Below, piece by piece: positions 1 through 64,000 of a stretch of DNA of 64,000 nucleotides. The DNA is from Streptomyces rimosus (GTDB lineage Bacteria; Actinomycetota; Actinomycetes; Streptomycetales; Streptomycetaceae): the NCBI RefSeq assembly GCF_008704655.1, contig NZ_CP023688.1:2046001-2110000 (forward strand), read 5' to 3'. The notes under the pieces were generated by a model, which was not told the origin of the DNA, searched no databases, and saw only the letters and a program-made list of their open reading frames with translations. Within the stretch, counting starts at the first letter, position 1, and every line of letters begins with the position of its first letter. Position numbers and translations under genes: made by a program.

Positions 1-1056
1 TATCAGGTGGGGAACTTCCCGCCGCTGTGGACCGAGTGGAACGGCAAGTTCCGCGACACCGTACGGGACCTGTGGCGCGGCGAGCCGCGCACCCTCGCCG
101 AGTTCGGCTCCCGGCTGACCGGCTCCTCCGACCTCTACCAGGGTGACGGCCGGCGCCCGCTCGCCTCCATCAACTTCGTGACCTGCCACGACGGCTTCAC
201 CCTGCGCGACCTGGTCAGCTACGACGGCAAGCACAACGAGGCCAACGGCGAGGACAACAAGGACGGCGAGAGCTTCAACCGGTCCTGGAACTGCGGCGCC
301 GAGGGGCCGACGGACGACCCCGCCGTACAGGAGCTGCGGGCCCGCCAGATGCGCAACTTCATGGCCACCCTGATGCTGTCGCAGGGCGTGCCGATGCTCA
401 GCCACGGCGACGAGTTCGGGCGCACCCAGCGCGGCAACAACAACGCGTACTGCCAGGACAACGAGCTGACGTGGGTGCGGTGGCCGGACACCGACGGGGG
501 CGCCGCCGGTACGGAGGCCGGGGAAGGGGGCGAGGGCGAGGGCGAGTCCGGGACCGAAGCCGAGGACGACCCGGAGCTCGCGGCCGTCCGCAAGGAGGAC
601 CAGGAGTTCCTCACCTTCGTCCGGCAGATGGTGTGGCTGCGGCGCGATCACCCGGTATTCCGGCGGCGGCGCTTCTTCCACGGCCGCCCCATGGAGGGCA
701 CCCACGACGAGCTGTCCGACATCGCCTGGTTCACGGCGGAGGGCGAGGAGATGCGGCAGCGGGACTGGCAGGCGGCGCACGCCAAGTCGCTGACGGTCTT
801 CCTCAACGGCAGCGCGATCACCGAGCCGGGCCCGCGCGGCGAGCGGATCACCGACGACTCCTTCCTGCTGATGTTCAACGCGCACGCGGACGAGCGGGAG
901 TTCACCGTGCCGGTCGACCACGGCCGCCAGTGGCAGGCGGTGGTGGACACCGCCCACCCGGAGGCGGTCGCCGACGGCGGCGGCATCAAGGCTCAGGCCG
1001 GCGACCGCCTCGCGCTGCCGGGCCGCAGCATGCTGGTGCTGCAACGGCCTGCATAG
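1..1056 (+). CDS. glgX: Glycogen debranching enzyme GlgX, 3' part
   Basis: The frame is open from base 1, so the gene begins outside the window and only the last ~351 residues are present. GlgX-type enzymes (GH13 isoamylase group) hydrolyse alpha-1,6 branches of phosphorylase-limit glycogen in the cytoplasm. Visible family signatures are NFVTCHDGFTL, the NGEDN run, the LSHGDEFGRTQ motif and the NNNAYCQDNE motif of the catalytic barrel, followed by a beta-sandwich C-terminal domain. An acidic Gly/Glu-rich insertion (bases ~493-590) separates the barrel end from the C-terminal part and is probably a loop. treY follows on the same strand after 329 bp, consistent with glycogen-to-trehalose conversion. 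Confidence 0.93.
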   Translation, partial: YQVGNFPPLWTEWNGKFRDTVRDLWRGEPRTLAEFGSRLTGSSDLYQGDGRRPLASINFVTCHDGFTLRDLVSYDGKHNEANGEDNKDGESFNRSWNCGAEGPTDDPAVQELRARQMRNFMATLMLSQGVPMLSHGDEFGRTQRGNNNAYCQDNELTWVRWPDTDGGAAGTEAGEGGEGEGESGTEAEDDPELAAVRKEDQEFLTFVRQMVWLRRDHPVFRRRRFFHGRPMEGTHDELSDIAWFTAEGEEMRQRDWQAAHAKSLTVFLNGSAITEPGPRGERITDDSFLLMFNAHADEREFTVPVDHGRQWQAVVDTAHPEAVADGGGIKAQAGDRLALPGRSMLVLQRPA

Positions 1057-1385
1057 GGTCCGGGCTGCCGGTCCGTGACACTGGTCCATGGCGCCGGCCG
1101 GGGTACGCCGTGGGCCGTACGGCCGGCTCCGCCATTGCGGTGGTTCCCGATGCTGTCGTACGGCCCGGGCGAGAGGTCCGTTCGGCGTAGTCGGGGTGCC
1201 CGGCCCCGGCAGTGTGCAGGGCCTATGGGCGGGGGCCGGCGGTCGGGGAACCGGCGGGGGTCGCCGCCCGGCGCCGTCCTGCGCGTACATCCGGGCCGTC
1301 CGGATCGTGCGTACACAGCGCTTCGGTGCCGGGGCGGCCCGGGCCGGATGAAACAACAAGCCGTCCGGCGGGTACGGGTGTTCCC
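1057..1385. other. Intergenic region glgX-treY, no gene seen
   Basis: 329 bases between glgX and treY. Frames crossing it lack recognisable protein features. It contains several short GTAC/GGCC-rich dyads. The weak purine run before the treY ATG at 1386 gives no clear Shine-Dalgarno. A treY promoter could lie here, but no convincing -35/-10 pair was identified. Confidence 0.5.
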
Positions 1386-3812
1386 ATGACGGCCGAATCC
1401 AGTGCGCCACCCACCGCCACGTACCGGCTCCAGCTCCAGCCGGACCTGCCCTTCGCCGCGGCCGAGAAAGCCGTGCCGTACCTTGCCGCGCTGGGCGTCT
1501 CGCACCTCCACCTCTCCCCTGTCCTGGAGGCGGTGCCCGGTTCCACACACGGCTACGACGTGGTGGACCACGCGCGGGTGCGGGCCGAGCTGGGCGGCGA
1601 GGAGGGGCTGCGCGCGCTGGCCGCGAGGGCCGCGGCGCATGGACTGCGGCTGGTGGTGGACACCGTTCCCAACCACATGGCCGTGCCCGCGCCGGAGTCG
1701 CTGAACGCCGCGCTCTGGGCGGTGCTGAGGGACGGCCCCGCAAGTCCGTACGCCCGCTGGTTCGACATCGACTGGGACGGCGGGCACGGCGGGCGGGTGC
1801 TGCTGCCGGTGCTGGGCGGGCGGCTGGGCGACGAGCTGGGGAACATCCGGGTCGACGGCGACATACTGCGCTACCACGACCACGCCTTCCCCATCCGCCC
1901 CGGCACCGAACGGCTTCCGCTGCCGCGCCTCCTGGACGCGCAGTGGTACCGCCTCGCTTGGTGGCGGCTGGCCCGCAGTGAGATCAACTACCGCCGGTTC
2001 TTCACCATTTCGGAGCTGATCGGCGTACGGGTCGAGGACGAGGCGGTCTTCGCGGCGACCCACGCGACGATCCTGCGGCTGCTGCGCGAGGGCGTCGTCG
2101 ACGGGCTGCGCATCGACCACCCGGACGGCCTGGCCGCCCCGGGCAACTACCTCGCCCGCCTGCACGCCGCCACCGGCGGGCGCTGGACGGTGGTCGAGAA
2201 GATCCTGACCGGCCGGGAGCGCCTGCCGGACGGCTGGGCGTGCGCGGGCACCACCGGCTACGACGCGCTGCGGCACCTCGACGGCCTGTTCGTCTGCCCG
2301 CTCGGCTCCGGCCGCCTGTTCACCGTCTACCGGGACTTCGTGGCCCCGCTGGCGGACGCGGGCGGCGACTGGGAGGAAACGGTACGCCGCGCCGCCTACG
2401 AGGTCGTCACCCACGATCTCGCCGCCGAGGTCGAACGGCTGGTGCGGACCGCGGGGCGGATCAGCGACCAGGCGTCCCACCAGGGCGACCACGCGCCCTG
2501 GGCCCTGCGCACCGCCGTCCGGGAGCTGCTGGTCCGGCTGCCCGTCTACCGCCCGTACGCCACCGACCGCGCCGGAGCGCGCGACCCGCGGCGCGGCGAG
2601 CAGGACGCGGCGATGCTGGCCGAGGCCGCCGCGCGGGCGCGTGCGGTCTTCCGCTCGCCGCAGGAGGCGCTGGCCGTGGACCTGGTGCGCGATCTGGCGC
2701 TCGGCCTGCTCGGGGACGGCCCGGACTGCGAGGACTTCTGCGCCCGCTTCGCCCAGACCTCCTCCGCGCTGCGCGCCAAGTCCGTGGAGGACACCGCCTT
2801 CTACCGTTATGTGCCGCTGCTGTCGGCCTGCGAGGTCGGCGCCGACCCGGGGGCGCCCACGGTGGGCGTGGACACCTTCCACGCGTACTGCGCCCGTATC
2901 CAGCGGGACTGGCCGCTGACCTCGACGGTGCTCTCGACGCACGACACCAAGCGCAGCGCCGACGTACGGGCGCGGATCGCGGTCCTGACCGAGTGCCCGG
3001 AGCGGTGGCGGGACCTGCTGCGCCGGGTGTCCGCCGGGCCTGGCGAGGGTCCGCAGCCGCCGGACCAGCATCTGGCGTGGACGGCCTGGCAGACCGCCTT
3101 CGGCTTGGGCAAACCGTCCGCCGAACGGCTGATCCCCTCGGTGCTCAAGGCCGTACGGGAGGCCGGTCTGCACACGTCCTGGACGGAGCAGGACGCCGGG
3201 TACGAGGAGGCGGTCGGCGAATTCCTGCGCGCGGGGCCGTGCGGACCGGCGGCGTCCTCGCTCACCGAACTGGCCGCCGATCTCGCGCCGTACATCCGCG
3301 CCAACGTGTTGAGCGCGGCGCTGCTCCACCTGACGATGCCCGGCGTGCCCGACCTCTACCAGGGCACCGAGACCGAGTACACCGCGCTGGTGGACCCGGA
3401 CAACCGCCGCCCGCCGCGGCTGCGCGCCGACCTGCTCACCGAACTGGACGGCGGTGCCGACCCGCAGGACCTCTCCGCGGAGAAGCTGCTGCTGACGGCC
3501 AGAGCGCTGCGCCTCCGCCGGGACCATCCCGACTGGTTCGGCGTGGACGGCACGTACACCCCTCTGCACGCGGACGGCTCGGCCGCCGGGCACTGCCTGG
3601 CCTTCGCCCGCGCCGGACGTGCCGTGACGGTGGCCACGCGCCTTTCCCTCCGGCTGGCCGAGGACGGCGGCTGGCGCGACACGGAGCTGCACCTTCCGGG
3701 TCCGGGCCCGTGGCGGGATCTGCTCACCGGCCGGGAGTGTCCCGAACCGGTGGTCTGCCTGCGCGAGCTGTTGGCGCGGTATCCGGTGGCGTTGCTGGTG
3801 GGAGAGGACTGA
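1386..3812 (+). CDS. treY: Malto-oligosyltrehalose synthase TreY
   Basis: 808-residue GH13 enzyme that isomerises the reducing-end alpha-1,4 bond of maltodextrins to alpha-1,1, giving maltooligosyl trehalose, the substrate of TreZ. The N-terminus TATYRLQLQPDLPF and the segments HLSPV, HGYDVVDH, VDTVPNHMA and GLRIDHPDGL are typical TreY barrel motifs. MPGVPDLYQG and DPDNRRPP near the C-terminus are also characteristic. The frame is open from 1212, but the ATG at 1386 starts directly at the conserved N-terminus and gives a family-normal length. It lies downstream of glgX; treZ is separated by ~6.5 kb of other genes. Confidence 0.95.
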   Translation: MTAESSAPPTATYRLQLQPDLPFAAAEKAVPYLAALGVSHLHLSPVLEAVPGSTHGYDVVDHARVRAELGGEEGLRALAARAAAHGLRLVVDTVPNHMAVPAPESLNAALWAVLRDGPASPYARWFDIDWDGGHGGRVLLPVLGGRLGDELGNIRVDGDILRYHDHAFPIRPGTERLPLPRLLDAQWYRLAWWRLARSEINYRRFFTISELIGVRVEDEAVFAATHATILRLLREGVVDGLRIDHPDGLAAPGNYLARLHAATGGRWTVVEKILTGRERLPDGWACAGTTGYDALRHLDGLFVCPLGSGRLFTVYRDFVAPLADAGGDWEETVRRAAYEVVTHDLAAEVERLVRTAGRISDQASHQGDHAPWALRTAVRELLVRLPVYRPYATDRAGARDPRRGEQDAAMLAEAAARARAVFRSPQEALAVDLVRDLALGLLGDGPDCEDFCARFAQTSSALRAKSVEDTAFYRYVPLLSACEVGADPGAPTVGVDTFHAYCARIQRDWPLTSTVLSTHDTKRSADVRARIAVLTECPERWRDLLRRVSAGPGEGPQPPDQHLAWTAWQTAFGLGKPSAERLIPSVLKAVREAGLHTSWTEQDAGYEEAVGEFLRAGPCGPAASSLTELAADLAPYIRANVLSAALLHLTMPGVPDLYQGTETEYTALVDPDNRRPPRLRADLLTELDGGADPQDLSAEKLLLTARALRLRRDHPDWFGVDGTYTPLHADGSAAGHCLAFARAGRAVTVATRLSLRLAEDGGWRDTELHLPGPGPWRDLLTGRECPEPVVCLRELLARYPVALLVGED

Positions 3813-3915
3813 CGGAAGGGGCGTACGGACACGACCGCGGGACGGCTGCCCGGTGCGGAACCGGAGGGGGAACGGCCGTCGTCTGCCCAGTGGTCGAGTC
3901 TGAGGAGTACGTACG

Positions 3916-4746
3916 GTGCGTATCTACATCAGCGCGGACATGGAGGGCGTCACGGGCCTCGTCGACGCCGACGACGTCCAGCCGGGCGGGCGGGACTACG
4001 AGCGCGGGCGGCTGATGATGGCGGAGGACGTCAACGCCGCCGTGCGTGGTGCCGTCGCGGCCGGTGCCACGGACATCGTCGTCAACGACGCGCACGGGCC
4101 CATGCGCAACCTGCTGCCCGAGGCCCTGCACCCGGCGGCCCGGCTCATCCGCGGCAAGCCCAAGCAGATGGGCATGCTCGAAGGGCTCACGCCGGGGCAC
4201 GACGCCGTGGTCTGCGTCGGCTACCACGCGCGGGCGGGCACGCTCGGCGTGCTGAGCCACAGCTTCATGGGCCACGAGATCGAGGACATCTGGCTGGACG
4301 GCCGCCCCGTGGGCGAAATCGGCCTGGCGCAGGCCACCGCCGCGGCCCTCGGGGTGCCCGTGGTGGCCCTGACCGGTGACGACGGTGCCTGCGCGGAGAC
4401 GAAGGAGTGGGACGACACGATCGCCACCGTCGCCGTGAAGCAGGCGCACGACCGTTTCGCCGCCGAGCTGCTCCCCGACGCGGAAGCCCGCCGGGCCATC
4501 GAGGAGACGGTCGCCGCCGCCCTCTCCACGCCGCCGCGGGCCCCCGGTCCGCCGCCGGACCCGTGCGCCCTGACCGTCCGCTGGCAGTCGGCGTCGGTGG
4601 CCGCGACGCTGCTGGGGATACCGGGCGTGACCTCGGTGGACGGCCGGACCGTACGGGCGCGCGGGGCGCTGACCGACCTGTACCGGCTCTTCGGCGTATG
4701 GATGCGCGTGGCGGCTTCGCTCACGCATCAGCAGCCGTACTGCTGA
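3916..4746 (+). CDS. M55 family D-aminopeptidase (DppA-like)
   Basis: 276 residues with the MRIYISADMEG start typical of peptidase family M55, zinc D-aminopeptidases such as Bacillus DppA that release N-terminal D-amino acids from small peptides. Asp8, Glu10, His60, His104 and Glu134 fall where I recall the DppA zinc ligands, so the metal site looks intact. I do not see the nucleophilic Cys near position 115 (the segment there is LSHSF), so chemistry or alignment may differ. The GTG start fits the conserved N-terminus. Its last 19 bp overlap the 3' end of the convergent LysR gene. No dpp transporter is adjacent. Confidence 0.85.
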   Translation: MRIYISADMEGVTGLVDADDVQPGGRDYERGRLMMAEDVNAAVRGAVAAGATDIVVNDAHGPMRNLLPEALHPAARLIRGKPKQMGMLEGLTPGHDAVVCVGYHARAGTLGVLSHSFMGHEIEDIWLDGRPVGEIGLAQATAAALGVPVVALTGDDGACAETKEWDDTIATVAVKQAHDRFAAELLPDAEARRAIEETVAAALSTPPRAPGPPPDPCALTVRWQSASVAATLLGIPGVTSVDGRTVRARGALTDLYRLFGVWMRVAASLTHQQPYC

Positions 4747-5606
4747 GCCTCCCGGAGGAGGTCCACGAAGTGCTCGGCCGCGCCGGTGGGCGGCACCCGG
4801 GAGAAGACGGTGATCTCCCGGCGCCACGGCGGGTCGGTGGGGACCGCGGTGCAGTCCAGACCGGTCAGCTCGTGGGCGGCGGTCAGGAGGACACCGACGC
4901 CGGCCGCCGCCATGCGGACCGCCGTCGAGGTGTGCTGGGTGCGGACGGCCGTACGGGGCGTGAAGCCGGCCCGTTCGCACTCCACGTCCAGCCACCGCCG
5001 GCCCGCCACGACCGGTTCCAGCGCGCAGCGCACCCAGGGGCGGTCGGCCACCTCCTCGATGCGTACGGCGGTACGGCCGCCGAGCGGGTCGCCGGGCGGC
5101 AGGACCAGCACCATCCGCTCCTCCCCCACGACCGTGACCGGCCCCGGCCACGTCGGTGGCCGCGGCCCGACCGCCACGTCGGCGACGCCGCGTTCCATGT
5201 GCTCGTACAGCTCGTCGGTGGTGGCGTATTCGTGCAGAACCAGGCGCACGCCGCCGTACTCACGCCCCCAGCGCACACAGACCTCCGGGAGCACGCCGAT
5301 GGCGTGCGCGTGCACCGTCGCGATGTGCAGCTCGCCGCTCCGCGCCGCGCCCGACGCCAGCGCGGCGCGGCGGGCCTGTTCGGCGCTGCGTACGGCGAGT
5401 TCGGCGTGCGGGAGGTAGGCGCGGCCCATGGGCGTCAGCCGGACGCCGCGCGTCATCCGCTCCAGCAGCGGCCCGCCGACCTCCCGTTCGAGGGCCTTGA
5501 TCTGGTGGGACAGCGCCGACTGGGTCACGTGCAGCAGCTCGGCCGCGCGCGTGAAGGAGCCCTCCGCGACCACGGTGACCAGGTACTCCATCTGCCGCAG
5601 ACTCAT
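4728..5606 (-). CDS. LysR-type transcriptional regulator
   Basis: 292-residue LysR family regulator. The N-terminal winged helix-turn-helix is clear (LRQMEYLVTV, GSFTRAAELLHVTQSALSHQI, LLERMTRG), followed by a periplasmic-binding-like effector domain. The start at 5606 is preferred over the ATG at 5627: it has a GGAGGG 4 nt upstream, and the longer version would place a perfect dyad inside the coding region. It is divergent from the flavoprotein gene at 5699, which is its most likely target together with itself. The effector is unknown. The 3' end overlaps the M55 peptidase gene by 19 bp. Confidence 0.88.
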   Translation of the reverse strand: MSLRQMEYLVTVVAEGSFTRAAELLHVTQSALSHQIKALEREVGGPLLERMTRGVRLTPMGRAYLPHAELAVRSAEQARRAALASGAARSGELHIATVHAHAIGVLPEVCVRWGREYGGVRLVLHEYATTDELYEHMERGVADVAVGPRPPTWPGPVTVVGEERMVLVLPPGDPLGGRTAVRIEEVADRPWVRCALEPVVAGRRWLDVECERAGFTPRTAVRTQHTSTAVRMAAAGVGVLLTAAHELTGLDCTAVPTDPPWRREITVFSRVPPTGAAEHFVDLLREAQQYGC

Positions 5607-5625
5607 ACGGCCCTCCGTTCTCCCC

Positions 5626-5640
5626 ATGAACGATGTTCAT
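5626..5640. promoter_or_regulatory. LysR-box-like dyad (T-N11-A)
   Basis: ATGAAC-GAT-GTTCAT is a perfect 6-bp inverted repeat with a 3-bp centre in the divergent gap between the LysR gene and the flavoprotein gene. It contains the exact T-N11-A spacing of LysR binding sites (T5627, A5639). It lies 20 bp upstream of the preferred LysR start, consistent with autoregulation and control of the divergent gene. Confidence 0.55.
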
Positions 5641-5698
5641 CGCCCCCATGGAAACATTGCCTTGGACTCATGGGCGGGCGGGGGCGGAGGCTGGCCGC

Positions 5699-7168
5699 AT
5701 GAGCGACATGAACAGCGGTGGTACGAGAACGGGGGCCGCGCGCGGCGGCGGGACCGACGTGATCGTCATCGGCGGCGGCACGGGCGGCTACAGCACGGCC
5801 CTGCGGGCCGCCTCCCTCGGACTGCGGGTGGTCCTCGCCGAGCGGGACCTCGTCGGCGGGACCTGTCTGCACCGCGGCTGCATCCCGAGCAAGGCGATGC
5901 TGCACGCGGCGGAACTGATGGACGGCATCGCCGAGGCGCGCGAGCGCTGGGGTGTGAAGGCCACGCTCGACAGCGTCGACTGGGGCGCGCTGACCGCCAC
6001 CCGGGACGACATCGTGACGCGCAACCACCGGGGCGTGGAGGGGCACTTGGAGCGTGCCGGGGTGCGTGTGGTGCGCGGGAGCGCGCGCCTGACCGGCCCG
6101 CGCTCCGTGTACGTCGAGGCGCCGGACGGCGGGGAGTTCACCGCGCGGCGCGGCATCGTGCTCGCCACCGGCTCCCGCCCGCGCCTGCTGCCCGGCCTCG
6201 CACCGGACGGCCGTACCGTCGTCACCAGCGACGACGCCCTGTTCGCGCCCGGCCTGCCGGACTCGGTCCTGGTGCTGGGCGGCGGCGCGATCGGCGTCGA
6301 GTACGCGTCCTTCCACCGGTCGATGGGCGCCCGGGTCACCCTCGTCGAGGCCGCCGGGCGACTGCTGCCCCTGGAGGACGAGGACGTGAGCCGCCACTTG
6401 GCGCGCGGCCTGAAGAAGCGCGGGATCACGGTCCGTACGGACTCGACGCTGACCGGGGCCGAGGTGACGGGGTCCGGTGTACGGGCCACCGTACGCACCC
6501 GCGGCGGCGAGGAGACGGTCGAGGCCGAACGCCTGCTGGTCGCGGTCGGCCGGGTGCCGGTGACCGACGGCCTGGGCCTCGCCGCTGCCGGACTCGCCAC
6601 CGACGCGCGCGGTTTCGTGCCGCCCGCCGACTGGTCCCGCCTGGAGACCGCCGTACCCGGTATCCATGTGGTGGGCGACCTGCTGCCGCCGCCCTCTCCC
6701 GGCCTGGCGCACGCCTCGTTCGCGGAGGGCCTGCTGGTCGCCGAAACGCTGGCCGGCGTGCCGTCCCGGCCGGTGGACCACGCGACCGTGCCGCGCGTGA
6801 CGTACTCCTCGCCGCAGACCGCCTCGGTCGGCCTGACCGAGGCGGAGGCACGCGCCCGCGGCCTGGAGGTGCGGGTCAACACCATGCCGCTGACGGCGGT
6901 CGCCAAGGGCATGGTGCACGGACAGGGCGGCATCGTGAAGGTCGTCGCGGCGGCGGACGGTGCGGGCGGTGAGGCCACCGGGGCCGTACTCGGCGTGCAC
7001 CTGGTGGGCCCGCACGTCTCGGAGATGATCGCCGAGAGCCAGCTGATCGTCGCCTGGGACGCCGAACCGTCCGATGTGGCACAGCACATCCACGCGCATC
7101 CCACGCTGTCGGAAGCGGTCGGGGAGGCGTTCCTGACGCTGGCGGGGAGGGGGCTGCATCAACATTGA
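5699..7168 (+). CDS. Dihydrolipoamide dehydrogenase family flavoprotein
   Basis: 489-residue class I pyridine nucleotide-disulfide oxidoreductase. The FAD-binding VIVIGGGTGGYS motif begins near residue 21; the redox-active pair is Cys56/Cys61 in GTCLHRGC. An NAD-binding GGGAIGVE motif follows mid-protein, and the C-terminal dimerisation domain ends with the HAHPTLSE active-site His/Glu signature of lipoamide dehydrogenases. The ATG at 5699 is preferred to the in-frame ATG at 5633, which would run through the regulatory gap. No 2-oxoacid dehydrogenase genes are adjacent, so it may be a second Lpd copy. It is probably controlled by the divergent LysR protein. Confidence 0.88.
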   Translation: MSDMNSGGTRTGAARGGGTDVIVIGGGTGGYSTALRAASLGLRVVLAERDLVGGTCLHRGCIPSKAMLHAAELMDGIAEARERWGVKATLDSVDWGALTATRDDIVTRNHRGVEGHLERAGVRVVRGSARLTGPRSVYVEAPDGGEFTARRGIVLATGSRPRLLPGLAPDGRTVVTSDDALFAPGLPDSVLVLGGGAIGVEYASFHRSMGARVTLVEAAGRLLPLEDEDVSRHLARGLKKRGITVRTDSTLTGAEVTGSGVRATVRTRGGEETVEAERLLVAVGRVPVTDGLGLAAAGLATDARGFVPPADWSRLETAVPGIHVVGDLLPPPSPGLAHASFAEGLLVAETLAGVPSRPVDHATVPRVTYSSPQTASVGLTEAEARARGLEVRVNTMPLTAVAKGMVHGQGGIVKVVAAADGAGGEATGAVLGVHLVGPHVSEMIAESQLIVAWDAEPSDVAQHIHAHPTLSEAVGEAFLTLAGRGLHQH

Positions 7169-7203
7169 GGGACGGGTGTACGGGGCGGGCGTACGAGCCT
7201 GCC

Positions 7204-7647
7204 TCAGCGACCGGCGAACACCGCCCGTACCCGCGCGCCGTTGGCGAACAGGACCACGCCGGCCAGCAGCACCCCGCACGCCCCCTGTTCGATCTTCAGC
7301 CACGCCGGAAACGCTCCGGGCAGCACGACGACGGCCGCGATCACCGCGACCATGACGGCCGAGGCCACCCGCAGCCGGAGGTAGGACCGGCCGTGGCCAC
7401 GGGCCGTACGGGCGGCGAAGGAGACCATGAGCAGGGACGTGACGACGACGATGACCGTGCGGACCCACACGGCGTCGGTCACCGTACCGGGGTGGTCCCG
7501 CAGCAGCACGACGGCGCCCAGGGTGAGGACGCTGAGGGCCGCGTAGCAGCCGACGAGCAGTCGCACGGTGCGCAGCGCCTGCCGGATGCGGGGGCGGGCC
7601 AGGCGGTCGGCGGGGACGGTGGCGGGGCGCGGGGCGCGCGTACTCAT
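7204..7647 (-). CDS. Small four-helix membrane protein, unknown function
   Basis: 147 residues. After a ~28-residue basic cytoplasmic N-terminus there are about four hydrophobic segments (near residues 29-48, 63-80, 95-110 and 122-138) separated by short basic or acidic loops. I recognise no catalytic motif. It is convergent with the flavoprotein gene (35-bp gap) and divergent from the lipoprotein gene at 7915. Start ATG at 7647. Such proteins are common in Streptomyces as hypothetical integral membrane proteins; no function can be inferred. Confidence 0.7.
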   Translation of the reverse strand: MSTRAPRPATVPADRLARPRIRQALRTVRLLVGCYAALSVLTLGAVVLLRDHPGTVTDAVWVRTVIVVVTSLLMVSFAARTARGHGRSYLRLRVASAVMVAVIAAVVVLPGAFPAWLKIEQGACGVLLAGVVLFANGARVRAVFAGR

Positions 7648-7914
7648 GACGGACCTTTCCTCACGGCTCAGTGGCGTATGGGGCCTTGGGACGCGTTGCG
7701 CGAACGGCCGTCACCAGCATCCGGCCCGTCCGCCGCCGGTCCGTCGTCCGGCCGGACGAAACGCGCCCCCGGTCCGCCTCGGGGACGCGCCGGGCGGGCC
7801 CGTAGTGGATCACCAGTAGGGCGGAAACTTCCGGGCATGAATAACGGTTTGGCACCCCGCGTCCGCCGGGTTAAGTTACTGCGCCTGTAGACCTTTTTAT
7901 GACGGAAAGACGGT

Positions 7915-8598
7915 ATGGGTAAGTACAAGTGGGGCGCGGTGTCCGCCGTGCTCTCGATCGGTGTGCTCGCCGGCTGCTCGGCCACCCCCGAAAAGGGCGG
8001 CGACACCGCCAAGAACGCTTCACCCTCCGCTTCGGCCGCGGCCTCGGCGAATGCGGCGAAGAAGGACGACAAGGCTGCGGCCGGTTCGCCCGACGCGTGG
8101 AAGAAGGGCACCCGGGTCGGGGCCGCCGGCAGCCTCTGCGAACTGCCGGTGTCGTTCGACGTGGCGAAGATGTGGCAGCCCAAGGGCCTCAAGCCCGAAG
8201 ACGGGAAGCTGCTCGGCGAGTTCATGGGCCACAAGTCGGCCAGGGGCGCCTGCGAGATCGACGCCAAACCGGCGGGCAATATCGGATTCATCCGTGTGTG
8301 GACCACGGACCCGACGAAGAAGTCGCCGCGCGAGGTGCTGGAGGAATTCACCGGCGAGCAGCCGAGGGTCGTCAAGAAGGAATTCAGCGACACCAAGGCC
8401 GGCGAACTGCCCGCGGCGGAAGTCTCCTACACGACGAAGAGCCCCCTGAAGGACGAGCCCCAGCAGGAACGGGCGTTCGCGGTGGTGACGCCGAAGGGCG
8501 CGACCGTCGTCCATCTCGGCGGGTTCGACAACACCGAGCACAAGGAAATGCTCCCGGCGTACGAGATGGCCAAGAAGTCCGTCGCACCGGTGTCCTGA
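7915..8598 (+). CDS. Putative secreted lipoprotein
   Basis: 227 residues with a short Lys-containing N-terminus, a hydrophobic core and a lipobox LAGC, so Cys21 is the predicted lipidation site. A Ser/Ala/Lys-rich linker (residues ~22-58) precedes a globular domain containing two further Cys residues (in LCELP and GACEID) that may form a disulfide. This resembles small surface lipoproteins of Streptomyces of unknown role. An A/T-richer stretch at 7868-7910 upstream suggests a promoter. Confidence is high for a lipoprotein and nil for function. Confidence 0.8.
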   Translation: MGKYKWGAVSAVLSIGVLAGCSATPEKGGDTAKNASPSASAAASANAAKKDDKAAAGSPDAWKKGTRVGAAGSLCELPVSFDVAKMWQPKGLKPEDGKLLGEFMGHKSARGACEIDAKPAGNIGFIRVWTTDPTKKSPREVLEEFTGEQPRVVKKEFSDTKAGELPAAEVSYTTKSPLKDEPQQERAFAVVTPKGATVVHLGGFDNTEHKEMLPAYEMAKKSVAPVS

Positions 8599-8619
8599 CC
8601 CCTCCCGGGTCCTGGCCGC

Positions 8620-9165
8620 CTATCCCTGCGTAAGGACGTACCCCACGCTCCCGAAGGCGACGTGGTCCCCCGGCTGCACCCCCACCTCCCCCACCACCCG
8701 GCGCCCGTTGACGCAGGTGCCGTTGGTGGAGCCGAGGTCGCGCAGGAGCCAGGCGCCGTTGGCGTTGCGCAGTTCGGCGTGGGAGCGGGAGACCGTGTCG
8801 TGGTTGAGGCGCAGGCCGGAGCCGGGGGCCCGGCCTATGAGGAGGGGGAACGGGCCGGGGGCGGGCAGGAGGAGTTTCGGCAGGCGCTCGCGGCGCCAGG
8901 CGCGGCGGACCATGATGTTGAACGCCGACGCCTTGCCCACCGCGCGCAGCACGGCGCCCTCGACCCGGCCGCGGGAGGCCAGATCGGCGGTGGCGGCGGC
9001 GAGTTCGGCGTGCTGGCGGGCGCCGAGCACCAGCTCCAGCCGCCGCAGGAAGGTGTCCTGGGACAGCCTGCCTTGCGCCGCGCCCTCGCGCAGCAGTTCC
9101 AAGGCGCGTTCCCGGTCGGCTTCCGACGGGCGCGCCGGTCGGGCCGGGAACTCCAGCGATGTCAT
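8620..9165 (-). CDS. DUF1707 plus FHA domain protein
   Basis: 181 residues. The first ~60 match the DUF1707 (SHOCT-like) pattern: PSEADRERALELLREGAAQGRLS, ending with a LASRGR region. The C-terminal ~85 residues form a forkhead-associated domain with the phosphothreonine-binding signatures IGRAPGS, SRSHAEL and LGSTNGTCVNG. FHA domains bind Thr-phosphorylated partners, usually of Ser/Thr kinases; no kinase is adjacent. The frame is open far upstream, but the ATG at 9165 fits the DUF1707 start. It is convergent with the lipoprotein gene. Confidence 0.85.
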   Translation of the reverse strand: MTSLEFPARPARPSEADRERALELLREGAAQGRLSQDTFLRRLELVLGARQHAELAAATADLASRGRVEGAVLRAVGKASAFNIMVRRAWRRERLPKLLLPAPGPFPLLIGRAPGSGLRLNHDTVSRSHAELRNANGAWLLRDLGSTNGTCVNGRRVVGEVGVQPGDHVAFGSVGYVLTQG

Positions 9166-9272
9166 GCGGGTGATTGTCCGGCGCCCACGGGCCGGTGTCC
9201 AGCCACGGAGGCCGGTGCGCGGGGCGGCAGCGGCCCCGCCGGAAGTCCCTGGTGCCCCGCCCGTCCTCCGGC

Positions 9273-9278
9273 TACGCT
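9273..9278 (+). promoter_or_regulatory. Candidate -10 box upstream of leader ORF
   Basis: TACGCT fits the TANNNT -10 pattern of the main Streptomyces sigma factor. Transcription from here would start ~30 nt before the short ORF at 9316 and ~135 nt before the acetyltransferase gene. This is a pattern match only. Confidence 0.3.
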
Positions 9279-9315
9279 CACCGTCGGCCCGCGAGAAGGA
9301 GAGGAGGCGAGAGCC

Positions 9316-9372
9316 GTGTCGACGTACCTGTATGCGCGCTCCCGCCCCGTCCACCGGGCTGTCCTGGGCTGA
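9316..9372 (+). CDS. Possible 18-residue leader peptide upstream of acetyltransferase
   Basis: A GTG-started ORF of 18 codons encoding STYLYARSRPVHRAVLG after the initiator. It is preceded by a strong purine-rich Shine-Dalgarno (GGAGAGGAGG) and ends 45 nt before the GNAT start. Two Arg and one His codon cluster in its middle (RSRPVHR). It could be a translated leader or attenuator, or a chance ORF in the 252-bp gap. No homologue is recalled. Confidence 0.3.
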   Translation: MSTYLYARSRPVHRAVLG

Positions 9373-9417
9373 TCTCAGCCGACCGGGAGCGCGATCCCTG
9401 CCTTCCGAGAGGACATC

Positions 9418-10344
9418 ATGACCGGGTTGGTCTTCCGCGCGCTCAGCGAGAGCGACGCGCATCTCTTCCACACACTGGACGACCCCACCGCCGGCCTCGT
9501 CGGCCACACGCTCTTCGGACGTCACTACGCGACCCTCGCTCAGGGCGGCCTGTACCGCCCCGAGTGGACCTGGGTTGCGCTGCGCGACGGCGTCGTCGTG
9601 GCGCGCGCCGCCTGGTGGGCCGGGCCGGGCGACACCCGCCCGGCCGCCCTGGACTGGTTCGACTTCGCGCCGGGCGAGTCGGACGCCGCGGCCCGTCTGC
9701 TGCGCACCGCGCCCCTGCACTCCGAGTACATACTGCTGCTGCCGCCGGGCTGGCGCGAGCAGGAGGCCGTACGGGACGCCGCGCGCGCCCGGATGGACGC
9801 GGCCGCCGCGGCCGGGCTCACACCGCTCGTCGAGCGGTTCCGCTACACCTGGACGCCCGCCTGCGGTCTGCCCGAGCCGCCGGGCCGGCTGGTGTTCCGG
9901 CCGGAGCCGGACGACGGTGTGATCCTGGACATTCTGCGGCGCGTCGAGAACGGCTCGCTGGACGCCCACGCCCGGAAGGCGATCGCCGAGGGCGGTGTGG
10001 AGCAGGCCGCGCGGGAGGAGCTGGACTTCTTCAACTGGTGCCCGTCGCCCCGCGACTGGTGGCGGGTCGCCTGGACCGCCGATCCGGGGCGGGGAGGCGA
10101 GGTCGTCGGGCTGCACATACCGGCCCGTAACCACCAGGTGCCGGTCATCGGGTTCATCGGCCTCGTGCCGGAGCACCGCGGCCGGGGGTACGGCTACGAC
10201 CTGCTCGTCGACTGCACCCGCCACCTCGCGGCCGAGGGAGCGGAGACGATCCTCGGCGAAACGGACCAGCCGAACGTCCCGATGGCGGCGGCTTTCGCCA
10301 GGGCGGGCTACCCGATGACGCAGGAGCGGGCATTCTTCATCTGA
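9418..10344 (+). CDS. GNAT family N-acetyltransferase
   Basis: 308 residues. The C-terminal half has the GNAT acetyl-CoA pyrophosphate-binding signature, GLVPEHRGRGYGYDLL, after a strand VPVIGFIG. It is followed by an ETDQPNVPMAAAF segment typical of acetyltransferases acting on small molecules or amino-terminal groups. The N-terminal half (residues 1-170) may be a second, degenerate GNAT-like domain, as in tandem GNAT proteins. The ATG at 9418 has GAGAGGA upstream. The substrate cannot be inferred. A short possible leader ORF precedes it, and a hairpin separates it from treZ. Confidence 0.8.
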   Translation: MTGLVFRALSESDAHLFHTLDDPTAGLVGHTLFGRHYATLAQGGLYRPEWTWVALRDGVVVARAAWWAGPGDTRPAALDWFDFAPGESDAAARLLRTAPLHSEYILLLPPGWREQEAVRDAARARMDAAAAAGLTPLVERFRYTWTPACGLPEPPGRLVFRPEPDDGVILDILRRVENGSLDAHARKAIAEGGVEQAAREELDFFNWCPSPRDWWRVAWTADPGRGGEVVGLHIPARNHQVPVIGFIGLVPEHRGRGYGYDLLVDCTRHLAAEGAETILGETDQPNVPMAAAFARAGYPMTQERAFFI

Positions 10345-10360
10345 GGCCGGACGGGGCTTT

Positions 10361-10383
10361 CTTCGTCCGCGCGCCGGACGAAG
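10361..10383 (+). terminator. Hairpin touching the treZ ribosome binding site
   Basis: CTTCGTCCG / CGGACGAAG, perfect 9-bp arms with a 5-nt loop, between the acetyltransferase stop and the treZ GTG at 10394. The last three stem bases are the AAG of the treZ Shine-Dalgarno AAGGAGG. It may terminate the upstream transcript, modulate treZ translation, or both. Confidence 0.45.
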
Positions 10384-10393
10384 GAGGACAGCC

Positions 10394-12283
10394 GTGCTCT
10401 TCGAGGTGTGGGCACCGGACGCCGAACGGGTCGCGCTGCATTTCGTGGCGCCCCACGGGCGCGCGGACGGCGCGACGGAAGGGGCAGACGCCAGCGGCAC
10501 GGCGGGCGACCGCGCCGCGAACGGCGCGCTGACCACGGGACACGCCGTGGCGACCGGATACGCCCCCACCGGGGCCGTGTCCGCCGAACACGTCCCCATG
10601 GAGCGCGCCCCCGGGCGCCCGGGCTGGTGGCGGGCCGACGTACCGGCCCGCCACGGCGACCGCTACGGCTTCCGCCTCGACGACGGGCCGCTCCTGCCCG
10701 ACCCGCGCTCGGCCCGGCAGCCCGAAGGGCCGGACGGGCCGAGCGCGGTCGTCGAGCACGACCGGTTCGTCTGGCAGCACCCGTGGGCCGGGCGGCCCCT
10801 GCCGGGAGCGGTGCTGTACGAGATGCACGTGGGCACGTTCACCGGCGCCGGCACCTTCGACGCGGCCGTCGAGCACCTGCCCCACCTCGCCGGCCTGGGC
10901 ATCACCCACCTGGCGCTGATGCCGGTGTGCCCGTTCCCCGGGACGCACGGCTGGGGGTACGAGGGTGTCGCGCCCTGGGCGGTCCACGAACCGTACGGCG
11001 GCCCGGACGGCCTCAAGCGCCTCGTGGACGCCGCGCACGGGCACGGTCTGGGCGTCGTCCTGGATGTCGTCCACAATCACCTGGGCCCGTCCGGCAATCA
11101 TCTGCCCGCTTTCGGGCCGTACTTCACGGAGACCCACCACACCCCGTGGGGCGCCGCGGTCAACCTTGACGCACCCGGGTCGGACGAGGTGCGCACGTAC
11201 TTCATCGGGAGCGCGCTCGCCTGGCTGCGGGACTACCGGCTCGACGGGCTGCGGCTCGATGCCGTACACGCCCTGCACGACACCCGGGCCCGCCATTTCC
11301 TCGCCGACCTGTCCGGCGCGGTCGACGCGCTCGCCACACACCTGCGCCGCCCGCTCTTCCTGATCGCCGAGTCGGACCTCAACGACCCGCGCGTCCTCGC
11401 GCCGCGCTCCGGCGGCGGTTACGGTCTGCACGCGCAGTGGAACGACGACTTCCACCACAGCCTGCACACGGCACTGACCGGCGAGTCCCAGGGCTATTAC
11501 GCCGACTTCGCGCGTGCGCCGCTCGCCGCCCTCGCCAAGACGCTGACCGGCGGCTTCTTCCACGACGGTACGTACTCCAGCTTCCGCGGCCGGCGGCACG
11601 GCAGCCCGCTGGACCGGCGCGCCACCGACGCCCACCGCCTGCTGGCCTACGCCCAGACGCACGATCAGATCGGCAACCGGGCGCTCGGCGACCGGCAGGC
11701 CGCCGGCCTCTCCCCCGGCCTGGTCGCCTGCGGCGCCGCGCTGGTGCTGTGCTCCCCGTTCACGCCGATGCTGTTCATGGGCGAGGAGTGGGCGGCCCGG
11801 ACGCCGTGGCAGTTCTTCACCGACCACACGGACCCGGAGCTGGCCGAGGCGGTACGCGACGGGCGCCGCCGCGAGTTCGCCGCGCACGGCTGGCGGGCGT
11901 CTGAGATCCCGGACCCGCAGGACCCGGCAACGCGGGACCGTTCCTGCCTGGACTGGTCGGAGCCGGAGCGCGAGCCGCACGCCGCCCTGCTGGCCTGGTA
12001 CCGCACCCTGCTGGCGGTACGCGCCGCCCACCCCGAGCTGACCGACCCGGACATGACACGGACCGAGGTCACGTACGACGAGGAGGCCCGCTGGCTGTGC
12101 GTACGGCGCGGGGCGGTGCGGGTGGTGGTGCGACTGGCCGGGGAGGGCACGGCCGGGGTGCCCGGGGCCGGCGGGCGGGCGCGGGTGCTGGCGGCGTGGC
12201 CGGACGCGGACGCGGTTGCGGCCGACCCGGACGGCGCCCTGAGGCTGCCGCCCGAGTCGGCCGCGGTGCTGAAGGAGGAGTGA
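10394..12283 (+). CDS. treZ: Malto-oligosyltrehalose trehalohydrolase TreZ
   Basis: 629-residue GH13 enzyme that hydrolyses maltooligosyl trehalose (the TreY product) to trehalose and a shortened dextrin. The N-terminal sandwich domain starts FEVWAPDAERV. The barrel shows YEMHVGTFT, GWGYEGV, LDVVHNHLGPSGN, LDGLRLDAVHA, LIAESDLNDPR and AYAQTHDQIGNR, with the FMGEEW motif near the end. An Ala/Gly/Thr-rich insertion (residues ~22-70) interrupts the N-terminal domain and is not part of the usual fold. The GTG start follows AAGGAGG by 6 nt. It works with TreY at 1386 and glgX at the window edge. Confidence 0.95.
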   Translation: MLFEVWAPDAERVALHFVAPHGRADGATEGADASGTAGDRAANGALTTGHAVATGYAPTGAVSAEHVPMERAPGRPGWWRADVPARHGDRYGFRLDDGPLLPDPRSARQPEGPDGPSAVVEHDRFVWQHPWAGRPLPGAVLYEMHVGTFTGAGTFDAAVEHLPHLAGLGITHLALMPVCPFPGTHGWGYEGVAPWAVHEPYGGPDGLKRLVDAAHGHGLGVVLDVVHNHLGPSGNHLPAFGPYFTETHHTPWGAAVNLDAPGSDEVRTYFIGSALAWLRDYRLDGLRLDAVHALHDTRARHFLADLSGAVDALATHLRRPLFLIAESDLNDPRVLAPRSGGGYGLHAQWNDDFHHSLHTALTGESQGYYADFARAPLAALAKTLTGGFFHDGTYSSFRGRRHGSPLDRRATDAHRLLAYAQTHDQIGNRALGDRQAAGLSPGLVACGAALVLCSPFTPMLFMGEEWAARTPWQFFTDHTDPELAEAVRDGRRREFAAHGWRASEIPDPQDPATRDRSCLDWSEPEREPHAALLAWYRTLLAVRAAHPELTDPDMTRTEVTYDEEARWLCVRRGAVRVVVRLAGEGTAGVPGAGGRARVLAAWPDADAVAADPDGALRLPPESAAVLKEE

Positions 12284-12301
12284 CGCGCCCCGGACGGGGA
12301 A

Positions 12302-12835
12302 TCAGCGCTGGAACTCCGCGACGAAGGTCTCGCAGAACGCCTTCAGATCGTCCGGCTTACGGCTGGTGATCAGCGTGTTCGGACCGCCCGTGCAGACCTT
12401 GACCTGCTCGTCCACCCAGTTGCCGCCGGCGTTGCGGATGTCCGTCCGCAGGCTCGGCCAGGACGTCAGCGTACGGTCGCGGACCACGTCCGCCTCGATC
12501 AGCGTCCACGGCGCGTGGCAGATGGCCGCGACCGGCTTGCCCGCGTCGAAGAAGCCGCGGACGAACGCGACGGCCTTCTCGTCCATCCGCAGCGCGTCCG
12601 GGTTGGCGACGCCGCCGGGCAGCACCAGCCCGTCGAAGTCGCCGACCTGTGCCTGGTCCACGGTCCGGTCGACGGGGAAGGTGTCCGCCTTGTCCAGGTG
12701 GTTGAACGCCTGCACACGGCCGGACTCGGTGGAGACGAGCTTCGGGGTACCGCCCGCGTCGATCACCGCCTGCCACGGTTCGGTCAGCTCGACCTGCTCG
12801 ATGCCTTCGGGTGCTACGAGAAACGCCACCTGCAT
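12302..12835 (-). CDS. DJ-1/PfpI family type 1 glutamine amidotransferase-like protein
   Basis: 177 residues of the DJ-1/PfpI superfamily. The nucleophile elbow AICHAPW places the reactive Cys at 106 followed by His107, and DGLVLPGG is the conserved preceding strand-turn. Members act as chaperones, deglycases or stress-induced hydrolases (YhbO/PfpI group); a precise activity cannot be assigned. Start ATG at 12835. It is convergent with treZ with an 18-bp gap and divergent from the PucR regulator across 199 bp. Confidence 0.85.
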   Translation of the reverse strand: MQVAFLVAPEGIEQVELTEPWQAVIDAGGTPKLVSTESGRVQAFNHLDKADTFPVDRTVDQAQVGDFDGLVLPGGVANPDALRMDEKAVAFVRGFFDAGKPVAAICHAPWTLIEADVVRDRTLTSWPSLRTDIRNAGGNWVDEQVKVCTGGPNTLITSRKPDDLKAFCETFVAEFQR

Positions 12836-13034
12836 GGCCGTTCATCCTTTGCGTTCGTCTTGCGTAGGAAGGGATGTTCCCTCTGCGGTCTTCTTTTCGC
12901 ATCCCCGGTCGCAACCGGGCAAAAACGTGCCAAATGGGAGGTGATACGTCCTGGGGCAGCGGGTACCGGGATGCGTCACCCCGCAAACAGGGCAGTCAGC
13001 CCTATATCCCAGCTGTCCATCGCGGCTTCATCTG

Positions 13035-13051
13035 ATGGACACTGTGTCCAT
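13035..13051. promoter_or_regulatory. Palindrome over the PucR-gene start
   Basis: ATGGACAC-T-GTGTCCAT is a perfect 8-bp dyad around a single base. It covers the first possible ATG (13035) and reaches the second (13050) of the PucR-family gene. This is a good candidate autoregulatory operator; the overlap with both candidate starts is unusual. Confidence 0.45.
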
Positions 13052-14588
13052 GCCCCTGCGTATCGCCGACCTCCTCGCCCGGCCGGAGCTGAACCTGTCC
13101 CTCACCTACGACGTCCCGGCCGGGCAGCTGGACCGTACGGTCGAGGCCGCGACCGTCTCCGACCTGCTGCATCCGGGCAAGTGGCTGCAGGGCGGCGAGC
13201 TGCTGATGACCATCGGCCTGGTACTGCCGATGGAACCGGCGGCCTGCCGGACGTACGTACAGGACGTGACCGAAGGCGGGGCGGCCTGCCTGGCGCTCGG
13301 GCTGGGCCGCGGACTCCCGTACCAGAAAGCCCCCGCACCGCTGGTCGACGCCGCGCGCGAAGCGGGTCTGCCGCTGCTGACGGTGCCCGACGAGGTGCCG
13401 TTCATCGCCGTCACCAAGGCGGTGTTCGACGCGCGCGCCGACGAGCAGCGCGCGGTGCTCCAGCGCGCGTTCGCCACGCAGCGGCGGCTCACCGCGGCGG
13501 CGACGGACAGCGGCCTGCAACCGATGCTGGAGGAGTGGACCGCCGCCACCGGAGTCGGCGCCACGGTGCTCGACCCGCTCGGGCGGCTGCTCGCCACGGG
13601 CGGCGGGCAGTCGGCCCCGCCACCGGCCGCACGGGACCTCGTGGAACGGGTCGCCGCCCGCGGCCTGCGCGGCAGCGCGTCCAGTACGGCCGGTGGCCGC
13701 CAGCTTGAGGTGCAGCCGCTCGGCGCCCGGCGGCTGCGCGGCCTGCTGCTGCTCGTAGGCTCCCCGGACGCGGCAGCGCGCGCTGTGGTGCCCGGCCTGG
13801 TCTCGCTGCTCTCTCTGGAACTGGAGCGCCGCCACCTCATGGACGAGCCGGAGCGCCGCCGCAGGTCGGCGCTACTGGCGGAGCTGCTGTCCGACGAAGA
13901 AGGCCCGGCGGGGCGCGCCCACGGCATCCTCGCCGCCGCCGGCCTGCACGACGACCGGGTGCGCGGCGTCGTCATCGAACCCCCGGCCGCGGGCCCGGCG
14001 GACAGCGGTCCGCACGACATCGCCGCCGACCTGGCCCTGGCCGTCCCCGGCGGCCTGGTCCGCGTCGCGGAGAGCGGGCTCATCGAGGCCGTGGTGGGCG
14101 CGGGCCTGGACGTACGCGACGTACTCGGCCGGTTCGCGCCGCACTGCCCCGCGGGCATCGGCCCACTCGCCCCGCCGGACACCGTACGGGTCTCCCTGCG
14201 GCAGGCGGCTGGGCTGCTGGGCGTCAGCCGGGCGAGCGGGGTGCCGGAGGAGGCCCGGCAGAGCGCGGCCAGCCGACTGCTGCTGGACCTCGGCGACCGC
14301 CGTACGTTGCACGGTTACGCCGACGCCGTCCTCGGCCCGCTCGATCTCGCCGACCACGGCGAGGAGTTGCTGACGACGCTCGCCGCCTGGCTGGAGACCG
14401 GCGGCGCGTGGGACGCCACCAGCCGCCGCCTCGGCGTGCACCGGCACACCGTACGCAACCGCCTCGACAAGGCCATGGACTTGACGGGCCGCCGGCTCGA
14501 CGACCCCGACGACCGCTTCGACCTGTGGCTGGCCACCCGCATCCGAAGCGGCGGCGACCTCAGGGCCGGCGGCCCCGGACGGTCCTGA
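13035..14588 (+). CDS. PucR family transcriptional regulator
   Basis: 517 residues (512 if translation starts at the ATG at 13050). The N-terminal ~120 residues are the PucR/purine-catabolism regulatory domain (MPLRIADLL, VSDLLHPGKWLQGGELLMT). A GGDEF-like central region follows, and a C-terminal PucR helix-turn-helix is clear (WDATSRRLGVHRHTVRNRL, DDRFDLWLATRI). PucR proteins control purine or amino-acid catabolism genes; none is adjacent, so the regulon is unknown. Neither start has a strong Shine-Dalgarno. The divergent PfpI-like gene is a possible target. Confidence 0.85.
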   Translation: MDTVSMPLRIADLLARPELNLSLTYDVPAGQLDRTVEAATVSDLLHPGKWLQGGELLMTIGLVLPMEPAACRTYVQDVTEGGAACLALGLGRGLPYQKAPAPLVDAAREAGLPLLTVPDEVPFIAVTKAVFDARADEQRAVLQRAFATQRRLTAAATDSGLQPMLEEWTAATGVGATVLDPLGRLLATGGGQSAPPPAARDLVERVAARGLRGSASSTAGGRQLEVQPLGARRLRGLLLLVGSPDAAARAVVPGLVSLLSLELERRHLMDEPERRRRSALLAELLSDEEGPAGRAHGILAAAGLHDDRVRGVVIEPPAAGPADSGPHDIAADLALAVPGGLVRVAESGLIEAVVGAGLDVRDVLGRFAPHCPAGIGPLAPPDTVRVSLRQAAGLLGVSRASGVPEEARQSAASRLLLDLGDRRTLHGYADAVLGPLDLADHGEELLTTLAAWLETGGAWDATSRRLGVHRHTVRNRLDKAMDLTGRRLDDPDDRFDLWLATRIRSGGDLRAGGPGRS

Positions 14589-14736
14589 GCCCTACCACCG
14601 CGCCCCGACGGCCCACCCTGACAACCGCCTTCGCACCCCGGCGGCCTGCCCTGACCACCGCCTCCGCACCCCGATGTGTCCAACAGCCCACCCCCCTGCA
14701 TGTCCCCACCCCCCTCTCCTGTCCTACCGTCAGGGG

Positions 14737-15642
14737 ATGCAGACCCCATGCTCCGAAGGAGACCGCACCGCCGAGGCCGACCGGGACGGGGCGGCGCCCG
14801 GCCGGCTGATGGCCATCAGTGACCTGCACATCCGCTACGAGGAGAACCGCGCCATCGTCGACCGGCTGCGGCCCGCCTCGGACGCCGACTGGCTGCTGGT
14901 GGCCGGGGACGTCGGTGAGTACGTCGAGGACATCCGCTGGGCACTGACCGTGCTCAGCCGGCGCTTCGCCAAGGTGATCTGGGTGCCCGGCAACCACGAG
15001 TTGTGGACGCCGTCCAACGACCCCGTACAGCTGCGCGGCGTCCAGCGCTACGAGCACCTGGTGGCCATATGCCGGGAGCTGGGCGTGCTGACGCCCGAGG
15101 ACCCTTACCCGGTCTGGGAGGGCGAGGGCGGCCCCGCCGTGATCGCCCCGCTCTTCGCACTGTACGACTACAGCTTCCGCCCGCCCGGCACCCACACCAA
15201 GGAAGCGGCACTGGCCGTCGCCGAGCAGGCCGGGGTGGTCTGCACGGACGAGTTCTTCCTCCACCCGGACCCGTACCCGACCAGGGAGGCATGGTGCCGG
15301 GCCCGCATCGCGGCCACCGAGGCCCGGCTCGCCGAGATCCCCGAAGACCTGCCCACCGTCCTGGTCAACCACTGGCCGATCGTCCGCGAGCCCACCGAGC
15401 CCCTGTGGCACCCGGAATTCGCCCTGTGGTGCGGCACCAAAGCCACCGCCAACTGGCCCCGCCGCTTCCGCGCCGCCTCCGTCGTCTACGGCCACCTGCA
15501 CATCCCGCGCACCATCGAGGTCGACGGCGTCCCGCACATCGAGGTCTCCCTCGGCTACCCGCGCGAGTGGCGCCGCCGCAAGGCGGCCCCGGGGCAACAG
15601 GTGCAGATTCTGCCGGCGGTGGCTCGGGCGCCGCAGTTCTGA
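14737..15642 (+). CDS. Calcineurin-like metallophosphoesterase
   Basis: 301 residues. It carries all five metallophosphoesterase motifs in order: SDLHIRY, GDVGEY, GNHELW, LVNHWP and GHLHIPR, so a dinuclear metal site is expected. The ATG at 14737 (GGGG just upstream) is preferred over an in-frame ATG at 14674. The substrate is unknown; relatives are annotated only as phosphohydrolases. It follows the PucR gene by 148 bp on the same strand and is convergent with msrB, with a long GC hairpin between. Confidence 0.85.
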   Translation: MQTPCSEGDRTAEADRDGAAPGRLMAISDLHIRYEENRAIVDRLRPASDADWLLVAGDVGEYVEDIRWALTVLSRRFAKVIWVPGNHELWTPSNDPVQLRGVQRYEHLVAICRELGVLTPEDPYPVWEGEGGPAVIAPLFALYDYSFRPPGTHTKEAALAVAEQAGVVCTDEFFLHPDPYPTREAWCRARIAATEARLAEIPEDLPTVLVNHWPIVREPTEPLWHPEFALWCGTKATANWPRRFRAASVVYGHLHIPRTIEVDGVPHIEVSLGYPREWRRRKAAPGQQVQILPAVARAPQF

Positions 15643-15670
15643 CGGGGCCGCGGGGCGCCACGCGGCGTAC

Positions 15671-15706
15671 GGCCGCCGGACCGGCTCGGCGCCGGACCCG
15701 GCGGCC
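15671..15706. terminator. Nested GC hairpin between metallophosphoesterase and msrB
   Basis: GGCCGCCGG (15671-15679) pairs with CCGGCGGCC (15698-15706). The 18-nt intervening part folds further (CCGGC/GCCGG). It lies between convergent stop codons, so it is a likely bidirectional terminator; it has no U tract, as is usual in Streptomyces. Confidence 0.6.
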
Positions 15707-15712
15707 CCGCCC

Positions 15713-16120
15713 TCAGTCCCCGTCCGCCCTCAGCCGCACCGAGATCGAGTTGATGCAGTACCGCTGGCCGGTCGGGGTCGGGTAGCCCTCGCCCTCGAAG
15801 ACGTGGCCGAGGTGGGAGCCGCAGCGGGCGCAGCGGACCTCTGTGCGGACCATGCCGTGGGAGCGGTCCTCCAGGAGTTCGACGGCGTCGGTGTCCTTGG
15901 GGTCGTAGAAGGACGGCCAGCCGCAGTGGCTCTCGAACTTGGTTTCCGAGCGGAACAGTTCGGCGCCGCAGGCGCGGCAGGAGTAGACGCCCGCGGTCTT
16001 GGTGTCGGTGTACTCGCCGACGAAGGCGGGCTCCGTGCCGCCCTGGCGCAGGACCTGGTACTCCTGCGGGGTCAGCTCGGCGCGCCACTGCTCGTCCGGC
16101 TTGTCGATCTCGTACGGCAT
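15713..16120 (-). CDS. msrB: Peptide-methionine (R)-S-oxide reductase MsrB
   Basis: 135 residues, full length for MsrB. It reduces methionine-R-sulfoxide in proteins using thioredoxin. Zinc-binding CxxC pairs are seen in SCRACGAELF and RCARCGSHLGHVF. The catalytic Cys is in RYCINS near the C-terminus, and FESHCGWPSF carries a further conserved Cys-containing motif. Start ATG at 16120. It lies 19 bp downstream of murC on the same strand and may be cotranscribed with it. Confidence 0.96.
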   Translation of the reverse strand: MPYEIDKPDEQWRAELTPQEYQVLRQGGTEPAFVGEYTDTKTAGVYSCRACGAELFRSETKFESHCGWPSFYDPKDTDAVELLEDRSHGMVRTEVRCARCGSHLGHVFEGEGYPTPTGQRYCINSISVRLRADGD

Positions 16121-16139
16121 ACGGTCCCTCTCCCTCGGG

Positions 16140-17543
16140 TCAGTTCTGCAGGCGCGCGAGGATCTGCGGGCCCAGTTCGGTCACGTCGCCCGCGCCCATG
16201 GTGAGAACAAGGTCGCCCGGCCGCGCCATTCCTGCGACGACCTCGGGGACGGCGGTCTTGTCCGGCTCGGCGGTCACCCGGGCGCCGGCGGCCTGGGCCG
16301 CGTCGATGATCAGGGCGCTGGTGATGCCGGGAATCGGGTCCTCCCGGGCCGGGTAGATGTCCAGGACCACGGAGGCGTCGGCGAGGGCGAGCGCCTCGCC
16401 CATCTCCTTGCCCAGCTCCTGGGTGCGGGAGAAGAGGTGCGGCTGGAAGACGACCAGGACGCGGGAGCCGGCGGCGGCGCCGCGGATGGCCTCCAGGTCG
16501 GCGGTCATCTCGGTGGGGTGGTGGGCGTAGGAGTCGATGACCTGGACGCCGGCGGCCTCGCCCTGGAGCTGGAGGCGGCGCTTGACGCCCTTGTACGTGC
16601 CGAGCGCGGAGGCCAGGTTGTGCGGCGGGAGGCCGAGCGCGGTGCCGGCAGCGAGGGCGGCGACGGCGTTGAGCGCGTAGTGCCGGCCGGGGACCGAGAC
16701 GGTGAAGGTGAGGATCTTGCCGTTGGCGAGGGCGACGGTGACCTCGCTGGTCAGCCCGCGCTGGTTGATCTTGAGGACGCGTACGTCGGCGTCCTCGGCC
16801 TCGCCGTACGTGACGATCTCGATGTCGAGGCGGCCGGCCAGGCGGGAGGTCAGCTCCCGGGCGCCGGGGTGGTCGGCGGAGATCACGAGGGTGCCGCCGG
16901 GGCGGATGCGGGCGGCGAACGTCTCGAAGGACTCGTAGATCTCGTCCATGGAGGCGTAGTTGGCGTGGTGGTCCAGCTCCACGTTGAGGACGATGGCGAC
17001 CTCGGGCGCGTACTTGTGGAAGCTGCGGTCGCTCTCGTCCGCCTCGGCGACGAAGATCTCGCCGCTGCCGTGCTCGGCGTTGGAGCCGGGGGCGTCCAGG
17101 TCGCCGCCGATCGCGTACGACGGGGACAGGCCCAGCGAGGCGAGGGAGACGGCCAGCATGGAGGTGGTGGTCGTCTTGCCGTGGGTGCCGGCCACGGCGA
17201 TCGGGCGCAGGCCGTCCATGAGGGAGGCGAGCGCGTCGGAGCGGTGCACGACGGGGATGCCGCGCTCGCGGGCCGCGGCCAGCTCCGGGTTGTCGTCGCG
17301 GATGGCGGAGGAGACGACGACGCTGGTGGCGTCCTCGGCGAGGTGGGCGGCGGCGTGGCCGATGTGCACCGTGGCGCCGAGGTCGCGCAGGGCGCGGGCG
17401 GTCGCCGACTCCTTGGCGTCACTGCCCGCGACCCGGGCGCCGCGCTGGGTGAGGATCTTCGCAATGCCGGACATCCCGGCGCCGCCGATGCCGATGAAGT
17501 GCGGTCGGTCCATCGCGTCGGGGATGCCCGGGGACGGTGCCAT
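16140..17543 (-). CDS. murC: UDP-N-acetylmuramate--L-alanine ligase MurC
   Basis: 467 residues. It adds L-alanine to UDP-MurNAc with ATP in cytoplasmic peptidoglycan precursor synthesis. The nucleotide-binding N-terminus HFIGIGGAGMSGIA, the ATP loop GTHGKTTTTSM, the substrate region EADESDRSF, the HHAN motif and the DSYAHHPTE motif are diagnostic. An in-frame Met at residue 11 is an alternative start, but homologues often carry a short leader. It stands apart from the mur/fts division cluster. The response regulator gene ends 112 bp upstream on the same strand. Confidence 0.96.
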   Translation of the reverse strand: MAPSPGIPDAMDRPHFIGIGGAGMSGIAKILTQRGARVAGSDAKESATARALRDLGATVHIGHAAAHLAEDATSVVVSSAIRDDNPELAAARERGIPVVHRSDALASLMDGLRPIAVAGTHGKTTTTSMLAVSLASLGLSPSYAIGGDLDAPGSNAEHGSGEIFVAEADESDRSFHKYAPEVAIVLNVELDHHANYASMDEIYESFETFAARIRPGGTLVISADHPGARELTSRLAGRLDIEIVTYGEAEDADVRVLKINQRGLTSEVTVALANGKILTFTVSVPGRHYALNAVAALAAGTALGLPPHNLASALGTYKGVKRRLQLQGEAAGVQVIDSYAHHPTEMTADLEAIRGAAAGSRVLVVFQPHLFSRTQELGKEMGEALALADASVVLDIYPAREDPIPGITSALIIDAAQAAGARVTAEPDKTAVPEVVAGMARPGDLVLTMGAGDVTELGPQILARLQN

Positions 17544-17655
17544 GCGTCAGTCTCCTGCTCGTCGGTCTCTGTGATCCGTGATCTCTGCGGTCCGTACGCG
17601 CACGATTCTCGCACCCGGCACCGACAGCCGGTGCCGGGCGGGCCGGAGCGCGGGG

Positions 17656-18321
17656 TCAGCGCCGGATCAGCCCGCGCGCGGTGGCCGCGGCGACCGCCGC
17701 CGTACGGGAGTCGACGCCCAGCTTGGCGTAGATGTGCACCAGGTGGGACTTGACCGTGGCCTGGCTGAGGAAGAGCCGTTTGCTGATCGCGGCGTTGGAC
17801 AGCCCGTCGGCGACGAGCTGGAGCACCTCGGTCTCCCGGCGGGACAGGGCCGCGGCGGGCGCCCGCATCCGGTCCATCAGGCGCAGCGCGATGGTCGGTG
17901 CGAGGGCGGACTTGCCGGCCGCCGCGGCGCGGACGGCGGCGGCCAGTTCCTCGGGCGGCGCGTCCTTGAGGAGGTAGCCGGTGGCGCCGGCCTCGATGGC
18001 GGCGAGGATGTCCGCGTCGGTGTCGAACGTGGTCAGGACCAGGACGTGCGGGGCACCCTCGCGGGCGGTGATGGCGGCGGTGGCCTGCGAGCCCAGCATC
18101 CGGCCGCCGAACTGGAGGTCCATCAGGACCACGTCGACGCCCGGCCGGGCGGCCCGCTCGACGGCCTCCTCGGCCGTGGGCACGTCGGCGACGACCTCGA
18201 AGCCCGGCTCGGTCTCCAGGACGGCGCGCAGACCGGCCCGTACCACCGGGTGGTCGTCGGCGAGGAGGAGACGGATGGGGGCGGGGCCGGGGCGGCCGGC
18301 GGGGTCGGGGAGGTGGCTCAC
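17656..18321 (-). CDS. NarL/LuxR-type response regulator
   Basis: 221 residues. Receiver domain with acidic pair in LLADDHPVVRAG, phosphoacceptor Asp68 in LMDLQFGG, and the GYLLKD lysine motif. The C-terminal LuxR HTH is RETEVLQLVADGLSNAAISKRL, ending with TVKSHLVHIYAKL. It overlaps the upstream sensor kinase gene by 4 nt (ATGA), so the two are translationally coupled. The divergent ABC exporter at 19822 is the obvious candidate target. Confidence 0.93.
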   Translation of the reverse strand: MSHLPDPAGRPGPAPIRLLLADDHPVVRAGLRAVLETEPGFEVVADVPTAEEAVERAARPGVDVVLMDLQFGGRMLGSQATAAITAREGAPHVLVLTTFDTDADILAAIEAGATGYLLKDAPPEELAAAVRAAAAGKSALAPTIALRLMDRMRAPAAALSRRETEVLQLVADGLSNAAISKRLFLSQATVKSHLVHIYAKLGVDSRTAAVAAATARGLIRR

Positions 18322-19637
18322 GCGGTGGCCTGTCCAGGAGGGGAATCGGTATCGGGGGCGGGGTCGGGGTCGGGGTCGGGGTCGGGTTCATGGTGACGGG
18401 TTACGGGGCCGGCCGCGGCCGTCGCCTCCGCCGCGGCCGGCTCCGGATACGGCAGGGTGACGGCGACCGCCGTCCCCTCGCCCGGTGCGGACTCCACGGC
18501 CAGCGTGCCGCGCAGCGCGCGGGCGCGGGCGCGCATCGCGGCGAGCCCGAAGCCGGTGCCCGTGGCGGGGCCGGAGCCCGGCCCCGGCACCTGGCCGGGT
18601 ACGAAGCCCGTACCGTCGTCCACCACGTCGAGGGCGACTTCGGTGTCCATGTAGGAGAGGGTCAGCTCGGCACGGGCGGCGCCCGCGTGCTGGACGGTGT
18701 TGGCCAGCGCGGACTGCGCGATGCGCAGCAGGGCGACTTCGTGCGGGGTGGGCAGTTCGACGGGGGCCCCGGAGACCTGGCAGTGCACGGCCAGGCCGGA
18801 GGAGCGGGCGGTGGTGGCGCACAGCCGCTCCAGTGCGGCGGGCAGCGACCCGGCCTCCAGGTCGGGCGGGCTCAGGGCCCGTACGAAACGGCGGGCCTCG
18901 GCCAGGTTGTCGACGGCGGCCTGCCGGGCCTGCTGGATGTGGCCGAGCGCGGCGGCGGTGTCCGGCCCGGACGGAACGGCCCGTTCCGCGGCGCGCAGCA
19001 GCAGCTGGATGCTGGACAGGCCCTGCGCGAGGGTGTCGTGGATCTCGCGGGCCAGCCGCTCTCGCTCGGCGAGCACCCCGGCGGCGTGCTCGGCGGCCGC
19101 CAGGTCACTGCGGGCCGCGGTCAGCTCCTCAATGAGGCGTCGGCGCTGTTCGCTCTCCCGGTACAGGGCCTGGTAGCCGAGGACGACGGCGACGGCGACC
19201 GCCGCGCCCAGTACGGGGCCGATGACCGTACCGACGGTGAGCGTGTGGGTGTGCCAGCCGAATCCAGCGATCGCGACGAGGGTGGTGACCAGGACCGCAG
19301 GGAGCGCCCAGCGCAGTGGCAGCAGGTGGAGCTGCACGAAGAAGAGCGGGAAGGCCAGCCAGACGCCGAGCGGTGTGAGGACGAGCAGGACGGCCCACAC
19401 CGCCATGACGGCGGCGAGCCAGAGGGCGGCGGCGGCCGTGGAGGTACGGACCGGGGGCAGTGTGGGGCCGACGGCGTACACGGCGAGCAGCAGGACGGCC
19501 GCGCCGACGACGGCCGGGGCGTTCGCGCTGTGGTCGGCCACGGCCCGTACGGCGGCGAGCGCCAGCAGTGCGGCCACCATCAGGTGCAGGCAGCTGCGCA
19601 GCACCCGCAGGGCTGGGGTCAGGGAGTGCGGAGTCAC
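18318..19637 (-). CDS. NarL-type sensor histidine kinase
   Basis: 439 residues. An N-terminal block of about five membrane helices (to ~residue 155) is followed by a coiled linker, a HisKA_3 dimerisation helix (LAREIHDTLAQGLSSIQ, His in REIHDT), and an HATPase domain with DDGTGF and GFGLAAM motifs. The C-terminal tail after the ATPase domain is low complexity: a run of Asp-Pro repeats from a GGGGTC hexanucleotide repeat (18358-18385). It forms an operon with the response regulator. The signal is unknown; the hydrophobic sensor suggests an envelope cue. It is divergent from an ABC exporter. Confidence 0.92.
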   Translation of the reverse strand: MTPHSLTPALRVLRSCLHLMVAALLALAAVRAVADHSANAPAVVGAAVLLLAVYAVGPTLPPVRTSTAAAALWLAAVMAVWAVLLVLTPLGVWLAFPLFFVQLHLLPLRWALPAVLVTTLVAIAGFGWHTHTLTVGTVIGPVLGAAVAVAVVLGYQALYRESEQRRRLIEELTAARSDLAAAEHAAGVLAERERLAREIHDTLAQGLSSIQLLLRAAERAVPSGPDTAAALGHIQQARQAAVDNLAEARRFVRALSPPDLEAGSLPAALERLCATTARSSGLAVHCQVSGAPVELPTPHEVALLRIAQSALANTVQHAGAARAELTLSYMDTEVALDVVDDGTGFVPGQVPGPGSGPATGTGFGLAAMRARARALRGTLAVESAPGEGTAVAVTLPYPEPAAAEATAAAGPVTRHHEPDPDPDPDPAPDTDSPPGQATA

Positions 19638-19677
19638 GGCCCCTCCAGGCTAGGCGCCGGAACCCGTACCGGCATCA

Positions 19678-19711
19678 ATCAAAAGGTGGAGCGCCGACCT
19701 CGCCTTTTGAT
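19678..19711. promoter_or_regulatory. Inverted repeat between two-component system and ABC exporter
   Basis: ATCAAAAGG (19678-19686) and CCTTTTGAT (19703-19711) are perfect 9-bp arms with a 16-bp spacer. They lie in the divergent gap between the kinase gene and the exporter permease, in an A/T-rich island that stands out from its surroundings. Candidate binding site for the adjacent response regulator. Confidence 0.5.
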
Positions 19712-19821
19712 GACGGGGAACCACTCCGCGGCGCGATGCCCGGCGCCCCCGGCAGCGGCGACGGTGGGGGCGAGCCGCCGGGCAGCGGGCCCGGCGCCGG
19801 ACGGAAGGATGGCCGGGCCCC

Positions 19822-20943
19822 GTGTTCGTCGCCTGGAGAGACCTGAGATTCGCCAAGGGCCGGTTCGCCCTGATGGGCACCGTCATCGTGCTGATCACGG
19901 TGCTGGTGGGGCTGCTGTCCGGCCTGACGGCGGGCCTGGGGCGGGAGAACACCTCGGCGATCACCTCGCTGCCCGCCGACCGTCTCGCCTTCGCCGCCCC
20001 GGCGGACGGCCGCGACGTGTCCTTCGCGGACTCCCGCGTCGAGCGGCGGACCTGGGAGGCGTGGGCGCGGGTGCCGGGCGTCACGTCGGCGGAGCCGCTG
20101 GGGATCGGCACGGTCAAGGCGGCGGCGGGCGACGGTGACGGGCAGCGGACCGCGGCCCTGTCCGCCTTCGGGGTACGCCCCGGCTCGCACCTGGCGCCCG
20201 GCGCCGGACGGGTCGCGGACGGTGCGGCCGTACTGTCCGCGAAGGCCGCGGACAAGCTGGGCGTACGGGCCGGGGACCGGCTCGCGCTGAACGGGCGCGC
20301 GCTGACGGTCGCGGCGGTGGCGGGCGAGGCGATGTTCAGCCATACGCCGGTGGTCTGGACGTCGCTGGACGACTGGGCGGGGGCGGCCGGGGGTTCCGGG
20401 CACGGCGGCGCTTCCCGGGCCTCCGGCGGCGGGGCCGCCTCGGCCACCGTGGTCGCCCTCTCCACCTCCTCGGACGCCGGCCTGGGCGACGCCGACCGGC
20501 GGCTGGGCACCCGTACGGTCACCACCGGCGACGCGCTGCGCGCCATCGGCTCGTACACCGCCGAGAACGGCTCGCTCCAGTTGATGCGCGGTTTCCTCTT
20601 CGCCATCTCGGCGCTGGTGATCGGCGCGTTCTTCACGGTCTGGACGATCCAGCGCAGCGGCGACGTGGCCGTGCTCAAGGCGCTCGGCGCCTCCACCCGG
20701 TATCTGTTGCGCGACGCGCTGGGGCAGGCGGTGGTGCTGCTGGTCGCCGGTACGGGCGTGGGCACCGCGGTCGCGGCGGGGGTCGGCGCGGCGGTCGGCG
20801 GCGCCGTACCGTTCGTGCTGGACCCGGCCACCGTGCTGGTCCCGGCCCTGATCATGATCGCGCTGGGGGCCGTCGGCGCCGCACTGTCGATCCGCCGCAT
20901 CACCGCCGTCGACCCGCTGACCGCGCTGGGCAGCGCCCGATGA
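19822..20943 (+). CDS. FtsX-type ABC transporter permease
   Basis: 373 residues. It has an N-terminal transmembrane helix (residues ~18-38), a large extracytoplasmic domain (MacB-PCD like, ~40-260), and three C-terminal helices within FtsX-domain sequence (QLMRGFLFAISALVIGAF, VAVLKALGAS). It partners with the ATP-binding protein at 21269, as in lipoprotein- or antibiotic-exporting MacB/LolCDE-like systems. The extracytoplasmic domain contains a Gly/Ser-rich insertion (~residues 190-210). The GTG at 19822 follows GGAAGGA. It is divergent from the two-component pair. Confidence 0.88.
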   Translation: MFVAWRDLRFAKGRFALMGTVIVLITVLVGLLSGLTAGLGRENTSAITSLPADRLAFAAPADGRDVSFADSRVERRTWEAWARVPGVTSAEPLGIGTVKAAAGDGDGQRTAALSAFGVRPGSHLAPGAGRVADGAAVLSAKAADKLGVRAGDRLALNGRALTVAAVAGEAMFSHTPVVWTSLDDWAGAAGGSGHGGASRASGGGAASATVVALSTSSDAGLGDADRRLGTRTVTTGDALRAIGSYTAENGSLQLMRGFLFAISALVIGAFFTVWTIQRSGDVAVLKALGASTRYLLRDALGQAVVLLVAGTGVGTAVAAGVGAAVGGAVPFVLDPATVLVPALIMIALGAVGAALSIRRITAVDPLTALGSAR

Positions 20944-21272
20944 GCCCGCCGCCTTTCCGGCCGGCACGCGCGGTGCTTTCCCGGGCGGAGTGCCCGGACA
21001 TTCCCCGGGCGGACCCGGCGAATTCCGGCACGGCCGATATCCGCGGGACCGCCTTCGGTAAGCCCGGCCGCAGTGAGACCATCTCCGCCTTTCGGCACAT
21101 CCCGCCGGTCTGTTCCGGCAGCAATTCCCCGACGGGCGGTACACCGCTCCGTATTGCGGATTCCGCTCCCGGAAACTCCCGTTCCGTTCCGCCCGGCGGG
21201 CCGGAACACCCCCCATCGAATGGCCGGACGGACCTCCGCCCGGCCCCGACGACCCAGCGACGGACACCATGA
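20940..21272 (+). CDS. Possible 110-residue ORF between permease and ATPase
   Basis: An ORF exactly filling the permease-ATPase gap. Its ATG overlaps the permease stop (ATGA, 20940-20943) and its TGA overlaps the ATPase ATG (ATGA, 21269-21272). The predicted protein is Pro/Arg/Ser-rich, without hydrophobic segments or recognisable motifs. Its third-position GC is visibly lower than in neighbouring genes. The overlaps at both ends are typical of coupled operon genes, but the composition looks non-coding; it may instead be untranslated spacer or promoter DNA. Confidence 0.25.
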   Translation: MSPPPFRPARAVLSRAECPDIPRADPANSGTADIRGTAFGKPGRSETISAFRHIPPVCSGSNSPTGGTPLRIADSAPGNSRSVPPGGPEHPPSNGRTDLRPAPTTQRRTP

Positions 21273-22000
21273 ACGCATCTGTCCCCCCGGCCGGAACCCG
21301 GCCGTCCGCCGGCCTCGCCCTGACCGGTGTCACCCTCACCTACCCGGACGGCGCCGCCCGCCTGACCGCCCTGGACGACGTGAGCCTGACGGTGCCGGCC
21401 GGGAGCGTGACCGCCGTGGTCGGCCCCTCGGGGTCCGGCAAGTCCAGCCTGCTCGCGGTGGCCGCGACCCTGATCGCCCCGGACCGCGGCCGGGTGGTGA
21501 TCGACGGTACGGACACGGCGGGGATGGGCCGGGCCGAGCTCACCGCGCTGCGCCGTACCCGGGTCGGCATGGTCTTCCAGCAGCCCAACCTGCTGCCGTC
21601 CCTCACCGCCGTGGAGCAGGTGCAGGTCATGGCGCACCTGGACGGCAAACCCGTGCGGGCGGCGCGGGAGCGGGCGCTGGAACTGCTCGACGCGGTGGGG
21701 CTGGCTGACCAGGCGGGGCGCCGCCCGCACCAGCTCTCCGGCGGGCAGCGGCAGCGGGTCAACATCGCCCGTGCGCTGATGAACGAGCCGGCCGTGCTGC
21801 TGGTGGACGAGCCGACCAGCGCCTTGGACCACGAGCGCGGCGCCGCGGTCCTGGACCTGATCACCACGCTGACCCACCGGCGCGGCACCGCGACGGTGCT
21901 GGTCACGCACGACCGCGCCCACCTGGAGGCGGTGGACGCGGTCGCGGACGTGCGGGACGGGCGGCTCAGCTCCCGGCGGAGTCCGCTCCCCCGCCGGTGA
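21269..22000 (+). CDS. ABC transporter ATP-binding protein (MacB/LolD-like)
   Basis: 243 residues. Walker A GPSGSGKSS, Q-loop QQPNLLPSLT, signature LSGGQRQRVNIARAL, Walker B VLLVDEPTSALD and the H-loop VTHDRAH are all intact, so it is an active ATPase. The subfamily pattern is that of exporters paired with FtsX-type permeases, matching the permease at 19822. The last 35 bp overlap the convergent gene at 21966. Start ATG at 21269. Confidence 0.93.
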   Translation: MNASVPPAGTRPSAGLALTGVTLTYPDGAARLTALDDVSLTVPAGSVTAVVGPSGSGKSSLLAVAATLIAPDRGRVVIDGTDTAGMGRAELTALRRTRVGMVFQQPNLLPSLTAVEQVQVMAHLDGKPVRAARERALELLDAVGLADQAGRRPHQLSGGQRQRVNIARALMNEPAVLLVDEPTSALDHERGAAVLDLITTLTHRRGTATVLVTHDRAHLEAVDAVADVRDGRLSSRRSPLPRR

Positions 22001-22511
22001 CGGGGCCCCGGGACGGGTTCTGCGCCACGTCCTGGGCGGGGTCGTCGGCCGCGTGCGAGAACAGTTTGAGTACGGGCACGCCGACCTTGTGGCGGGCGCG
22101 CGAGGCCCAGTCGCGGTGGAAGAACTCCTCGACGTAGTGCGGGGCGGTCAGCACGATCACCTCGTCGGCGCCGGTCTCGTCGACGACCGACCGCAGCAGG
22201 TCCAGGGGGTGGTCCTCGACCACCTGCCCGATGGCCTCCGTGCCCGCCGCCCGCAGGGCCGAGAGGGTGTGGGACAGGGCGCGCTCGGCGGGCGGCTCCG
22301 CCTGGGCGCCCTCCGGCTCGTCGCCTTCGCGCACGGCGTCCTCGAATTCGCCCAGCGCCACGTCGTCGATGGCCCTGAGCAGGCGGTCCTGCTTGCCGCG
22401 CGGCTGCATGAGGACGACGAAGGAGACCTGGTCGTCGCCGTGCAGCGTGGTGACGAACTCCACGTCGGCGGGCGTCAGCGACTTCTCGATCATCAATACA
22501 CTCGTGAACAC
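21966..22511 (-). CDS. Conserved actinobacterial protein, unknown function
   Basis: 181 residues, GTG start. The start MFTSVLMIEKSLTPADVEFV and the late segment GADEVIVLTAPHYVEEFFHRDW are strongly conserved in Streptomyces relatives I recall. These were once labelled indole-3-glycerol-phosphate synthase without support; no TIM-barrel or Trp-pathway motif is visible here. The alternating beta/alpha pattern and the DEVIVLTAP strand resemble a universal-stress-like nucleotide-binding fold, which is inference only. It overlaps the ABC ATPase 3' end by 35 bp. The acidic segment at residues ~55-72 is probably a loop. Confidence 0.75.
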   Translation of the reverse strand: MFTSVLMIEKSLTPADVEFVTTLHGDDQVSFVVLMQPRGKQDRLLRAIDDVALGEFEDAVREGDEPEGAQAEPPAERALSHTLSALRAAGTEAIGQVVEDHPLDLLRSVVDETGADEVIVLTAPHYVEEFFHRDWASRARHKVGVPVLKLFSHAADDPAQDVAQNPSRGPVTGGGADSAGS

Positions 22512-22649
22512 GGCGGGCGCCCTTCTTCTCTTCTCTCGCGGTCCGCGGAGCGAAACCGACAGAAACCATCCTGCCCCGTCGCCACACGGGGCCTTGGCCT
22601 TTAGTGTGCCCAGCGGAAGCTAAGCGGAACGAGCAATTCCGCTCTTTGT

Positions 22650-23570
22650 TCAGGACCGACGGTAACGGGTGAACAGGAAACCGGCCTCCTCCAGTACGGA
22701 CGCGAGTACGAACGTTTCCGGAACGGTCGTCACCGGCGCGTTCATGATGCGCGACGCGTCACCGGCGACCACCAGTGGTGCCAGGGAGAGGCACAACTCG
22801 TCGAGTGCCCCGCTTCCGGCGAACTGACCCAGCAGACGCGGCCCGCCCTCCGTCAGCAGCCGGGACAGCCCCCGCGCGGCGAGCGCGCCGACCACCCGCG
22901 ACGGATCGACCGCAGCGCCTTCACCTGCGAAAAGCACCTCGGCCCCGGCGTCGCGCGCGGCCCGTACCCGGGCCTCGTCGGCCCCGGAACCGGTCACGAT
23001 CACCGTCGGCACCAGCGGCTCGGTGAACAGCGGCTGGGAGAAGTCCAGGTCCAGGCTCGCCGTGACCACGGCGATGGCGGGGGCGGGGGCCTGCCCGGCC
23101 GCGGCGCGGCGCGCGGCGAACGCCTCGCGGGCGCGCGCGGGGCGGTACCCCTCCTTGCGCACCGTCTCGGCGCCGACGACCACCGCGTCCGCCAGCCCGC
23201 GCAGCACGCCGAAGATCCGCATGTCCGCGTCGCTGGAGAGCGGCTGCGAGCGGCCTTCGTGGTGGGCCGCGCCGTCCAGCGAGGAGACCATGTTCGCGCG
23301 CAGCCAGCCCGCGCCGTCGTCGGTGCGGGGATACGCGTAGAGGTCGGCCAGTTCGTCCAGGCTCCACCGGCGGTCGGTGAAATCGGCGGCGCCGGAATCC
23401 GCCGTACCGGAAACGGCGGCCCCGGAAACCTCCCCGGTCCCCAGTACGGTTCCGGTATTGCCTTCCGGTGATGTTCCCGGGGCGGACGCGGCAGAATTCT
23501 CGGTGCCGGCGGTGTCCGGGAAAACGGCGGACCGTACGTACGGGGAGGGAATGGGAAACAGGCGTCGCAT
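22650..23570 (-). CDS. RibD C-terminal domain (pyrimidine reductase family) protein
   Basis: 306 residues. From residue ~90 on it matches the RibD_C / dihydrofolate-reductase-like fold: RANMVSSLDGAA, DMRIFGVLRGLADAVVVGAETVR, VTASLDL and the GLSRLLTEGGPRLLGQF motif that binds NADPH and substrate. No deaminase domain is present, so it is not a bifunctional RibD. It could be a flavin or deazaflavin biosynthesis reductase or a general pyrimidine reductase-like enzyme. The first ~65 residues are a low-complexity Gly/Ala/Ser extension, so the true start could be internal. It is divergent from zapE. Confidence 0.8.
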   Translation of the reverse strand: MRRLFPIPSPYVRSAVFPDTAGTENSAASAPGTSPEGNTGTVLGTGEVSGAAVSGTADSGAADFTDRRWSLDELADLYAYPRTDDGAGWLRANMVSSLDGAAHHEGRSQPLSSDADMRIFGVLRGLADAVVVGAETVRKEGYRPARAREAFAARRAAAGQAPAPAIAVVTASLDLDFSQPLFTEPLVPTVIVTGSGADEARVRAARDAGAEVLFAGEGAAVDPSRVVGALAARGLSRLLTEGGPRLLGQFAGSGALDELCLSLAPLVVAGDASRIMNAPVTTVPETFVLASVLEEAGFLFTRYRRS

Positions 23571-23624
23571 AGGCGGCAGTGTGACATGCCTCGCTCACCC
23601 GGCCGAGTCCTCCCGCACAGCGGC

Positions 23625-23630
23625 TAGGCT
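23625..23630 (+). promoter_or_regulatory. -10 box for leaderless zapE transcript
   Basis: TAGGCT ends 8 nt before the zapE GTG (23639), so transcription should begin at or within a base or two of the start codon. No Shine-Dalgarno is present, consistent with a leaderless mRNA, which is common in Streptomyces. Confidence 0.55.
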
Positions 23631-23638
23631 GGACGGCT

Positions 23639-24763
23639 GTGTCGTCTTCGCAGCCCTCGCCCCCCCAGTCCTCCCCCATAGCCGGGCAGCCGGCCGAGGG
23701 GGCCGGAACCGCCCCTGTCGCGCTCACCGAGCGCGCGCCGCAGGTCCCGGCCGACCGCCTGGTGGCGGAGATGGTGCCGCCGCCGCGGTTCCAGAGCGCG
23801 CGCTTCGAGACCTACATCCCGGACCCGAACCAGCCCAGCCAGGCCGCGGCCGTACAGACCCTGAGCGACTTCGCCGCGGGCATCGGCGGCGCTACGGCCG
23901 CGTCCGGCGGCAAGCGGCGCTGGTTCGGCCGGAGCCCCAAGAAGGCCGCGGCCCCCTCGGGTCCGCGCGGCGTCTACCTGGACGGCGGCTACGGCGTCGG
24001 CAAGACGCACCTGCTGGCCTCCCTCTGGCACGCGACCCCGGCCGACCCCGCGCGCAAGGCGTTCGGCACCTTCGTGGAGCTGACGAACCTGGTCGGTGCG
24101 CTCGGTTTCCAGCAGACCGTGCAGACGCTCAGCGGCCACCGCCTGCTGTGCATCGACGAGTTCGAACTGGACGACCCCGGTGACACCGTCCTCGTCTCCA
24201 GCCTGCTGAGCAGGCTCGTCGAGGCGGGCGTGGCGCTCGCCGCCACCTCCAACACGCTGCCCGGCAAGCTCGGTGAGGGCCGCTTCGCCGCGGCGGACTT
24301 CCTGCGCGAGATCCAGGGCCTGAGCGCCCACTTCCGGCCGCTGCGCATCGACGGCGAGGACTACCGGCACCGCGGCCTGCCCGAGGCCCCGCCGCCGTTC
24401 GACGAGGCGACCGTCACCCGGGTCGCCCACCGGACGCCCGGCGCCTCGCTCGACGACTTCCCCGCCCTGCTGGAGCACCTGTCGAAGGTGCACCCGAGCC
24501 GGTACGGGGCGATGTGCGACGACATCACGGCCGTCTGCCTGACCGACGTACAGGCGGTGCCGGACCAGTCCACCGCGCTGCGGCTGGTCGTCCTCGCGGA
24601 CCGGCTCTACGACCGCGAGGTGCCGGTGGTGGCCGCGGGCAAGCCGTTCGACGCGCTGTTCAGTGACGACATGCTCAAGGGCGGCTACCGGAAGAAGTAC
24701 TTCCGCGCCATCTCCCGGCTCACGGCGCTGGCCCGGGACGCCAAGCCGCTGACGGAGGCGTAG
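23639..24763 (+). CDS. zapE: ZapE/AFG1-like ATPase
   Basis: 374 residues of the AFG1 family; Escherichia ZapE destabilises FtsZ polymers during division. Walker A is GGYGVGKTH (residues 116-124), Walker B is LLCIDEFELDD, and the sensor region is ATSNTLPG. The C-terminal part with DRLYDREVPV and FSRLT-like RAISRLT is also family-typical. Actinobacterial members carry the ~45-residue N-terminal extension seen here. The GTG start is supported by the leaderless promoter directly upstream. It is divergent from the RibD-like gene. Confidence 0.9.
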   Translation: MSSSQPSPPQSSPIAGQPAEGAGTAPVALTERAPQVPADRLVAEMVPPPRFQSARFETYIPDPNQPSQAAAVQTLSDFAAGIGGATAASGGKRRWFGRSPKKAAAPSGPRGVYLDGGYGVGKTHLLASLWHATPADPARKAFGTFVELTNLVGALGFQQTVQTLSGHRLLCIDEFELDDPGDTVLVSSLLSRLVEAGVALAATSNTLPGKLGEGRFAAADFLREIQGLSAHFRPLRIDGEDYRHRGLPEAPPPFDEATVTRVAHRTPGASLDDFPALLEHLSKVHPSRYGAMCDDITAVCLTDVQAVPDQSTALRLVVLADRLYDREVPVVAAGKPFDALFSDDMLKGGYRKKYFRAISRLTALARDAKPLTEA

Positions 24764-24893
24764 GGCGCGCCCTCAGGGCGGCACAGCGGCGGCGGGCCGG
24801 ATTCCGGTCCGCGCGCGGCCGGTTCCCGGCGGCCGACGTGCGTGGTACACACATGCGGGTCGACACCACCTGTCCGCCAGCAGGGAGTTGCCC

Positions 24894-26261
24894 ATGTCCG
24901 CGACACGTCGTCAGGTCCTCGCGAGAACCGGTGCAGTGGGCGTCTCGATCGCCTTCGCCGGCAGCGTCACGGAACTCTTCACCGGCACCGCCGCCGCGCA
25001 CGGCGCGGGCCGCCACGGCTACGGCCCCCTGGTCCCGGACCCGGCCGGGCTGCTCGATCTGCCCAAGGGCTTCCGGTACCGGGTGCTGTCCCGCGAGGGC
25101 GCCCCGCTGCCCTCGGGCGAGGGGCGGACACCGGGCAACCACGACGGCATGGCGGCCTTCCCCGGACGGCACGGCCGCGTGCACCTCGTACGCAACCACG
25201 AGAACCGGCGCAAGTCCCGGGTCCCCGTCCCCGCCGTCGACGGTCTGACCTACGACCCGGCGGGCGAAGGCGGCTGTACGGCGCTGGAGCTGGACCGGCA
25301 CCAGCGCGTGCTCTCCGAGCGCGTCGCCATCGCGGGCACCTCCACCAACTGCGCGGGCGGACCCACCCCTTGGCACACCTGGCTCACCTGCGAGGAGACC
25401 GAGCTGCGGGCGGGCCAGGACGGGTACACCAAGGACCACGGCTTCGTCTTCGAGGTCGATCCGTACGATCCGCGCCGCACCGGCGCCGTGCCGCTGACCG
25501 CCCTGGGCCGCTTCCAGCACGAGGCCGTCGCGATCGATCCCCGCAACGGCACGGTCTACGAGACCGAGGACGCTTTCGACAAGCCGTTCGGCCTCTTCTA
25601 CCGCTTCCGGCCCGCCCGGCCGCTCGGCGGGCGGGGCTCGCTGCGGGCCGGCGGACGGCTCCAGGCGCTGCGCGTACCGGACGTGAAGGACCTGTCCGCC
25701 GTCCAGGAAACGGGTACCCGCTTCGATCACGTGGAGTGGGTGGACGTCCCCGACCCGCTCGCCCGGCAGACACCCGTCCGCTTCCAGGACTTCGGGCCGC
25801 GCGGCATCACCCACGCGCAGAAGCTGGAGGGCTGCTACTGGGGCGGCTCCTGCGTCTACTTCGTGTCCAGCTTCGCGCGGAGCGCGGACGGTTCGGCCGC
25901 CGACCACTACGGGCAGGTGTGGCGCTACGACCCGGACGCGCGCCGCCTGACCCTCGTGGTCGTCTTCGGTCCGGACACCGACGTACAGCTGCCCGGCGAG
26001 TCCCCCGACAACATCTGCCTGGCCCCCGGCGGCGGCCTCATGGTGTGCGAGGACGGGGACGGGGCCCAGTACGTGTTCGGCCTCACCCGGCGCGGCACGG
26101 TGTACCCGGTGGCGCGCGGGCGGCAGAACATCGGCACCCCGGAGAAGCCCGAGTGGGGTGAGTTCGCGGGTGTCACGTTCTCCCCGGATCAGCGGACGAT
26201 GTACGTCAACTGCTATACGCCGGGGACGACGTTCGCGGTGACCGGGCCCTGGGAGGACTGA
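24894..26261 (+). CDS. phoX: PhoX family alkaline phosphatase (Tat-exported)
   Basis: 455 residues. The N-terminus ATRRQVLARTGA carries a twin-arginine signal followed by a hydrophobic stretch ending near AAAHG, so Tat export is expected. The body is the PhoX/DUF839 beta-propeller family: LVRNHENR, THCAGG-like TNCAGGPTPWHTWLTCEE, HEAVAIDPRNGTVYETED and the ESPDNICLAPGGG motif near the C-terminus. PhoX enzymes are Ca/Fe-dependent phosphomonoesterases induced by phosphate starvation. I did not find a convincing Pho box. The ATG at 24894 is preferred to the TTG two codons earlier. Confidence 0.87.
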   Translation: MSATRRQVLARTGAVGVSIAFAGSVTELFTGTAAAHGAGRHGYGPLVPDPAGLLDLPKGFRYRVLSREGAPLPSGEGRTPGNHDGMAAFPGRHGRVHLVRNHENRRKSRVPVPAVDGLTYDPAGEGGCTALELDRHQRVLSERVAIAGTSTNCAGGPTPWHTWLTCEETELRAGQDGYTKDHGFVFEVDPYDPRRTGAVPLTALGRFQHEAVAIDPRNGTVYETEDAFDKPFGLFYRFRPARPLGGRGSLRAGGRLQALRVPDVKDLSAVQETGTRFDHVEWVDVPDPLARQTPVRFQDFGPRGITHAQKLEGCYWGGSCVYFVSSFARSADGSAADHYGQVWRYDPDARRLTLVVVFGPDTDVQLPGESPDNICLAPGGGLMVCEDGDGAQYVFGLTRRGTVYPVARGRQNIGTPEKPEWGEFAGVTFSPDQRTMYVNCYTPGTTFAVTGPWED

Positions 26262-26270
26262 GGCGCGTCC

Positions 26271-26939
26271 TCAGTTGCGGCGCGAACCGAGGCGGCAGGC
26301 CACGGCGGTGGCCACGGCCGCGATGACGACCGTGCCGAGCAGCGGCAGCCAGGGCAGGGCGACCGTCCCGTGGGCGGAGCCGGTGACCAGGCCGGATACC
26401 GCGGCGTTGGCGGGCGAGGCGCTCCCGACCAGCAGCAGGAGCGCGGCCGACAGGCCGGACAGGACCGACCAGCCGGTGCTGCGCAGCACCGGCCAGTTGC
26501 ACAGGGCCCCGACGGCGGTGCCGAGCAGGACGGAGACGAGCGCGGCCAGCAGCCCGGCGCAGAACGCGGGCGCCACGGGGACGGCGGTGTGGTGGTCGGA
26601 GGCGTGCGGGTCGGACCCGAGCGCGACGTACACCGTGCCGACCAAGGCCAGGACCGTCGCGGACAGCGCCCCGGTCAGGACCCTGGCGAGGTGGGCCCGG
26701 CCGGGGCCGGTGGCCGCGGCGGCGCAGGCACGGGCGGCGGGCGGCTCGCCGGTGACGCAGAGCCGGCACAGCCAGGCGGCGAGGGGCAGCGGGCCGATCG
26801 CGGCGAACCCGTACGAGTCGAGGACCGGCCCGCCGGGCTGCACACCGACGGCGAGGAAGGCGGCGTACAGCAGGACCGGCGGCAGCCAGCGGTGCGACCT
26901 CAGGAGCAGGGCCGAGTGGTAGCGCAGGAGCGGAATCAC
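26271..26939 (-). CDS. ABC transporter membrane subunit, uncharacterised
   Basis: 222 residues, six predicted hydrophobic segments, start GTG at 26939 only 2 bp after the ATPase stop codon, so it is the coupled second gene of a two-gene ABC unit. No family motif is recognisable beyond the general shape of ABC-2-like permeases. The frame is open into the ATPase gene, which is an artefact. It is convergent with phoX across 9 bp. Substrate unknown; the lack of a binding protein suggests export. Confidence 0.78.
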   Translation of the reverse strand: MIPLLRYHSALLLRSHRWLPPVLLYAAFLAVGVQPGGPVLDSYGFAAIGPLPLAAWLCRLCVTGEPPAARACAAAATGPGRAHLARVLTGALSATVLALVGTVYVALGSDPHASDHHTAVPVAPAFCAGLLAALVSVLLGTAVGALCNWPVLRSTGWSVLSGLSAALLLLVGSASPANAAVSGLVTGSAHGTVALPWLPLLGTVVIAAVATAVACRLGSRRN

Positions 26940-26941
26940 GG

Positions 26942-27817
26942 TTACCGGTTTTCGTCGGGAGGCGGGGCCGGGGTGACGGTGCGGATGTGCCAGGGCGGAT
27001 GTGCCGCGAGCAGGGCGCGCAGCAGCGCGTCGGAGTGGGCGGCGGCGACGGTCAGCCGGACCGTCGTGCCGTCCGGGCCGGGGGTGGCGGAGGGGCGGCC
27101 CGGGAGGTCGGCAGCGGTGGCACCGGGGGGTGCCACCGCCTCGATGATCACCCGGGGGCTGTGGAGGCCGCCGGTTTCCGCCGGGCCCGGTTCCGCCCCG
27201 TCCGGCAGCCGGTCCAGCCGGTCGCCCGTGACCCGGTACCGCGCGTCGGCCGCGCCCTCCAGGCGGCGCGGGTCGTGGTCGACGAAGACGACCGTGCCGC
27301 CCGCCGCGACGCGCTCCGCCACGGCCCGGTCGAGGGTCTCGCGCGCCGCCGGGTCCAGGCCCGTCCACGCCTCGTCCAGGACGAGCAGGTCCGGCTCGGC
27401 GAGCAGGGCCTGCGTCACCGCGACCTTCTGGCTGGTGCCCTTGGACAGCTCGGCGAGCGGCGTACGGGCGTGGCCGGCGGCGCCGAAGCGGTCGAGCCAT
27501 TCCGTGGCGCGGCGGGCCGCCGTACGGCCGCGCAGACCGTGCACCCGGCCGAGGTGGGTGAGGTAGCCGACGGCGGTGAACGGCAGGGCGGCCGGGAAGC
27601 GTTCGGGGACGTACGCGGTGCGCGGGCGGCCGGTGATACGGCCCGTACTGGGCGCGTCGATCCCGGCCAGCAGCCGCAGCAGCGTGGACTTGCCGCTGCC
27701 GTTGTGCCCCTCCACGCGCACCAGGGAGCGCCGCGGCAGGTCGAGACTCACGTTCCGCAGCACCCATGGGCCGCGCACTCCGTAGCGCCGCCCGACCCCG
27801 TCCAGCCTCATCGGCAC
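26942..27817 (-). CDS. ABC transporter ATP-binding protein
   Basis: 291 residues. Walker A GHNGSGKST, signature-region ELSKGTSQKVAVTQALL (a divergent LSKG rather than LSGG), and Walker B LLVLDEAWTGLDP, followed by FVDHDPRR in place of a normal H-loop His context. The degenerate signature is typical of ABC-2 exporters such as CcmA-like or NatA-like subunits. A C-terminal ~90-residue extension (from ~200) may contact its permease. It forms a coupled pair with the membrane protein at 26271. Confidence 0.88.
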   Translation of the reverse strand: MPMRLDGVGRRYGVRGPWVLRNVSLDLPRRSLVRVEGHNGSGKSTLLRLLAGIDAPSTGRITGRPRTAYVPERFPAALPFTAVGYLTHLGRVHGLRGRTAARRATEWLDRFGAAGHARTPLAELSKGTSQKVAVTQALLAEPDLLVLDEAWTGLDPAARETLDRAVAERVAAGGTVVFVDHDPRRLEGAADARYRVTGDRLDRLPDGAEPGPAETGGLHSPRVIIEAVAPPGATAADLPGRPSATPGPDGTTVRLTVAAAHSDALLRALLAAHPPWHIRTVTPAPPPDENR

Positions 27818-27857
27818 CCCGCCGCCCCCTGGTCGCTTGCGCCCCCGGCCGTCACCG

Positions 27858-28535
27858 TCAGTTCCCGCTCGCCCGCTCGGGACGCAGCTCGCTGGGCCGT
27901 ACGATCACGAAGCCCTCGCCGTCCAGCCGCAGCTGGACGGCCTCGCCGGAGCCGCCGCGCAGCATCGAGCCGAGGCTCTGCGAGCGGTGCAGCGAGGTCT
28001 TCAGCGACGCGCTCCACCCGACCACCGCGTCCGTGTCGACGAACACCGGGGCCTGCGGGGAGACGGGGATGACGATGGGGTTGCCCTCGCACACCACGCC
28101 GAGCTTGCCCTGGCCGGTGAAGACCGAGTTGAACAGGCCGCCGCCGGTCATCCCCGCGCCCTTGACCGTGGAGATCTCGTACGACAGGGACGGGTCGAAG
28201 CACAGCACGTTGCGGCCGTTGATCGTGATGCCGTCGCCGGGGGCGAGCTCGACGATGAAGCAGTTGGCGGCCTCGTGGGCGAACCAGACCTCGCCCCGGC
28301 CGCGCACCGCCATCAGGGCCAGGCCCTCGCCGGTCACGGCCCGCTTGATGAACTTGCCGACGCCCTGCCCCTTCTTCTCGAACTGCAGGTCACCGCGGTA
28401 GGCGACCATCGAGCCCTGGCGGGCGAAGCACTCGCCGTCCACGGCGTACTTGATCGACTTGGCGTTCTGCAGGGTCATACCGGGCGCGGAGGCCTGGGTG
28501 ACCACGTTTTCGGAGGCGAAGAGGTCGCTGTGCAT
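27858..28535 (-). CDS. AIM24 family protein
   Basis: 225 residues with the AIM24/TRAP-like double beta-helix pattern: the VAYRGDLQFEKK region, GEVWFAHEAANCFIVEL, GRNVLCFDPSLSYEI and GAGMTGGGLFNSVFTGQG. The family includes the mitochondrial AIM24 and bacterial proteins of unknown biochemical role. The ATG at 28535 is preferred to upstream in-frame starts because it begins at the conserved region. Divergent from the Pth2-like gene with 86 bp between. Confidence 0.87.
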   Translation of the reverse strand: MHSDLFASENVVTQASAPGMTLQNAKSIKYAVDGECFARQGSMVAYRGDLQFEKKGQGVGKFIKRAVTGEGLALMAVRGRGEVWFAHEAANCFIVELAPGDGITINGRNVLCFDPSLSYEISTVKGAGMTGGGLFNSVFTGQGKLGVVCEGNPIVIPVSPQAPVFVDTDAVVGWSASLKTSLHRSQSLGSMLRGGSGEAVQLRLDGEGFVIVRPSELRPERASGN

Positions 28536-28608
28536 AGGGAGGATAATCACCCGGAACGATCCGCTCCGCCAAGGCGACGGCCCGCCGCGGGCCCGGCCGG
28601 GCTGCTGG

Positions 28609-28614
28609 CACACT
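28609..28614 (+). promoter_or_regulatory. -10 box for leaderless Pth2-like gene
   Basis: CACACT (A at 2, T at 6) ends 7 nt before the GTG at 28622 and there is no Shine-Dalgarno, suggesting a leaderless transcript. Confidence 0.35.
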
Positions 28615-28621
28615 TGTCCGT

Positions 28622-29389
28622 GTGACCAGCACCGACCTCACCGGCCCCGGCGATCCGGCCGACACCCCGGCCGACGCGCCGCGCCCCGCGGAGTCCGACC
28701 GGGACGCCGCCCCGCAGTACGTCCTCCCCCTCGTCGTACGGATCGAGCGGGACGCGCCCCCCGCCCGCACGGACGCGCTGGAGACCGCGGCGCGGGCCGT
28801 CCTGGTGCTGCTCGCGGACGAGCGCGCGACCGGCGACGGCGAGTGGGCGGCAGCCGTACGCGACTGGCAGGACGCCCGTATCCGCAAGGTCGTGCGCCGG
28901 GCGCGCGGCGCGGAGTGGCGCCGGGCCGAGGCGCTGCCGGGGATCACGGTGCACGGCACGGACGCGCAGGTACGGGTCTTCCCGCCGGTCCCGCTGGACG
29001 GCTGGCCCAAGGACCTGGCCCGGCTCCAGGTCTCCGGGACGCACCTGGACGACCCGCAGGAGGCCGAAGCGCCCGCCCCCGGCGGCGTGGTGCTGTGGCT
29101 CAACCCCGAGCTGGACATGTCGGCGGGCAAGGCGATGGCCCAGGCGGGCCACGGCGCCCAGCTCGCGTGGTGGGAGCTGACCCCGGCCGAGCGCACGTCC
29201 TGGCGGGAGGCCGGCTTCCCCCTCTCCGTACGGTCCGCCGCACCGCACCAGTGGGAGCGGCTGGTCCACGACGGGCTGCCGATGGTCCGGGATGCGGGGT
29301 TCACGGAGATCGCGCCCGGTTCGTGCACGGTCGTCGCCGACCATCCGGCGCTGCGGGCGCGGCTCGAACCGTCTGCCGGAGGCTGCTGA
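28622..29389 (+). CDS. Peptidyl-tRNA hydrolase Pth2-like protein
   Basis: 255 residues. The C-terminal ~120 residues resemble the archaeal/eukaryotic Pth2 fold: LNPELDMSAGKAMAQAGHGAQLAWWE carries the Lys and AQAGHA-type motif of Pth2, followed by DAGFTEIAPGSCTVVAD. Pth2 cleaves peptidyl-tRNA; Streptomyces also has bacterial Pth1 elsewhere, so this one may be auxiliary. The N-terminal ~130 residues are a lineage-specific extension with no motif. The GTG start is supported by the close -10 box. Confidence 0.8.
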   Translation: MTSTDLTGPGDPADTPADAPRPAESDRDAAPQYVLPLVVRIERDAPPARTDALETAARAVLVLLADERATGDGEWAAAVRDWQDARIRKVVRRARGAEWRRAEALPGITVHGTDAQVRVFPPVPLDGWPKDLARLQVSGTHLDDPQEAEAPAPGGVVLWLNPELDMSAGKAMAQAGHGAQLAWWELTPAERTSWREAGFPLSVRSAAPHQWERLVHDGLPMVRDAGFTEIAPGSCTVVADHPALRARLEPSAGGC

Positions 29390-29475
29390 CACGGCCGAAG
29401 CCCTCCGGCCATGTGGGGGGCGGGAGGGCATCGGGAGTCGCCCGGTCCGGGCGGTTCGGTGGTGCGGGCGGTGTA

Positions 29476-29841
29476 TCAGGTGCTGACGGTGGCGACGGGG
29501 TCGACGTTGTACGTACGGGCGTAGCCGTTCTCGGTGCCGACGAGGAGGTCGACGACCTCGAAGTAGCGGTCCCAGAACGGGGTTTCGCGCAGCGCGTCGA
29601 TGAGGAGCTGGTAGGCCTCGTGGTCGTCGGCCTCCCAGACCCAGACGTCGGTGACGCGGGTGGAGTAGAACTCCGTGTCGTAGAAGCGCGACCGCACGCC
29701 GGTCGTCCTGGCCTTGACCACGGACATGACCTCGGTGCCGAAGGCGTGCACGCGCTCCTCGGGGGTCATGGCGAGCCACTCGGGCATGGTCTTGATGAGC
29801 AGGAAGGCGGTGACGGGCGGCGCGGTTTCCTCTGCGGACAT
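29476..29841 (-). CDS. Darcynin family protein
   Basis: 121 residues: [24 protein letters not shown] and the segment [24 protein letters not shown] are typical of darcynin-like proteins, small ferredoxin-fold (dimeric alpha-beta barrel) proteins of unknown function. The ATG at 29841 has GGAGG 8 nt upstream. It is divergent from a LysR gene, and the shared gap contains a perfect T-N11-A dyad, so it is very likely the LysR target. Confidence 0.8.
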
Positions 29842-29892
29842 GGTGCATTGCCTCCGAAAGGGCAGGTGGAAGCGGTCGTGAAGACCGTGTGG

Positions 29893-29913
29893 GACGTACC
29901 GGACCGGTACGTC
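29893..29913. promoter_or_regulatory. 21-bp perfect dyad with LysR T-N11-A core
   Basis: GACGTACCGG-A-CCGGTACGTC, perfect 10-bp arms around one base, in the 140-bp gap between the darcynin gene and the divergent LysR gene. The inner 13 bp (T29897 to A29909) have exact T-N11-A spacing. Strong candidate LysR recognition site controlling both genes. Confidence 0.65.
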
Positions 29914-29981
29914 TTCATCCTGCGAGGCGCCCGGTATTGCCACAATGGGAACATCGGCAAGGGATCATTGCCCGAAATGGA

Positions 29982-30974
29982 ATGACGCCGCTGAACGGTC
30001 CGAACAGGGGGAACGGCGTGAACGGTCCAGCGAGACCCGAGCCGGTCATCGACGCCAACCTCGCCGTGGCGCTGGACGCGCTGCTGGCCGAGCACAGCGT
30101 CACCCGCGCCGCCGCGCGCCTGCACACCTCACCCGCCGCCATGAGCCGCACGCTCGCCCGGCTGCGGCGCATCCTCCAGGACCCTCTTCTGGTCCGGGCC
30201 GGACAGACCATGGTCCCCACCCCGCGCGCCCAGGCCCTGCGCGACGAAGCCGCCACGGTGGTGCGCCGCCTGGGAGAACTGCTCTCGCCCGGCACCGGCG
30301 TCGACCCCGCCGCACTGCGCAGCACCTTCACGGTCCAAGCCGCCGACATCGTCGGCGCGGCCCTGGTCCCCGGCCTGCTGGAACTGGCCCGGCAGGAGGC
30401 GCCGGGGGTCTCGCTGCGCCTGCGGGCCGAGGAGCTGGAAGCGCAGCCGGCCCTGCGCGACGGCCGGATCGACCTGGAGATCGGCGCCATCGACCATGTC
30501 GACCCCGAGACCCAGGTCGAGGAACTGGTCACCCTCCGGATGGTGGCGGCCGTCCGGCCCGGCCACCCCCTCACCGAAAAACCCCTGACCCCGGAACGGC
30601 TCGCCGCCGCCGAGCACGTCGCGGTCAGCCGACGCGGCCGGTTCACCGGCCCGCTGGACACCGCCCTGGCCGAGCACGGCCTCCAGCGGCGGGTCACCGC
30701 CGTCCTCCCCAGTCACCTGGCCGCGATAGCCCTCGCCGCCCGCAGCGATGTCGTCTGCCTCCTCCCCATCGCCCTCCCGGGCGCCGCCCCCTCGCCGTTC
30801 ACGGACGCCGCCACCGCCCTGGGCCTGCACCTCCTCGATGTCCCCCTGCCGCTGCCGCCCGTGACCATCGGCATGGCCTGGCATCCGCGCCACGCGGCCG
30901 ACGGGGCGCACCACTGGTTGCGCGACGCGGTGCGCCGGACTGTCGGGGGACCCGGGGGCGTGACGGCAGTGTGA
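29982..30974 (+). CDS. LysR-type regulator (NodD/LinR-like), divergent from darcynin gene
   Basis: 330 residues. The HTH is LAVALDALLAEHSVTRAAARLHTSPAAMSRTLARLR with the FG-like LLVRAGQTMVPTPRA after it, as in the NodD/PnbR branch of LysR regulators. The effector domain covers residues ~105-320. The ATG at 29982 is used; a GTG at 30018 is possible and would begin nearer the conserved domain. It lies across a perfect dyad from the darcynin gene. Effector unknown. Confidence 0.87.
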   Translation: MTPLNGPNRGNGVNGPARPEPVIDANLAVALDALLAEHSVTRAAARLHTSPAAMSRTLARLRRILQDPLLVRAGQTMVPTPRAQALRDEAATVVRRLGELLSPGTGVDPAALRSTFTVQAADIVGAALVPGLLELARQEAPGVSLRLRAEELEAQPALRDGRIDLEIGAIDHVDPETQVEELVTLRMVAAVRPGHPLTEKPLTPERLAAAEHVAVSRRGRFTGPLDTALAEHGLQRRVTAVLPSHLAAIALAARSDVVCLLPIALPGAAPSPFTDAATALGLHLLDVPLPLPPVTIGMAWHPRHAADGAHHWLRDAVRRTVGGPGGVTAV

Positions 30975-30987
30975 GGCGCGGGCCCGT

Positions 30988-31758
30988 TCAGGCCGCCAGC
31001 CATGTACGGCGGTTCCTGGCGACCGTGTAGACACGCTCCACACGCGCGGGGGCCAGTACCCCGCCGAGCTGCCCGAGCGAGGGCGCCTCGCGTTCGTCCC
31101 GCAGGACCCGTACGCCGCGCAGGGCCGGGTCCAGGGTCACCTCCGCCGCGCCGACGAACGCCAGCACCGGCCGGGTCTCGACGCGGAAGCGGCAGCTGCG
31201 GGTCAGCACGTAGGAGGCGCGCCGGGCCTCCTGCCGGATGTCCCGGACGTACGGGAACGCCTGGTGGCCGCGGCTGACGCGGACGGCGTCCTCGGCGACC
31301 CGCACCCGGGCGCCGCGCACGTAATGGGTGCCGACGCACAGCACGCCGCCGGGACCGATGAGCAGGTGGCCGATGACCGCCGCGGGCGGCATCGGCACGG
31401 AGTGGATCACGTACCAGCCGCCCGCCGTCAGCAGGTCGAGGGCCGTGCCGACGGCCTGTTCGCCGAGGAGCTGCCGGTGCCAGTCGTCCTGGGGCGGGCG
31501 CCGGCCGAGCAGGCGGGCCCACCACAGCGCGGCCCTCGCGCGCGGCTCCTCCGCGAGGCGGACCCGCAGGGCCTCTCCCGGGCGGTTCGGGGCGAGATCG
31601 TCGTCCGGCGGCAGGAACAGCCGGTCCGGGTCGCTCGCGTACCGCGCCTCCCGCTTCCCCTCCCCGCTCCCCTCGGCACCGAGGTCCGCGACGGCGTCGG
31701 CGGACAGCTGGTCCGCTGACCCGTCCTCCGCGCCGGGCTGATGACGGATGTCGCTCAT
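30988..31758 (-). CDS. NERD domain (nuclease-related) protein
   Basis: 256 residues. The middle (residues ~95-205) resembles a NERD domain: GEQAVGTALDLLTAGGWYVIHSVPMP, IDHLLIGPGGV-like VIGHLLIGPGGVLCVGTHYVRG, and VRDIRQEARRASYVL. In the usual motif an Asp sits at ID-H; here it reads IGH, so the nuclease-like site may be degenerate. The N-terminal ~70 residues are charged and low complexity. Convergent with the LysR gene. No helicase or kinase partner domain is fused. Function unknown. Confidence 0.72.
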   Translation of the reverse strand: MSDIRHQPGAEDGSADQLSADAVADLGAEGSGEGKREARYASDPDRLFLPPDDDLAPNRPGEALRVRLAEEPRARAALWWARLLGRRPPQDDWHRQLLGEQAVGTALDLLTAGGWYVIHSVPMPPAAVIGHLLIGPGGVLCVGTHYVRGARVRVAEDAVRVSRGHQAFPYVRDIRQEARRASYVLTRSCRFRVETRPVLAFVGAAEVTLDPALRGVRVLRDEREAPSLGQLGGVLAPARVERVYTVARNRRTWLAA

Positions 31759-31870
31759 GTCCCCTCACCCCCCGATGGCCATGGGAGCAGGCACCCGGCC
31801 CCCGGGCAAGGGGTACGACCGTCAGGCCCCGGGAAAGCCGAGGTCAGCGGACAACGTACGGTTATCTCCC

Positions 31871-32542
31871 GTGTTCTCCTCTCTCATGGGTTTCACCGCG
31901 GTGGCCGTCCTGCTGACCGTCTCGCCGGGGCCGGACTTCGCCGTGGTGCTGCGGACCTCCCTCGGCTCGGGGCGGCGGGCGGCGCTGTGTTCCGCGCTGG
32001 GCATCGCCGCGGGCTGTGTCGTCTGGGGGCTGGCGGGCGCGGTCGGGCTGACCGCCATGCTGTCCGCGTCGCGGACGGCGTACGACGCGCTGCGCGTCGC
32101 CGGGGCGCTGTATCTGATGTGGCTGGGATTCCAGGCGCTGCGCAGCGCGCGCCGCCGCACGCCGGGGGGCGACCTGCCGGAAGGCGCCGGACCGGAAGGC
32201 GCCGGTCCGGAATCCGGCATCACCGACGTCGGCCGGCAGTCGCCGCTGCGGGCGTTCCGTACCGGCCTGCTGACGAATGTCCTGAACCCGAAGGTCGGGG
32301 TCGTGTACATGTCGCTGCTGCCGCAGTTCATCCCGCACGGCGCGCCGGTCGTGGCCACGACGCTGCTGCTGGTCGCCGTCCACGTCCTGCTGGGCTTGTT
32401 CTGGCTCGGCGGCATCGCCCTGGCGGTGCACCGGGCGCGCGCCCTCTTCCAGCGCCCCCGCGTCCGCCGCCGCCTGGACCAGGCAACCGGCGGGGTCCTG
32501 CTCGCGCTGGGTGCCGCGGTCGGGGTCGAGACGGCGCGCTGA
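31871..32542 (+). CDS. LysE/RhtB family amino-acid exporter
   Basis: 223 residues, six predicted membrane helices. Family motifs: an N-terminal GFTAVAVLLTVSPGPDFAVVLRTSL, GALYLMWLGFQALRSAR, and FRTGLLTNVLNPKVGVVYMSLLPQF. LysE/RhtB proteins export amino acids or derivatives. The GTG at 31871 starts directly at the first helix; the frame is open from 31748, but that stretch overlaps the divergent NERD gene start. There is a short linker rich in Pro/Glu/Gly between helices 3 and 4. It precedes the MNIO gene by 194 bp on the same strand; no evidence ties it to that system. Confidence 0.88.
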   Translation: MFSSLMGFTAVAVLLTVSPGPDFAVVLRTSLGSGRRAALCSALGIAAGCVVWGLAGAVGLTAMLSASRTAYDALRVAGALYLMWLGFQALRSARRRTPGGDLPEGAGPEGAGPESGITDVGRQSPLRAFRTGLLTNVLNPKVGVVYMSLLPQFIPHGAPVVATTLLLVAVHVLLGLFWLGGIALAVHRARALFQRPRVRRRLDQATGGVLLALGAAVGVETAR

Positions 32543-32736
32543 GCGATACGGAACGCGGGGCGTACGGCGTCGCGTCGTCCCGCACGCGGCGCGGGACAGG
32601 AGCCGAGCCGCCCACTCGGTGGCACGCGCCGTCGCAAGCTCAAATCATCCTCTGAACCCGCCTCCCCCGGGATTGGTTCCCGACCGGCGGGGCGATGACT
32701 ACCCAACACCACGGGGGTGCACGAGTGGGGGGAACC

Positions 32737-34092
32737 ATGGAACATCTCGGTACGGGCATCGGCTGGCGGCCCGAGATCGCCGACGGGGTGGCGGAGCTGC
32801 CCGGCGTGGACTGGGTGGAGGTCGTCGCCGAGAACCTCTGTCCCGGTCATCTCCCACCCGCCTTGCAGGCGCTGCGCGAGCGGGGCACGACGGTGGTGCC
32901 GCACGGCGTCTCGCTCGGGCTCGGCGGCGCCGAACGCCCGGACCCGGCCCGGCTCGCCGCCCTCGCGGAACGCGCCGAGGCACTGGGCGCGCCGCTGGTC
33001 ACCGAGCACATCGCGTTCGTACGGGCCGGGGGCCCGCTGACCGCCTCCCCCGCGATGGAGGCGGGGCACCTGCTGCCCGTGCCCCGCACCCGCGACGCTC
33101 TGGACGTGCTCTGCGAGAACATCCGCATCGCGCAGGACGCGCTGCCCGTACCGCTCGCCGTGGAGAACATCGCGGCGCTGGTCGCCTGGCCCGACGAGGA
33201 GATGACCGAGGGACGGTTCCTCGCCGAACTGGTCGAGCGCACCGGCGTACGGCTGCTCATCGATGTCGCCAACCTCCACACCAATCATGTGAACCGGAAC
33301 GAGGACCCGGCCACGGCACTGGACGAGCTGCCGGTCGAGGCCATCGCGTATGTGCACGTGGCGGGCGGGATCGAGCGGGACGGGGTCTGGCACGACACCC
33401 ACGCCCACCCGGTGACCCGCCCCGTCCTGGACGTACTGGCGGAACTCTGCGCCCGCACCACGCCTCCCGGCATCCTCCTGGAGCGCGACGAGAACTTCCC
33501 GGCGACCGATGAACTCGCCAAGGAGCTGGACATGATCCGCACGGTGATGACGGAGGCGCCGGCGGTCCCGGTACGCCGGGGGCCCGGGACCGCACAGGAG
33601 CCCGCGACGGAAGGCAGCCCCACCACCGGCCCGGCTCCGACCACCGGCCCGGCCACGACCACCGGTCCGGCCACGACCACCCCCGCCCGGCAGCGCCTGG
33701 CCGTCGCGCAGGCCGCGCTGCTCTCCGCGCTGGTGGCCGGGACGCCGGCGCCGGAGGGCTTCGACCGGCGGCGGCTGCTCGTGCAGAGCCGGGCGCTGGC
33801 CGACAAGCGGGCCTCCGTGGTCGCCAAGGTCGCGCCCGAGCTGCCGGGCATCCTCGGCACGGACTACCGGCCCAGCTTCCTCGGTTACGCGCGGCACCGG
33901 CCCATGAAGGGCGGTTACCGCCAGGACGCCATGGACTTCGCCGTGCATCTGCTGGCCGAGAACCGGCCCGCCGACCCGGACGCGCGCCGTCAGCTGACGC
34001 AGTGGTGGCGGGACCGCTCCGGGCCGAAACCGCCGGGCAGGCCCGCGAACCGGCTCGTCCGCGCCGCACGGCTCGCCCTGGGCCGGGGGTGA
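32737..34092 (+). CDS. MNIO (DUF692) enzyme with fused C-terminal partner-like domain
   Basis: 451 residues (465 if the ATG at 32695 is used; 32737 has GGGGGGAA upstream and starts at the conserved [10 protein letters not shown]). Residues ~1-270 are the DUF692/MNIO TIM barrel, multinuclear non-haem iron oxygenases such as MbnB that rewrite Cys or other residues of peptides. Likely metal/active-site segments are HGVSLGLGG (His56), TEHIAF (His91), [35 protein letters not shown] and ERDENF. A Thr/Gly/Pro linker leads to a ~125-residue C-terminal domain ([11 protein letters not shown] to AMDFAVHLL) reminiscent of separate MNIO partner proteins. It overlaps the next gene by one base (TGATG). Substrate is inferred to be the downstream Cys-tail protein. 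Confidence 0.88.
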
Positions 34093-35141
34093 TGAACATG
34101 CTCGCGCCTCTGGTGACCCTGGTGATCGCCGCCTCCTCGCTGCTGCTCGTCGCCCGTACCGTCCATGTCGTCCGTGCGACGCCCCGCCCCAAGCGCCGCA
34201 AGGCGACCGCATACGAACTCTGGGAGATCGCCTTCCTCGCCGGCGGCCCCGCCCGGGTCGCGGACGCCGCGATCGCCGGTATGCACCAGGACGGCCGGCT
34301 CGCCGTGGGCGGGCCCGGTGTGGTGTCCGTGCGGCAGGCGGTGGCGTACGACCCGGTCGAGACGGCCGTCCTGGACTCGCTGGCGCGGACTCCGGACGGC
34401 GCGCTGGACACCCTGCGCCGCCACGTCATGCGGGCCCCGGCCGTCCAGGCGGTCGGTGACCGGCTGGCGAAGCGCGGTCTGATGCGGAATCCGCGCGCCG
34501 GGCGCCCCTGGCGGCGGTACGCCGCCTGGCAGTCGGGGATCTGTGCGGCGGGCTTCGTGCTCGTCCTGCTCTTCACCTTGACGGGCGCCATCACCGGCGC
34601 GAACGGAGAGACACCCTTCGTCGTCCAGGTCCTGCCTGCGGCCCTCCTCGGCATCGTGACCGGCGCGGTGTGCCGGAAGGTCCTCAGCAGGCGGGTGACG
34701 CGGGCCGGTGTCTCGGCGGTACGGACGTTCCGTACGGCGCACAAGGCGGACCTGGTGAGCGACGCGACCCAGTCCGCCGCGCTGCTCGTGGCGCTCGGCA
34801 GCACCGCGCTGCTCGTGGACGACGTACTGCGCGACCACCTCACCGAGGTGCAGCACTCGATGGCGGGTGCGGGTGCCTCGGCGGCGCCGTACTCCGGGTC
34901 GTCGTCCACCACGTCGACCGGCTCGTCGAACGCGAGCTGCGGCTGGAACGTGCCGGACGACAGCTCGGACACGGCCTGGTGCGGGTCGTCGTGCGGCGGG
35001 TCGGGGTCGGGGTCGGGGTGCGGCAGTTCGTCGTGCGGTGGCGGGTCGTCGTGCGGCGGTGGCTCGTCGTGCGGCAGTTCCGGGTCCAGCTGCAGCAGCA
35101 GTTCCTCTTCCTGCGGCGGCGGTGGCTGCGGGGGCAGCTGA
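34092..35141 (+). CDS. TIGR04222 family membrane protein with ten-cysteine Gly/Ser tail
   Basis: 349 residues, start ATG overlapping the MNIO stop. A membrane helix (residues ~4-21) is followed by a cytoplasmic-looking TIGR04222 domain (AYELWEIAFLAGGPARVADAAIAGMHQDGRL, then a Val-rich winged-helix-like part), two more helices (~155-178, ~187-202), then a short helical region. The tail from ~262 is Ser/Gly rich, with Cys at about 283, 297, 301, 310, 315, 321, 327, 334, 341 and 346; most are in GSSC/GGGSSC repeats. Low-complexity Cys tails next to an MNIO are what a modification substrate would look like. The product is unknown; metal binding or a cell-surface modification are inferences. Confidence 0.85.
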   Translation: MNMLAPLVTLVIAASSLLLVARTVHVVRATPRPKRRKATAYELWEIAFLAGGPARVADAAIAGMHQDGRLAVGGPGVVSVRQAVAYDPVETAVLDSLARTPDGALDTLRRHVMRAPAVQAVGDRLAKRGLMRNPRAGRPWRRYAAWQSGICAAGFVLVLLFTLTGAITGANGETPFVVQVLPAALLGIVTGAVCRKVLSRRVTRAGVSAVRTFRTAHKADLVSDATQSAALLVALGSTALLVDDVLRDHLTEVQHSMAGAGASAAPYSGSSSTTSTGSSNASCGWNVPDDSSDTAWCGSSCGGSGSGSGCGSSSCGGGSSCGGGSSCGSSGSSCSSSSSSCGGGGCGGS

Positions 35142-35285
35142 TCCCCCGCGGCGTCCGTAGCCCCCGCGGCCCCCGGGCAACCGGTCAACGTACCAACGCC
35201 GGGCGGCCGTTGGCGGGGCTTCCCCGAACGGGCGACAGGGCCGACACAGGGCGCACTAGCGTGCGGTGCCGCATCAGGAGGCACC

Positions 35286-36239
35286 ATGCGATCCGTAACC
35301 GGCACCGGCCTCGTCGTCACCGCGCTCGCCGCGACCCTGGCCGCGCTGCTCTTCCCGATCTGGTCGTTCGCCGGCCGGCCGGGCCAGGACGGGGGCGCCG
35401 ACACCCAGACCGTCGCGACCTCGTTCGGCCCGCTGTCCGCGCTCGACCGTGACTTCGTCAACCGCGTACGCCTGGCGGGCCTGTGGGAGCTGCCCGCGGG
35501 CCAGCAGGCCCAGCAGCGCGGCACCGTGCCGTCCGTACGGGAGGCGGGCACCCACCTCGTCGAGGGGCACACCTCGCTCGACCGGCACGTACGCGAGGTG
35601 GCGGCGCAGCTCGGTCTCGCGCTGCCCGACCGGCCCAACGCCCAGCAGCGGCACTGGCTGGCCGAGCTGAGCGCGGCGCGCGGGGCCGCGTACGACCGGA
35701 AGTTCGCGAACATCCTGCGGCTCGCGCACGGCAAGGTCTTCACCGTCGTCGCGCAGGTGCGCGCCACCACCCGCAACGCGCTCGTGCGGAGCCTGGCCGA
35801 CGACGCCAACCGCACCGTCCTGGACCACATCTCCGTCCTGGAGCACACCGGCTTCGTCGACTTCGACGCGATCGCCGAGGACGCGGCCACCTCCTCCCCG
35901 TCGCCGAGCCCCTCGGCCCCGCCGCCGTCCCTGGACGCGCCGGCCGCCACACCGACGCCCGTCACTCCGTCGGCGACGTATTCACTGCCTCCGCCCGCCA
36001 CGCCACCCGCCACCGCCACCGGGGCCCCGGAATCCGCCCGGTACCCGACGGCCGGCCTCAACACCCCCGAGAGAACGGGAAGAAGTGATCGCCCATGCAC
36101 GACCCCCGGCACTCCGCGAGCCCAAAGCCCCCGCAGAGCCCTCGCCCTTCGCCTCCCCCACGACCAGCGCCACCGCCCCACAAGCCCCCGCAGCTCCCAC
36201 GGCACCGGCGCCGGCTCGGCACCAAGCACCTCGTGCTGA
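35286..36239 (+). CDS. DUF4142 family exported protein, C-terminus uncertain
   Basis: 317 residues as read. An N-terminal signal/anchor helix (residues ~5-27) and a four-helix DUF4142-like (ferritin-like fold) domain (LSALDRDFVNRVRLAGLWELPAGQQA to HISVLEHTGF) are followed by a Pro/Ser/Thr-rich tail. The reading frame runs 145 bp into the next gene, and the last ~50 residues look like an out-of-frame read of it. In the other frame a TGA at 36086-36088 sits 6 bp before the DUF1996 ATG, so a one- or two-base indel in the tail (about 36000-36085), or a sequencing error, would restore a normal end. Role unknown. Confidence 0.75.
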   Translation: MRSVTGTGLVVTALAATLAALLFPIWSFAGRPGQDGGADTQTVATSFGPLSALDRDFVNRVRLAGLWELPAGQQAQQRGTVPSVREAGTHLVEGHTSLDRHVREVAAQLGLALPDRPNAQQRHWLAELSAARGAAYDRKFANILRLAHGKVFTVVAQVRATTRNALVRSLADDANRTVLDHISVLEHTGFVDFDAIAEDAATSSPSPSPSAPPPSLDAPAATPTPVTPSATYSLPPPATPPATATGAPESARYPTAGLNTPERTGRSDRPCTTPGTPRAQSPRRALALRLPHDQRHRPTSPRSSHGTGAGSAPSTSC

Positions 36240-37402
36240 TCGCCCTGCTCGCCGTGCTCGGCTCGGCCGGCACCTTCGTCTCCGTCACCGGTAACGCCTC
36301 GGCTCACAACGCCACTCCCCCGTCCGGGTCCCCGCCCGTCGATCCGTCACCTTCACCCTCGTCACCCAGCGTGACAGACCCCACTGACAACGCCCCCGCC
36401 GACGCTTCCACCAGCGCTTCCGCCGGATCCTCGCGCACCCCGGCGGACGCCCCCGACGATCCCGCGGGCCCGGCCGGCTCCGGCTCCCCCAGCGGCTCCA
36501 CCGGTCCGGGCCAAAGCGTCCCGGCCGCAGGGGACTTCGCCGACATCCGCTCCGTACGCCCCGGCCCCCGCCCTCCGCGCGACGGACCCGGCGCGTCCAC
36601 CGGCACCTTCACCAGCGACTGCGGCCGCAACGAGGAGCGGCACAACAACCCCGACAACTTCATCGTCACTCCCGGTGTCCGCAACGGCGCCCACCACCTG
36701 CACGACTACGTCGGCAACCGCTCCACGGACGCCTTCTCCACCGACGGCTCGCTGCGCGCGGCCGGCACCACCTGCGCCGGCGGCGACAAGTCGGCGTACT
36801 TCTGGCCCGTACTGCGCCGCCTCAGTGGCGGGGACGGCCCGAGCAGCGGCAACGGGCAGGACCCGGCGGACGGGAACGTGGGGCGGGTGCTGACGCCGTC
36901 CTCGGTCTCGCTGACCTTCCGCGGCAGCCCGGCGGGCAAGGTCGCCGCCATGCCCGAGGGCCTGCGCGCCATCACCGGCGACGCCAAGGCGTTCACCAAC
37001 GGCACCGCCAACGCGCGGGCGCAGTGGACCTGCACCGGCTTCGAGGACCGGCGGCTGGCGGACAAGTACCCGCTGTGTCCCGGCGGCAGCCGGGCCGTAC
37101 GCGTCCTGGACTTCCCCAGCTGCTGGGACGGGACGAACAAGGACAGCGCCAACCACCGCACCCACCTCGTCTTCCCCGACCGGGCCTCCGGCCGCTGCCC
37201 CGGCGGCACGAAGGCCGTGCCCCAGCTCCAGATGCGGCTGACCTACGCCGTCACCCCCCGGCCGCGCGCCTTCGCCCTGGACAGCTTCCCCGAGCAACTG
37301 CGCAAGCCGGTGACCGATCACGCCGACTTCGCCAACTTCATGCCGCGCGACCTGATGGCGCGCGCGGTGGCGTGCATCAACTCCGGCCGCCGCTGCCGCT
37401 GA
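36095..37402 (+). CDS. DUF1996 domain secreted protein
   Basis: 435 residues. The first ~45 residues are Pro/His-rich, then a signal-like helix (KHLVLIALLAVLGSAGTFVSV) ends near ASAHN, so export is likely. After a Pro/Ser/Thr/Asp-rich linker, DUF1996 covers residues ~190-430: FTSDCGRNEERHNNPDNFIVTPGV, GAHHLHDYVGN, YFWPVLRR, a region CPGGSRAVRVLDFPSCWDGTN, and DSANHRTHLVFP. Paired Cys residues suggest disulfides. DUF1996 proteins occur in actinomycetes and fungi; activity is unknown. It overlaps the apparent 3' end of the DUF4142 frame. Confidence 0.82.
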   Translation: MHDPRHSASPKPPQSPRPSPPPRPAPPPHKPPQLPRHRRRLGTKHLVLIALLAVLGSAGTFVSVTGNASAHNATPPSGSPPVDPSPSPSSPSVTDPTDNAPADASTSASAGSSRTPADAPDDPAGPAGSGSPSGSTGPGQSVPAAGDFADIRSVRPGPRPPRDGPGASTGTFTSDCGRNEERHNNPDNFIVTPGVRNGAHHLHDYVGNRSTDAFSTDGSLRAAGTTCAGGDKSAYFWPVLRRLSGGDGPSSGNGQDPADGNVGRVLTPSSVSLTFRGSPAGKVAAMPEGLRAITGDAKAFTNGTANARAQWTCTGFEDRRLADKYPLCPGGSRAVRVLDFPSCWDGTNKDSANHRTHLVFPDRASGRCPGGTKAVPQLQMRLTYAVTPRPRAFALDSFPEQLRKPVTDHADFANFMPRDLMARAVACINSGRRCR

Positions 37403-37595
37403 GGAACACGGGACCGTACGCACGCAAGGCTGTACGAGCCGAACGGCCGTGGCCCCCGCACCGCGCTCCACTCGTTGGGGGCATAGCTCCCGACACCGGA
37501 GGGCGGTGCTTTACAAGCCCAACCCTCGCCCCAACTATCCCTTTTGTATGCGCACCGGGCGTCTCCACGGCGCCTCCATACGAAGGGACGGCTTT

Positions 37596-39245
37596 GTGAA
37601 AGCAGTAGCGCTCTACGGCACCCTCGGGTCGCTGGTCCTGTCCGCCCTCGTCGCCGTCCCGGCCGGCGGCACCACCCGGCCCGCGGAGGCCCCGGTCAGG
37701 ACCCCGGCCCCCGCGCCGCACCGGATCACCTTCGGCCACTGCGCACCCGAGGAGCACCTGCCGGCCGGCGTGGAGTGCGGCCGCCTCGCCGTCCCGCTGG
37801 ACTACGCCCACCCCAAGGGCAAGAAGATCTCCCTCACCGTGAGCCGGGCCCGCGCCACCGGCTCCCCCAGGGAACGCCAGGGCTCGCTCGTCTTCAACCC
37901 GGGCGGACCCGGGGCGTCCAGCATGAACTTCCCGCTGTACGGGCAGCTGGACCGGTGGCGCAAGACGGCGCGGGCCTACGACCTCGTCGGGTACGCGCCG
38001 CGCGGCGTCGGGCGCTCGGCGCCGCTGTCCTGCCAGGACCCGGCGGAGTTCACCAAGATCCCGAGCCGGAGCCCGAAGCTTCCCCCGGAGGCGTTCAAGC
38101 GGAAGAAGTTCGCCGAGGCGAAGGCGTACGCGCAGGGCTGCGCGCGCAACGCGGGCCCGGCCCTTCGCCACTTCACGTCCGCCAACAACGCCCGCGACCT
38201 GGACATGCTGCGCGCCGGGCTCGGCGAGAAGAAGCTCACCTTCATGGGCGCGTCCTACGGCACCTACTTCGGGGCCGTGTACGCGACGCTCTTCCCCGGC
38301 CACGTCCGCCGCATGGTCTTCGACAGCGTCGTCAATCCAGACCCCCGGCACGTCTGGTACCGCAACAATCTCGCCCAGAACATCGGCTTCGAGCGCCGCT
38401 GGCAGGACTGGGCCCGCTGGGTGGCCAAGCACCACAAGGTCTACCACCTGGGTACGACACCGCGGGCGGTGCTGCGCACGTACGACACCGTGCGGGCGCG
38501 GCTGGACCGCAAGCCGCTGGGCGGAAAGGTCGGGTCGGCGCAGCTCCAGGCGGCGTTCCTCAAGACGGGCTACAACGACGCGTACTGGCCGGTGCGCGCG
38601 GCGGCGCTCGCCGCGTACGTCAAGGGCGACCCGAAACCGCTCCTCAAGCAGGCCACCCCGCTGCCGGACGGCGCGAAGTCGGACGAGAACGGCAACGCGG
38701 TCTATACGGCGGTGGAGTGCAACGACGGGCTGTGGCCGCGTGACCTGCGGGTCTGGGACCGGGACAACACCGCGAGCGCGCGGGTGGCACCCTTCGAGAC
38801 CTGGGACAACGCCTGGATGAACATGCCGTGCGCCTTCTGGCCCCGCTTCTCGCCCAGGGGCGCCGCCGCCGTACAGGACCCGATGGGCTACGCGGCGGAC
38901 GTGGGCGAGGCGGCCATGCCGCCGGCCGGTGCGCCGCACCGTCCGGTGGACGTGCGTACGGCGCCGGGCGCGCTGCCGCCGGTGCTGCTGCTGTCGGCCG
39001 AGCGGGACGCCGCCACACCGCACGCCGGCGCGATCGAGCTGCGGCGCCGGCTGCCCGGCTCGGCGCTGGTGACCGAGCGCGGCGCGGGTACGCACGGTGT
39101 CTCGTTCGGCACGAACACCTGCGCCAACCAGTATGTGGAGCGGTATCTGCTGACCGGGCGGACCCCGGCGCGGGACACGTACTGCGGGCCGCGCGCGGAG
39201 CCCAAGCCGGTGCTGCCGACGGCCGGGAAGCGCGGGAGCAAGTAG
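37596..39245 (+). CDS. Secreted alpha/beta hydrolase, tripeptidyl aminopeptidase-like
   Basis: 549 residues. Signal-like start VKAVALYGTLGSLVLSALVAVPAGG, then an alpha/beta-hydrolase fold: VFNPGGPGASS (oxyanion region), GYAPRGVGRS, and GASYGTYFGAVYA with the nucleophilic Ser. The Asp/His part is in the C-terminal TAP-like region (LLLSAERDAATPHAGA and GTHGVSFG). Streptomyces tripeptidyl aminopeptidases have this layout and release N-terminal tripeptides in the extracellular space. The GTG at 37596 follows GAAGGGA. An upstream in-frame start at 37449 would place the signal 50 residues in and is not used. Confidence 0.85.
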   Translation: MKAVALYGTLGSLVLSALVAVPAGGTTRPAEAPVRTPAPAPHRITFGHCAPEEHLPAGVECGRLAVPLDYAHPKGKKISLTVSRARATGSPRERQGSLVFNPGGPGASSMNFPLYGQLDRWRKTARAYDLVGYAPRGVGRSAPLSCQDPAEFTKIPSRSPKLPPEAFKRKKFAEAKAYAQGCARNAGPALRHFTSANNARDLDMLRAGLGEKKLTFMGASYGTYFGAVYATLFPGHVRRMVFDSVVNPDPRHVWYRNNLAQNIGFERRWQDWARWVAKHHKVYHLGTTPRAVLRTYDTVRARLDRKPLGGKVGSAQLQAAFLKTGYNDAYWPVRAAALAAYVKGDPKPLLKQATPLPDGAKSDENGNAVYTAVECNDGLWPRDLRVWDRDNTASARVAPFETWDNAWMNMPCAFWPRFSPRGAAAVQDPMGYAADVGEAAMPPAGAPHRPVDVRTAPGALPPVLLLSAERDAATPHAGAIELRRRLPGSALVTERGAGTHGVSFGTNTCANQYVERYLLTGRTPARDTYCGPRAEPKPVLPTAGKRGSK

Positions 39246-39267
39246 CGCGGCGGACCGCTCAGTGAGC

Positions 39268-39296
39268 GACAGGCCGGGTGGCGCACCCGGCCTGTC
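39268..39296. terminator. Bidirectional terminator between hydrolase and hemQ
   Basis: GACAGGCCGGGTG / CACCCGGCCTGTC, perfect 13-bp arms with a 3-nt loop, between the convergent hydrolase and hemQ stops. No U tract. Confidence 0.65.
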
Positions 39297-39328
39297 CCGC
39301 TGTCCGGGACCGGTACGGCCCCGCCGGC

Positions 39329-40057
39329 TCAGGCCAGCCCGGCGACCAGCTCGGCGACCGGCTTGCGGCGGCCGGTGTAGAACGGCACCTCCTCGCGGAC
39401 GTGCATCCGCGCCTCGGAGCCGCGCAGGTGGCGCATGAGGTCGACGATGCGGTACAGCTCGTCGGCCTCGAAGGCGAGGATCCACTCGTAGTCGCCCAGC
39501 GAGAAGGACGGCACCGTGTTGGCGCGCACGTCCGGGAAGCCGCGGGCCATCTTGCCGTGGTCGGCGAGCATCCGGCGGCGGTCCTCGTCGGGGAGCAGGT
39601 ACCAGTCGTAGGACCGCACGAAGGGGTAGACGCTCACGTACTCGCGGGCGACCTCGTCGGCCAGGAACGCCGGGATGTGCGACTTGTTGAACTCGGCCGG
39701 GCGGTGCAGCGCCATGTTCGACCACACCGGCTCCAGCGCGCGGCCGAGCCTGGTGCGGCGGAAGAGGTTGTACGCCTCCTGGAGCGCGTCGGAGCTCTCC
39801 GAGTGCCACCAGATCATCACGTCGGCGTCGGCGCGCAGACCGGAGACGTCGTACGTGCCGCGCACCACGACATCCTTGGCGGCGAGCTGCGCGAACAGCG
39901 TCTCGACCTCGTCGGCGTAGCCGGTGCGGTCCTCGGGCAGCACGTCGCGCAGCTTGAACACCGACCAGAGCGTGTAGCGGATGACCTCGTTCAGGTCCTT
40001 CGCCTTCTTGCCGGCGTTCGGGGTCTTCTCGGGAGCGGGGGCGGAAGCGTCAGTCAT
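39329..40057 (-). CDS. hemQ: Coproheme decarboxylase HemQ (ChdC)
   Basis: 242 residues of the chlorite-dismutase-like family. HemQ/ChdC decarboxylates coproheme twice to give heme b, the last step of the coproporphyrin pathway in actinobacteria and firmicutes. Seen: [49 protein letters not shown] (with catalytic Tyr area), [10 protein letters not shown] (axial His region) and [11 protein letters not shown]. The ATG at 40057 is preceded by the hemY stop 11 bp upstream, so the two are in one operon. Missing from the window is the ferrochelatase (CpfC). Confidence 0.92.
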
Positions 40058-40067
40058 GGGTCCATTC

Positions 40068-41534
40068 TCACTCGGCCGGTGCGGCGGCTTGCGGCAGGGT
40101 GTCCAAGATGTCGTCCGCGGCCGCGCGGGCCGACGCGATGCAGGCCGGAATGCCCACGCCCTCGTAGAGCGCCCCGCATACCCGCAGGCCGGGCAGCTTT
40201 CCGGCCTCGGCCCGGATGCGGGCCACCCGGTCCAGGTGGCCGACCGGGTACTGCGGCAGCCCGCCGTCCCAGCGGGTGACCTGCTGGGCCACGGGCCGGG
40301 CGGCCAGTCCCACCGCCTCGCCGAGGTCGCGCAGCGACAGGTCCACCAGGTCGGCGTCGTCGCGCTCCAGGTCGGCCACGTCGCCGTAGCGCCCCACGGA
40401 GGTGCGCAGCACGAACAGGTCCCGGTCGGCGTCCGCGAGCCAGCCCCACTTGTTGCTCGCGAAGGTGGACGCCTTGATCTTGCGGCCGTCGACCGGCGGG
40501 ACGAGGAAGCCGCTGCCGGACAGCGCCGCCTCCACGTCCGCACGGCGGAAGGCCATGGTCACCAGGGCCATGGAGGCGTACTCGACGGCGGACAGCTCGG
40601 TGGCGGCGACGGGCGCCTCGGCGGCCAGCAGCCGGGCGGCCGCGGGCGCCGGCGTCGCCAGGACCACGGCGTCCGCTTCCAGCGCCGCCGGGCCGTCCCC
40701 GCCGTCCAGGACGACGCGCCAGCCGCCGGCGGTGCGGCGCAGCTCCCGTACGGGGCTTTCTGTACGAATGGTGCCGCCCGCGGCCCTTACCGCGTCGGCG
40801 ACGGCGCCCGGCAGCGTGCCCACACCGCCGTCGATGCCCATGAACACCGGCGCCGGCGCCTGGCCGGGCCCGTCGGCGCGCGCCGCCGCGCGCGCTTGGA
40901 TGCCCCGTACGCCCTCGATCAGCGAGCGCTCGGCGCGCGCGGCCTCGAAGAGCTGCGGTACGGCGGCGCGCATCGAGATCTGGTAGGCGTCGCCCGCGTA
41001 GACGCCGCCGAGCAGCGGCTCGACGAGCCGGTCCACGACCTCGCGGCCGAGCCGTTCGGCGACATACGCGCCGACCGCCACGTCCGCGCCGACCTCCGTA
41101 CGCGCCAGCGTCTCGTCCTCGGCGATCCGCGCCATGCCCTCGGCAGAGATCACGCCGGAGGCGGCCAGCAGGCCCAGGTCACCGGGCACGCCCATCACAT
41201 GGCCCTTGGGCATCGGCCGCAGCGCGCCGCGCGTCCACAGGGCGGCGGTCGCGGTGGTGGGCGGCTGCAGCCGGTCCCCGAGGCCCACGGCACGCGCCAG
41301 GTCCACCGCCTCCGGCCGCCTGGCCAGCATCGACTCGGCACCGAGATCGACCGGTACACCCGCGATCTCCCCGGCGCGCAGCTTGCCGCCCAACCGCCCG
41401 GACGCTTCCAGTACGGTCACCCGCGCACCGCCACCGAGCAATCGGTGGGCCGCCGCCAGGCCCGAGATGCCCCCACCGATGACGACGACGTGACTTCCGG
41501 GCGCGCGGCCCGTACTGGTGTGCGCTGTGCTCAT
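40068..41534 (-). CDS. hemY: Coproporphyrinogen/protoporphyrinogen oxidase (HemY/CgoX type)
   Basis: 488-residue FAD enzyme oxidising coproporphyrinogen III to coproporphyrin III in the route ending with HemQ. Often annotated hemG in Streptomyces. It has the dinucleotide-binding [15 protein letters not shown] near the start, [25 protein letters not shown] and a C-terminal FAD segment [21 protein letters not shown]. Gap to hemQ is 10 bp. The start ATG is at 41534, divergent from the DUF4349 gene. Full length for the family. Confidence 0.9.
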
Positions 41535-41669
41535 GCCCCCACTCTCTCAGAAGCCGCCTCCTCCGGAGTCCGGTCCGTGACCGCATCGCGACCCACGAAC
41601 GGCAACCCACGGCTCCCCCGCCCCGTCGAAGTGGCAACGACAGCACACCACTTCGGGGGGGTACGGATC

Positions 41670-42689
41670 ATGGGCACAGCGAGCCGGGCGTACGGGGCGC
41701 GGCGGGCGGCCGCGGGAACGCTGCTCGCGGCGTCCCTCGCGGTCGCGGGGTGCGGGGCCGCCGGGCAGGGCGACTCCGGGCCGGCGAGCGCGCCGCAGGC
41801 TGACAAGGGCTCCGCGCGGGGCGAGCAGGGCATGGTCGGTCCGAAGGCGCCTGGCGGCGCGGCGTCGGCCGACGGCAAGGCGGGGTCCGGGGCGGGCAGC
41901 GGGACCGGGAAGCCCACGCAGGTCTCGACGGCGCAGATCATCCGTACGGCGACGATCACCGTCGAGGCCGCGGACGTACCGGGAGCGCTGGCCAAGGCCC
42001 GTACGGCGGCGAAGGGCACCGGCGGCTACGTCGAGGACGAGTCCACCGACCGGGACGGCGAGGGCCGGGAGCGCTCCCGGGTCGTCCTGCGGGTGCCGCC
42101 CGAGGCGTACGACGGGCTGCTGGACCGGCTCTCCCGCCTGGGCACGCTCAAGGAGCGCCAGGTCTCGGCGAAGGACGTGACCGACCAGGTCGTGGATACC
42201 GACAGCCGCATCAGGTCGCAGCAGGCCAGCGTGGCGCGGGTGCGGGCGCTGATGGACAAGGCCACGTCGATCGGCGACATCGTCACGCTGGAGTCCGAAC
42301 TCAGCCGCCGCCAGTCGGAACTGGAGTCCCTACAGGCGCGCTTGAAGTCCCTGAAGGAGCAGACCGGCATGGCCACGGTCACGCTGGTGCTGCGCGAGCC
42401 GGACGCGGCGGACGACGACGGGGAGACCACCTTCGGTGACGCGCTCAGCAGCGGCTGGGACGCCTTCACGGCGGGGGTGCGGTGGCTGCTGGTGGCGGTC
42501 GGCGCGGCGCTGCCGTTCCTCGCGGCCGGAGCGCTGGTGTACGGGCTGTGGCGGGTGCTGCGGGGCCGGCTGCCGAGGCGTACGCGGACGTTCGACGTCC
42601 CCCCGGCACCGCCGCGGCAGTACCCCGCGGAAGCCGCGCCGGAGGGCACGGACACCACACGGGAGGGTGACGCCCCGGGGGCCCGTTGA
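41670..42689 (+). CDS. DUF4349 domain lipoprotein
   Basis: 339 residues. Lipobox AVAGC predicts lipidation at Cys28. A Gly/Ala/Ser-rich linker leads to the DUF4349 domain (IIRTATITVEAADV, YVEDESTDRDGEGRERSRVVLRVP, DVTDQVVDTDSRIRSQQASVARVRALMDKATSIGDI), which includes a coiled coil around residues 185-240. A membrane helix near residues 272-295 and a proline-rich cytoplasmic tail follow. Having both a lipid anchor and a later helix is odd but usual for this family. Start ATG at 41670; function unknown (envelope-associated). Confidence 0.85.
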   Translation: MGTASRAYGARRAAAGTLLAASLAVAGCGAAGQGDSGPASAPQADKGSARGEQGMVGPKAPGGAASADGKAGSGAGSGTGKPTQVSTAQIIRTATITVEAADVPGALAKARTAAKGTGGYVEDESTDRDGEGRERSRVVLRVPPEAYDGLLDRLSRLGTLKERQVSAKDVTDQVVDTDSRIRSQQASVARVRALMDKATSIGDIVTLESELSRRQSELESLQARLKSLKEQTGMATVTLVLREPDAADDDGETTFGDALSSGWDAFTAGVRWLLVAVGAALPFLAAGALVYGLWRVLRGRLPRRTRTFDVPPAPPRQYPAEAAPEGTDTTREGDAPGAR

Positions 42690-42759
42690 CAGCCGTACGC
42701 GGCGGGCAAAGACTCGGGGCGGTAGCGCCGATCTTCGAGCGGACAGGGCGGGCGGGCTG

Positions 42760-43974
42760 ATGACCGAGCAGGGTGCACGAGGCGCTGGGGGCGCCCGTGA
42801 TGTGTATGTGGTGGATGCGGTGCGGACGCCGGTCGGCCGGTATGGCGGTGCGCTCAGTGGTGTGCGGCCCGATGATCTGGCGGCGCATGTGGTGCGGGCG
42901 CTGGTGGAGCGCACGCCGCGGCTGGATCCGGCGCGGATCGATGATGTGGTGTTCGGGGATGCGAACGGGGCGGGGGAGGACAACCGCAATGTGGCGCGGA
43001 TGGCGGTGCTGCTGGCCGGGCTGCCGGTGACGGTGCCGGGGGTGACGGTCAACCGGCTGTGCGGCTCCGGCCTGGAGGCGGTGATCCAGGCTGCCCGCAG
43101 TATTGCCCTGGGCGATGCGCAGGTGGTGCTGGCCGGCGGGGTGGAGTCGATGAGCCGCGCCCCCTACGTGCTGCCCAAGCCCGAGCGGGCCTTTCCGGCC
43201 GGGCACCAGGAGCTGTTCTCCTCCACGCTGGGCTGGCGCATGACCAACCCTGGTATGGCGCCGGAGTGGACGGTGGCGCTGGGCGAGGGCGCGGAGCTGA
43301 TCGCCGACAAGTACGGCATCGACCGGGCGGCGCAGGATGCGTTTGCGCTGGCCAGTCACCGCAAGGCGGCGCGTGCCTGGGAGGCGGGGGCGTACGAGGC
43401 TGAGGTGGTGCCGGTGCCGGGGGTGGATCTGGCCCGTGATGAGTCGATCCGGGCCACCACCACGGCGGAGGCGCTGGGCAGGCTGCGGCCGGCCTTTCGC
43501 CCGGAGGGCGGGACGGTCACCGCGGGCAATGCCTCTCCGCTGAGCGACGGCGCCGCCGCCCTGCTGCTGGCCGATGAGCGGGGGCTGCGGGCCACCGGCC
43601 GTGACCCGCTGGCCCGCATCGGTGTGAGCGCGGTGACCGGCATCGAGCCGCAGCTGTTCGGCCTGGGCCCGGTCGAGGCGGTGCGCCGCGCCCTGCACAA
43701 GGCCGGGCGGGGTTTGGGGGATCTGGCGGTGGTGGAGCTGAACGAGGCGTTCGCGGCGCAGGCGCTGGGCTGTCTGGCGCAGTGGCCCGGTCTGGATTCG
43801 GAGGTGGTCAATCCGCGTGGCGGTGCGATCGCGCTGGGGCATCCGCTGGGGGCCTCCGGGGCCCGGCTGGCCGGGGCGGTGGCCCATCAGCTGGCCGCCC
43901 GCGGCCGCGGTACCGGCCTGGCCGCCCTGTGCATCGGCGTCGGCCAGGGCCTCGCCCTCACCCTCGAACGCTGA
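42760..43974 (+). CDS. Acyl-CoA thiolase (PcaF/PaaJ-like) with atypical codon use
   Basis: 404 residues. Thiolase signatures: VNRLCGSGLEA with acylation Cys101, ELNEAFA, GHPLGASGARL and LCIGVGQG (base Cys). The closest match by pattern is beta-ketoadipyl-CoA or acetyl-CoA C-acyltransferase. Codon use differs from its neighbours: GAT, TAT, CAT and GGT are frequent, especially in the first third, where the flanking genes use almost only C/G-ending codons; this suggests recent horizontal acquisition or recombination. No ring-cleavage or paa genes are adjacent. ATG at 42760; 70 bp from the DUF4349 stop. Confidence 0.88.
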   Translation: MTEQGARGAGGARDVYVVDAVRTPVGRYGGALSGVRPDDLAAHVVRALVERTPRLDPARIDDVVFGDANGAGEDNRNVARMAVLLAGLPVTVPGVTVNRLCGSGLEAVIQAARSIALGDAQVVLAGGVESMSRAPYVLPKPERAFPAGHQELFSSTLGWRMTNPGMAPEWTVALGEGAELIADKYGIDRAAQDAFALASHRKAARAWEAGAYEAEVVPVPGVDLARDESIRATTTAEALGRLRPAFRPEGGTVTAGNASPLSDGAAALLLADERGLRATGRDPLARIGVSAVTGIEPQLFGLGPVEAVRRALHKAGRGLGDLAVVELNEAFAAQALGCLAQWPGLDSEVVNPRGGAIALGHPLGASGARLAGAVAHQLAARGRGTGLAALCIGVGQGLALTLER

Positions 43975-43987
43975 CCGGACGGAGCGC

Positions 43988-44497
43988 TCATTCGCGGGCC
44001 CGGTAGCCGTTCAGTATCTCCAGATACGCCCTGCCCGCGTCCGTGAGGGCGAAGTGCTCCCGCACGTCCCCGACCTCGCCCATCTGCGCGAACGTGCGCC
44101 CCGGCAGACGTTCGATCAGGCCCGTGCCGGTGAGGCGGCGCAGTTCGGCGTCGAGGAGCGGGCGGGTGTAACCGCTGTCGTACGGGAGCGGTGTCCCGTC
44201 GGCGAGCGCCTGGAGGTGCCGCAGTTCCTCGCGCGGCACCAGGTGCTCGAAGAGGAACTTCATCCGTTCCATCTCCTGTTGCTGACCGGCCTGGGTCTTC
44301 TTGATCTCGCGCAGCACCACGCCGCCCGCGACCGTGTCGATCCGCTGGAGGATCGTCGACATCCAGGGGATCAGCGCGAGGACGAGCAGCGCCACGGCCG
44401 TCGCGTCCACCCGCTCCGGGACGAGGAGTTTGAGGGCGAGGCCGACCAGCGCCGCCACGGTCACCGCCGTACGCGTCCACAGGTCCTCCTTGGACAC
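43988..44497 (-). CDS. Membrane-anchored protein with C-terminal winged-helix-like region
   Basis: 169 residues. Two membrane helices (residues ~10-28 and ~34-50) are followed by a coiled helix (REIKKTQAGQQQEMERMKFLFEHL) and a C-terminal region (TRPLLDAELRRLTGTGLIERL, HFALTDAGRAYLEIL) shaped like a winged-helix DNA-binding or protein-interaction domain. The GTG at 44497 follows GGGAGGGGG. Start further upstream (44587) would add a basic non-hydrophobic leader. Not a recognised family; a membrane-bound regulator is an inference. Convergent with the thiolase and divergent from the aldehyde dehydrogenase. Confidence 0.7.
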   Translation of the reverse strand: MSKEDLWTRTAVTVAALVGLALKLLVPERVDATAVALLVLALIPWMSTILQRIDTVAGGVVLREIKKTQAGQQQEMERMKFLFEHLVPREELRHLQALADGTPLPYDSGYTRPLLDAELRRLTGTGLIERLPGRTFAQMGEVGDVREHFALTDAGRAYLEILNGYRARE

Positions 44498-44652
44498 GGT
44501 CCCCCCCTCCCGCCCGCCGTCCTCAGTGACGCTGCCTCCCTGGAGCGGCGCCCGCAAGGCCCGCACCCCGCCGTCCTCGTCGATCACCGGTGCGAGAGGA
44601 TGAACCGAACTGGTTCATTCCTCAACCGTTCCCCTCGACCGGAGGTTGCGCG

Positions 44653-46083
44653 ATGCCCCTGCTCGACCCGGCACACCGGCCCACACTGCACGGCGGCGGG
44701 GCCACGGCGGTCGAACCGGCCACCGGCGAACCGCTGGCCTCGTTCACCCTGGCCGCCCCCGCCGACGTGGAGAGCGCCGCCGCCGAGGCCGCGGCCGCCC
44801 AGCGCTCCTGGGCGCGTACCCCGTACACGGAGCGCGCCGCGGTGCTGCGCCGGGCCGGGGACCTGATCACCGAGCACGCCGCCGAACTGTCCGAGTGGAT
44901 CATCCGGGAGGCCGGGAGCGTGCCCGGCAAGGCCGAGTTCGAGATCCGGACCGCCGCCGAGGAGTGCTACGAGGCCGCGGCCCTCGCCCACCATCCGCTG
45001 GGCCAGGTGCTGCCCTCCGCGGCGCCGCGCCTGTCGTACGCGACCCGGGTGCCGGCCGGCGTGGTCGGCGTCATCGCGCCGTTCAACGTCCCGCTCGTCC
45101 TCGCCATGCGCTCCGTAGCCCCGGCCCTGGCGCTCGGCAACGCGGTCGTCCTCAAGCCCGATCCGCGCACCGCGGTGTGCGGCGGCCACGCCGTGGCGGC
45201 GGTCTTCGCGGCGGCCGGGCTGCCCGAGGGGCTGCTGCACGTGCTGCCGGGCGGCGCGGAGGCCGGGCAGGCCCTGGTCGGCGACCGGCACGTCCGGGTG
45301 ATCTCCTTCACCGGCTCGACGAACGCGGGCCGCGATGTCGGCGCGCTCGCCGCGCGCCATCTGAAGCGGGCCCATCTGGAACTGGGCGGCAACAGCGCCT
45401 TCCTCGTCCTGGAGGACGCGGACCTGGACGCCGCCATGTCCGCCGCTGCCTGGGCCTCCTTCTTCCACCAGGGCCAGATCTGCATGTCCTCGGGCCGCCA
45501 CCTCGTGCACGCTTCCCTGTACGAGGAGTACATCGAACGGCTGGCGGCCAAGGCGGACTCGCTCGCCGTCGGCGATCCGTACCGCGAGGACGTCCAGCTC
45601 GGGCCGGTGATCGACCGCGGGCAGCGGGACCGCGTCCACGGCCTGGTGGAGGCGAGCACCGCGGCGGGCGCCCGGCTCGCGGCCGGCGGCAGCCACCGCG
45701 AGCTGTTCTACCGGCCCACCGTCCTGGCCGACGTGGACGACCGCTCCCCCGCCTACGCCGAGGAGGTCTTCGGGCCGGTCGCTCCCGTACGCAAGTTCCA
45801 CACCACCGACGAGGCCGTGGCACTGGCCAACGACACCGCATACGGGCTGGCGCTCGGCGTCGTCACCCGGGACACCGCCCGCGCGCTGGAGCTGGCCGAG
45901 CGCATACCGACCGGGCTGCTGCACATCAACGACCAGACGGTCAACGACGAGCCGGTCGCGCCGATGGGCGGCCTCGCCGCCTCCGGCACCGGCGCGCACT
46001 TCGGCGGCACGGCCAACCTGGACGCGTTCACCGAGACCCGCTGGACCACGGTCCGGGCCACCCCGGCCGGTTATCCGCTCTGA
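44653..46083 (+). CDS. NAD-dependent aldehyde dehydrogenase (aromatic-type)
   Basis: 476 residues of the ALDH superfamily. FTGSTNAGRDVG (NAD region), LELGGNSAF, the catalytic Cys in HQGQICMSSGR and EEVFGPVAPV are present. The pattern, in particular the N-terminal PATGEPLASFTLA and NDQTVNDEPVAPMGG, is that of benzaldehyde/vanillin dehydrogenases. The ATG at 44653 follows GGAGG by 8 nt. It precedes a flavoprotein gene by 85 bp on the same strand, possibly an operon. The thiolase and this enzyme suggest some aromatic-acid metabolism nearby, but no other pathway gene is present. Confidence 0.88.
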   Translation: MPLLDPAHRPTLHGGGATAVEPATGEPLASFTLAAPADVESAAAEAAAAQRSWARTPYTERAAVLRRAGDLITEHAAELSEWIIREAGSVPGKAEFEIRTAAEECYEAAALAHHPLGQVLPSAAPRLSYATRVPAGVVGVIAPFNVPLVLAMRSVAPALALGNAVVLKPDPRTAVCGGHAVAAVFAAAGLPEGLLHVLPGGAEAGQALVGDRHVRVISFTGSTNAGRDVGALAARHLKRAHLELGGNSAFLVLEDADLDAAMSAAAWASFFHQGQICMSSGRHLVHASLYEEYIERLAAKADSLAVGDPYREDVQLGPVIDRGQRDRVHGLVEASTAAGARLAAGGSHRELFYRPTVLADVDDRSPAYAEEVFGPVAPVRKFHTTDEAVALANDTAYGLALGVVTRDTARALELAERIPTGLLHINDQTVNDEPVAPMGGLAASGTGAHFGGTANLDAFTETRWTTVRATPAGYPL

Positions 46084-46168
46084 CCCGTAATCTGCGCCGT
46101 ACGGGACAGACGGTCCGCGCAGGGCCGTACACGAAACAGGGCCGTACACGAGAAGGGAGCACCCCGCG

Positions 46169-47551
46169 ATGGCGGAGCGACTGGTGATCATCGGCGGCGA
46201 CGCGACGGGCATGTCCGCCGCGTCCCAGGCCCGGCGGCTGAGGAAGCCCGGGGACCTGGAGATCGTCGCGTTCGAGCGCGGTCACTTCACCTCCTACTCC
46301 GCCTGCGGCATCCCGTACTGGGTCGGCGGCTCGGTGGACGGCCCGGACGACCTGATCGCCCGGTCGCCGGAGAAGCACCGCGAGCGCGACATCGACGTAC
46401 GGATGCGCACCGAGGTCGTCGAGCTGGACCCGGACCGCGGCCGGGTCCGCACCCGCGACCTGGACGGCGGCGGCACCGAGTCCTGGACCGGCTACGACAA
46501 GCTGGTGATCGCCACCGGCGCGCGGCCGCTGCGCCCGCCGCTGCCGGGCATCGACGCGCCCGGCGTGCACGGCGTGCAGACGCTGGACGACGGGCAGGCG
46601 CTGCTGGACACCCTCCAGGCCACCGAGGGCACCAAGGCGGTCGTGGTGGGCGCCGGGTACATCGGCGTCGAGATGGCCGAGGCGCTGGTCACCCGCGGTT
46701 ACGACGTGACGGTCCTGGACCGCGGCGAGCAGCCGATGTCCACGCTCGACCCGGACATGGGAGCGCTCGTCCACGAGGCGATGTGCGGGATGGGCATCGA
46801 GACGGTGCGCGGCGCGGTGGTCACCGGCGTCCGCACCGACGACTCCGGGCGGGCCTGCGCGGTGACCACCGAGGACGACGGCGAGTATCCGGCCGACGTG
46901 ATCGTGCTGGGCCTGGGCGTACGGCCCGAGACCACCCTCGCCGAACGGGCCGGTCTGCCGCTCGGTGACACCGGCGGGCTGCTCACCGACCTGTCGATGC
47001 GGGTGCGCGGATACGAGAACGTCTGGGCCGGCGGGGACTGCGTGGAGGTGCTGGACCTGGTACTGGGCCGGACCCGGCACATCGCGCTGGGCACCCACGC
47101 CAACAAGCACGGCCAGGTCATCGGCTCGAACGTGGCCGGCGACTACGCGACCTTCCCCGGCGTCGTCGGCACCGCCGTCTCCAAGGTCTGCGACCTGGAG
47201 ATCGCCCGCACCGGCCTCCTGGAGGAGCAGGCGAAAGCGGTCGGCCTGAAGTACGTGACCGTCACGATCGAATCGACCAGCCGCGCCGGCTACTACCCGG
47301 GCGCCCGCCCGATGCGCGTGAAGATGATGGCCGAGCGGCGCACCGGACGCCTCCTCGGCGTCCAGATCGTCGGCCGGGAAGGCGCAGGCAAGCGCGTGGA
47401 CGTGGCGGCGGTGGCGCTCACGGCGCGGATGACGGTCGAGCAGATGACCGCCCTCGACCTCGGTTACGCACCGCCGTTCTCCCCCGTGTGGGACCCGGTC
47501 CTGGTCGCGGCGCGCAAGGCGGCGGCCGCGGTGCGGGAAGCGGGCGGCTGA
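46169..47551 (+). CDS. CoA-disulfide reductase-like FAD/NAD oxidoreductase
   Basis: 460 residues. FAD-binding start VIIGGDATGMSAAS and a single redox Cys46 in SYSACGIPYWVGG, the SxxxCG arrangement of CoA-disulfide reductases and related NADH oxidases or polysulfide reductases. The NAD-binding motif is VVVGAGYIGVEMAEAL; the C-terminal dimerisation domain spans ~330-455 (AISKVC-like AVSKVCDLEIARTGL). The substrate could be CoA disulfide or coenzyme persulfide, but streptomycetes use mycothiol, so the thiol partner is uncertain. Convergent with hemE. Confidence 0.85.
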   Translation: MAERLVIIGGDATGMSAASQARRLRKPGDLEIVAFERGHFTSYSACGIPYWVGGSVDGPDDLIARSPEKHRERDIDVRMRTEVVELDPDRGRVRTRDLDGGGTESWTGYDKLVIATGARPLRPPLPGIDAPGVHGVQTLDDGQALLDTLQATEGTKAVVVGAGYIGVEMAEALVTRGYDVTVLDRGEQPMSTLDPDMGALVHEAMCGMGIETVRGAVVTGVRTDDSGRACAVTTEDDGEYPADVIVLGLGVRPETTLAERAGLPLGDTGGLLTDLSMRVRGYENVWAGGDCVEVLDLVLGRTRHIALGTHANKHGQVIGSNVAGDYATFPGVVGTAVSKVCDLEIARTGLLEEQAKAVGLKYVTVTIESTSRAGYYPGARPMRVKMMAERRTGRLLGVQIVGREGAGKRVDVAAVALTARMTVEQMTALDLGYAPPFSPVWDPVLVAARKAAAAVREAGG

Positions 47552-47557
47552 GCGGAC

Positions 47558-47587
47558 GGCGGGCCGCCGGAGCACCGGCGGCCCGCC
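47558..47587. terminator. Bidirectional terminator between flavoprotein and hemE
   Basis: GGCGGGCCGCCGG / CCGGCGGCCCGCC, perfect 13-bp arms with AGCA loop, 7 bp after the flavoprotein stop and 7 bp before the end of hemE. Confidence 0.65.
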
Positions 47588-47594
47588 CGCGCGG

Positions 47595-48662
47595 TCAGCG
47601 GGCCGAGCGCTCGTGGACGTACTCGACGAGGCGGGTCAGCGCGCCCGGGTCGGTGTTCGGCAGCACGCCGTGACCCAGGTTGAAGATGTGGCCCTCCAGG
47701 CCGGCGGCGGCGTCCAGCACCTCGTCGGCCTTGCCCTCGACGGCCTCCCGCGGCGCGAACAGCACCGCCGGGTCGAGGTTGCCCTGGAGCGCCTTGCCGG
47801 GGCCGACCCGGCGGACCGCCTCGTCCAGCGGGACGCGCCAGTCGACACCCACGACGTCCGCGCCCGCCTCGCCCATCGGGCCCAGCAGCTCGCCGGTGCC
47901 GACACCGAAGTGGATACGCGGTACGCCGTATCCGGACACCGCCTCGAAGACCTTGGCGGAGGCCGGCATGACGGAGCGGCGGTAGTCCGCGGGGGCCAGC
48001 GCGCCCGCCCAGGAGTCGAAGAGCTGCACGGCGCTCGCGCCCGCCTCGATCTGCACCTTGAGGAAGGCGGTGGTGATGTCCGCCAGGCGGTCCAGCAGGT
48101 CGGCCCACAGCTGCGGGTCGCCGTACATCATCGCCTTGGTGTGCTCGTGGTTGCGCGAGGGGCCGCCCTCGATCAGGTAGCTGGCGAGGGTGAACGGCGC
48201 GCCCGCGAAGCCGATCAGCGGCGTGCTGCCCAGCTCGCCGACGAGCATCCGCACGGCCTCGGTCACATACGACACGTCGCCCGGCTCCAGCGCGCGCAGC
48301 TGCTCCAGGTCGGCGCGGGTACGGATCGGCTTCTCGACGACCGGGCCAACGCCCGGCTTGATGTCCAGGTCGATGCCGATGGCCTTCAGAGGCACGACGA
48401 TGTCGCTGAAGTAGATCGCCGCGTCGACGCCGTGCCGGCGCACCGGCTGCAGGGTGATCTCGGTGATCAGCTCGGGCATCATGCAGGAGTCGAGCATCGC
48501 GATGCCCTCGCGGACCTTGCGGTATTCCGGCAGCGAGCGCCCGGCCTGGCGCATGAACCACACGGGCGTGTGCGGCACCGGTTCCCGGCGGCATGCCTTG
48601 AGGAAGGCCGAGTCGTACGTACCGGTCTGCTGCTGGCCCGTGGGGCGGTCGTTGGCGCTCAC
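47595..48662 (-). CDS. hemE: Uroporphyrinogen decarboxylase HemE
   Basis: 355 residues. It converts uroporphyrinogen III to coproporphyrinogen III. Signature start [56 protein letters not shown] and the C-terminal [11 protein letters not shown] are all present. The GTG at 48662 gives the family length; an apparent -10 lies 7 nt upstream and no Shine-Dalgarno is visible, so the mRNA may be leaderless. Divergent from the DUF3000 gene across 102 bp. It provides the substrate for the HemY-type oxidase at 40068. Confidence 0.96.
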
Positions 48663-48669
48663 ACACCGA

Positions 48670-48675
48670 ATCTTC
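48670..48675 (-). promoter_or_regulatory. Candidate -10 box for leaderless hemE
   Basis: GAAGAT on the minus strand ends 7 nt before the hemE GTG. It matches TANNNT only at positions 2 and 6, so it is weak. Confidence 0.3.
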
Positions 48676-48751
48676 GCACGCGCGCGAGGGCGCCTCCGAA
48701 TGGGCGACGCGCGCAGCGGGTGTCCTCCCTCACCCAGCGGCTCCTTCCGCC

Positions 48752-48757
48752 TAATCT
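48752..48757 (+). promoter_or_regulatory. -10 box for leaderless DUF3000 gene
   Basis: TAATCT, a perfect TANNNT hexamer, ends 7 nt before the ATG at 48765, and no ribosome binding site is present. Leaderless transcript expected. Confidence 0.55.
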
Positions 48758-48764
48758 TCCGGGC

Positions 48765-49421
48765 ATGGCTGCGGCTCACGAACACCTCGCGGACAGCGCG
48801 GACAACGTACCGATCCCCTTCCGTCAGGCGATCGAGGCGCTCCGCACGGCACGGCTGCGCCCCGAGATCGAGATCGAGCCGACGCCCGCGCCCAAGCGCC
48901 TCGCGCCCTTCGCGTACGCGCTGGAGGCGGCGGTCGTCGAACCGGGCGCCGGGCCGGAGGGGGAGGACGCGGATCTGGCCGACGGGAGACTGGTGCTGCT
49001 GCACGACCCGGCCGGGCACGACACATGGCAGGGCACCTTCCGGGTGGTGACGCTGGCGCGTGCCGAGCTGGAGCCGGAGATGGGCGCCGACCCGCTGCTG
49101 CCGGAGGTGTCCTGGTCCTGGCTGACGGGGGCGCTGGACGCGCGCGGCGTGCGGTACGGGGAGATCGGCGGCACGGTCACGCGGGCCAGTTCGCATTCCT
49201 TCGGCAGCCTCGCGGAGCGGGAGCCGGCCACCCAGCTGGAGATGCGCGCCTCGTGGACCCCGGAGGAGGGGCAGGGCGGGGTGCCGGACACCGCGGCCCA
49301 CCTGTCGGCGTGGTGCGACCTGCTGTGCCAGGTGGCGGGCCTGCCGCCGGCCGCTCCCGAGCCGTCGCCGCGGGGCGGTGTGGTGCCCCTGCCGCAGCGC
49401 CGGGGACCCCAGGCACGCTGA
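48765..49421 (+). CDS. DUF3000 domain protein
   Basis: 218 residues; actinobacteria-specific DUF3000 family. Typical segments are [61 protein letters not shown] and [12 protein letters not shown]. The family is commonly next to hemE in Streptomyces, as here, but its function is unknown. Start ATG supported by the -10 box just upstream. A Gly/Glu/Asp-rich loop lies near residues 63-75. Confidence 0.87.
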
Positions 49422-49810
49422 ACGCGCTCCGCGCACTGGCGCACCGGGGGGCGCGCGTCCCCGTACGCCCTCCGGCGCGGTGACGCACCCGCCGGCGTAC
49501 AGCAGTGGCGGGCAGCGTACGGACGCACCGCCCGGCGCCACCGCGCACCCACCGGCGCACCGCCTGACGGGCAGGCGGACACCCTCCTCCCCCACACCCC
49601 TCGAACGCCTTCCCGGCAACCTTCCACCGCCGGATCACCCTCCAGTCGATCAAGCGACCGATTTGCCCGAAATGAACCTAACTAAGTTGAGATCAAACTC
49701 TAAAGTCGAGCCCGTTTGATGCCGAAGAGGTCAGTGACCCTTCAAAGACGGAGCATTCCGACTCGCCCCAAATGTCGGCTCCCGTCCCGCCACTCCCCCC
49801 AGGAGGCCCG
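49422..49810. other. Intergenic region upstream of orphan response regulator
   Basis: 389 bases with no credible gene. The first ~230 are GC-rich direct-repeat-like sequence (GCACC/GGCGCACCG units). Bases ~49660-49720 form an A/T-rich island unusual for this chromosome and probably hold the promoter of the response regulator gene at 49811; no unambiguous -35/-10 was assigned. Confidence 0.5.
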
Positions 49811-50473
49811 GTGTCAGTTCTCCTCGAGCAACCTTCGAGCCTGGTCGCCTACCGCCCGAACAAGCCGACGGCCATGGTCGTCGTGGCCGACCCTCGCGTC
49901 CGCTCCACCGTCACCCGCCACCTATGGGCGCTCGGCGTACGGGACGTGATCGAGGCGTCGTCCATCGCGGAGGCCCGTCCCCGCGTCGGCAGCCCGCGCG
50001 ACATCTGCGTGGCCGACGTCCACCTTCCCGACGGCTCCGGCCTGACCCTGCTGTCCGAGACCCGGGCGGCCGGCTGGCCCAACGGCCTCGCCCTGTCCGC
50101 CGCCGACGACATCGGCGCCGTACGCAACGCCCTGGCCGGCGGCGTCAAGGGCTACGTCGTCACCGGCACCCGCACCAACCTCGGCCTCCCGGGCCGCCCC
50201 GGCGCCGCGCCCATCGGCGCCAACGCCGCCCGTATGCACCGCCGCCCCCCGGGCGCCCCCGGCCACCCGGGCGGCTACCGCGAGCTGTCCGGACGCGAGG
50301 TCGAGGTGCTGCGGCTGGTTGCGGAGGGCCAGTCCAACAAGGCCATCGGCGTCTCGATGGGCCTGTCGGCGCTCACCGTCAAGAGCCACCTGGCCCGTAT
50401 CGCCCGCAAGCTGGGCACCGGCGACCGGGCCGGCATGGTCGCCGTGGCCCTGCGCACCGGCATCATCCACTGA
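49811..50473 (+). CDS. Orphan LuxR-type response regulator, atypical receiver
   Basis: 220 residues. The C-terminal LuxR HTH is clear (LSGREVEVLRLVAEGQSNKAIGVSMGLSALTVKSHL). The receiver has the phosphoacceptor Asp69 in VADVHLPDGSG and Lys113 in GVKGYVVT, but the usual acidic pair is a single Asp (VVVADPRV) and the Thr position is not clear, so phosphorylation may be weak or absent. There is no sensor kinase adjacent. The GTG at 49811 follows AGGAGG; a 13-codon longer start exists at 49772. A Gly/Ala/Pro-rich linker (~residues 125-155) joins the domains. Confidence 0.85.
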   Translation: MSVLLEQPSSLVAYRPNKPTAMVVVADPRVRSTVTRHLWALGVRDVIEASSIAEARPRVGSPRDICVADVHLPDGSGLTLLSETRAAGWPNGLALSAADDIGAVRNALAGGVKGYVVTGTRTNLGLPGRPGAAPIGANAARMHRRPPGAPGHPGGYRELSGREVEVLRLVAEGQSNKAIGVSMGLSALTVKSHLARIARKLGTGDRAGMVAVALRTGIIH

Positions 50474-50499
50474 CCTCCGCCCCCGGAACACCACCGTCC

Positions 50500-50531
50500 C
50501 GCCCGTCGAGGGAACGTTCCCTCGACGGGCG
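50500..50531. terminator. 32-bp perfect palindrome between response regulator and rnd
   Basis: 16-bp arms with no spacer (CGCCCGTCGAGGGAAC and its complement), 26 bp after the regulator stop and 27 bp before the rnd GTG. Most likely a terminator hairpin, but a palindrome without a loop this close to the rnd promoter could also be a protein-binding site. Confidence 0.55.
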
Positions 50532-50546
50532 CAGTGCATACACAGA

Positions 50547-50552
50547 TACCCT
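50547..50552 (+). promoter_or_regulatory. -10 box for leaderless rnd
   Basis: TACCCT fits TANNNT and ends 6 nt before the rnd GTG (50559). The preceding palindrome overlaps the expected -35 zone. Confidence 0.45.
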
Positions 50553-50558
50553 TGACTG

Positions 50559-51833
50559 GTGACCGACGCCCAAAAGACCGCAGAAGACTCGACACTGCGA
50601 ACACCCGGAGACTCGCCTCCGGACACCCGCCCGGCGCCGGTCCCCCTGCTGGAACCGCGCGAGGGCACCCCGCCCGTGACGGCCACGGCCGAGGAACTTG
50701 CCGAAGTCGTGACGGCCTTCGCGGCCGGTACCGGTCCGGTGGCGGTGGACGCCGAACGGGCCTCCGGCTACCGCTACGGCCAGCGCGCCTACCTGGTGCA
50801 GCTGCGCCGCGAAGGCGCCGGCAGCGTCCTGATCGACCCGGTCGGCTGCCCCGACCTCTCGGCGCTGGGCGAGGCGATCACCGACGCCGAGTGGGTGCTG
50901 CACGCCGCCACCCAGGACCTCCCCTGCCTGCGCGACATAGGCATGGTCCCGTCCCGGCTCTTCGACACCGAGCTGGCCGGCCGCCTCGCCGGCTTCGCCC
51001 GCGTCGGCCTCGGCGCCATGGTGGAGAACGTCCTCGGCTACGCCCTGGAGAAGGGCCACTCCGCGGTCGACTGGTCCACCCGCCCGCTGCCGGAACCCTG
51101 GCTGCGCTACGCCGCACTCGACGTCGAGCTGCTGGTCGACCTGCGCGACGCCCTGGAGGACGAGCTGTCGCGGCAGGGCAAGCTCGAATGGGCGCACCAG
51201 GAGTTCGCGGCCATCGCCGCCGCGCCCCCGGCGCCGCCCCGCAAGGACCCCTGGCGCCGCACGTCCGGCATGCACAAGGTCCGCCGCCGCCGGCAGATGG
51301 CCGTCGTACGGGAACTGTGGACCACCCGTGACGAGGTCGCCCAGCGCCGCGACATCTCACCCGGCAAGGTGCTCGGCGACGCCGCCATCATCGAAGCGGC
51401 CCTGAACCTGCCCCCCAACACCCACGCCCTCGCCGCCCTCGCCGGCTTCGGCCACCGCATGGGCCGCCGCCAGCTCGAACAGTGGCAGGCCGCCGTGGAC
51501 CGCGCCCGCGCCCTGCCGGAAAGCGAGCTGCCGCAGCCCGGCCAGCCGCTGAACGGCCCCCCGCCGCCCCGCTCCTGGGCCGACAAGGACCCGGCGGCGG
51601 CGGCCCGCCTGGCCGCCGCCCGTACGGCGGTGACCGCCCTGGCCGAGGACCTGAACCTCCCCCAGGAGAACCTGATCACCCCCGACACGGTGCGCCGCCT
51701 GTGCTGGGAGCCCCCCGCCGAGCCGACCAAGGAAGCCGTCGCGGCCGTCCTGGCCGGCCACGGCGCCCGCCCCTGGCAGATCGAACAGGTCACCCCGATC
51801 CTCACCGAGGCCCTGACCTCGACCGGCGCCTGA
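50559..51833 (+). CDS. rnd: Ribonuclease D-like 3'-5' exonuclease
   Basis: 424 residues. The DEDD exonuclease domain spans ~65-235: PVAVDAERASG (DxE), HAATQDLPCL, and the final motif WLRYAALDVELLVDL (YxxxD). An HRDC domain follows (~residues 250-330: RRRQMAVVRELWTTRDEVAQRRDISPGKVLGDAAI), then a second HRDC-like C-terminal segment. RNase D trims tRNA and other stable RNA 3' ends. The GTG start is supported by the close -10 box. Downstream is a convergent PepSY lipoprotein gene. Confidence 0.93.
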   Translation: MTDAQKTAEDSTLRTPGDSPPDTRPAPVPLLEPREGTPPVTATAEELAEVVTAFAAGTGPVAVDAERASGYRYGQRAYLVQLRREGAGSVLIDPVGCPDLSALGEAITDAEWVLHAATQDLPCLRDIGMVPSRLFDTELAGRLAGFARVGLGAMVENVLGYALEKGHSAVDWSTRPLPEPWLRYAALDVELLVDLRDALEDELSRQGKLEWAHQEFAAIAAAPPAPPRKDPWRRTSGMHKVRRRRQMAVVRELWTTRDEVAQRRDISPGKVLGDAAIIEAALNLPPNTHALAALAGFGHRMGRRQLEQWQAAVDRARALPESELPQPGQPLNGPPPPRSWADKDPAAAARLAAARTAVTALAEDLNLPQENLITPDTVRRLCWEPPAEPTKEAVAAVLAGHGARPWQIEQVTPILTEALTSTGA

Positions 51834-51837
51834 TTCC

Positions 51838-51872
51838 CCGGGGGCGGCCCGGCGATCCCGGCCCGCCCCCGG
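51838..51872. terminator. Bidirectional hairpin between rnd and PepSY gene
   Basis: CCGGGGGCGG-n-CCGG pairs with its complement downstream with a single mismatch, short loop, between convergent stop codons. Confidence 0.55.
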
Positions 51873-51876
51873 AGGC

Positions 51877-52542
51877 TCAGTCCCGGTCGACGTGCTCGCG
51901 CAGAATCTTCCGGCTGGCCGCGTCCACATCGAACGTGGTCTTGTTCCAGTCGTTCTTGGTCACCACATCCACCGACCAGATCTCCTTCTTCTGGTCATTG
52001 GTGTCCAGCTCCACAGCGGTAACCGTCCCGCTCTTGCGCCCCGTGGCCGTGGCAGCGGCCTGCTGCGGCGTCACCGTGGCCCGCTTGAGCCGGTCCGCCA
52101 GCTCCCTCATGTCATCGTCATCGTTCTTCTTGGCCTCCGGCGCCCCCGCCTTCCCGGAAACCGCGTCAACCCGCACGGTGCCGGCCTTCCCATCCTCACC
52201 GGCCACCTCCGTAACCCACTCAGGCTTGCCGCCACTCCCCCGCTTGAGCTCCACCGACACCCCCTTGGAGCCCGACACCGCCCCCGTAGCAGCCTTGAGC
52301 GCCTGGTCATACGAGATCTTGGCCTCCGGAACGAGCGCCTTGCGCGACCGCTGATCCTCGGTCATCCCACCGGAGGAGGCCCCCGACGACTCCCCACCCC
52401 CAGCAGACTGCGAGGGGGCCGAGGCCGAAGGCGAGGCGGACGACCCCCCACCCCCGCTGTCATCGCCCCCACACCCGGCCAAAAACCCCCCGGCCAATGC
52501 GACAGCACACACAGCCCCACCAACTCGAACACGCTTGGTCAC
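51877..52542 (-). CDS. PepSY domain lipoprotein
   Basis: 221 residues. Basic N-terminus, hydrophobic stretch and lipobox LAGC (lipidated Cys24) followed by a Gly/Ser-rich linker. Two PepSY-like repeats are seen: EAKISYDQALKAATGAV to VDAVSGK, and the C-terminal AAATATGRKSG to VDAASRKILREHVDRD. PepSY domains are thought to bind or inhibit peptidases or to sense small ligands at the surface. The GTG at 52542 has GGGAGCGA upstream; an ATG at 52566 is possible. Its gene is divergent from fadA across a 419-bp gap that holds the repeat element. Confidence 0.85.
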   Translation of the reverse strand: MTKRVRVGGAVCAVALAGGFLAGCGGDDSGGGGSSASPSASAPSQSAGGGESSGASSGGMTEDQRSRKALVPEAKISYDQALKAATGAVSGSKGVSVELKRGSGGKPEWVTEVAGEDGKAGTVRVDAVSGKAGAPEAKKNDDDDMRELADRLKRATVTPQQAAATATGRKSGTVTAVELDTNDQKKEIWSVDVVTKNDWNKTTFDVDAASRKILREHVDRD

Positions 52543-52629
52543 GACTTCGCTCCCATCTGTACGCATACCTGCACCATAAGACCGCAATGGCACCAATGCG
52601 CACAGGGAGCGCATTCCCAGCCACAACGA

Positions 52630-52786
52630 GCGGGAAAGCCGCGCACGAACCGGGCTCGGGGACACGTAGGGGTCTCCCCGCAGGCGACCGAAGCCCCGGT
52701 TGCGTCCATACACTTCGGCCGCTCCAGGCGCCGAGGAGTGACCCCTGCGGGGCCCCGAGCCCCCACCCACCGAACCCAACGCGCCA
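52630..52786 (+). repeat. Dispersed structured intergenic element, copy 1
   Basis: A 157-bp sequence repeated in inverted orientation at 61580-61736; the 126-bp core (52652-52777) differs at about four bases, all in the segment 52709-52714. It folds into a long hairpin: GGGCTCGGGG (52652-52661) with CCCCGAGCCC (52753-52762), AGGGGTC (52668-52674) with GACCCCT (52740-52746), and an inner CCGAAG (52688-52693) with CTTCGG (52713-52718) presenting a loop containing GTTGCGTCCA (52699-52708). Confidence 0.85.
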
Positions 52787-52889
52787 GGGTGAACCGCAGA
52801 GGCACCGCATATCCCACCAGCCGAAACAAGCCCCCCTGTGACCTTCACCGCAGACCCCAAGAGGACTGGGCACCATGGTTACCCACAAG

Positions 52890-52895
52890 TAGCAT
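52890..52895 (+). promoter_or_regulatory. Candidate -10 box of fadAB operon
   Basis: TAGCAT fits TANNNT, ~66 bp before the fadA GTG and downstream of repeat copy 1, giving a short leader with a strong Shine-Dalgarno. Confidence 0.4.
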
Positions 52896-52961
52896 GAGGA
52901 CCGGGACGCGCCCCCGGGCGCGCCCGCAGCAGTGCCATCCCGCACCTGGAGGAGAGCCAAC

Positions 52962-54182
52962 GTGCCTCGTACCGCTAGGGACGTCGTCTTCGTCGACGGC
53001 GTCCGCACCCCGTTCGGCAAGGCGGGCCCCAAGGGCATCTACCACGAGACCCGCGCCGACGACCTGGTCGTCAAGTGCATCCGGGAGCTGCTGCGCCGCA
53101 ACCCGGACCTCGACCCGGCCCGTATCGACGAGGTCGCCCTCGCCGCCACGACCCAGATCGGCGACCAGGGCCTGACCCTGGGCCGTACCGCCGGCATCCT
53201 CGCCGGCCTCCCGCAGTCCGTGCCCGGCTTCTCCATCGACCGGATGTGCGCCGGCGCCATGACCGCCGTGACGAGCATCGCCGGCGGCGTCTCCTTCGGC
53301 GCGTACGACATCGCCGTCGCGGGCGGCGTGGAGCACATGGGCCGCCACCCCATGGGCGAGGGCGTCGACCCCAACCCCCGCTTCGTCAGCGAGAAGCTCG
53401 TCGACCAGTCGGCCCTCTTCATGGGCATGACGGCGGAGAACCTCCACGACCGCCTCCCCCACCTCACCAAGCAGCGCGCCGACGAGTACGCGGTACGCAG
53501 CCAGGAGAAGGCCGCCAAGGCGTACGCCGACGGCAAGATCCAGGCCGACCTGGTGCCGATCTCGGTGCGCCGCACCAACCCGGAGGGCGGCGAGACCGGC
53601 TGGGGCCTGGCGACCGCCGACGAGCCGATGCGCCCGGGCACCACCCTGGAGAACCTGGCGAACCTCAAGACGCCGTTCCGCCCGCACGGCCGCGTCACCG
53701 CCGGCAACGCCGCGGGCCTGAACGACGGCGCCACCGCCTCGCTGATCGCCGCCGAGGACGTGGCCCGCGAGCTGGGCCTGCCGGTCAAGATGCGCCTGGT
53801 GGACTACGCCTTCGCGGGCGTCGAGCCGGAGGTCATGGGCATCGGCCCGGTCCCGGCGACCGAGAAGGCCCTGGCCAAGGCGGGTCTGACGATCGACGAC
53901 ATCGGCCTCTTCGAGATCAACGAGGCGTTCGCCGTCCAGGTGCTGTCGCTGCTCGACCACTACGGCATCGCGGACGACGACCCGCGCGTCAACCAGTACG
54001 GCGGCGCGATCGCCTTCGGCCACCCCCTCGCCTCCTCCGGCGTGCGTCTGATGACGCAGCTGGCCCGGCAGTTCGAGGAGCAGCCGCAGGTGCGTTACGG
54101 CATCACGACCATGTGCGTCGGCTTCGGCATGGGCGGCACGGTCATCTGGGAGAACCCGCACTTCGAGGGAGCAGGCAAGTGA
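52962..54182 (+). CDS. fadA: Acetyl-CoA C-acyltransferase (FadA-type thiolase)
   Basis: 406 residues. Catalytic Cys96 in IDRMCAGAMTA, FEINEAFAVQ, AFGHPLASSG, and CVGFGMGG at the end with the second catalytic Cys. It forms acyl-CoA from 3-ketoacyl-CoA in beta-oxidation. The GTG at 52962 follows GGAGGAGAG. It overlaps fadB by 4 bp (GTGA), giving a coupled thiolase/multifunctional-protein pair. Codon use is ordinary for the genome, unlike the other thiolase at 42760. Confidence 0.94.
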   Translation: MPRTARDVVFVDGVRTPFGKAGPKGIYHETRADDLVVKCIRELLRRNPDLDPARIDEVALAATTQIGDQGLTLGRTAGILAGLPQSVPGFSIDRMCAGAMTAVTSIAGGVSFGAYDIAVAGGVEHMGRHPMGEGVDPNPRFVSEKLVDQSALFMGMTAENLHDRLPHLTKQRADEYAVRSQEKAAKAYADGKIQADLVPISVRRTNPEGGETGWGLATADEPMRPGTTLENLANLKTPFRPHGRVTAGNAAGLNDGATASLIAAEDVARELGLPVKMRLVDYAFAGVEPEVMGIGPVPATEKALAKAGLTIDDIGLFEINEAFAVQVLSLLDHYGIADDDPRVNQYGGAIAFGHPLASSGVRLMTQLARQFEEQPQVRYGITTMCVGFGMGGTVIWENPHFEGAGK

Positions 54183-56305
54183 CCACCACCACCGAGCTGC
54201 TGAAGGGCGCGGCCGAGCTGTTCCCGGACGAGGTCGTCACCCAGGCGCACGTACGGCACCTGGAGCTGCCCGGCGCCGGCACCTTCGCGCTGATCACGCT
54301 GGACAACGGCCTGGACCACACCAAGCCGACCACCTTCGGCCCGCAGTCGCTGGCGAACCTGAACGCCGCGATCGACCAGGTCGAGGCGGAGGCCAAGGAC
54401 GGGAAGATCTCCGGCGTCGGCATCACCGGCAAGCCGTTCATCTTCGCCGTCGGCGCCGACCTCAAGGGCGTCGAGCTGCTCAAGCGGCACGAGGACGCGC
54501 TGGCCATCGGCAAGGGCGGCCACGACGTCTTCAAGCGCCTGTCGGGCCTGGCCGTGCCGACCTTCGCGTACTACAACGGCGCCGCGATGGGCGGCGGCGT
54601 CGAGGTCGGTCTGCACTGCACGTACCGCACCGTCTCGAAGGCGCTGCCCGCCTTCTCGCTGCCCGAGGTCTTCCTCGGCCTGGTGCCCGGCTGGGGCGGC
54701 TGCGTCCTGCTGCCGAACCTGATCGGCGCCGACCGCGCGGTCTCGGTGATCATCGAGAACTCGCTCAACCAGAACAAGCAGCTCAAGGGGCAGCAGGTCT
54801 ACGACCTCGGCATCGCCGACGCGATCTTCGAGGGCGCGGACTTCCTGGAGCAGTCGCTGCTGTGGACCGCCTCGGTCCTCAAGGGCGACACCGAGGTCGT
54901 ACGGGCCGATGTCGACCGCGGCGAGGCGTGGGACCAGGCCGTACAGCGCGGCAAGGCCATCGCGGACGGCAAGGTGCACGGCGCCGCCCCGGCCGCGTAC
55001 CGCGCGCTGGACATCATCGCCGCCGCCAAGAACGGCGACCTGCGCCAGGGCTTCGACGCGGAAGACCAGGCCCTCGCCGACCTGATCATGGGCGGCGAGC
55101 TGCGCAGCGGCATCTACTCCTTCAACCTGGTGCAGAAGCGCGCCAAGCGCCCCGCCGGCGCCCCGGACAAGTCGCTCGCGCGCCCGGTCACCAAGGTGGG
55201 CGTGGTCGGCGCGGGCCTGATGGCCTCCCAGCTGGCGCTGCTCTTCGCGCGCCGCCTGGAGGTGCCGGTCGTGCTGACCGACATCGACCAGGCCCGGATC
55301 GACAAGGGCGTGGAGTACGTCCACGGCGAGATCGACAAGCTGCTCCTGAAGGGCCGCGTCAACCAGGACAAGGCCAACCGCCTCAAGGGCCTGGTGACCG
55401 GCCACCTGGACAAGGCCGCCGCCTTCGGCGACGCGGACTTCGTCATCGAGGCCGTCTTCGAGGAGATGGGCGTCAAGCAGCAGGTGTTCGCCGAGGTCGA
55501 GGCGGTCGTGCCGGAGCACGCCATCCTCGCCACGAACACCTCGTCCCTCTCGGTCACCGAGATGGCGTCCAAGCTCAAGCACCCCGAGCGGGTCGTGGGC
55601 TTCCACTTCTTCAACCCGGTCGCGATCCTGCCGCTGCTGGAGATCGTGCGCGCGGAGAAGACCGACGACGCGTCGCTGGCCACCGCCTTCTCCGTCGCCA
55701 AGTCGCTGAAGAAGACGGCTGTGCTGGTCAAGGACGCCCCGGCGTTCGTGGTCAACCGCATCCTGACCCGCTTCATGGGCGAGATCCAGAACGTCATCGA
55801 CGAGGGCACCCCCGTCGAGACCGCCGAGAAGGCCGTCGAGCCGCTCGGTCTGCCGATGTCGCCGCTGGTGCTGCTGGAGCTGGTCGGCCCGGCCATCGGC
55901 CTGCACGTCTCCGAGACGCTGCACGGCGCCTTCCCGGACCGCTTCACCGTCTCGCCGAACCTGGCCGCCGTGGTCAAGGCCGGCAAGCGCGGCTTCTACG
56001 TGTACGACTCCGGCAAGCCGGAGCTGGACCCGGAGGTCAAGGCGCTCCTCAAGCAGGGCGACTCCGTCCTGACCGAGGAGCAGGTCCGCGACCGTGTCCT
56101 GGACGCGGTGGCCCAGGAGATCGGCCTGATGCTGGACGAGGGCGTCGTGGCCGAGGCGCAGGACATCGACCTGTGCCTGATCACCGGCGCCGGCTGGCCC
56201 TTCCACCTGGGCGGCATCACGCCGTACCTGGACCGCGAGGGCGTCTCCGAGCGCGTCAACGGCAAGAAGTTCCTCGCCCCGGGTGTGGCGAGCGTGCCCG
56301 CGTAA
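54179..56305 (+). CDS. fadB: Multifunctional fatty-acid oxidation protein FadB
   Basis: 708 residues. Residues ~15-210 are an enoyl-CoA hydratase domain (GVGADLKGVELL, YNGAAMGGGVEVGL, SLPEVFLGLVPGWGG). From ~340 a 3-hydroxyacyl-CoA dehydrogenase follows: NAD motif GVVGAGLMASQLALLFARR, NTSSLSVTEMA, GFHFFNPV with the catalytic His, and VKDAPAFVVNRIL; the dimerisation domain is repeated at the C-terminus. It performs steps 2 and 3 of beta-oxidation with FadA. GTG start overlaps fadA. The open frame upstream inside fadA is a shadow. Confidence 0.94.
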   Translation: MTTTTELLKGAAELFPDEVVTQAHVRHLELPGAGTFALITLDNGLDHTKPTTFGPQSLANLNAAIDQVEAEAKDGKISGVGITGKPFIFAVGADLKGVELLKRHEDALAIGKGGHDVFKRLSGLAVPTFAYYNGAAMGGGVEVGLHCTYRTVSKALPAFSLPEVFLGLVPGWGGCVLLPNLIGADRAVSVIIENSLNQNKQLKGQQVYDLGIADAIFEGADFLEQSLLWTASVLKGDTEVVRADVDRGEAWDQAVQRGKAIADGKVHGAAPAAYRALDIIAAAKNGDLRQGFDAEDQALADLIMGGELRSGIYSFNLVQKRAKRPAGAPDKSLARPVTKVGVVGAGLMASQLALLFARRLEVPVVLTDIDQARIDKGVEYVHGEIDKLLLKGRVNQDKANRLKGLVTGHLDKAAAFGDADFVIEAVFEEMGVKQQVFAEVEAVVPEHAILATNTSSLSVTEMASKLKHPERVVGFHFFNPVAILPLLEIVRAEKTDDASLATAFSVAKSLKKTAVLVKDAPAFVVNRILTRFMGEIQNVIDEGTPVETAEKAVEPLGLPMSPLVLLELVGPAIGLHVSETLHGAFPDRFTVSPNLAAVVKAGKRGFYVYDSGKPELDPEVKALLKQGDSVLTEEQVRDRVLDAVAQEIGLMLDEGVVAEAQDIDLCLITGAGWPFHLGGITPYLDREGVSERVNGKKFLAPGVASVPA

Positions 56306-56346
56306 CGGGGACGGCATCCGCGCCGACTGCCCTGGTACCGCTGTGC

Positions 56347-56862
56347 TCAGTGGTGCCAGGGCAGTCGCACGGGTTCGGCCGGTGTCCGGCCGCCGCGTAT
56401 GTCCGCGAGCAGCGGCGGCAGCCCGTACGGGAACACCGTCTCCGCCGTCGTCGCCAGTTCGTCCACCGGCCACCAGCGGTGCCCGGTGACGGAAGCGCGC
56501 TCGTGTTCCCGGAACCCGCCGGTGTCGACCTCGTACGGGGCGACGCGGCGCAGGAAGAACACGTCCTCGAACTCGCCGCTCGCCCACGGCAGTTCGGCGT
56601 ATCCGGAGGTACGGGCGACCAGCGGCCCGAGCGCGCCGGGCGGCACCCGCAGCCCGGTCTCCTCGGCCAGCTCCCGCGCCGCCGCCTCGGGCGGCGTCTC
56701 GCCTTCCTGGACGCTGCCGCCGGGCGTGAACCAGCAGTGCCCGGCCCCGGGGCGGGCGGGGTCCAGATGGCCGCGGAAGAGCAGCAAGCGGTCGTCCGTG
56801 CCGAGCAGCAGGACGCGGGCGGAACGGCGAACCAGGCCGGGTGCGTTCTCGGTGGTGGGCAT
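56347..56862 (-). CDS. NUDIX hydrolase
   Basis: 171 residues. The Nudix box is exact (G-x5-E-x7-REL-x-EE-x-GL) in GSVQEGETPPEAAARELAEETGL, so Mg-dependent hydrolysis of a nucleoside-diphosphate-linked compound is expected. RVLLLGTDDRLLLFRGHL precedes it. Substrate unknown. The ATG at 56862 fits; the frame is open further upstream but without similarity. Convergent with fadB (41-bp gap) and divergent from the PIN-like gene. Confidence 0.87.
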   Translation of the reverse strand: MPTTENAPGLVRRSARVLLLGTDDRLLLFRGHLDPARPGAGHCWFTPGGSVQEGETPPEAAARELAEETGLRVPPGALGPLVARTSGYAELPWASGEFEDVFFLRRVAPYEVDTGGFREHERASVTGHRWWPVDELATTAETVFPYGLPPLLADIRGGRTPAEPVRLPWHH

Positions 56863-56926
56863 CCCGGCAGCGTACGGCCGCGGCCGCGTCGTACGACAGG
56901 AGTTTTCCGCGTGCCACGCTGGGGCC

Positions 56927-57319
56927 ATGAGCACTCTGGTGGTCGTGGACGCGGCCAATGTCATCGGCTCGGTGCCCGACGGCTGGTGGCGGGACCGCCG
57001 CGCGGCGGCCGAACGGCTGCGGGACGCACTGGCGGAACAGGCGGCCGACGGGCTCCCCGGGCTCGCGCCCGACGGGCCGCCCGTCCGGCTGGTCCTCGTC
57101 GTGGAGGGCGCGGCGCGCGGTGTGGCGCCGCTGCCCGGGGTGGAGGTCGTCGAGGCGCCGGGCAGCGGCGACGACCGCATCGTGGAACTGGTACGGGACG
57201 CGGACCGGGGCCCGGACACCGTGGTCGTCACCGCCGACCGCGGGCTGCGGGCGCGCGTGACGGCGCTGGGGGCCCGGGTGGCCGGGCCCCGGGCCGTACG
57301 GCGCGGGCGGAGCGGCTGA
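56927..57319 (+). CDS. Small NYN/PIN-like protein
   Basis: 130 residues. Start STLVVVDAANVIGSVPDGWW has the acidic VDAANV motif, and DDRIVELVRDA plus VVTADRGLRARV supply further acidic residues in the order expected for NYN/PIN-fold nucleases. Streptomyces copies are usually labelled NTP pyrophosphohydrolase, which the sequence does not support. Beside the NUDIX gene in divergent orientation. Nuclease activity is inference. Confidence 0.75.
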   Translation: MSTLVVVDAANVIGSVPDGWWRDRRAAAERLRDALAEQAADGLPGLAPDGPPVRLVLVVEGAARGVAPLPGVEVVEAPGSGDDRIVELVRDADRGPDTVVVTADRGLRARVTALGARVAGPRAVRRGRSG

Positions 57320-57337
57320 CCGCCACGCCCGTACGGC

Positions 57338-58927
57338 TCAGCTGCCCTGCCCCGGACCACCACCCACGGGACCGGTGGCCGCGTTCCTGCCCCCGGGCCT
57401 GTTCATCCGGCTCCGCGACCGCCCGTACGTGAAGTAGACGACGAAGCCCACGAGCATCCAGATGCCGAACCGCAGCCAGGTCTCCGCCGGCAGGTTCAGC
57501 ATCAGCCACAGCGAGGCCAGCACCGACAGCGCGGGCACGAACGGGACCAGCGGGGTGCGGAAGGAGCGGGGCAGGTCGGGGCGAGTGCGGCGCAGGATGA
57601 CCACGCCGATCGCGACCACGACGAACGCGAACAGGGTGCCGATGTTGACCAGTTCGGCGAGCTCGTCGATCGAGGTGAACCCGGCGACGACGGCGACCAC
57701 GGCGCCCAGGGCGATGGTCGAGCGGTACGGGGTGCCGAAGCGCGGGTGGACCTGCGAGAAGATCTTCGGCAGCAGGCCGTCGCGGCTCATCGCGAAGAAG
57801 ACCCGGCTCTGGCCGAGCAGCAGGATCATGCAGACCGAGGTCAGGCCGACGGCCGCGCCGAAGCTGATCAGCCCGGCCCAGAACGGGTGCCCGACGGACT
57901 TGAACGCGTCGGCGAGCGGGGCGTCCGTCGACAGCTCGCTGTACTTCTGCATACCGGTGACGACGATCGAGACGGCGACGTAGAGCACCGTGCAGATGGC
58001 GAGCGAGCCGAGGATGCCGCGCGGCACGTCCCGCTGCGGCAGACGGGTCTCCTCGGCCGCGGTGGCGACGATGTCGAAGCCGATGAAGGCGAAGAAGACG
58101 ACCGCGGCGGCGGCGAAGATGCCCATGATGCCGAAATTGGCCGGGGTGAAGCCGAAGATCAGCTGGGACAGCGGTGCCGCCAGGCCGTCGCTGCCCTCGG
58201 TGGCCTTGCTCGGCGGGATGAACGGCTGGTAGTTGGCGCCGCTGATGAAGAACGCGCCCGCGACGATCACGAGCAGTACGACGGTGACCTTGACGGCGAC
58301 GATCACCGAGGTCACACGGGACGACAGCTTCACGCCGACGACGAGGACGGCCGTCAGCACCAGCACGAGCACGCACGCGAGCAGGTCGAACCCGAAGGTG
58401 CCCTCATGGGTGCCGGACAGCCCCTGTGGCAGATGGACCCCGGCCGTGTCCAGCAGCGAGCGGACGTAGCCGGACCAGCCGACGGCGACCACCGCGCAGC
58501 CCAGCGCGAGCTCCAGGATGAGGTCCCAGCCGATGATCCAGGCGGGCAGCTCGCCCAGCGAGGCGTACGAGAAGGTGTACGCCGAACCGGCCACCGGCAC
58601 GGTCGAGGCGAACTCCGCGTAGCAGAGCGCGGCCAGCGCGCAGACCAGGCCCGCGGTGACGAAGGAGAGCGCGACGGCCGGGCCGGCGGTCTCCTTGGCG
58701 ATCTTGCCGGTGAGGACGAAGATGCCGGTGCCGATGACGACGCCGACACCGAAGACAGTCAGGTCGAGGGCGGAGAGGGATTTCTTGAGCGCGTGTTCCG
58801 GCTCCTCGGTGTCCCGGATCGACTCCTCGACCGTCTTGGTCCGGAACAGGCCGCTGCGGCGCACTCGCGCGTGCTCCCCGCCGCCGCGTTCCGGTCCGTG
58901 TGCCGTGCCCCGCTGTGTCCTGCTCAT
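57338..58927 (-). CDS. APC family amino-acid permease
   Basis: 529 residues, twelve or more membrane helices. Typical start: SALDLTVFGVGVVIGTGIFVLTG, FASTVPVAGSAYTFSYASLGELPAWIIGWDLILE and the later FFAFIGFDIVATAAEETRLPQRDVP, matching the cationic amino-acid transporter (CAT/YfnA) branch of APC. It imports amino acids, probably arginine, lysine or small neutral ones, by proton symport. The ATG at 58927 precedes a ~45-residue hydrophilic N-terminus. Convergent with the PIN-like gene; dxs lies upstream on the same strand across 325 bp. Confidence 0.9.
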   Translation of the reverse strand: MSRTQRGTAHGPERGGGEHARVRRSGLFRTKTVEESIRDTEEPEHALKKSLSALDLTVFGVGVVIGTGIFVLTGKIAKETAGPAVALSFVTAGLVCALAALCYAEFASTVPVAGSAYTFSYASLGELPAWIIGWDLILELALGCAVVAVGWSGYVRSLLDTAGVHLPQGLSGTHEGTFGFDLLACVLVLVLTAVLVVGVKLSSRVTSVIVAVKVTVVLLVIVAGAFFISGANYQPFIPPSKATEGSDGLAAPLSQLIFGFTPANFGIMGIFAAAAVVFFAFIGFDIVATAAEETRLPQRDVPRGILGSLAICTVLYVAVSIVVTGMQKYSELSTDAPLADAFKSVGHPFWAGLISFGAAVGLTSVCMILLLGQSRVFFAMSRDGLLPKIFSQVHPRFGTPYRSTIALGAVVAVVAGFTSIDELAELVNIGTLFAFVVVAIGVVILRRTRPDLPRSFRTPLVPFVPALSVLASLWLMLNLPAETWLRFGIWMLVGFVVYFTYGRSRSRMNRPGGRNAATGPVGGGPGQGS

Positions 58928-59252
58928 GGGCCAACCTCCGCCTGGACGACCGTCGCGACTCGTGAACTGACCGAGTCTGCGCAATGGTCGGAACGAGTAC
59001 GGTGCGGCGGGCCTGTGCGCGGCGGGGATTCACCCGATGGTACGGACGGGTGGATATGCCGAAGGGCCGGTGAAAGCACCCGTTCGGGTGGCCCACCAGC
59101 CCATCGTATGACCGTTCAGCGATGTTTGTGCAGTGTTGCGCGTCGGATTTGTGCGGCCTTGAGCGGCGCCGGAGTGACCGGTGGACGGCCGATGAAGCCG
59201 TTGACCGGCTGGTGTACGTACGTCCGCGTACGTACACCAGCCGCATCCTCCG
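58928..59252. other. Intergenic region between permease and dxs
   Basis: 325 bases with no gene. It contains the dxs terminator hairpin (59207-59242), a CACCCG-TT-CGGGTG hairpin near 59079-59092 and A/T-richer sequence at 59097-59150 likely to include the permease promoter. Confidence 0.55.
59207..59242 (-). terminator. Terminator of dxs
   Basis: GGCTGGTGTACGTACG / CGTACGTACACCAGCC, perfect 16-bp arms with TCCG loop, 11 bp beyond the dxs stop. The stem is less GC-rich than the other hairpins in the window because of the GTACGTAC part. Confidence 0.7.
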
Positions 59253-61223
59253 TCAGTCGCGGGCGGCCTCGGCGCGCTCGGCGTCGTCCACGGAACCCAC
59301 CGACTCCGCGGCGTCCACCGACCGGTCCGTGCCCTCGTACCGACCGTCGATCTTCGAGACCAGACCGGTGACCTGCCGGGCGATGTCCGGCGCGGTGAGC
59401 CCGATCTCGGCCAGGATCTCCGCGCGGGAGGCGTGGTCGAGGAAGCGCTCCGGAATACCGAAGTCACGCAGCGGTACGTCCACGCCCGCGTCGCGCAGCG
59501 CCTGCGCGACGGCGGAGCCCACACCGCCCGAGCGGCTGTTGTCCTCGACCGTGACCACGACGCGGTGCGCGTCGGCCAGGCCCGGCAGCGCCGCGTCGAC
59601 CGGCTTGACCCAGCGCGGGTCCACCACCGTCGTGGAGATGCCCTGCTTGTCGAGCAGATCGGCGATCTCCAGGCACATCGGCGCCAGCGCACCCACCGAC
59701 ACCAGCAGCACGTCGGGGCGCTCCACACCCTTCCCGGGCTCCCGCAGCACGTCCATGCCGCCGACCCGGCCCACGGCCTCCACCGCCGGGCCGACCTTGC
59801 CCTTCGAGTAGCGCACCACGGTCGGCGCGTCGTCCACCTCGACGGCCTCGCGCAGCTGGGCCCGTACCTGCTCGGCGTCGCGCGGGGCGGCGATCCGCAG
59901 GCCCGGCACGACCTGGAGCAGCGACATGTCCCACATGCCGTTGTGCGAGGCGCCGTCGTCACCGGTGACACCGGCGCGGTCCAGGACGAAGGTGACCCCG
60001 CACTTGTGCAGCGCCACGTCCATGAGGACCTGGTCGAAGGCGCGGTTGAGGAACGTCGCGTACACCGCGAAGACCGGGTGCAGGCCGCCCGTCGCCAGGC
60101 CGGCCGCCGAGACCGCCGCGTGCTGCTCGGCGATGCCCACGTCGTAGACCCGCTCCGGGAACGCCTTCGCGAACTTCTGCAGGCCCACCGGCTGGAGCAT
60201 CGCGGCGGTGATCGCCACGATGTCCTCGCGCTCCTGGCCCAGCTTGACCATCTCGTCACCGAAGACGGAGGTCCAGCTCGCGCCGCCGGAAGCCACCGGC
60301 AGGCCGGTGTCCGGGTGGATCACGCCGATACCGTGGAAACGGTCCGCCTCGTCCTGCTCGGCGGGCTTGTAGCCGCGCCCCTTCTCGGTCAGGCAGTGCA
60401 CGATGACCGGGCCGCCGAAGCGCTTGGCGCGCTGGAGCGCGGACTCCAGGGCCTCGATGTCGTGCCCGTCGATCGGCCCGACGTACTTCAGCCCCAGGTC
60501 CTCGAACATGCCCTGCGGCGCGATGAAGTCCTTCAGGCCCTTCTTGGCGCCGTGCAGCGTCTCGTACAGCGGCTTGCCGACGACCGGCGTGCGCTCCAGG
60601 AGGTCCTTGCCGCGCGCCAGGAAGCGCTCGTAGCCGTCCGTCGTGCGCAGGGTGGCCAGGTGGTTCGCCAGGCCGCCGATGGTCGGCGCGTACGACCGCT
60701 CGTTGTCGTTGACGACGATCACCAGCGGGCGGTCCTGGGCGTCGGCGATGTTGTTCAGCGCCTCCCAGGCCATGCCGCCGGTCAGCGCGCCGTCCCCGAT
60801 CACCGCCACGACATGATCGTTTTTGCGCAGCACCTGATTGGCCTTGGCCAGGCCGTCCGCCCAGCCCAGCACCGTCGACGCGTGACTGTTCTCGATCACG
60901 TCGTGCGCCGACTCGGCGCGCGAGGGGTAGCCGGACAGGCCCCCCTTGCTGCGCAGCCTGGAGAAGTCCTGGCGGCCGGTGAGCAGCTTGTGGACGTAGG
61001 ACTGGTGGCCGGTGTCGAAGAGCACCTTGTCCCGCGGCGAGTCGAAGACCCGGTGCAGGGCGATGGTCAGCTCGACCACGCCGAGGTTGGGGCCGAGGTG
61101 ACCGCCGGTCTTGGAGACGGCGTCGACGAGGAACGTACGGATCTCCCCCGCCAGCTGCTCCAGCTGCTCCGGCCCCAGCCGGTCCAGATCGCGCGGTCCC
61201 TTGATACGGGTCAGCAGCGCCAC
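59253..61223 (-). CDS. dxs: 1-deoxy-D-xylulose-5-phosphate synthase Dxs
   Basis: 656 residues. Thiamine-diphosphate enzyme condensing pyruvate and glyceraldehyde-3-phosphate, first step of the MEP isoprenoid route. Start [42 protein letters not shown]-binding [16 protein letters not shown], transketolase motif [15 protein letters not shown] and the C-terminal [15 protein letters not shown] are all present; a short acidic tail ends it. Start ATG at 61223 with AGGAGG upstream. A candidate -10 lies ~94 bp upstream, giving a leader; two copies of the repeat element lie further upstream. Confidence 0.96.
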
Positions 61224-61316
61224 CCGTGCCTCCTTGCTGTCGAGCTGGTTCGGGCGATTCGTACAGATTCGCCTGGTTGTAGCTGGCTCTGGCTGGTCGA
61301 CCTTGTCGATCTGCCG

Positions 61317-61322
61317 AGTCTA
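61317..61322 (-). promoter_or_regulatory. Candidate -10 box of dxs
   Basis: TAGACT on the minus strand (TTAGACT context) fits TANNNT and would give a ~85-nt leader carrying AGGAGG before the dxs ATG. No good -35 was seen. Confidence 0.4.
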
Positions 61323-61579
61323 ATGTTCCGCCTGCGGCGACGGATAACGGGCCGTGCGATGTATGTCACGCGGATGGCCGGTTTGCGGACGCGGCCTCCG
61401 GCCGCGGAAGCGACGTGGGGTGGCGGACGTCGACATCCGTGCTGCGTGGTGGGGGTGCGCGTGGTTCCGCGCCTCGCGGGGCGGTGTTTGGGGGCTGGCG
61501 AAATATGGGCTGTGGGTGGGGGGCGTCTGGTGCGCGGTTCTGCCCGGTGGGGGGCGGTTGCCCCGGTGGGGGTGCGCCT

Positions 61580-61736
61580 TGGCGCCGGGGGTTCGGTGGG
61601 TGGGGGCTCGGGGCCCCGCAGGGGTCACTCCTCGGCGCCTGGAGCGGCCGAATAGTTTGGACGCAACCGGGGCTTCGGTCGCCTGCGGGGAGACCCCTAC
61701 GTGTCCCCGAGCCCGCGCCGTGGGCGGCTTTCCCGC
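61580..61736 (-). repeat. Dispersed structured intergenic element, copy 2 (inverted)
   Basis: On the minus strand it matches 52630-52786 base for base over most of its 157 bp; differences are confined to the ends and to a 6-bp segment at the inner stem. The outer stem is 61604-61613 with 61705-61714. The inner helix is CCGAA/TTCGG, one pair shorter than in copy 1. It lies upstream of dxs in the same orientation as dxs. Confidence 0.85.
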
Positions 61737-61924
61737 CGCCGTGGCGGGGGTCTTTTACAGACCCCTGGCGGCCGGACCCATGCGGCCCCCTCCGCATGAC
61801 GCGGAGCCGCCCCGGGCCCTGCGCATGCGCATACGCGAGCTTCTCCTCATGGGGGGCGCGCACCAGGCTTCTTTCCCCCTCCCCCCACCGGCCCGCACTC
61901 GCCGAACCGACGGGAGGGGGTGTG

Positions 61925-62009
61925 CAGGGGGACACTCCCCGCAGGCGACCGTTACATGGTTGCGTCCAGACATGACGGCCGCTCCAGGCGCCGAGGAGAT
62001 GGCCCCCTG
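61925..62009 (+). repeat. Dispersed structured intergenic element, diverged copy 3
   Basis: Shares CTCCCCGCAGGCGACCG, GTTGCGTCCA and CGGCCGCTCCAGGCGCCGAGGAG with copies 1 and 2, in the same order and spacing. Its outer stem has a different sequence (CAGGGGG at 61925-61931 with CCCCCTG at 62003-62009), and its inner stem is CCGT+CATG with CATG+ACGG, so both helices are kept by compensating changes. Confidence 0.75.
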
Positions 62010-62043
62010 GGCACCCCCGCCCCACAGACCAGGCAATGCGTAT

Positions 62044-62092
62044 CCGCGCGAAGCGCGGGCCAGACCCCCACAAACCCCGAGCTTACGCTCGG
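62044..62092 (-). terminator. Hairpins at the end of the ABC sugar operon
   Basis: CCGAGC-TTAC-GCTCGG (62077-62092) spans the permease stop codon, and CCGCGC-GAA-GCGCGG (62044-62058) follows it. Together they probably terminate the operon; copy 3 of the repeat lies just beyond. Confidence 0.5.
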
Positions 62093-63366
62093 CCCGCCGT
62101 CCGCTGCGTCCTCCGCGACACCGAGTCGATGACAACCGCCGCCAACAGCACCGCACCGGTGATCATGTACTGGACGGCCGACGCGATACCCAGCAGCGCC
62201 ATGCCCGAGGCGATGGACTGGATGACCAGGACGCCCAGGAGCGCGGACCACGTCTTGCCGCGCCCGCCGAACAGGCTCGTACCTCCGATGACCGCGGCAG
62301 CAATCGCGTTCATGAGGAGGCTGCCCGCCCCGGAAGACTGGTTCGCGGCGTTGATCTGGGAGGCCAGGAACATGCCGCCGACGGCGGCCATCGTGCCGGC
62401 GAGGGAGAAGACGGAGATGCGGACGAACGCGACGTTGATGCCCGCACGGCGGGCCGCCTCGACGCTGCCGCCGAGGGCGAAGACCTGGCGTCCGTACGTG
62501 GTGCGCCGCAGCACGAAGTCGAGGGCGACGACGACGCCCAGGAAAATGACCACGGCGAGCGGCAGCCCCTTGTACTGGTTCAGGAGCCAGGCCACCAGAT
62601 AGGCGGGCACGGCGAGAACCACCGTGCGCAGCACGGTTTCGCTGAGCGGCCTGCTCGGGACGCCCGCGGCCTCGCGGCGGCGGGAGTCGAGGAGGGAGAG
62701 GCCGAGGAAGGCCAGGACGGCAACCGTCGCCAGACCGTACGCGGCGGCCACATCCGTGAAGTAGTAGTTGGTGAGCTGGGCGACGAGGCCGCTGTCGTCG
62801 AGGTTGATGGTGCCGTTCGATCCGAGGATCTGGAGCATCAGACCGTTCCAGCCGAGCAGTCCGGCGAGTGTGACGACGAAGGCGGGGACGCCGATGCGGG
62901 CGAAGAAGAAGCCGTGCAGGACTCCGGCCACGGTGCCGGTGAGGAGGGCGAGGATCAGGGCCGCCCACTCCGGCATGCCGTTGTTGATGTTGAGGACGGC
63001 GAAGACCGCGGCGGCCAGGCCGCTGACCGAGCCGACGGACAGGTCGATCTCGCCGAGGATGAGGACGAAGACGATGCCGACGGCGATCAGTCCGGTGCCG
63101 GCGGCCGTCACGAAGAGGTTCGAGAGGTTCTCGGCGCCGAGGAACGCGGAGTCCTGGAGCTGGAAGACGAGGCCGATGATGATGAGGCCGACGATGACCG
63201 GGAGGGAACCCAGTTCGCCGCTGCGCATCTTGCGGCGGAATTCGTCGAGGTAGCCCTTGAACCCCTGCTGCCGTACGAGCAGCCGCGGGTCCACGGCGAT
63301 AACGGCACCCTCGGCGGCGCCTCCGGCGCCCTCGGCGCCGTCGGCCTTGGAAAGGTTGGTGGTCAC
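62083..63366 (-). CDS. Xylose/ribose-type ABC transporter permease (XylH-like)
   Basis: 427 residues, about ten membrane helices. Motifs of the RbsC/XylH/MglC family: GIVFVLILGEIDLSVGSVSGLAAAV, GFFFARIGVPAFVVTLAGLL, TTYGRQVFALGGSVEAARRAGI and AVIGGTSLFGGRG. The central ~80-residue insertion with an extra hydrophobic part is typical of XylH. The GTG at 63366 overlaps the ATPase stop (GTGA), so the genes are coupled. The 5' ~35 residues are low complexity. Sugar specificity (xylose, as recalled for the homologous locus) is inference. Confidence 0.9.
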   Translation of the reverse strand: MTTNLSKADGAEGAGGAAEGAVIAVDPRLLVRQQGFKGYLDEFRRKMRSGELGSLPVIVGLIIIGLVFQLQDSAFLGAENLSNLFVTAAGTGLIAVGIVFVLILGEIDLSVGSVSGLAAAVFAVLNINNGMPEWAALILALLTGTVAGVLHGFFFARIGVPAFVVTLAGLLGWNGLMLQILGSNGTINLDDSGLVAQLTNYYFTDVAAAYGLATVAVLAFLGLSLLDSRRREAAGVPSRPLSETVLRTVVLAVPAYLVAWLLNQYKGLPLAVVIFLGVVVALDFVLRRTTYGRQVFALGGSVEAARRAGINVAFVRISVFSLAGTMAAVGGMFLASQINAANQSSGAGSLLMNAIAAAVIGGTSLFGGRGKTWSALLGVLVIQSIASGMALLGIASAVQYMITGAVLLAAVVIDSVSRRTQRTAGRA

Positions 63367-64000
63367 TTCCGGCCCTCCGCGGTATCCGTACGCGCCTTGC
63401 GCCGGGTCACGGCGTTGTCCGTGGCGCCGGTGATGGCGGAGATGATCTCTTCCTGGGTGGTGCTGCGTACCTCGAACGTGCCGTTGTTGCGGCCGAGGCG
63501 CAGTACCGCGACCCGGTCGGCGACGGCCTTGACGTCGGCCATGTTGTGACTGATGAGGATGACGCCGAGGCCGCGTTCCCGCAGCCGTTCGACCAGGTCG
63601 AGGACCTGGGCGGTCTGTTCGACGCCGAGCGCGGCGGTGGGCTCGTCGAGGATGACGACCTTGGGCTCGCCGAGCAGTGAGCGGGCGATGGCGACGGTCT
63701 GCCGCTGGCCGCCGGAGAGCGAGGCGATGGGGATGCGCACGCTCGGGATGCGGATGGCGAGCGTGCCGAGCAGCTCGCGGGAGCGGCGTTCCATCTCGAC
63801 CTCGTCGAGCACCCCGGCGCGGACGATCTCGCGGCCGAGGAAGAGGTTGCCGACGACGTCGAGGTTGTCGCACAGCGCGAGGTCCTGGTAGACGGTCGCG
63901 ATGCCGAGTTCCTGGGCGGTGTGCGGCCGGTCCACGGTGACCGGCCGGCCTTCCCATTCGATGACGCCGTCGTCGGCGGGGCCCACGCCGGCGATCGCCT
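63363..64000 (-). CDS. Sugar ABC transporter ATP-binding protein, 3' part
   Basis: The frame runs off the window edge; about 211 residues are present, lacking Walker A. Visible are the Q-loop region ATVYQDLALCDNLDVVGNLFLGRE, signature SLSGGQRQTVAIARSL, Walker B VVILDEPTAALG and the H-loop LISHNMADV. This is the single-domain XylG/FrcA type rather than the tandem RbsA type, since the protein ends ~90 residues after Walker B. It partners with the permease at 62083; a substrate-binding protein is expected further upstream. Confidence 0.9.
   Translation of the reverse strand, partial: AIAGVGPADDGVIEWEGRPVTVDRPHTAQELGIATVYQDLALCDNLDVVGNLFLGREIVRAGVLDEVEMERRSRELLGTLAIRIPSVRIPIASLSGGQRQTVAIARSLLGEPKVVILDEPTAALGVEQTAQVLDLVERLRERGLGVILISHNMADVKAVADRVAVLRLGRNNGTFEVRSTTQEEIISAITGATDNAVTRRKARTDTAEGRK

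Follow-up and report, generated by a model that had tools for sequence, protein, structure and literature searches.

A Streptomyces rimosus MNIO with a fused partner-like domain, encoded beside a TIGR04222 membrane protein whose tail is rich in cysteine

The window, a stretch of 64,000 nucleotides at 2.05-2.11 Mb of the 9.36-Mb single-contig genome of Streptomyces rimosus, encodes an MNIO (DUF692) enzyme of 451 amino acids (32737..34092, forward strand) with a C-terminal domain fused to its barrel, followed by a TIGR04222 membrane protein of 349 amino acids (34092..35141, forward strand) that ends in a glycine- and serine-rich tail with ten cysteines. The locus is a real, conserved system. The core of our reading, for which we put the chances at about even, is that the MNIO, equipped with its own partner domain, modifies the tail of its neighbor. 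Both the pairing of MNIOs with TIGR04222 proteins and the idea that the tails are the substrates are already published (Antoine et al. 2025, PMC12452194). In the available text of that paper, TIGR04222 proteins, mostly from Actinomycetota, figure as putative substrates of MNIOs, and their Ser/Gly-rich C-termini contain cysteines; many of the pairs appear to lack a partner gene, and the tails are placed in the periplasm. The strongest new points here are the natural fusion of an MNIO with a partner and the presence of a fused or adjacent partner-like domain at all 54 TIGR04222 pairs found. A correlation between cysteine tails and the MNIO, a bias towards glycine after cysteine and evidence favoring an inward-facing tail are also added.

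The MNIO matches PF05114 over residues 6-271 (32752..33549, forward strand; E = 1.2e-80, 271 bits for a cut-off of 25), and this barrel can be aligned with the 3BWW, TglH and MbnB chains. PF05114 and PF26136 are annotated on all 120 MNIO relatives listed (the best 120 of 6456); among the matches listed, proteins of S. rimosus are the closest (the MNIO being 96% identical). Nine presumed site residues (H56, H91, E143, D176, N179, H207, D220, H222, and E249) are conserved in all 74 MNIOs aligned, those of tail-less loci included, apart from one gap at E249 (73 of 74). The metal-site motifs read from the sequence alone have thus not been lost among orthologues. H56, H91, E143, D176, H207, and E249 are presumably among the metal ligands of the window MNIO, the barrel of which would carry a multi-iron site. 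As we read the aligned sequences, N179, D220, and H222 are equivalent to N175, D242, and H244 of HvfB, the replacement of which abolishes activity (PMC13419390).

The sequence-only reading recognized the barrel and overlooked the rest of the enzyme. Behind the barrel, a linker rich in Pro, Thr, and Gly (residues 272-315, 33550..33681, forward strand) leads to a C-terminal domain (CTD) of 136 residues (316-451, 33682..34089, forward strand). No family in the Pfam copy used matched the window CTD; PF26136, named 'SCO6045-like C-terminal' in the entries of relatives, is known from their annotation. The CTD has an invariant Lys42-Arg43 pair. An iterated profile search over the class sample, which has 77 MNIO loci, found the CTD fused to the MNIO in 37, encoded as the next frame downstream in 34 and missing in 6. 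The 71 loci with the domain comprise all 54 in which TIGR04222 is adjacent and 17 of the other 23. The iterated model learned from its own hits, which inflates its E-values; a model restricted to CTDs from Streptomyces detects separate frames at 2e-14 to 1e-12 directly behind the CTD-less MNIOs of four loci (G049, G214, G192, and G260), and G270 is matched in part (1e-4). A tree was built from 74 of the 77 MNIO barrels (three scoring above 300 bits, from another subfamily, were omitted); on it the label fused or separate changes seven times, and at least four changes are forced by well-supported branches. Repeated fusion and fission with one enzyme is classic evidence for a working partnership. 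We consider it highly probable that the CTD acts as a partner protein that is naturally fused to the MNIO.

A weak sequence similarity suggests that the CTD likely has a DUF2063-like (PME) fold. PF09836 (DUF2063) is matched at E<=1 by 6 of 68 CTD members (best 5e-4), the 68 rows of the CTD alignment A2, from which three shortened CTDs (L053, L101, and L130) were omitted. Aligned by hhalign with 13 DUF2063 proteins, the CTD gives 64 columns in a sensible register at P = 0.0012, but with a probability of only 19%; a control family gave P = 0.25. When the CTD profile was compared with 650 shuffled sequences, DUF2063 proteins ranked 1-5, with shuffles intermixed below. The Pfam scan returned no DUF2063 match for the window MNIO or its CTD, and a search of PDB sequences with the CTD profile found neither NGO1945 (3dee) nor TglI (8hi7), giving one chance-level match (0.19). 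The domain family agrees with PME-type 2 partners, encoded after the MNIO and without a DUF2063 signature, in the 34 of 77 loci where it is separate and downstream; in the window it is fused. No PME-type 1 partner (DUF2063 plus RRE) was found in the window protein, its CTD or the scanned neighbors.

The TIGR04222 protein matches its profile over residues 8-240 (E = 6.5e-39, 133.9 bits for a cut-off of 43), and has the three transmembrane segments and low-complexity C-terminus of the class. The two profile matches bear out what had been read from the sequence, namely an MNIO gene followed by a gene for a TIGR04222 protein with ten tail cysteines. The one-base TGATG overlap between them, also claimed there, holds if ATG 34092 is the start; ATG 34098, the equivalent of which begins the close relative P0121, would instead leave a gap of five bases. 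A PHROGs search with the TIGR04222 protein gave zero matches, and DUF2207, considered as its fold, was rejected as too weak (3 of 21 members, best E = 0.14).

Linkage was scored in 296 genomes of the class. After three low-scoring fragments were omitted, 85 MNIO rows remained; the tally by genome counts matches above 140 bits (excluding 6 of 85), and locus counts use those above 180 bits (excluding 8 of 85). Two matches above 140 bits (G310 and G323) have no locus, leaving 77 loci spread over 72 genomes. For TIGR04222, where 84 genomes exceed the cut-off, 106 rows from 83 of them were used; the genome omitted is G364, which reaches the cut-off only with its pieces joined, and small second pieces in G423 and G309 were omitted too. 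TIGR04222 may be undercounted, because only the nine best candidates per genome were scored in both the class and phylum samples.

A TIGR04222 gene lies within 4 kb on the same strand of 54 of the 77 MNIO matches, so the co-occurrence that the sequence-only reading had proposed to check is strong. Many genera have the pairing, and either gene may come first: the MNIO in 23 pairs (the Streptomyces order) and TIGR04222 in 31. Conversely, 62 of the 106 TIGR04222 places are near an MNIO. A wider, overlapping sample of the phylum (296 genomes) has TIGR04222 over the cut-off in 15 genomes, and the coordinates put an MNIO within about 2.5 kb in 14 of them. Within the genus the MNIO exceeds 180 bits in 27 of the 31 genomes of the class sample, which makes the earlier description of the pair as core chromosome a fair one. 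A survey of these 27 loci (MNIO flanks of about 6 kb each, or of 28 kb in the window) identified a DUF4142 protein as a frequent neighbor (17 of 27). In the window it is encoded at 35286..36239 on the forward strand (PF13628, E = 2.2e-20) and is at most a candidate member of the system. Besides TIGR04222 and DUF4142, LysE and DUF1996 were scanned as neighbors in the window; each occurs at one of the 27 loci, the window itself, and both were rejected as parts of the system.

The cysteine tail follows the MNIO across genomes. At least one Cys-tailed TIGR04222 protein is encoded in 46 of 62 genomes with an MNIO versus 2 of 21 without (Fisher p = 1.9e-7, which is not a true probability because the genomes are related). 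Both MNIO-less exceptions were retained in the count; the gene in G350 stops about 140 bases from the contig end on the side where an MNIO would lie, and the 311-residue 'tail' in G423 resembles a wrong frame. The tail also varies with gene order: near an MNIO, at least two cysteines in a Gly/Ser context are present in 33 of 35 TIGR04222-first copies and in 10 of 27 MNIO-first copies, the remaining 17 of 27 behind an MNIO having no Cys tail. Among the best 80 of 528 named Streptomyces loci, a Cys-tailed copy follows the MNIO in 39, some of the 80 ending at contig ends. In this set, the order MNIO-CTD, Cys-tailed TIGR04222, tail-less TIGR04222 is found at 17 loci and, with DUF4142 upstream, at eight more, and 16 loci have the order MNIO-CTD, DUF4142, tail-less TIGR04222.

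These distributions bear on the alternative that the MNIO acts on some other substrate, the TIGR04222 protein being a membrane partner (a scaffold, sensor or export aid) whose tail thiols are free and bind metal or form disulfides. A well-supported Streptomyces clade of 16 MNIO rows retains the fused MNIO and its site residues, while the nearby TIGR04222 protein is tail-less or there is none. When the 16 genomes were rescanned with nearly all candidates scored, TIGR04222 was found in 14 and in none of the other two, and no Cys-tailed copy was found; all matches were at places known to be tail-less, except one unread sub-cut-off match in G499. The window TIGR04222 protein, used as a query, finds full-length tailed relatives in G104 and G285 and weak N-terminal matches in the 16 clade genomes. 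As the enzyme persists with its metal site in these 16 genomes, in which no Cys-tailed copy was found, the tail cannot be the sole substrate, and another substrate or function must exist in the clade. Two candidates for that role were rejected, the first of them as a general answer. Distant soluble TIGR04222 paralogues with one tail cysteine exceed 200 bits in only 4 of the 16 genomes (G153, G172, G222, and G275), with partial matches in two more (G555 and G465), and the frames in the gap between the MNIO and the tail-less TIGR04222 at eight loci are DUF4142-like and encode no Cys-rich protein.

A different substrate is also in keeping with the tail-less TIGR04222 gene that stays beside the MNIO, often as the second gene after a tailed one, and with the 23 of 77 MNIO matches that have no TIGR04222 within 4 kb (some may be missed among nine best candidates per genome). 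Against it, the Cys-tailed TIGR04222 is nearly confined to MNIO genomes; in those without an MNIO, 20 of the 22 copies have no Cys tail, about ten of them (counted by eye) still being Gly-rich at the end and the others ending in unrelated sequence. No further Cys/Gly/Ser tail was found in the genome of S. rimosus either: the genome-wide profile search returned one MNIO match and one TIGR04222 match, and no second match to the tail peptide was better than E = 0.2. We regard the other-substrate explanation as unlikely, if well worth keeping in view, and lean moderately towards the tail as an MNIO substrate. Even so, the tail would be no more than one of the substrates, and a further role must fall to the TIGR04222 protein without a tail or to something else.

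Three clear hydrophobic segments are predicted in the window TIGR04222 protein: TM1 (residues 3-21, 34098..34154, forward strand) and a hairpin of TM2 (residues 149-167) and TM3 (residues 176-194; together 34536..34673, forward strand). Lys and Arg number six within the 15 residues after TM1, four before TM2 and five after TM3, with zero beside the TM2-TM3 loop. The same distribution is found among homologues, with mean K+R per 15 residues of 0.5 before TM1, 2.7 after TM1, 2.9 before TM2, and 2.9 after TM3 (61 of 83 copies, those with three segments). In four distant paralogues from Streptomyces, TM1 is missing and so, exactly, is the TM2-TM3 hairpin, while the domain and a Gly tail are kept. 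Three of these have no stretch reaching a mean hydropathy of 1.6, and the fourth, L072, averages 1.79 over 19 residues within the conserved domain. Because soluble paralogues keep the domain and tail without TM1 and the hairpin, the sequences flanking the hairpin should both be cytoplasmic. Hydropathy, charge distribution, and the soluble paralogues together place the domain and tail most simply in the cytoplasm, the compartment of the MNIO, and we think it probable that the window tail is cytoplasmic. They also count against the 'surface polymer' that the sequence-only reading had envisaged.

This placement is favored rather than proven, and it conflicts with the periplasmic topology in PMC12452194. 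On that reading the tail would again be the MNIO substrate, on the outer side of the membrane, in the periplasm or at the surface, in the manner of a bufferin; the difference from our reading is confined to the side of the membrane. Besides the published topology, a borderline fourth hydrophobic stretch in the window protein speaks for it (residues 228-246, mean 1.73, before the tail), which, if it crosses the membrane, would put the tail outside. At this place, values above 1.6 are found in 7 of the 31 copies with TIGR04222 first and in 7 of the 21 that have no MNIO nearby, but in only 2 of 27 MNIO-first copies, the median of which is 0.54. As the charge distribution puts both the domain and the C-terminus inside and the four soluble paralogues retain both domain and Gly tail, we judge an outside tail to be improbable.

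The tail itself (residues 283-349, 34938..35138, forward strand) has ten cysteines and zero lysines in its 67 residues. Among the 503 frames of at least 60 amino acids in the window, one has nine cysteines within 60 residues of which half or more are Gly/Ser; the runner-up has two. Such tails are the rule among homologues, 119 of the 120 listed having 4-11 cysteines in the last 100 residues; the remaining one, P0122, has the sequence of the window protein but is entered in shortened form. Glycine follows 86% of 829 cysteines in 118 of these homologues (P0122 and P0228 omitted), versus 47% expected from composition. The bias is also present in the ten Streptomyces tails of the sample (79% of 71 cysteines, 40% expected) and in 33 tails from other families (92% of 147, 60% expected). 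A Trp-Cys pair is found within the last 110 residues of all 42 Cys-tailed copies from the best 80 of 528 named Streptomyces loci. Low-complexity drift in GC-rich DNA, with functionless cysteines and a chance gene order, would accord with the wide variation in tail length and in the spacing of the cysteines, but it is already disfavored by these counts and by the linkage in many genera, and is very improbable.

We propose that the locus may be a self-contained protein-modifying MNIO together with its membrane-anchored substrate. The fused CTD would replace the separate partner on which most MNIOs depend. The target of the enzyme, in the cytoplasm, would be the disordered tail of the adjoining TIGR04222 protein, which would stay in the membrane with its tail inside. 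Cysteines in Ser/Gly-Cys-Gly contexts would be oxidized, most likely by four electrons per cysteine, to 5-thiooxazole-like groups, and the product could be a membrane-tethered, multivalent buffer for soft metals (copper) or redox. Thiooxazole chemistry on the tail cysteines is plausible, at somewhat under an even chance, and a copper role, suggested by analogy with bufferins and oxazolins, is more tentative. The irregular spacing of the cysteines and the lack of a Lys-Cys pair like that of EGKCG speak against the proposal. In its most far-reaching form, natural MNIO-partner fusions in actinomycetes would oxidize a resident membrane protein at numerous cysteines of its cytoplasmic tail, rather than a small precursor as known MNIOs do, and the resulting thiooxazole polymer, tethered to the membrane, would buffer copper or oxidants inside the cell; this is speculative and less likely than not. 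SCO6045, the namesake of the CTD family, is presumably an MNIO of the window kind. In S. coelicolor, SCO6045 is induced 3.0-fold by H2O2 alongside genes of the sulfate-to-cysteine pathway, and not so in an hbpS-senS-senR mutant (PMC4991794). A redox or soft-metal role fits, because SCO6045 rises with H2O2 and with the genes of cysteine synthesis.

Modification of the tail, if real, would widen the reach of MNIO chemistry beyond small precursors to membrane-protein tails, and this in a soil genus that is very common. The CTD also offers an answer to how TIGR04222-paired MNIOs work when no partner gene is seen, which the available text of PMC12452194 leaves open. The pairs described there share with the window the pairing itself, the Gly/Ser/Cys tails, and the substrate hypothesis; they differ in that a CTD is here fused to, or directly follows, the MNIO of each of the 54 pairs and in the favored side of the tail. 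The PME-type 2 partners of that paper are encoded at TIGR04222 loci by short genes that come after the MNIO and have no DUF2063 signature, whereas the window domain is part of the enzyme. A fused partner could not appear in that survey, because partners were collected as genes following the MNIO, and a natural fusion of the window kind is not mentioned in the available passages of PMC12452194, PMC13419390, PMC12710340, and PMC13174530.

Compared with HvfBC/oxazolin, fontiphorin, and the bufferins, which are 5-thiooxazole 'captophorin' RiPPs (PMC13419390, PMC13097082), the window system is similar in the MNIO site residues and in its repeated Cys-Gly sites, and differs from what is described there in having no precursor with a Sec signal, no EGKCG motif or DUF2282, and no DUF2063-RRE partner; its candidate substrate is an integral membrane protein. 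Oxazolin and fontiphorin have EGKCG as their thiooxazole motif (PMC13097082); glycine follows cysteine both there and in the window tail, while the lysine before the cysteine belongs to EGKCG alone. With zero lysines in its tail and no DUF2282 in the Pfam scan, the window protein has only Cys-Gly in common with the captophorin, bufferin, and oxazolin precursors. Extra domains on MNIOs have precedents in MovX, which has a fused RRE domain, and ChrH, which has an extra domain of unknown function (PMC13419390); that of the window MNIO is a separate gene in related genera. An artificial parallel is the HvfB-HvfC fusion, which was engineered because the two proteins bind weakly (PMC13419390). The window MNIO-CTD resembles a natural counterpart of that construct, and offers as a single chain what had there to be built.

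Two further genes recur near the MNIO within the genus. A DUF4142 gene lies at 35286-36239 of the window and has relatives near the MNIO in 17 of the 27 genus loci, and DUF4142 is present in 43 of the 80 named Streptomyces loci (the best 80 of 528). The second, which we interpret as an alpha/beta-hydrolase-type gene (window 37449-39245), has relatives near the MNIO in 21 of the 27. Genes like these two were not seen near the MNIOs of other genera among the sampled loci.

A CxxxC pair is found at the end of TM1 in 32 of 52 TIGR04222 copies that lack the Cys tail, for example in the copy at 5853-6647 (minus strand) of locus L060, with similar copies elsewhere. Four Streptomyces genomes (loci L071-L074) encode TIGR04222 paralogues without TM1 or the TM hairpin, each with a short Gly-rich tail containing one Cys; the MNIO-linked copy is tail-less in all four. 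In genome G260 (L056), a Cys/Gly/Ser peptide frame of 65 aa (6574-6771, plus strand) begins where a second TIGR04222 gene, one without the tail, ends, and the MNIO follows this frame; the peptide is possibly the TIGR04222 tail in the form of a free-standing small precursor.

Turning to the partner-like C-terminal domain (CTD) of the MNIO, shortened-looking CTD genes of about 50 residues follow the enzyme in L053 (about 6741-6866) and L101 (about 5816-5953). The CTD and the MNIO barrel are in different frames in two Streptomyces loci, L081 (G491) and L104 (G515), an apparent fission within the fused MNIO-CTD clade.

Finally, a distinct actinomycete MNIO operon is found at L076 (5321-8987), comprising a Cys-rich candidate precursor (about 200 aa), the MNIO, a DUF2063 partner (Pfam basis in L076 and L077 only) and a Ferritin-like protein (Pfam basis in L077 only); this operon is also present in L077, L078, and L068.
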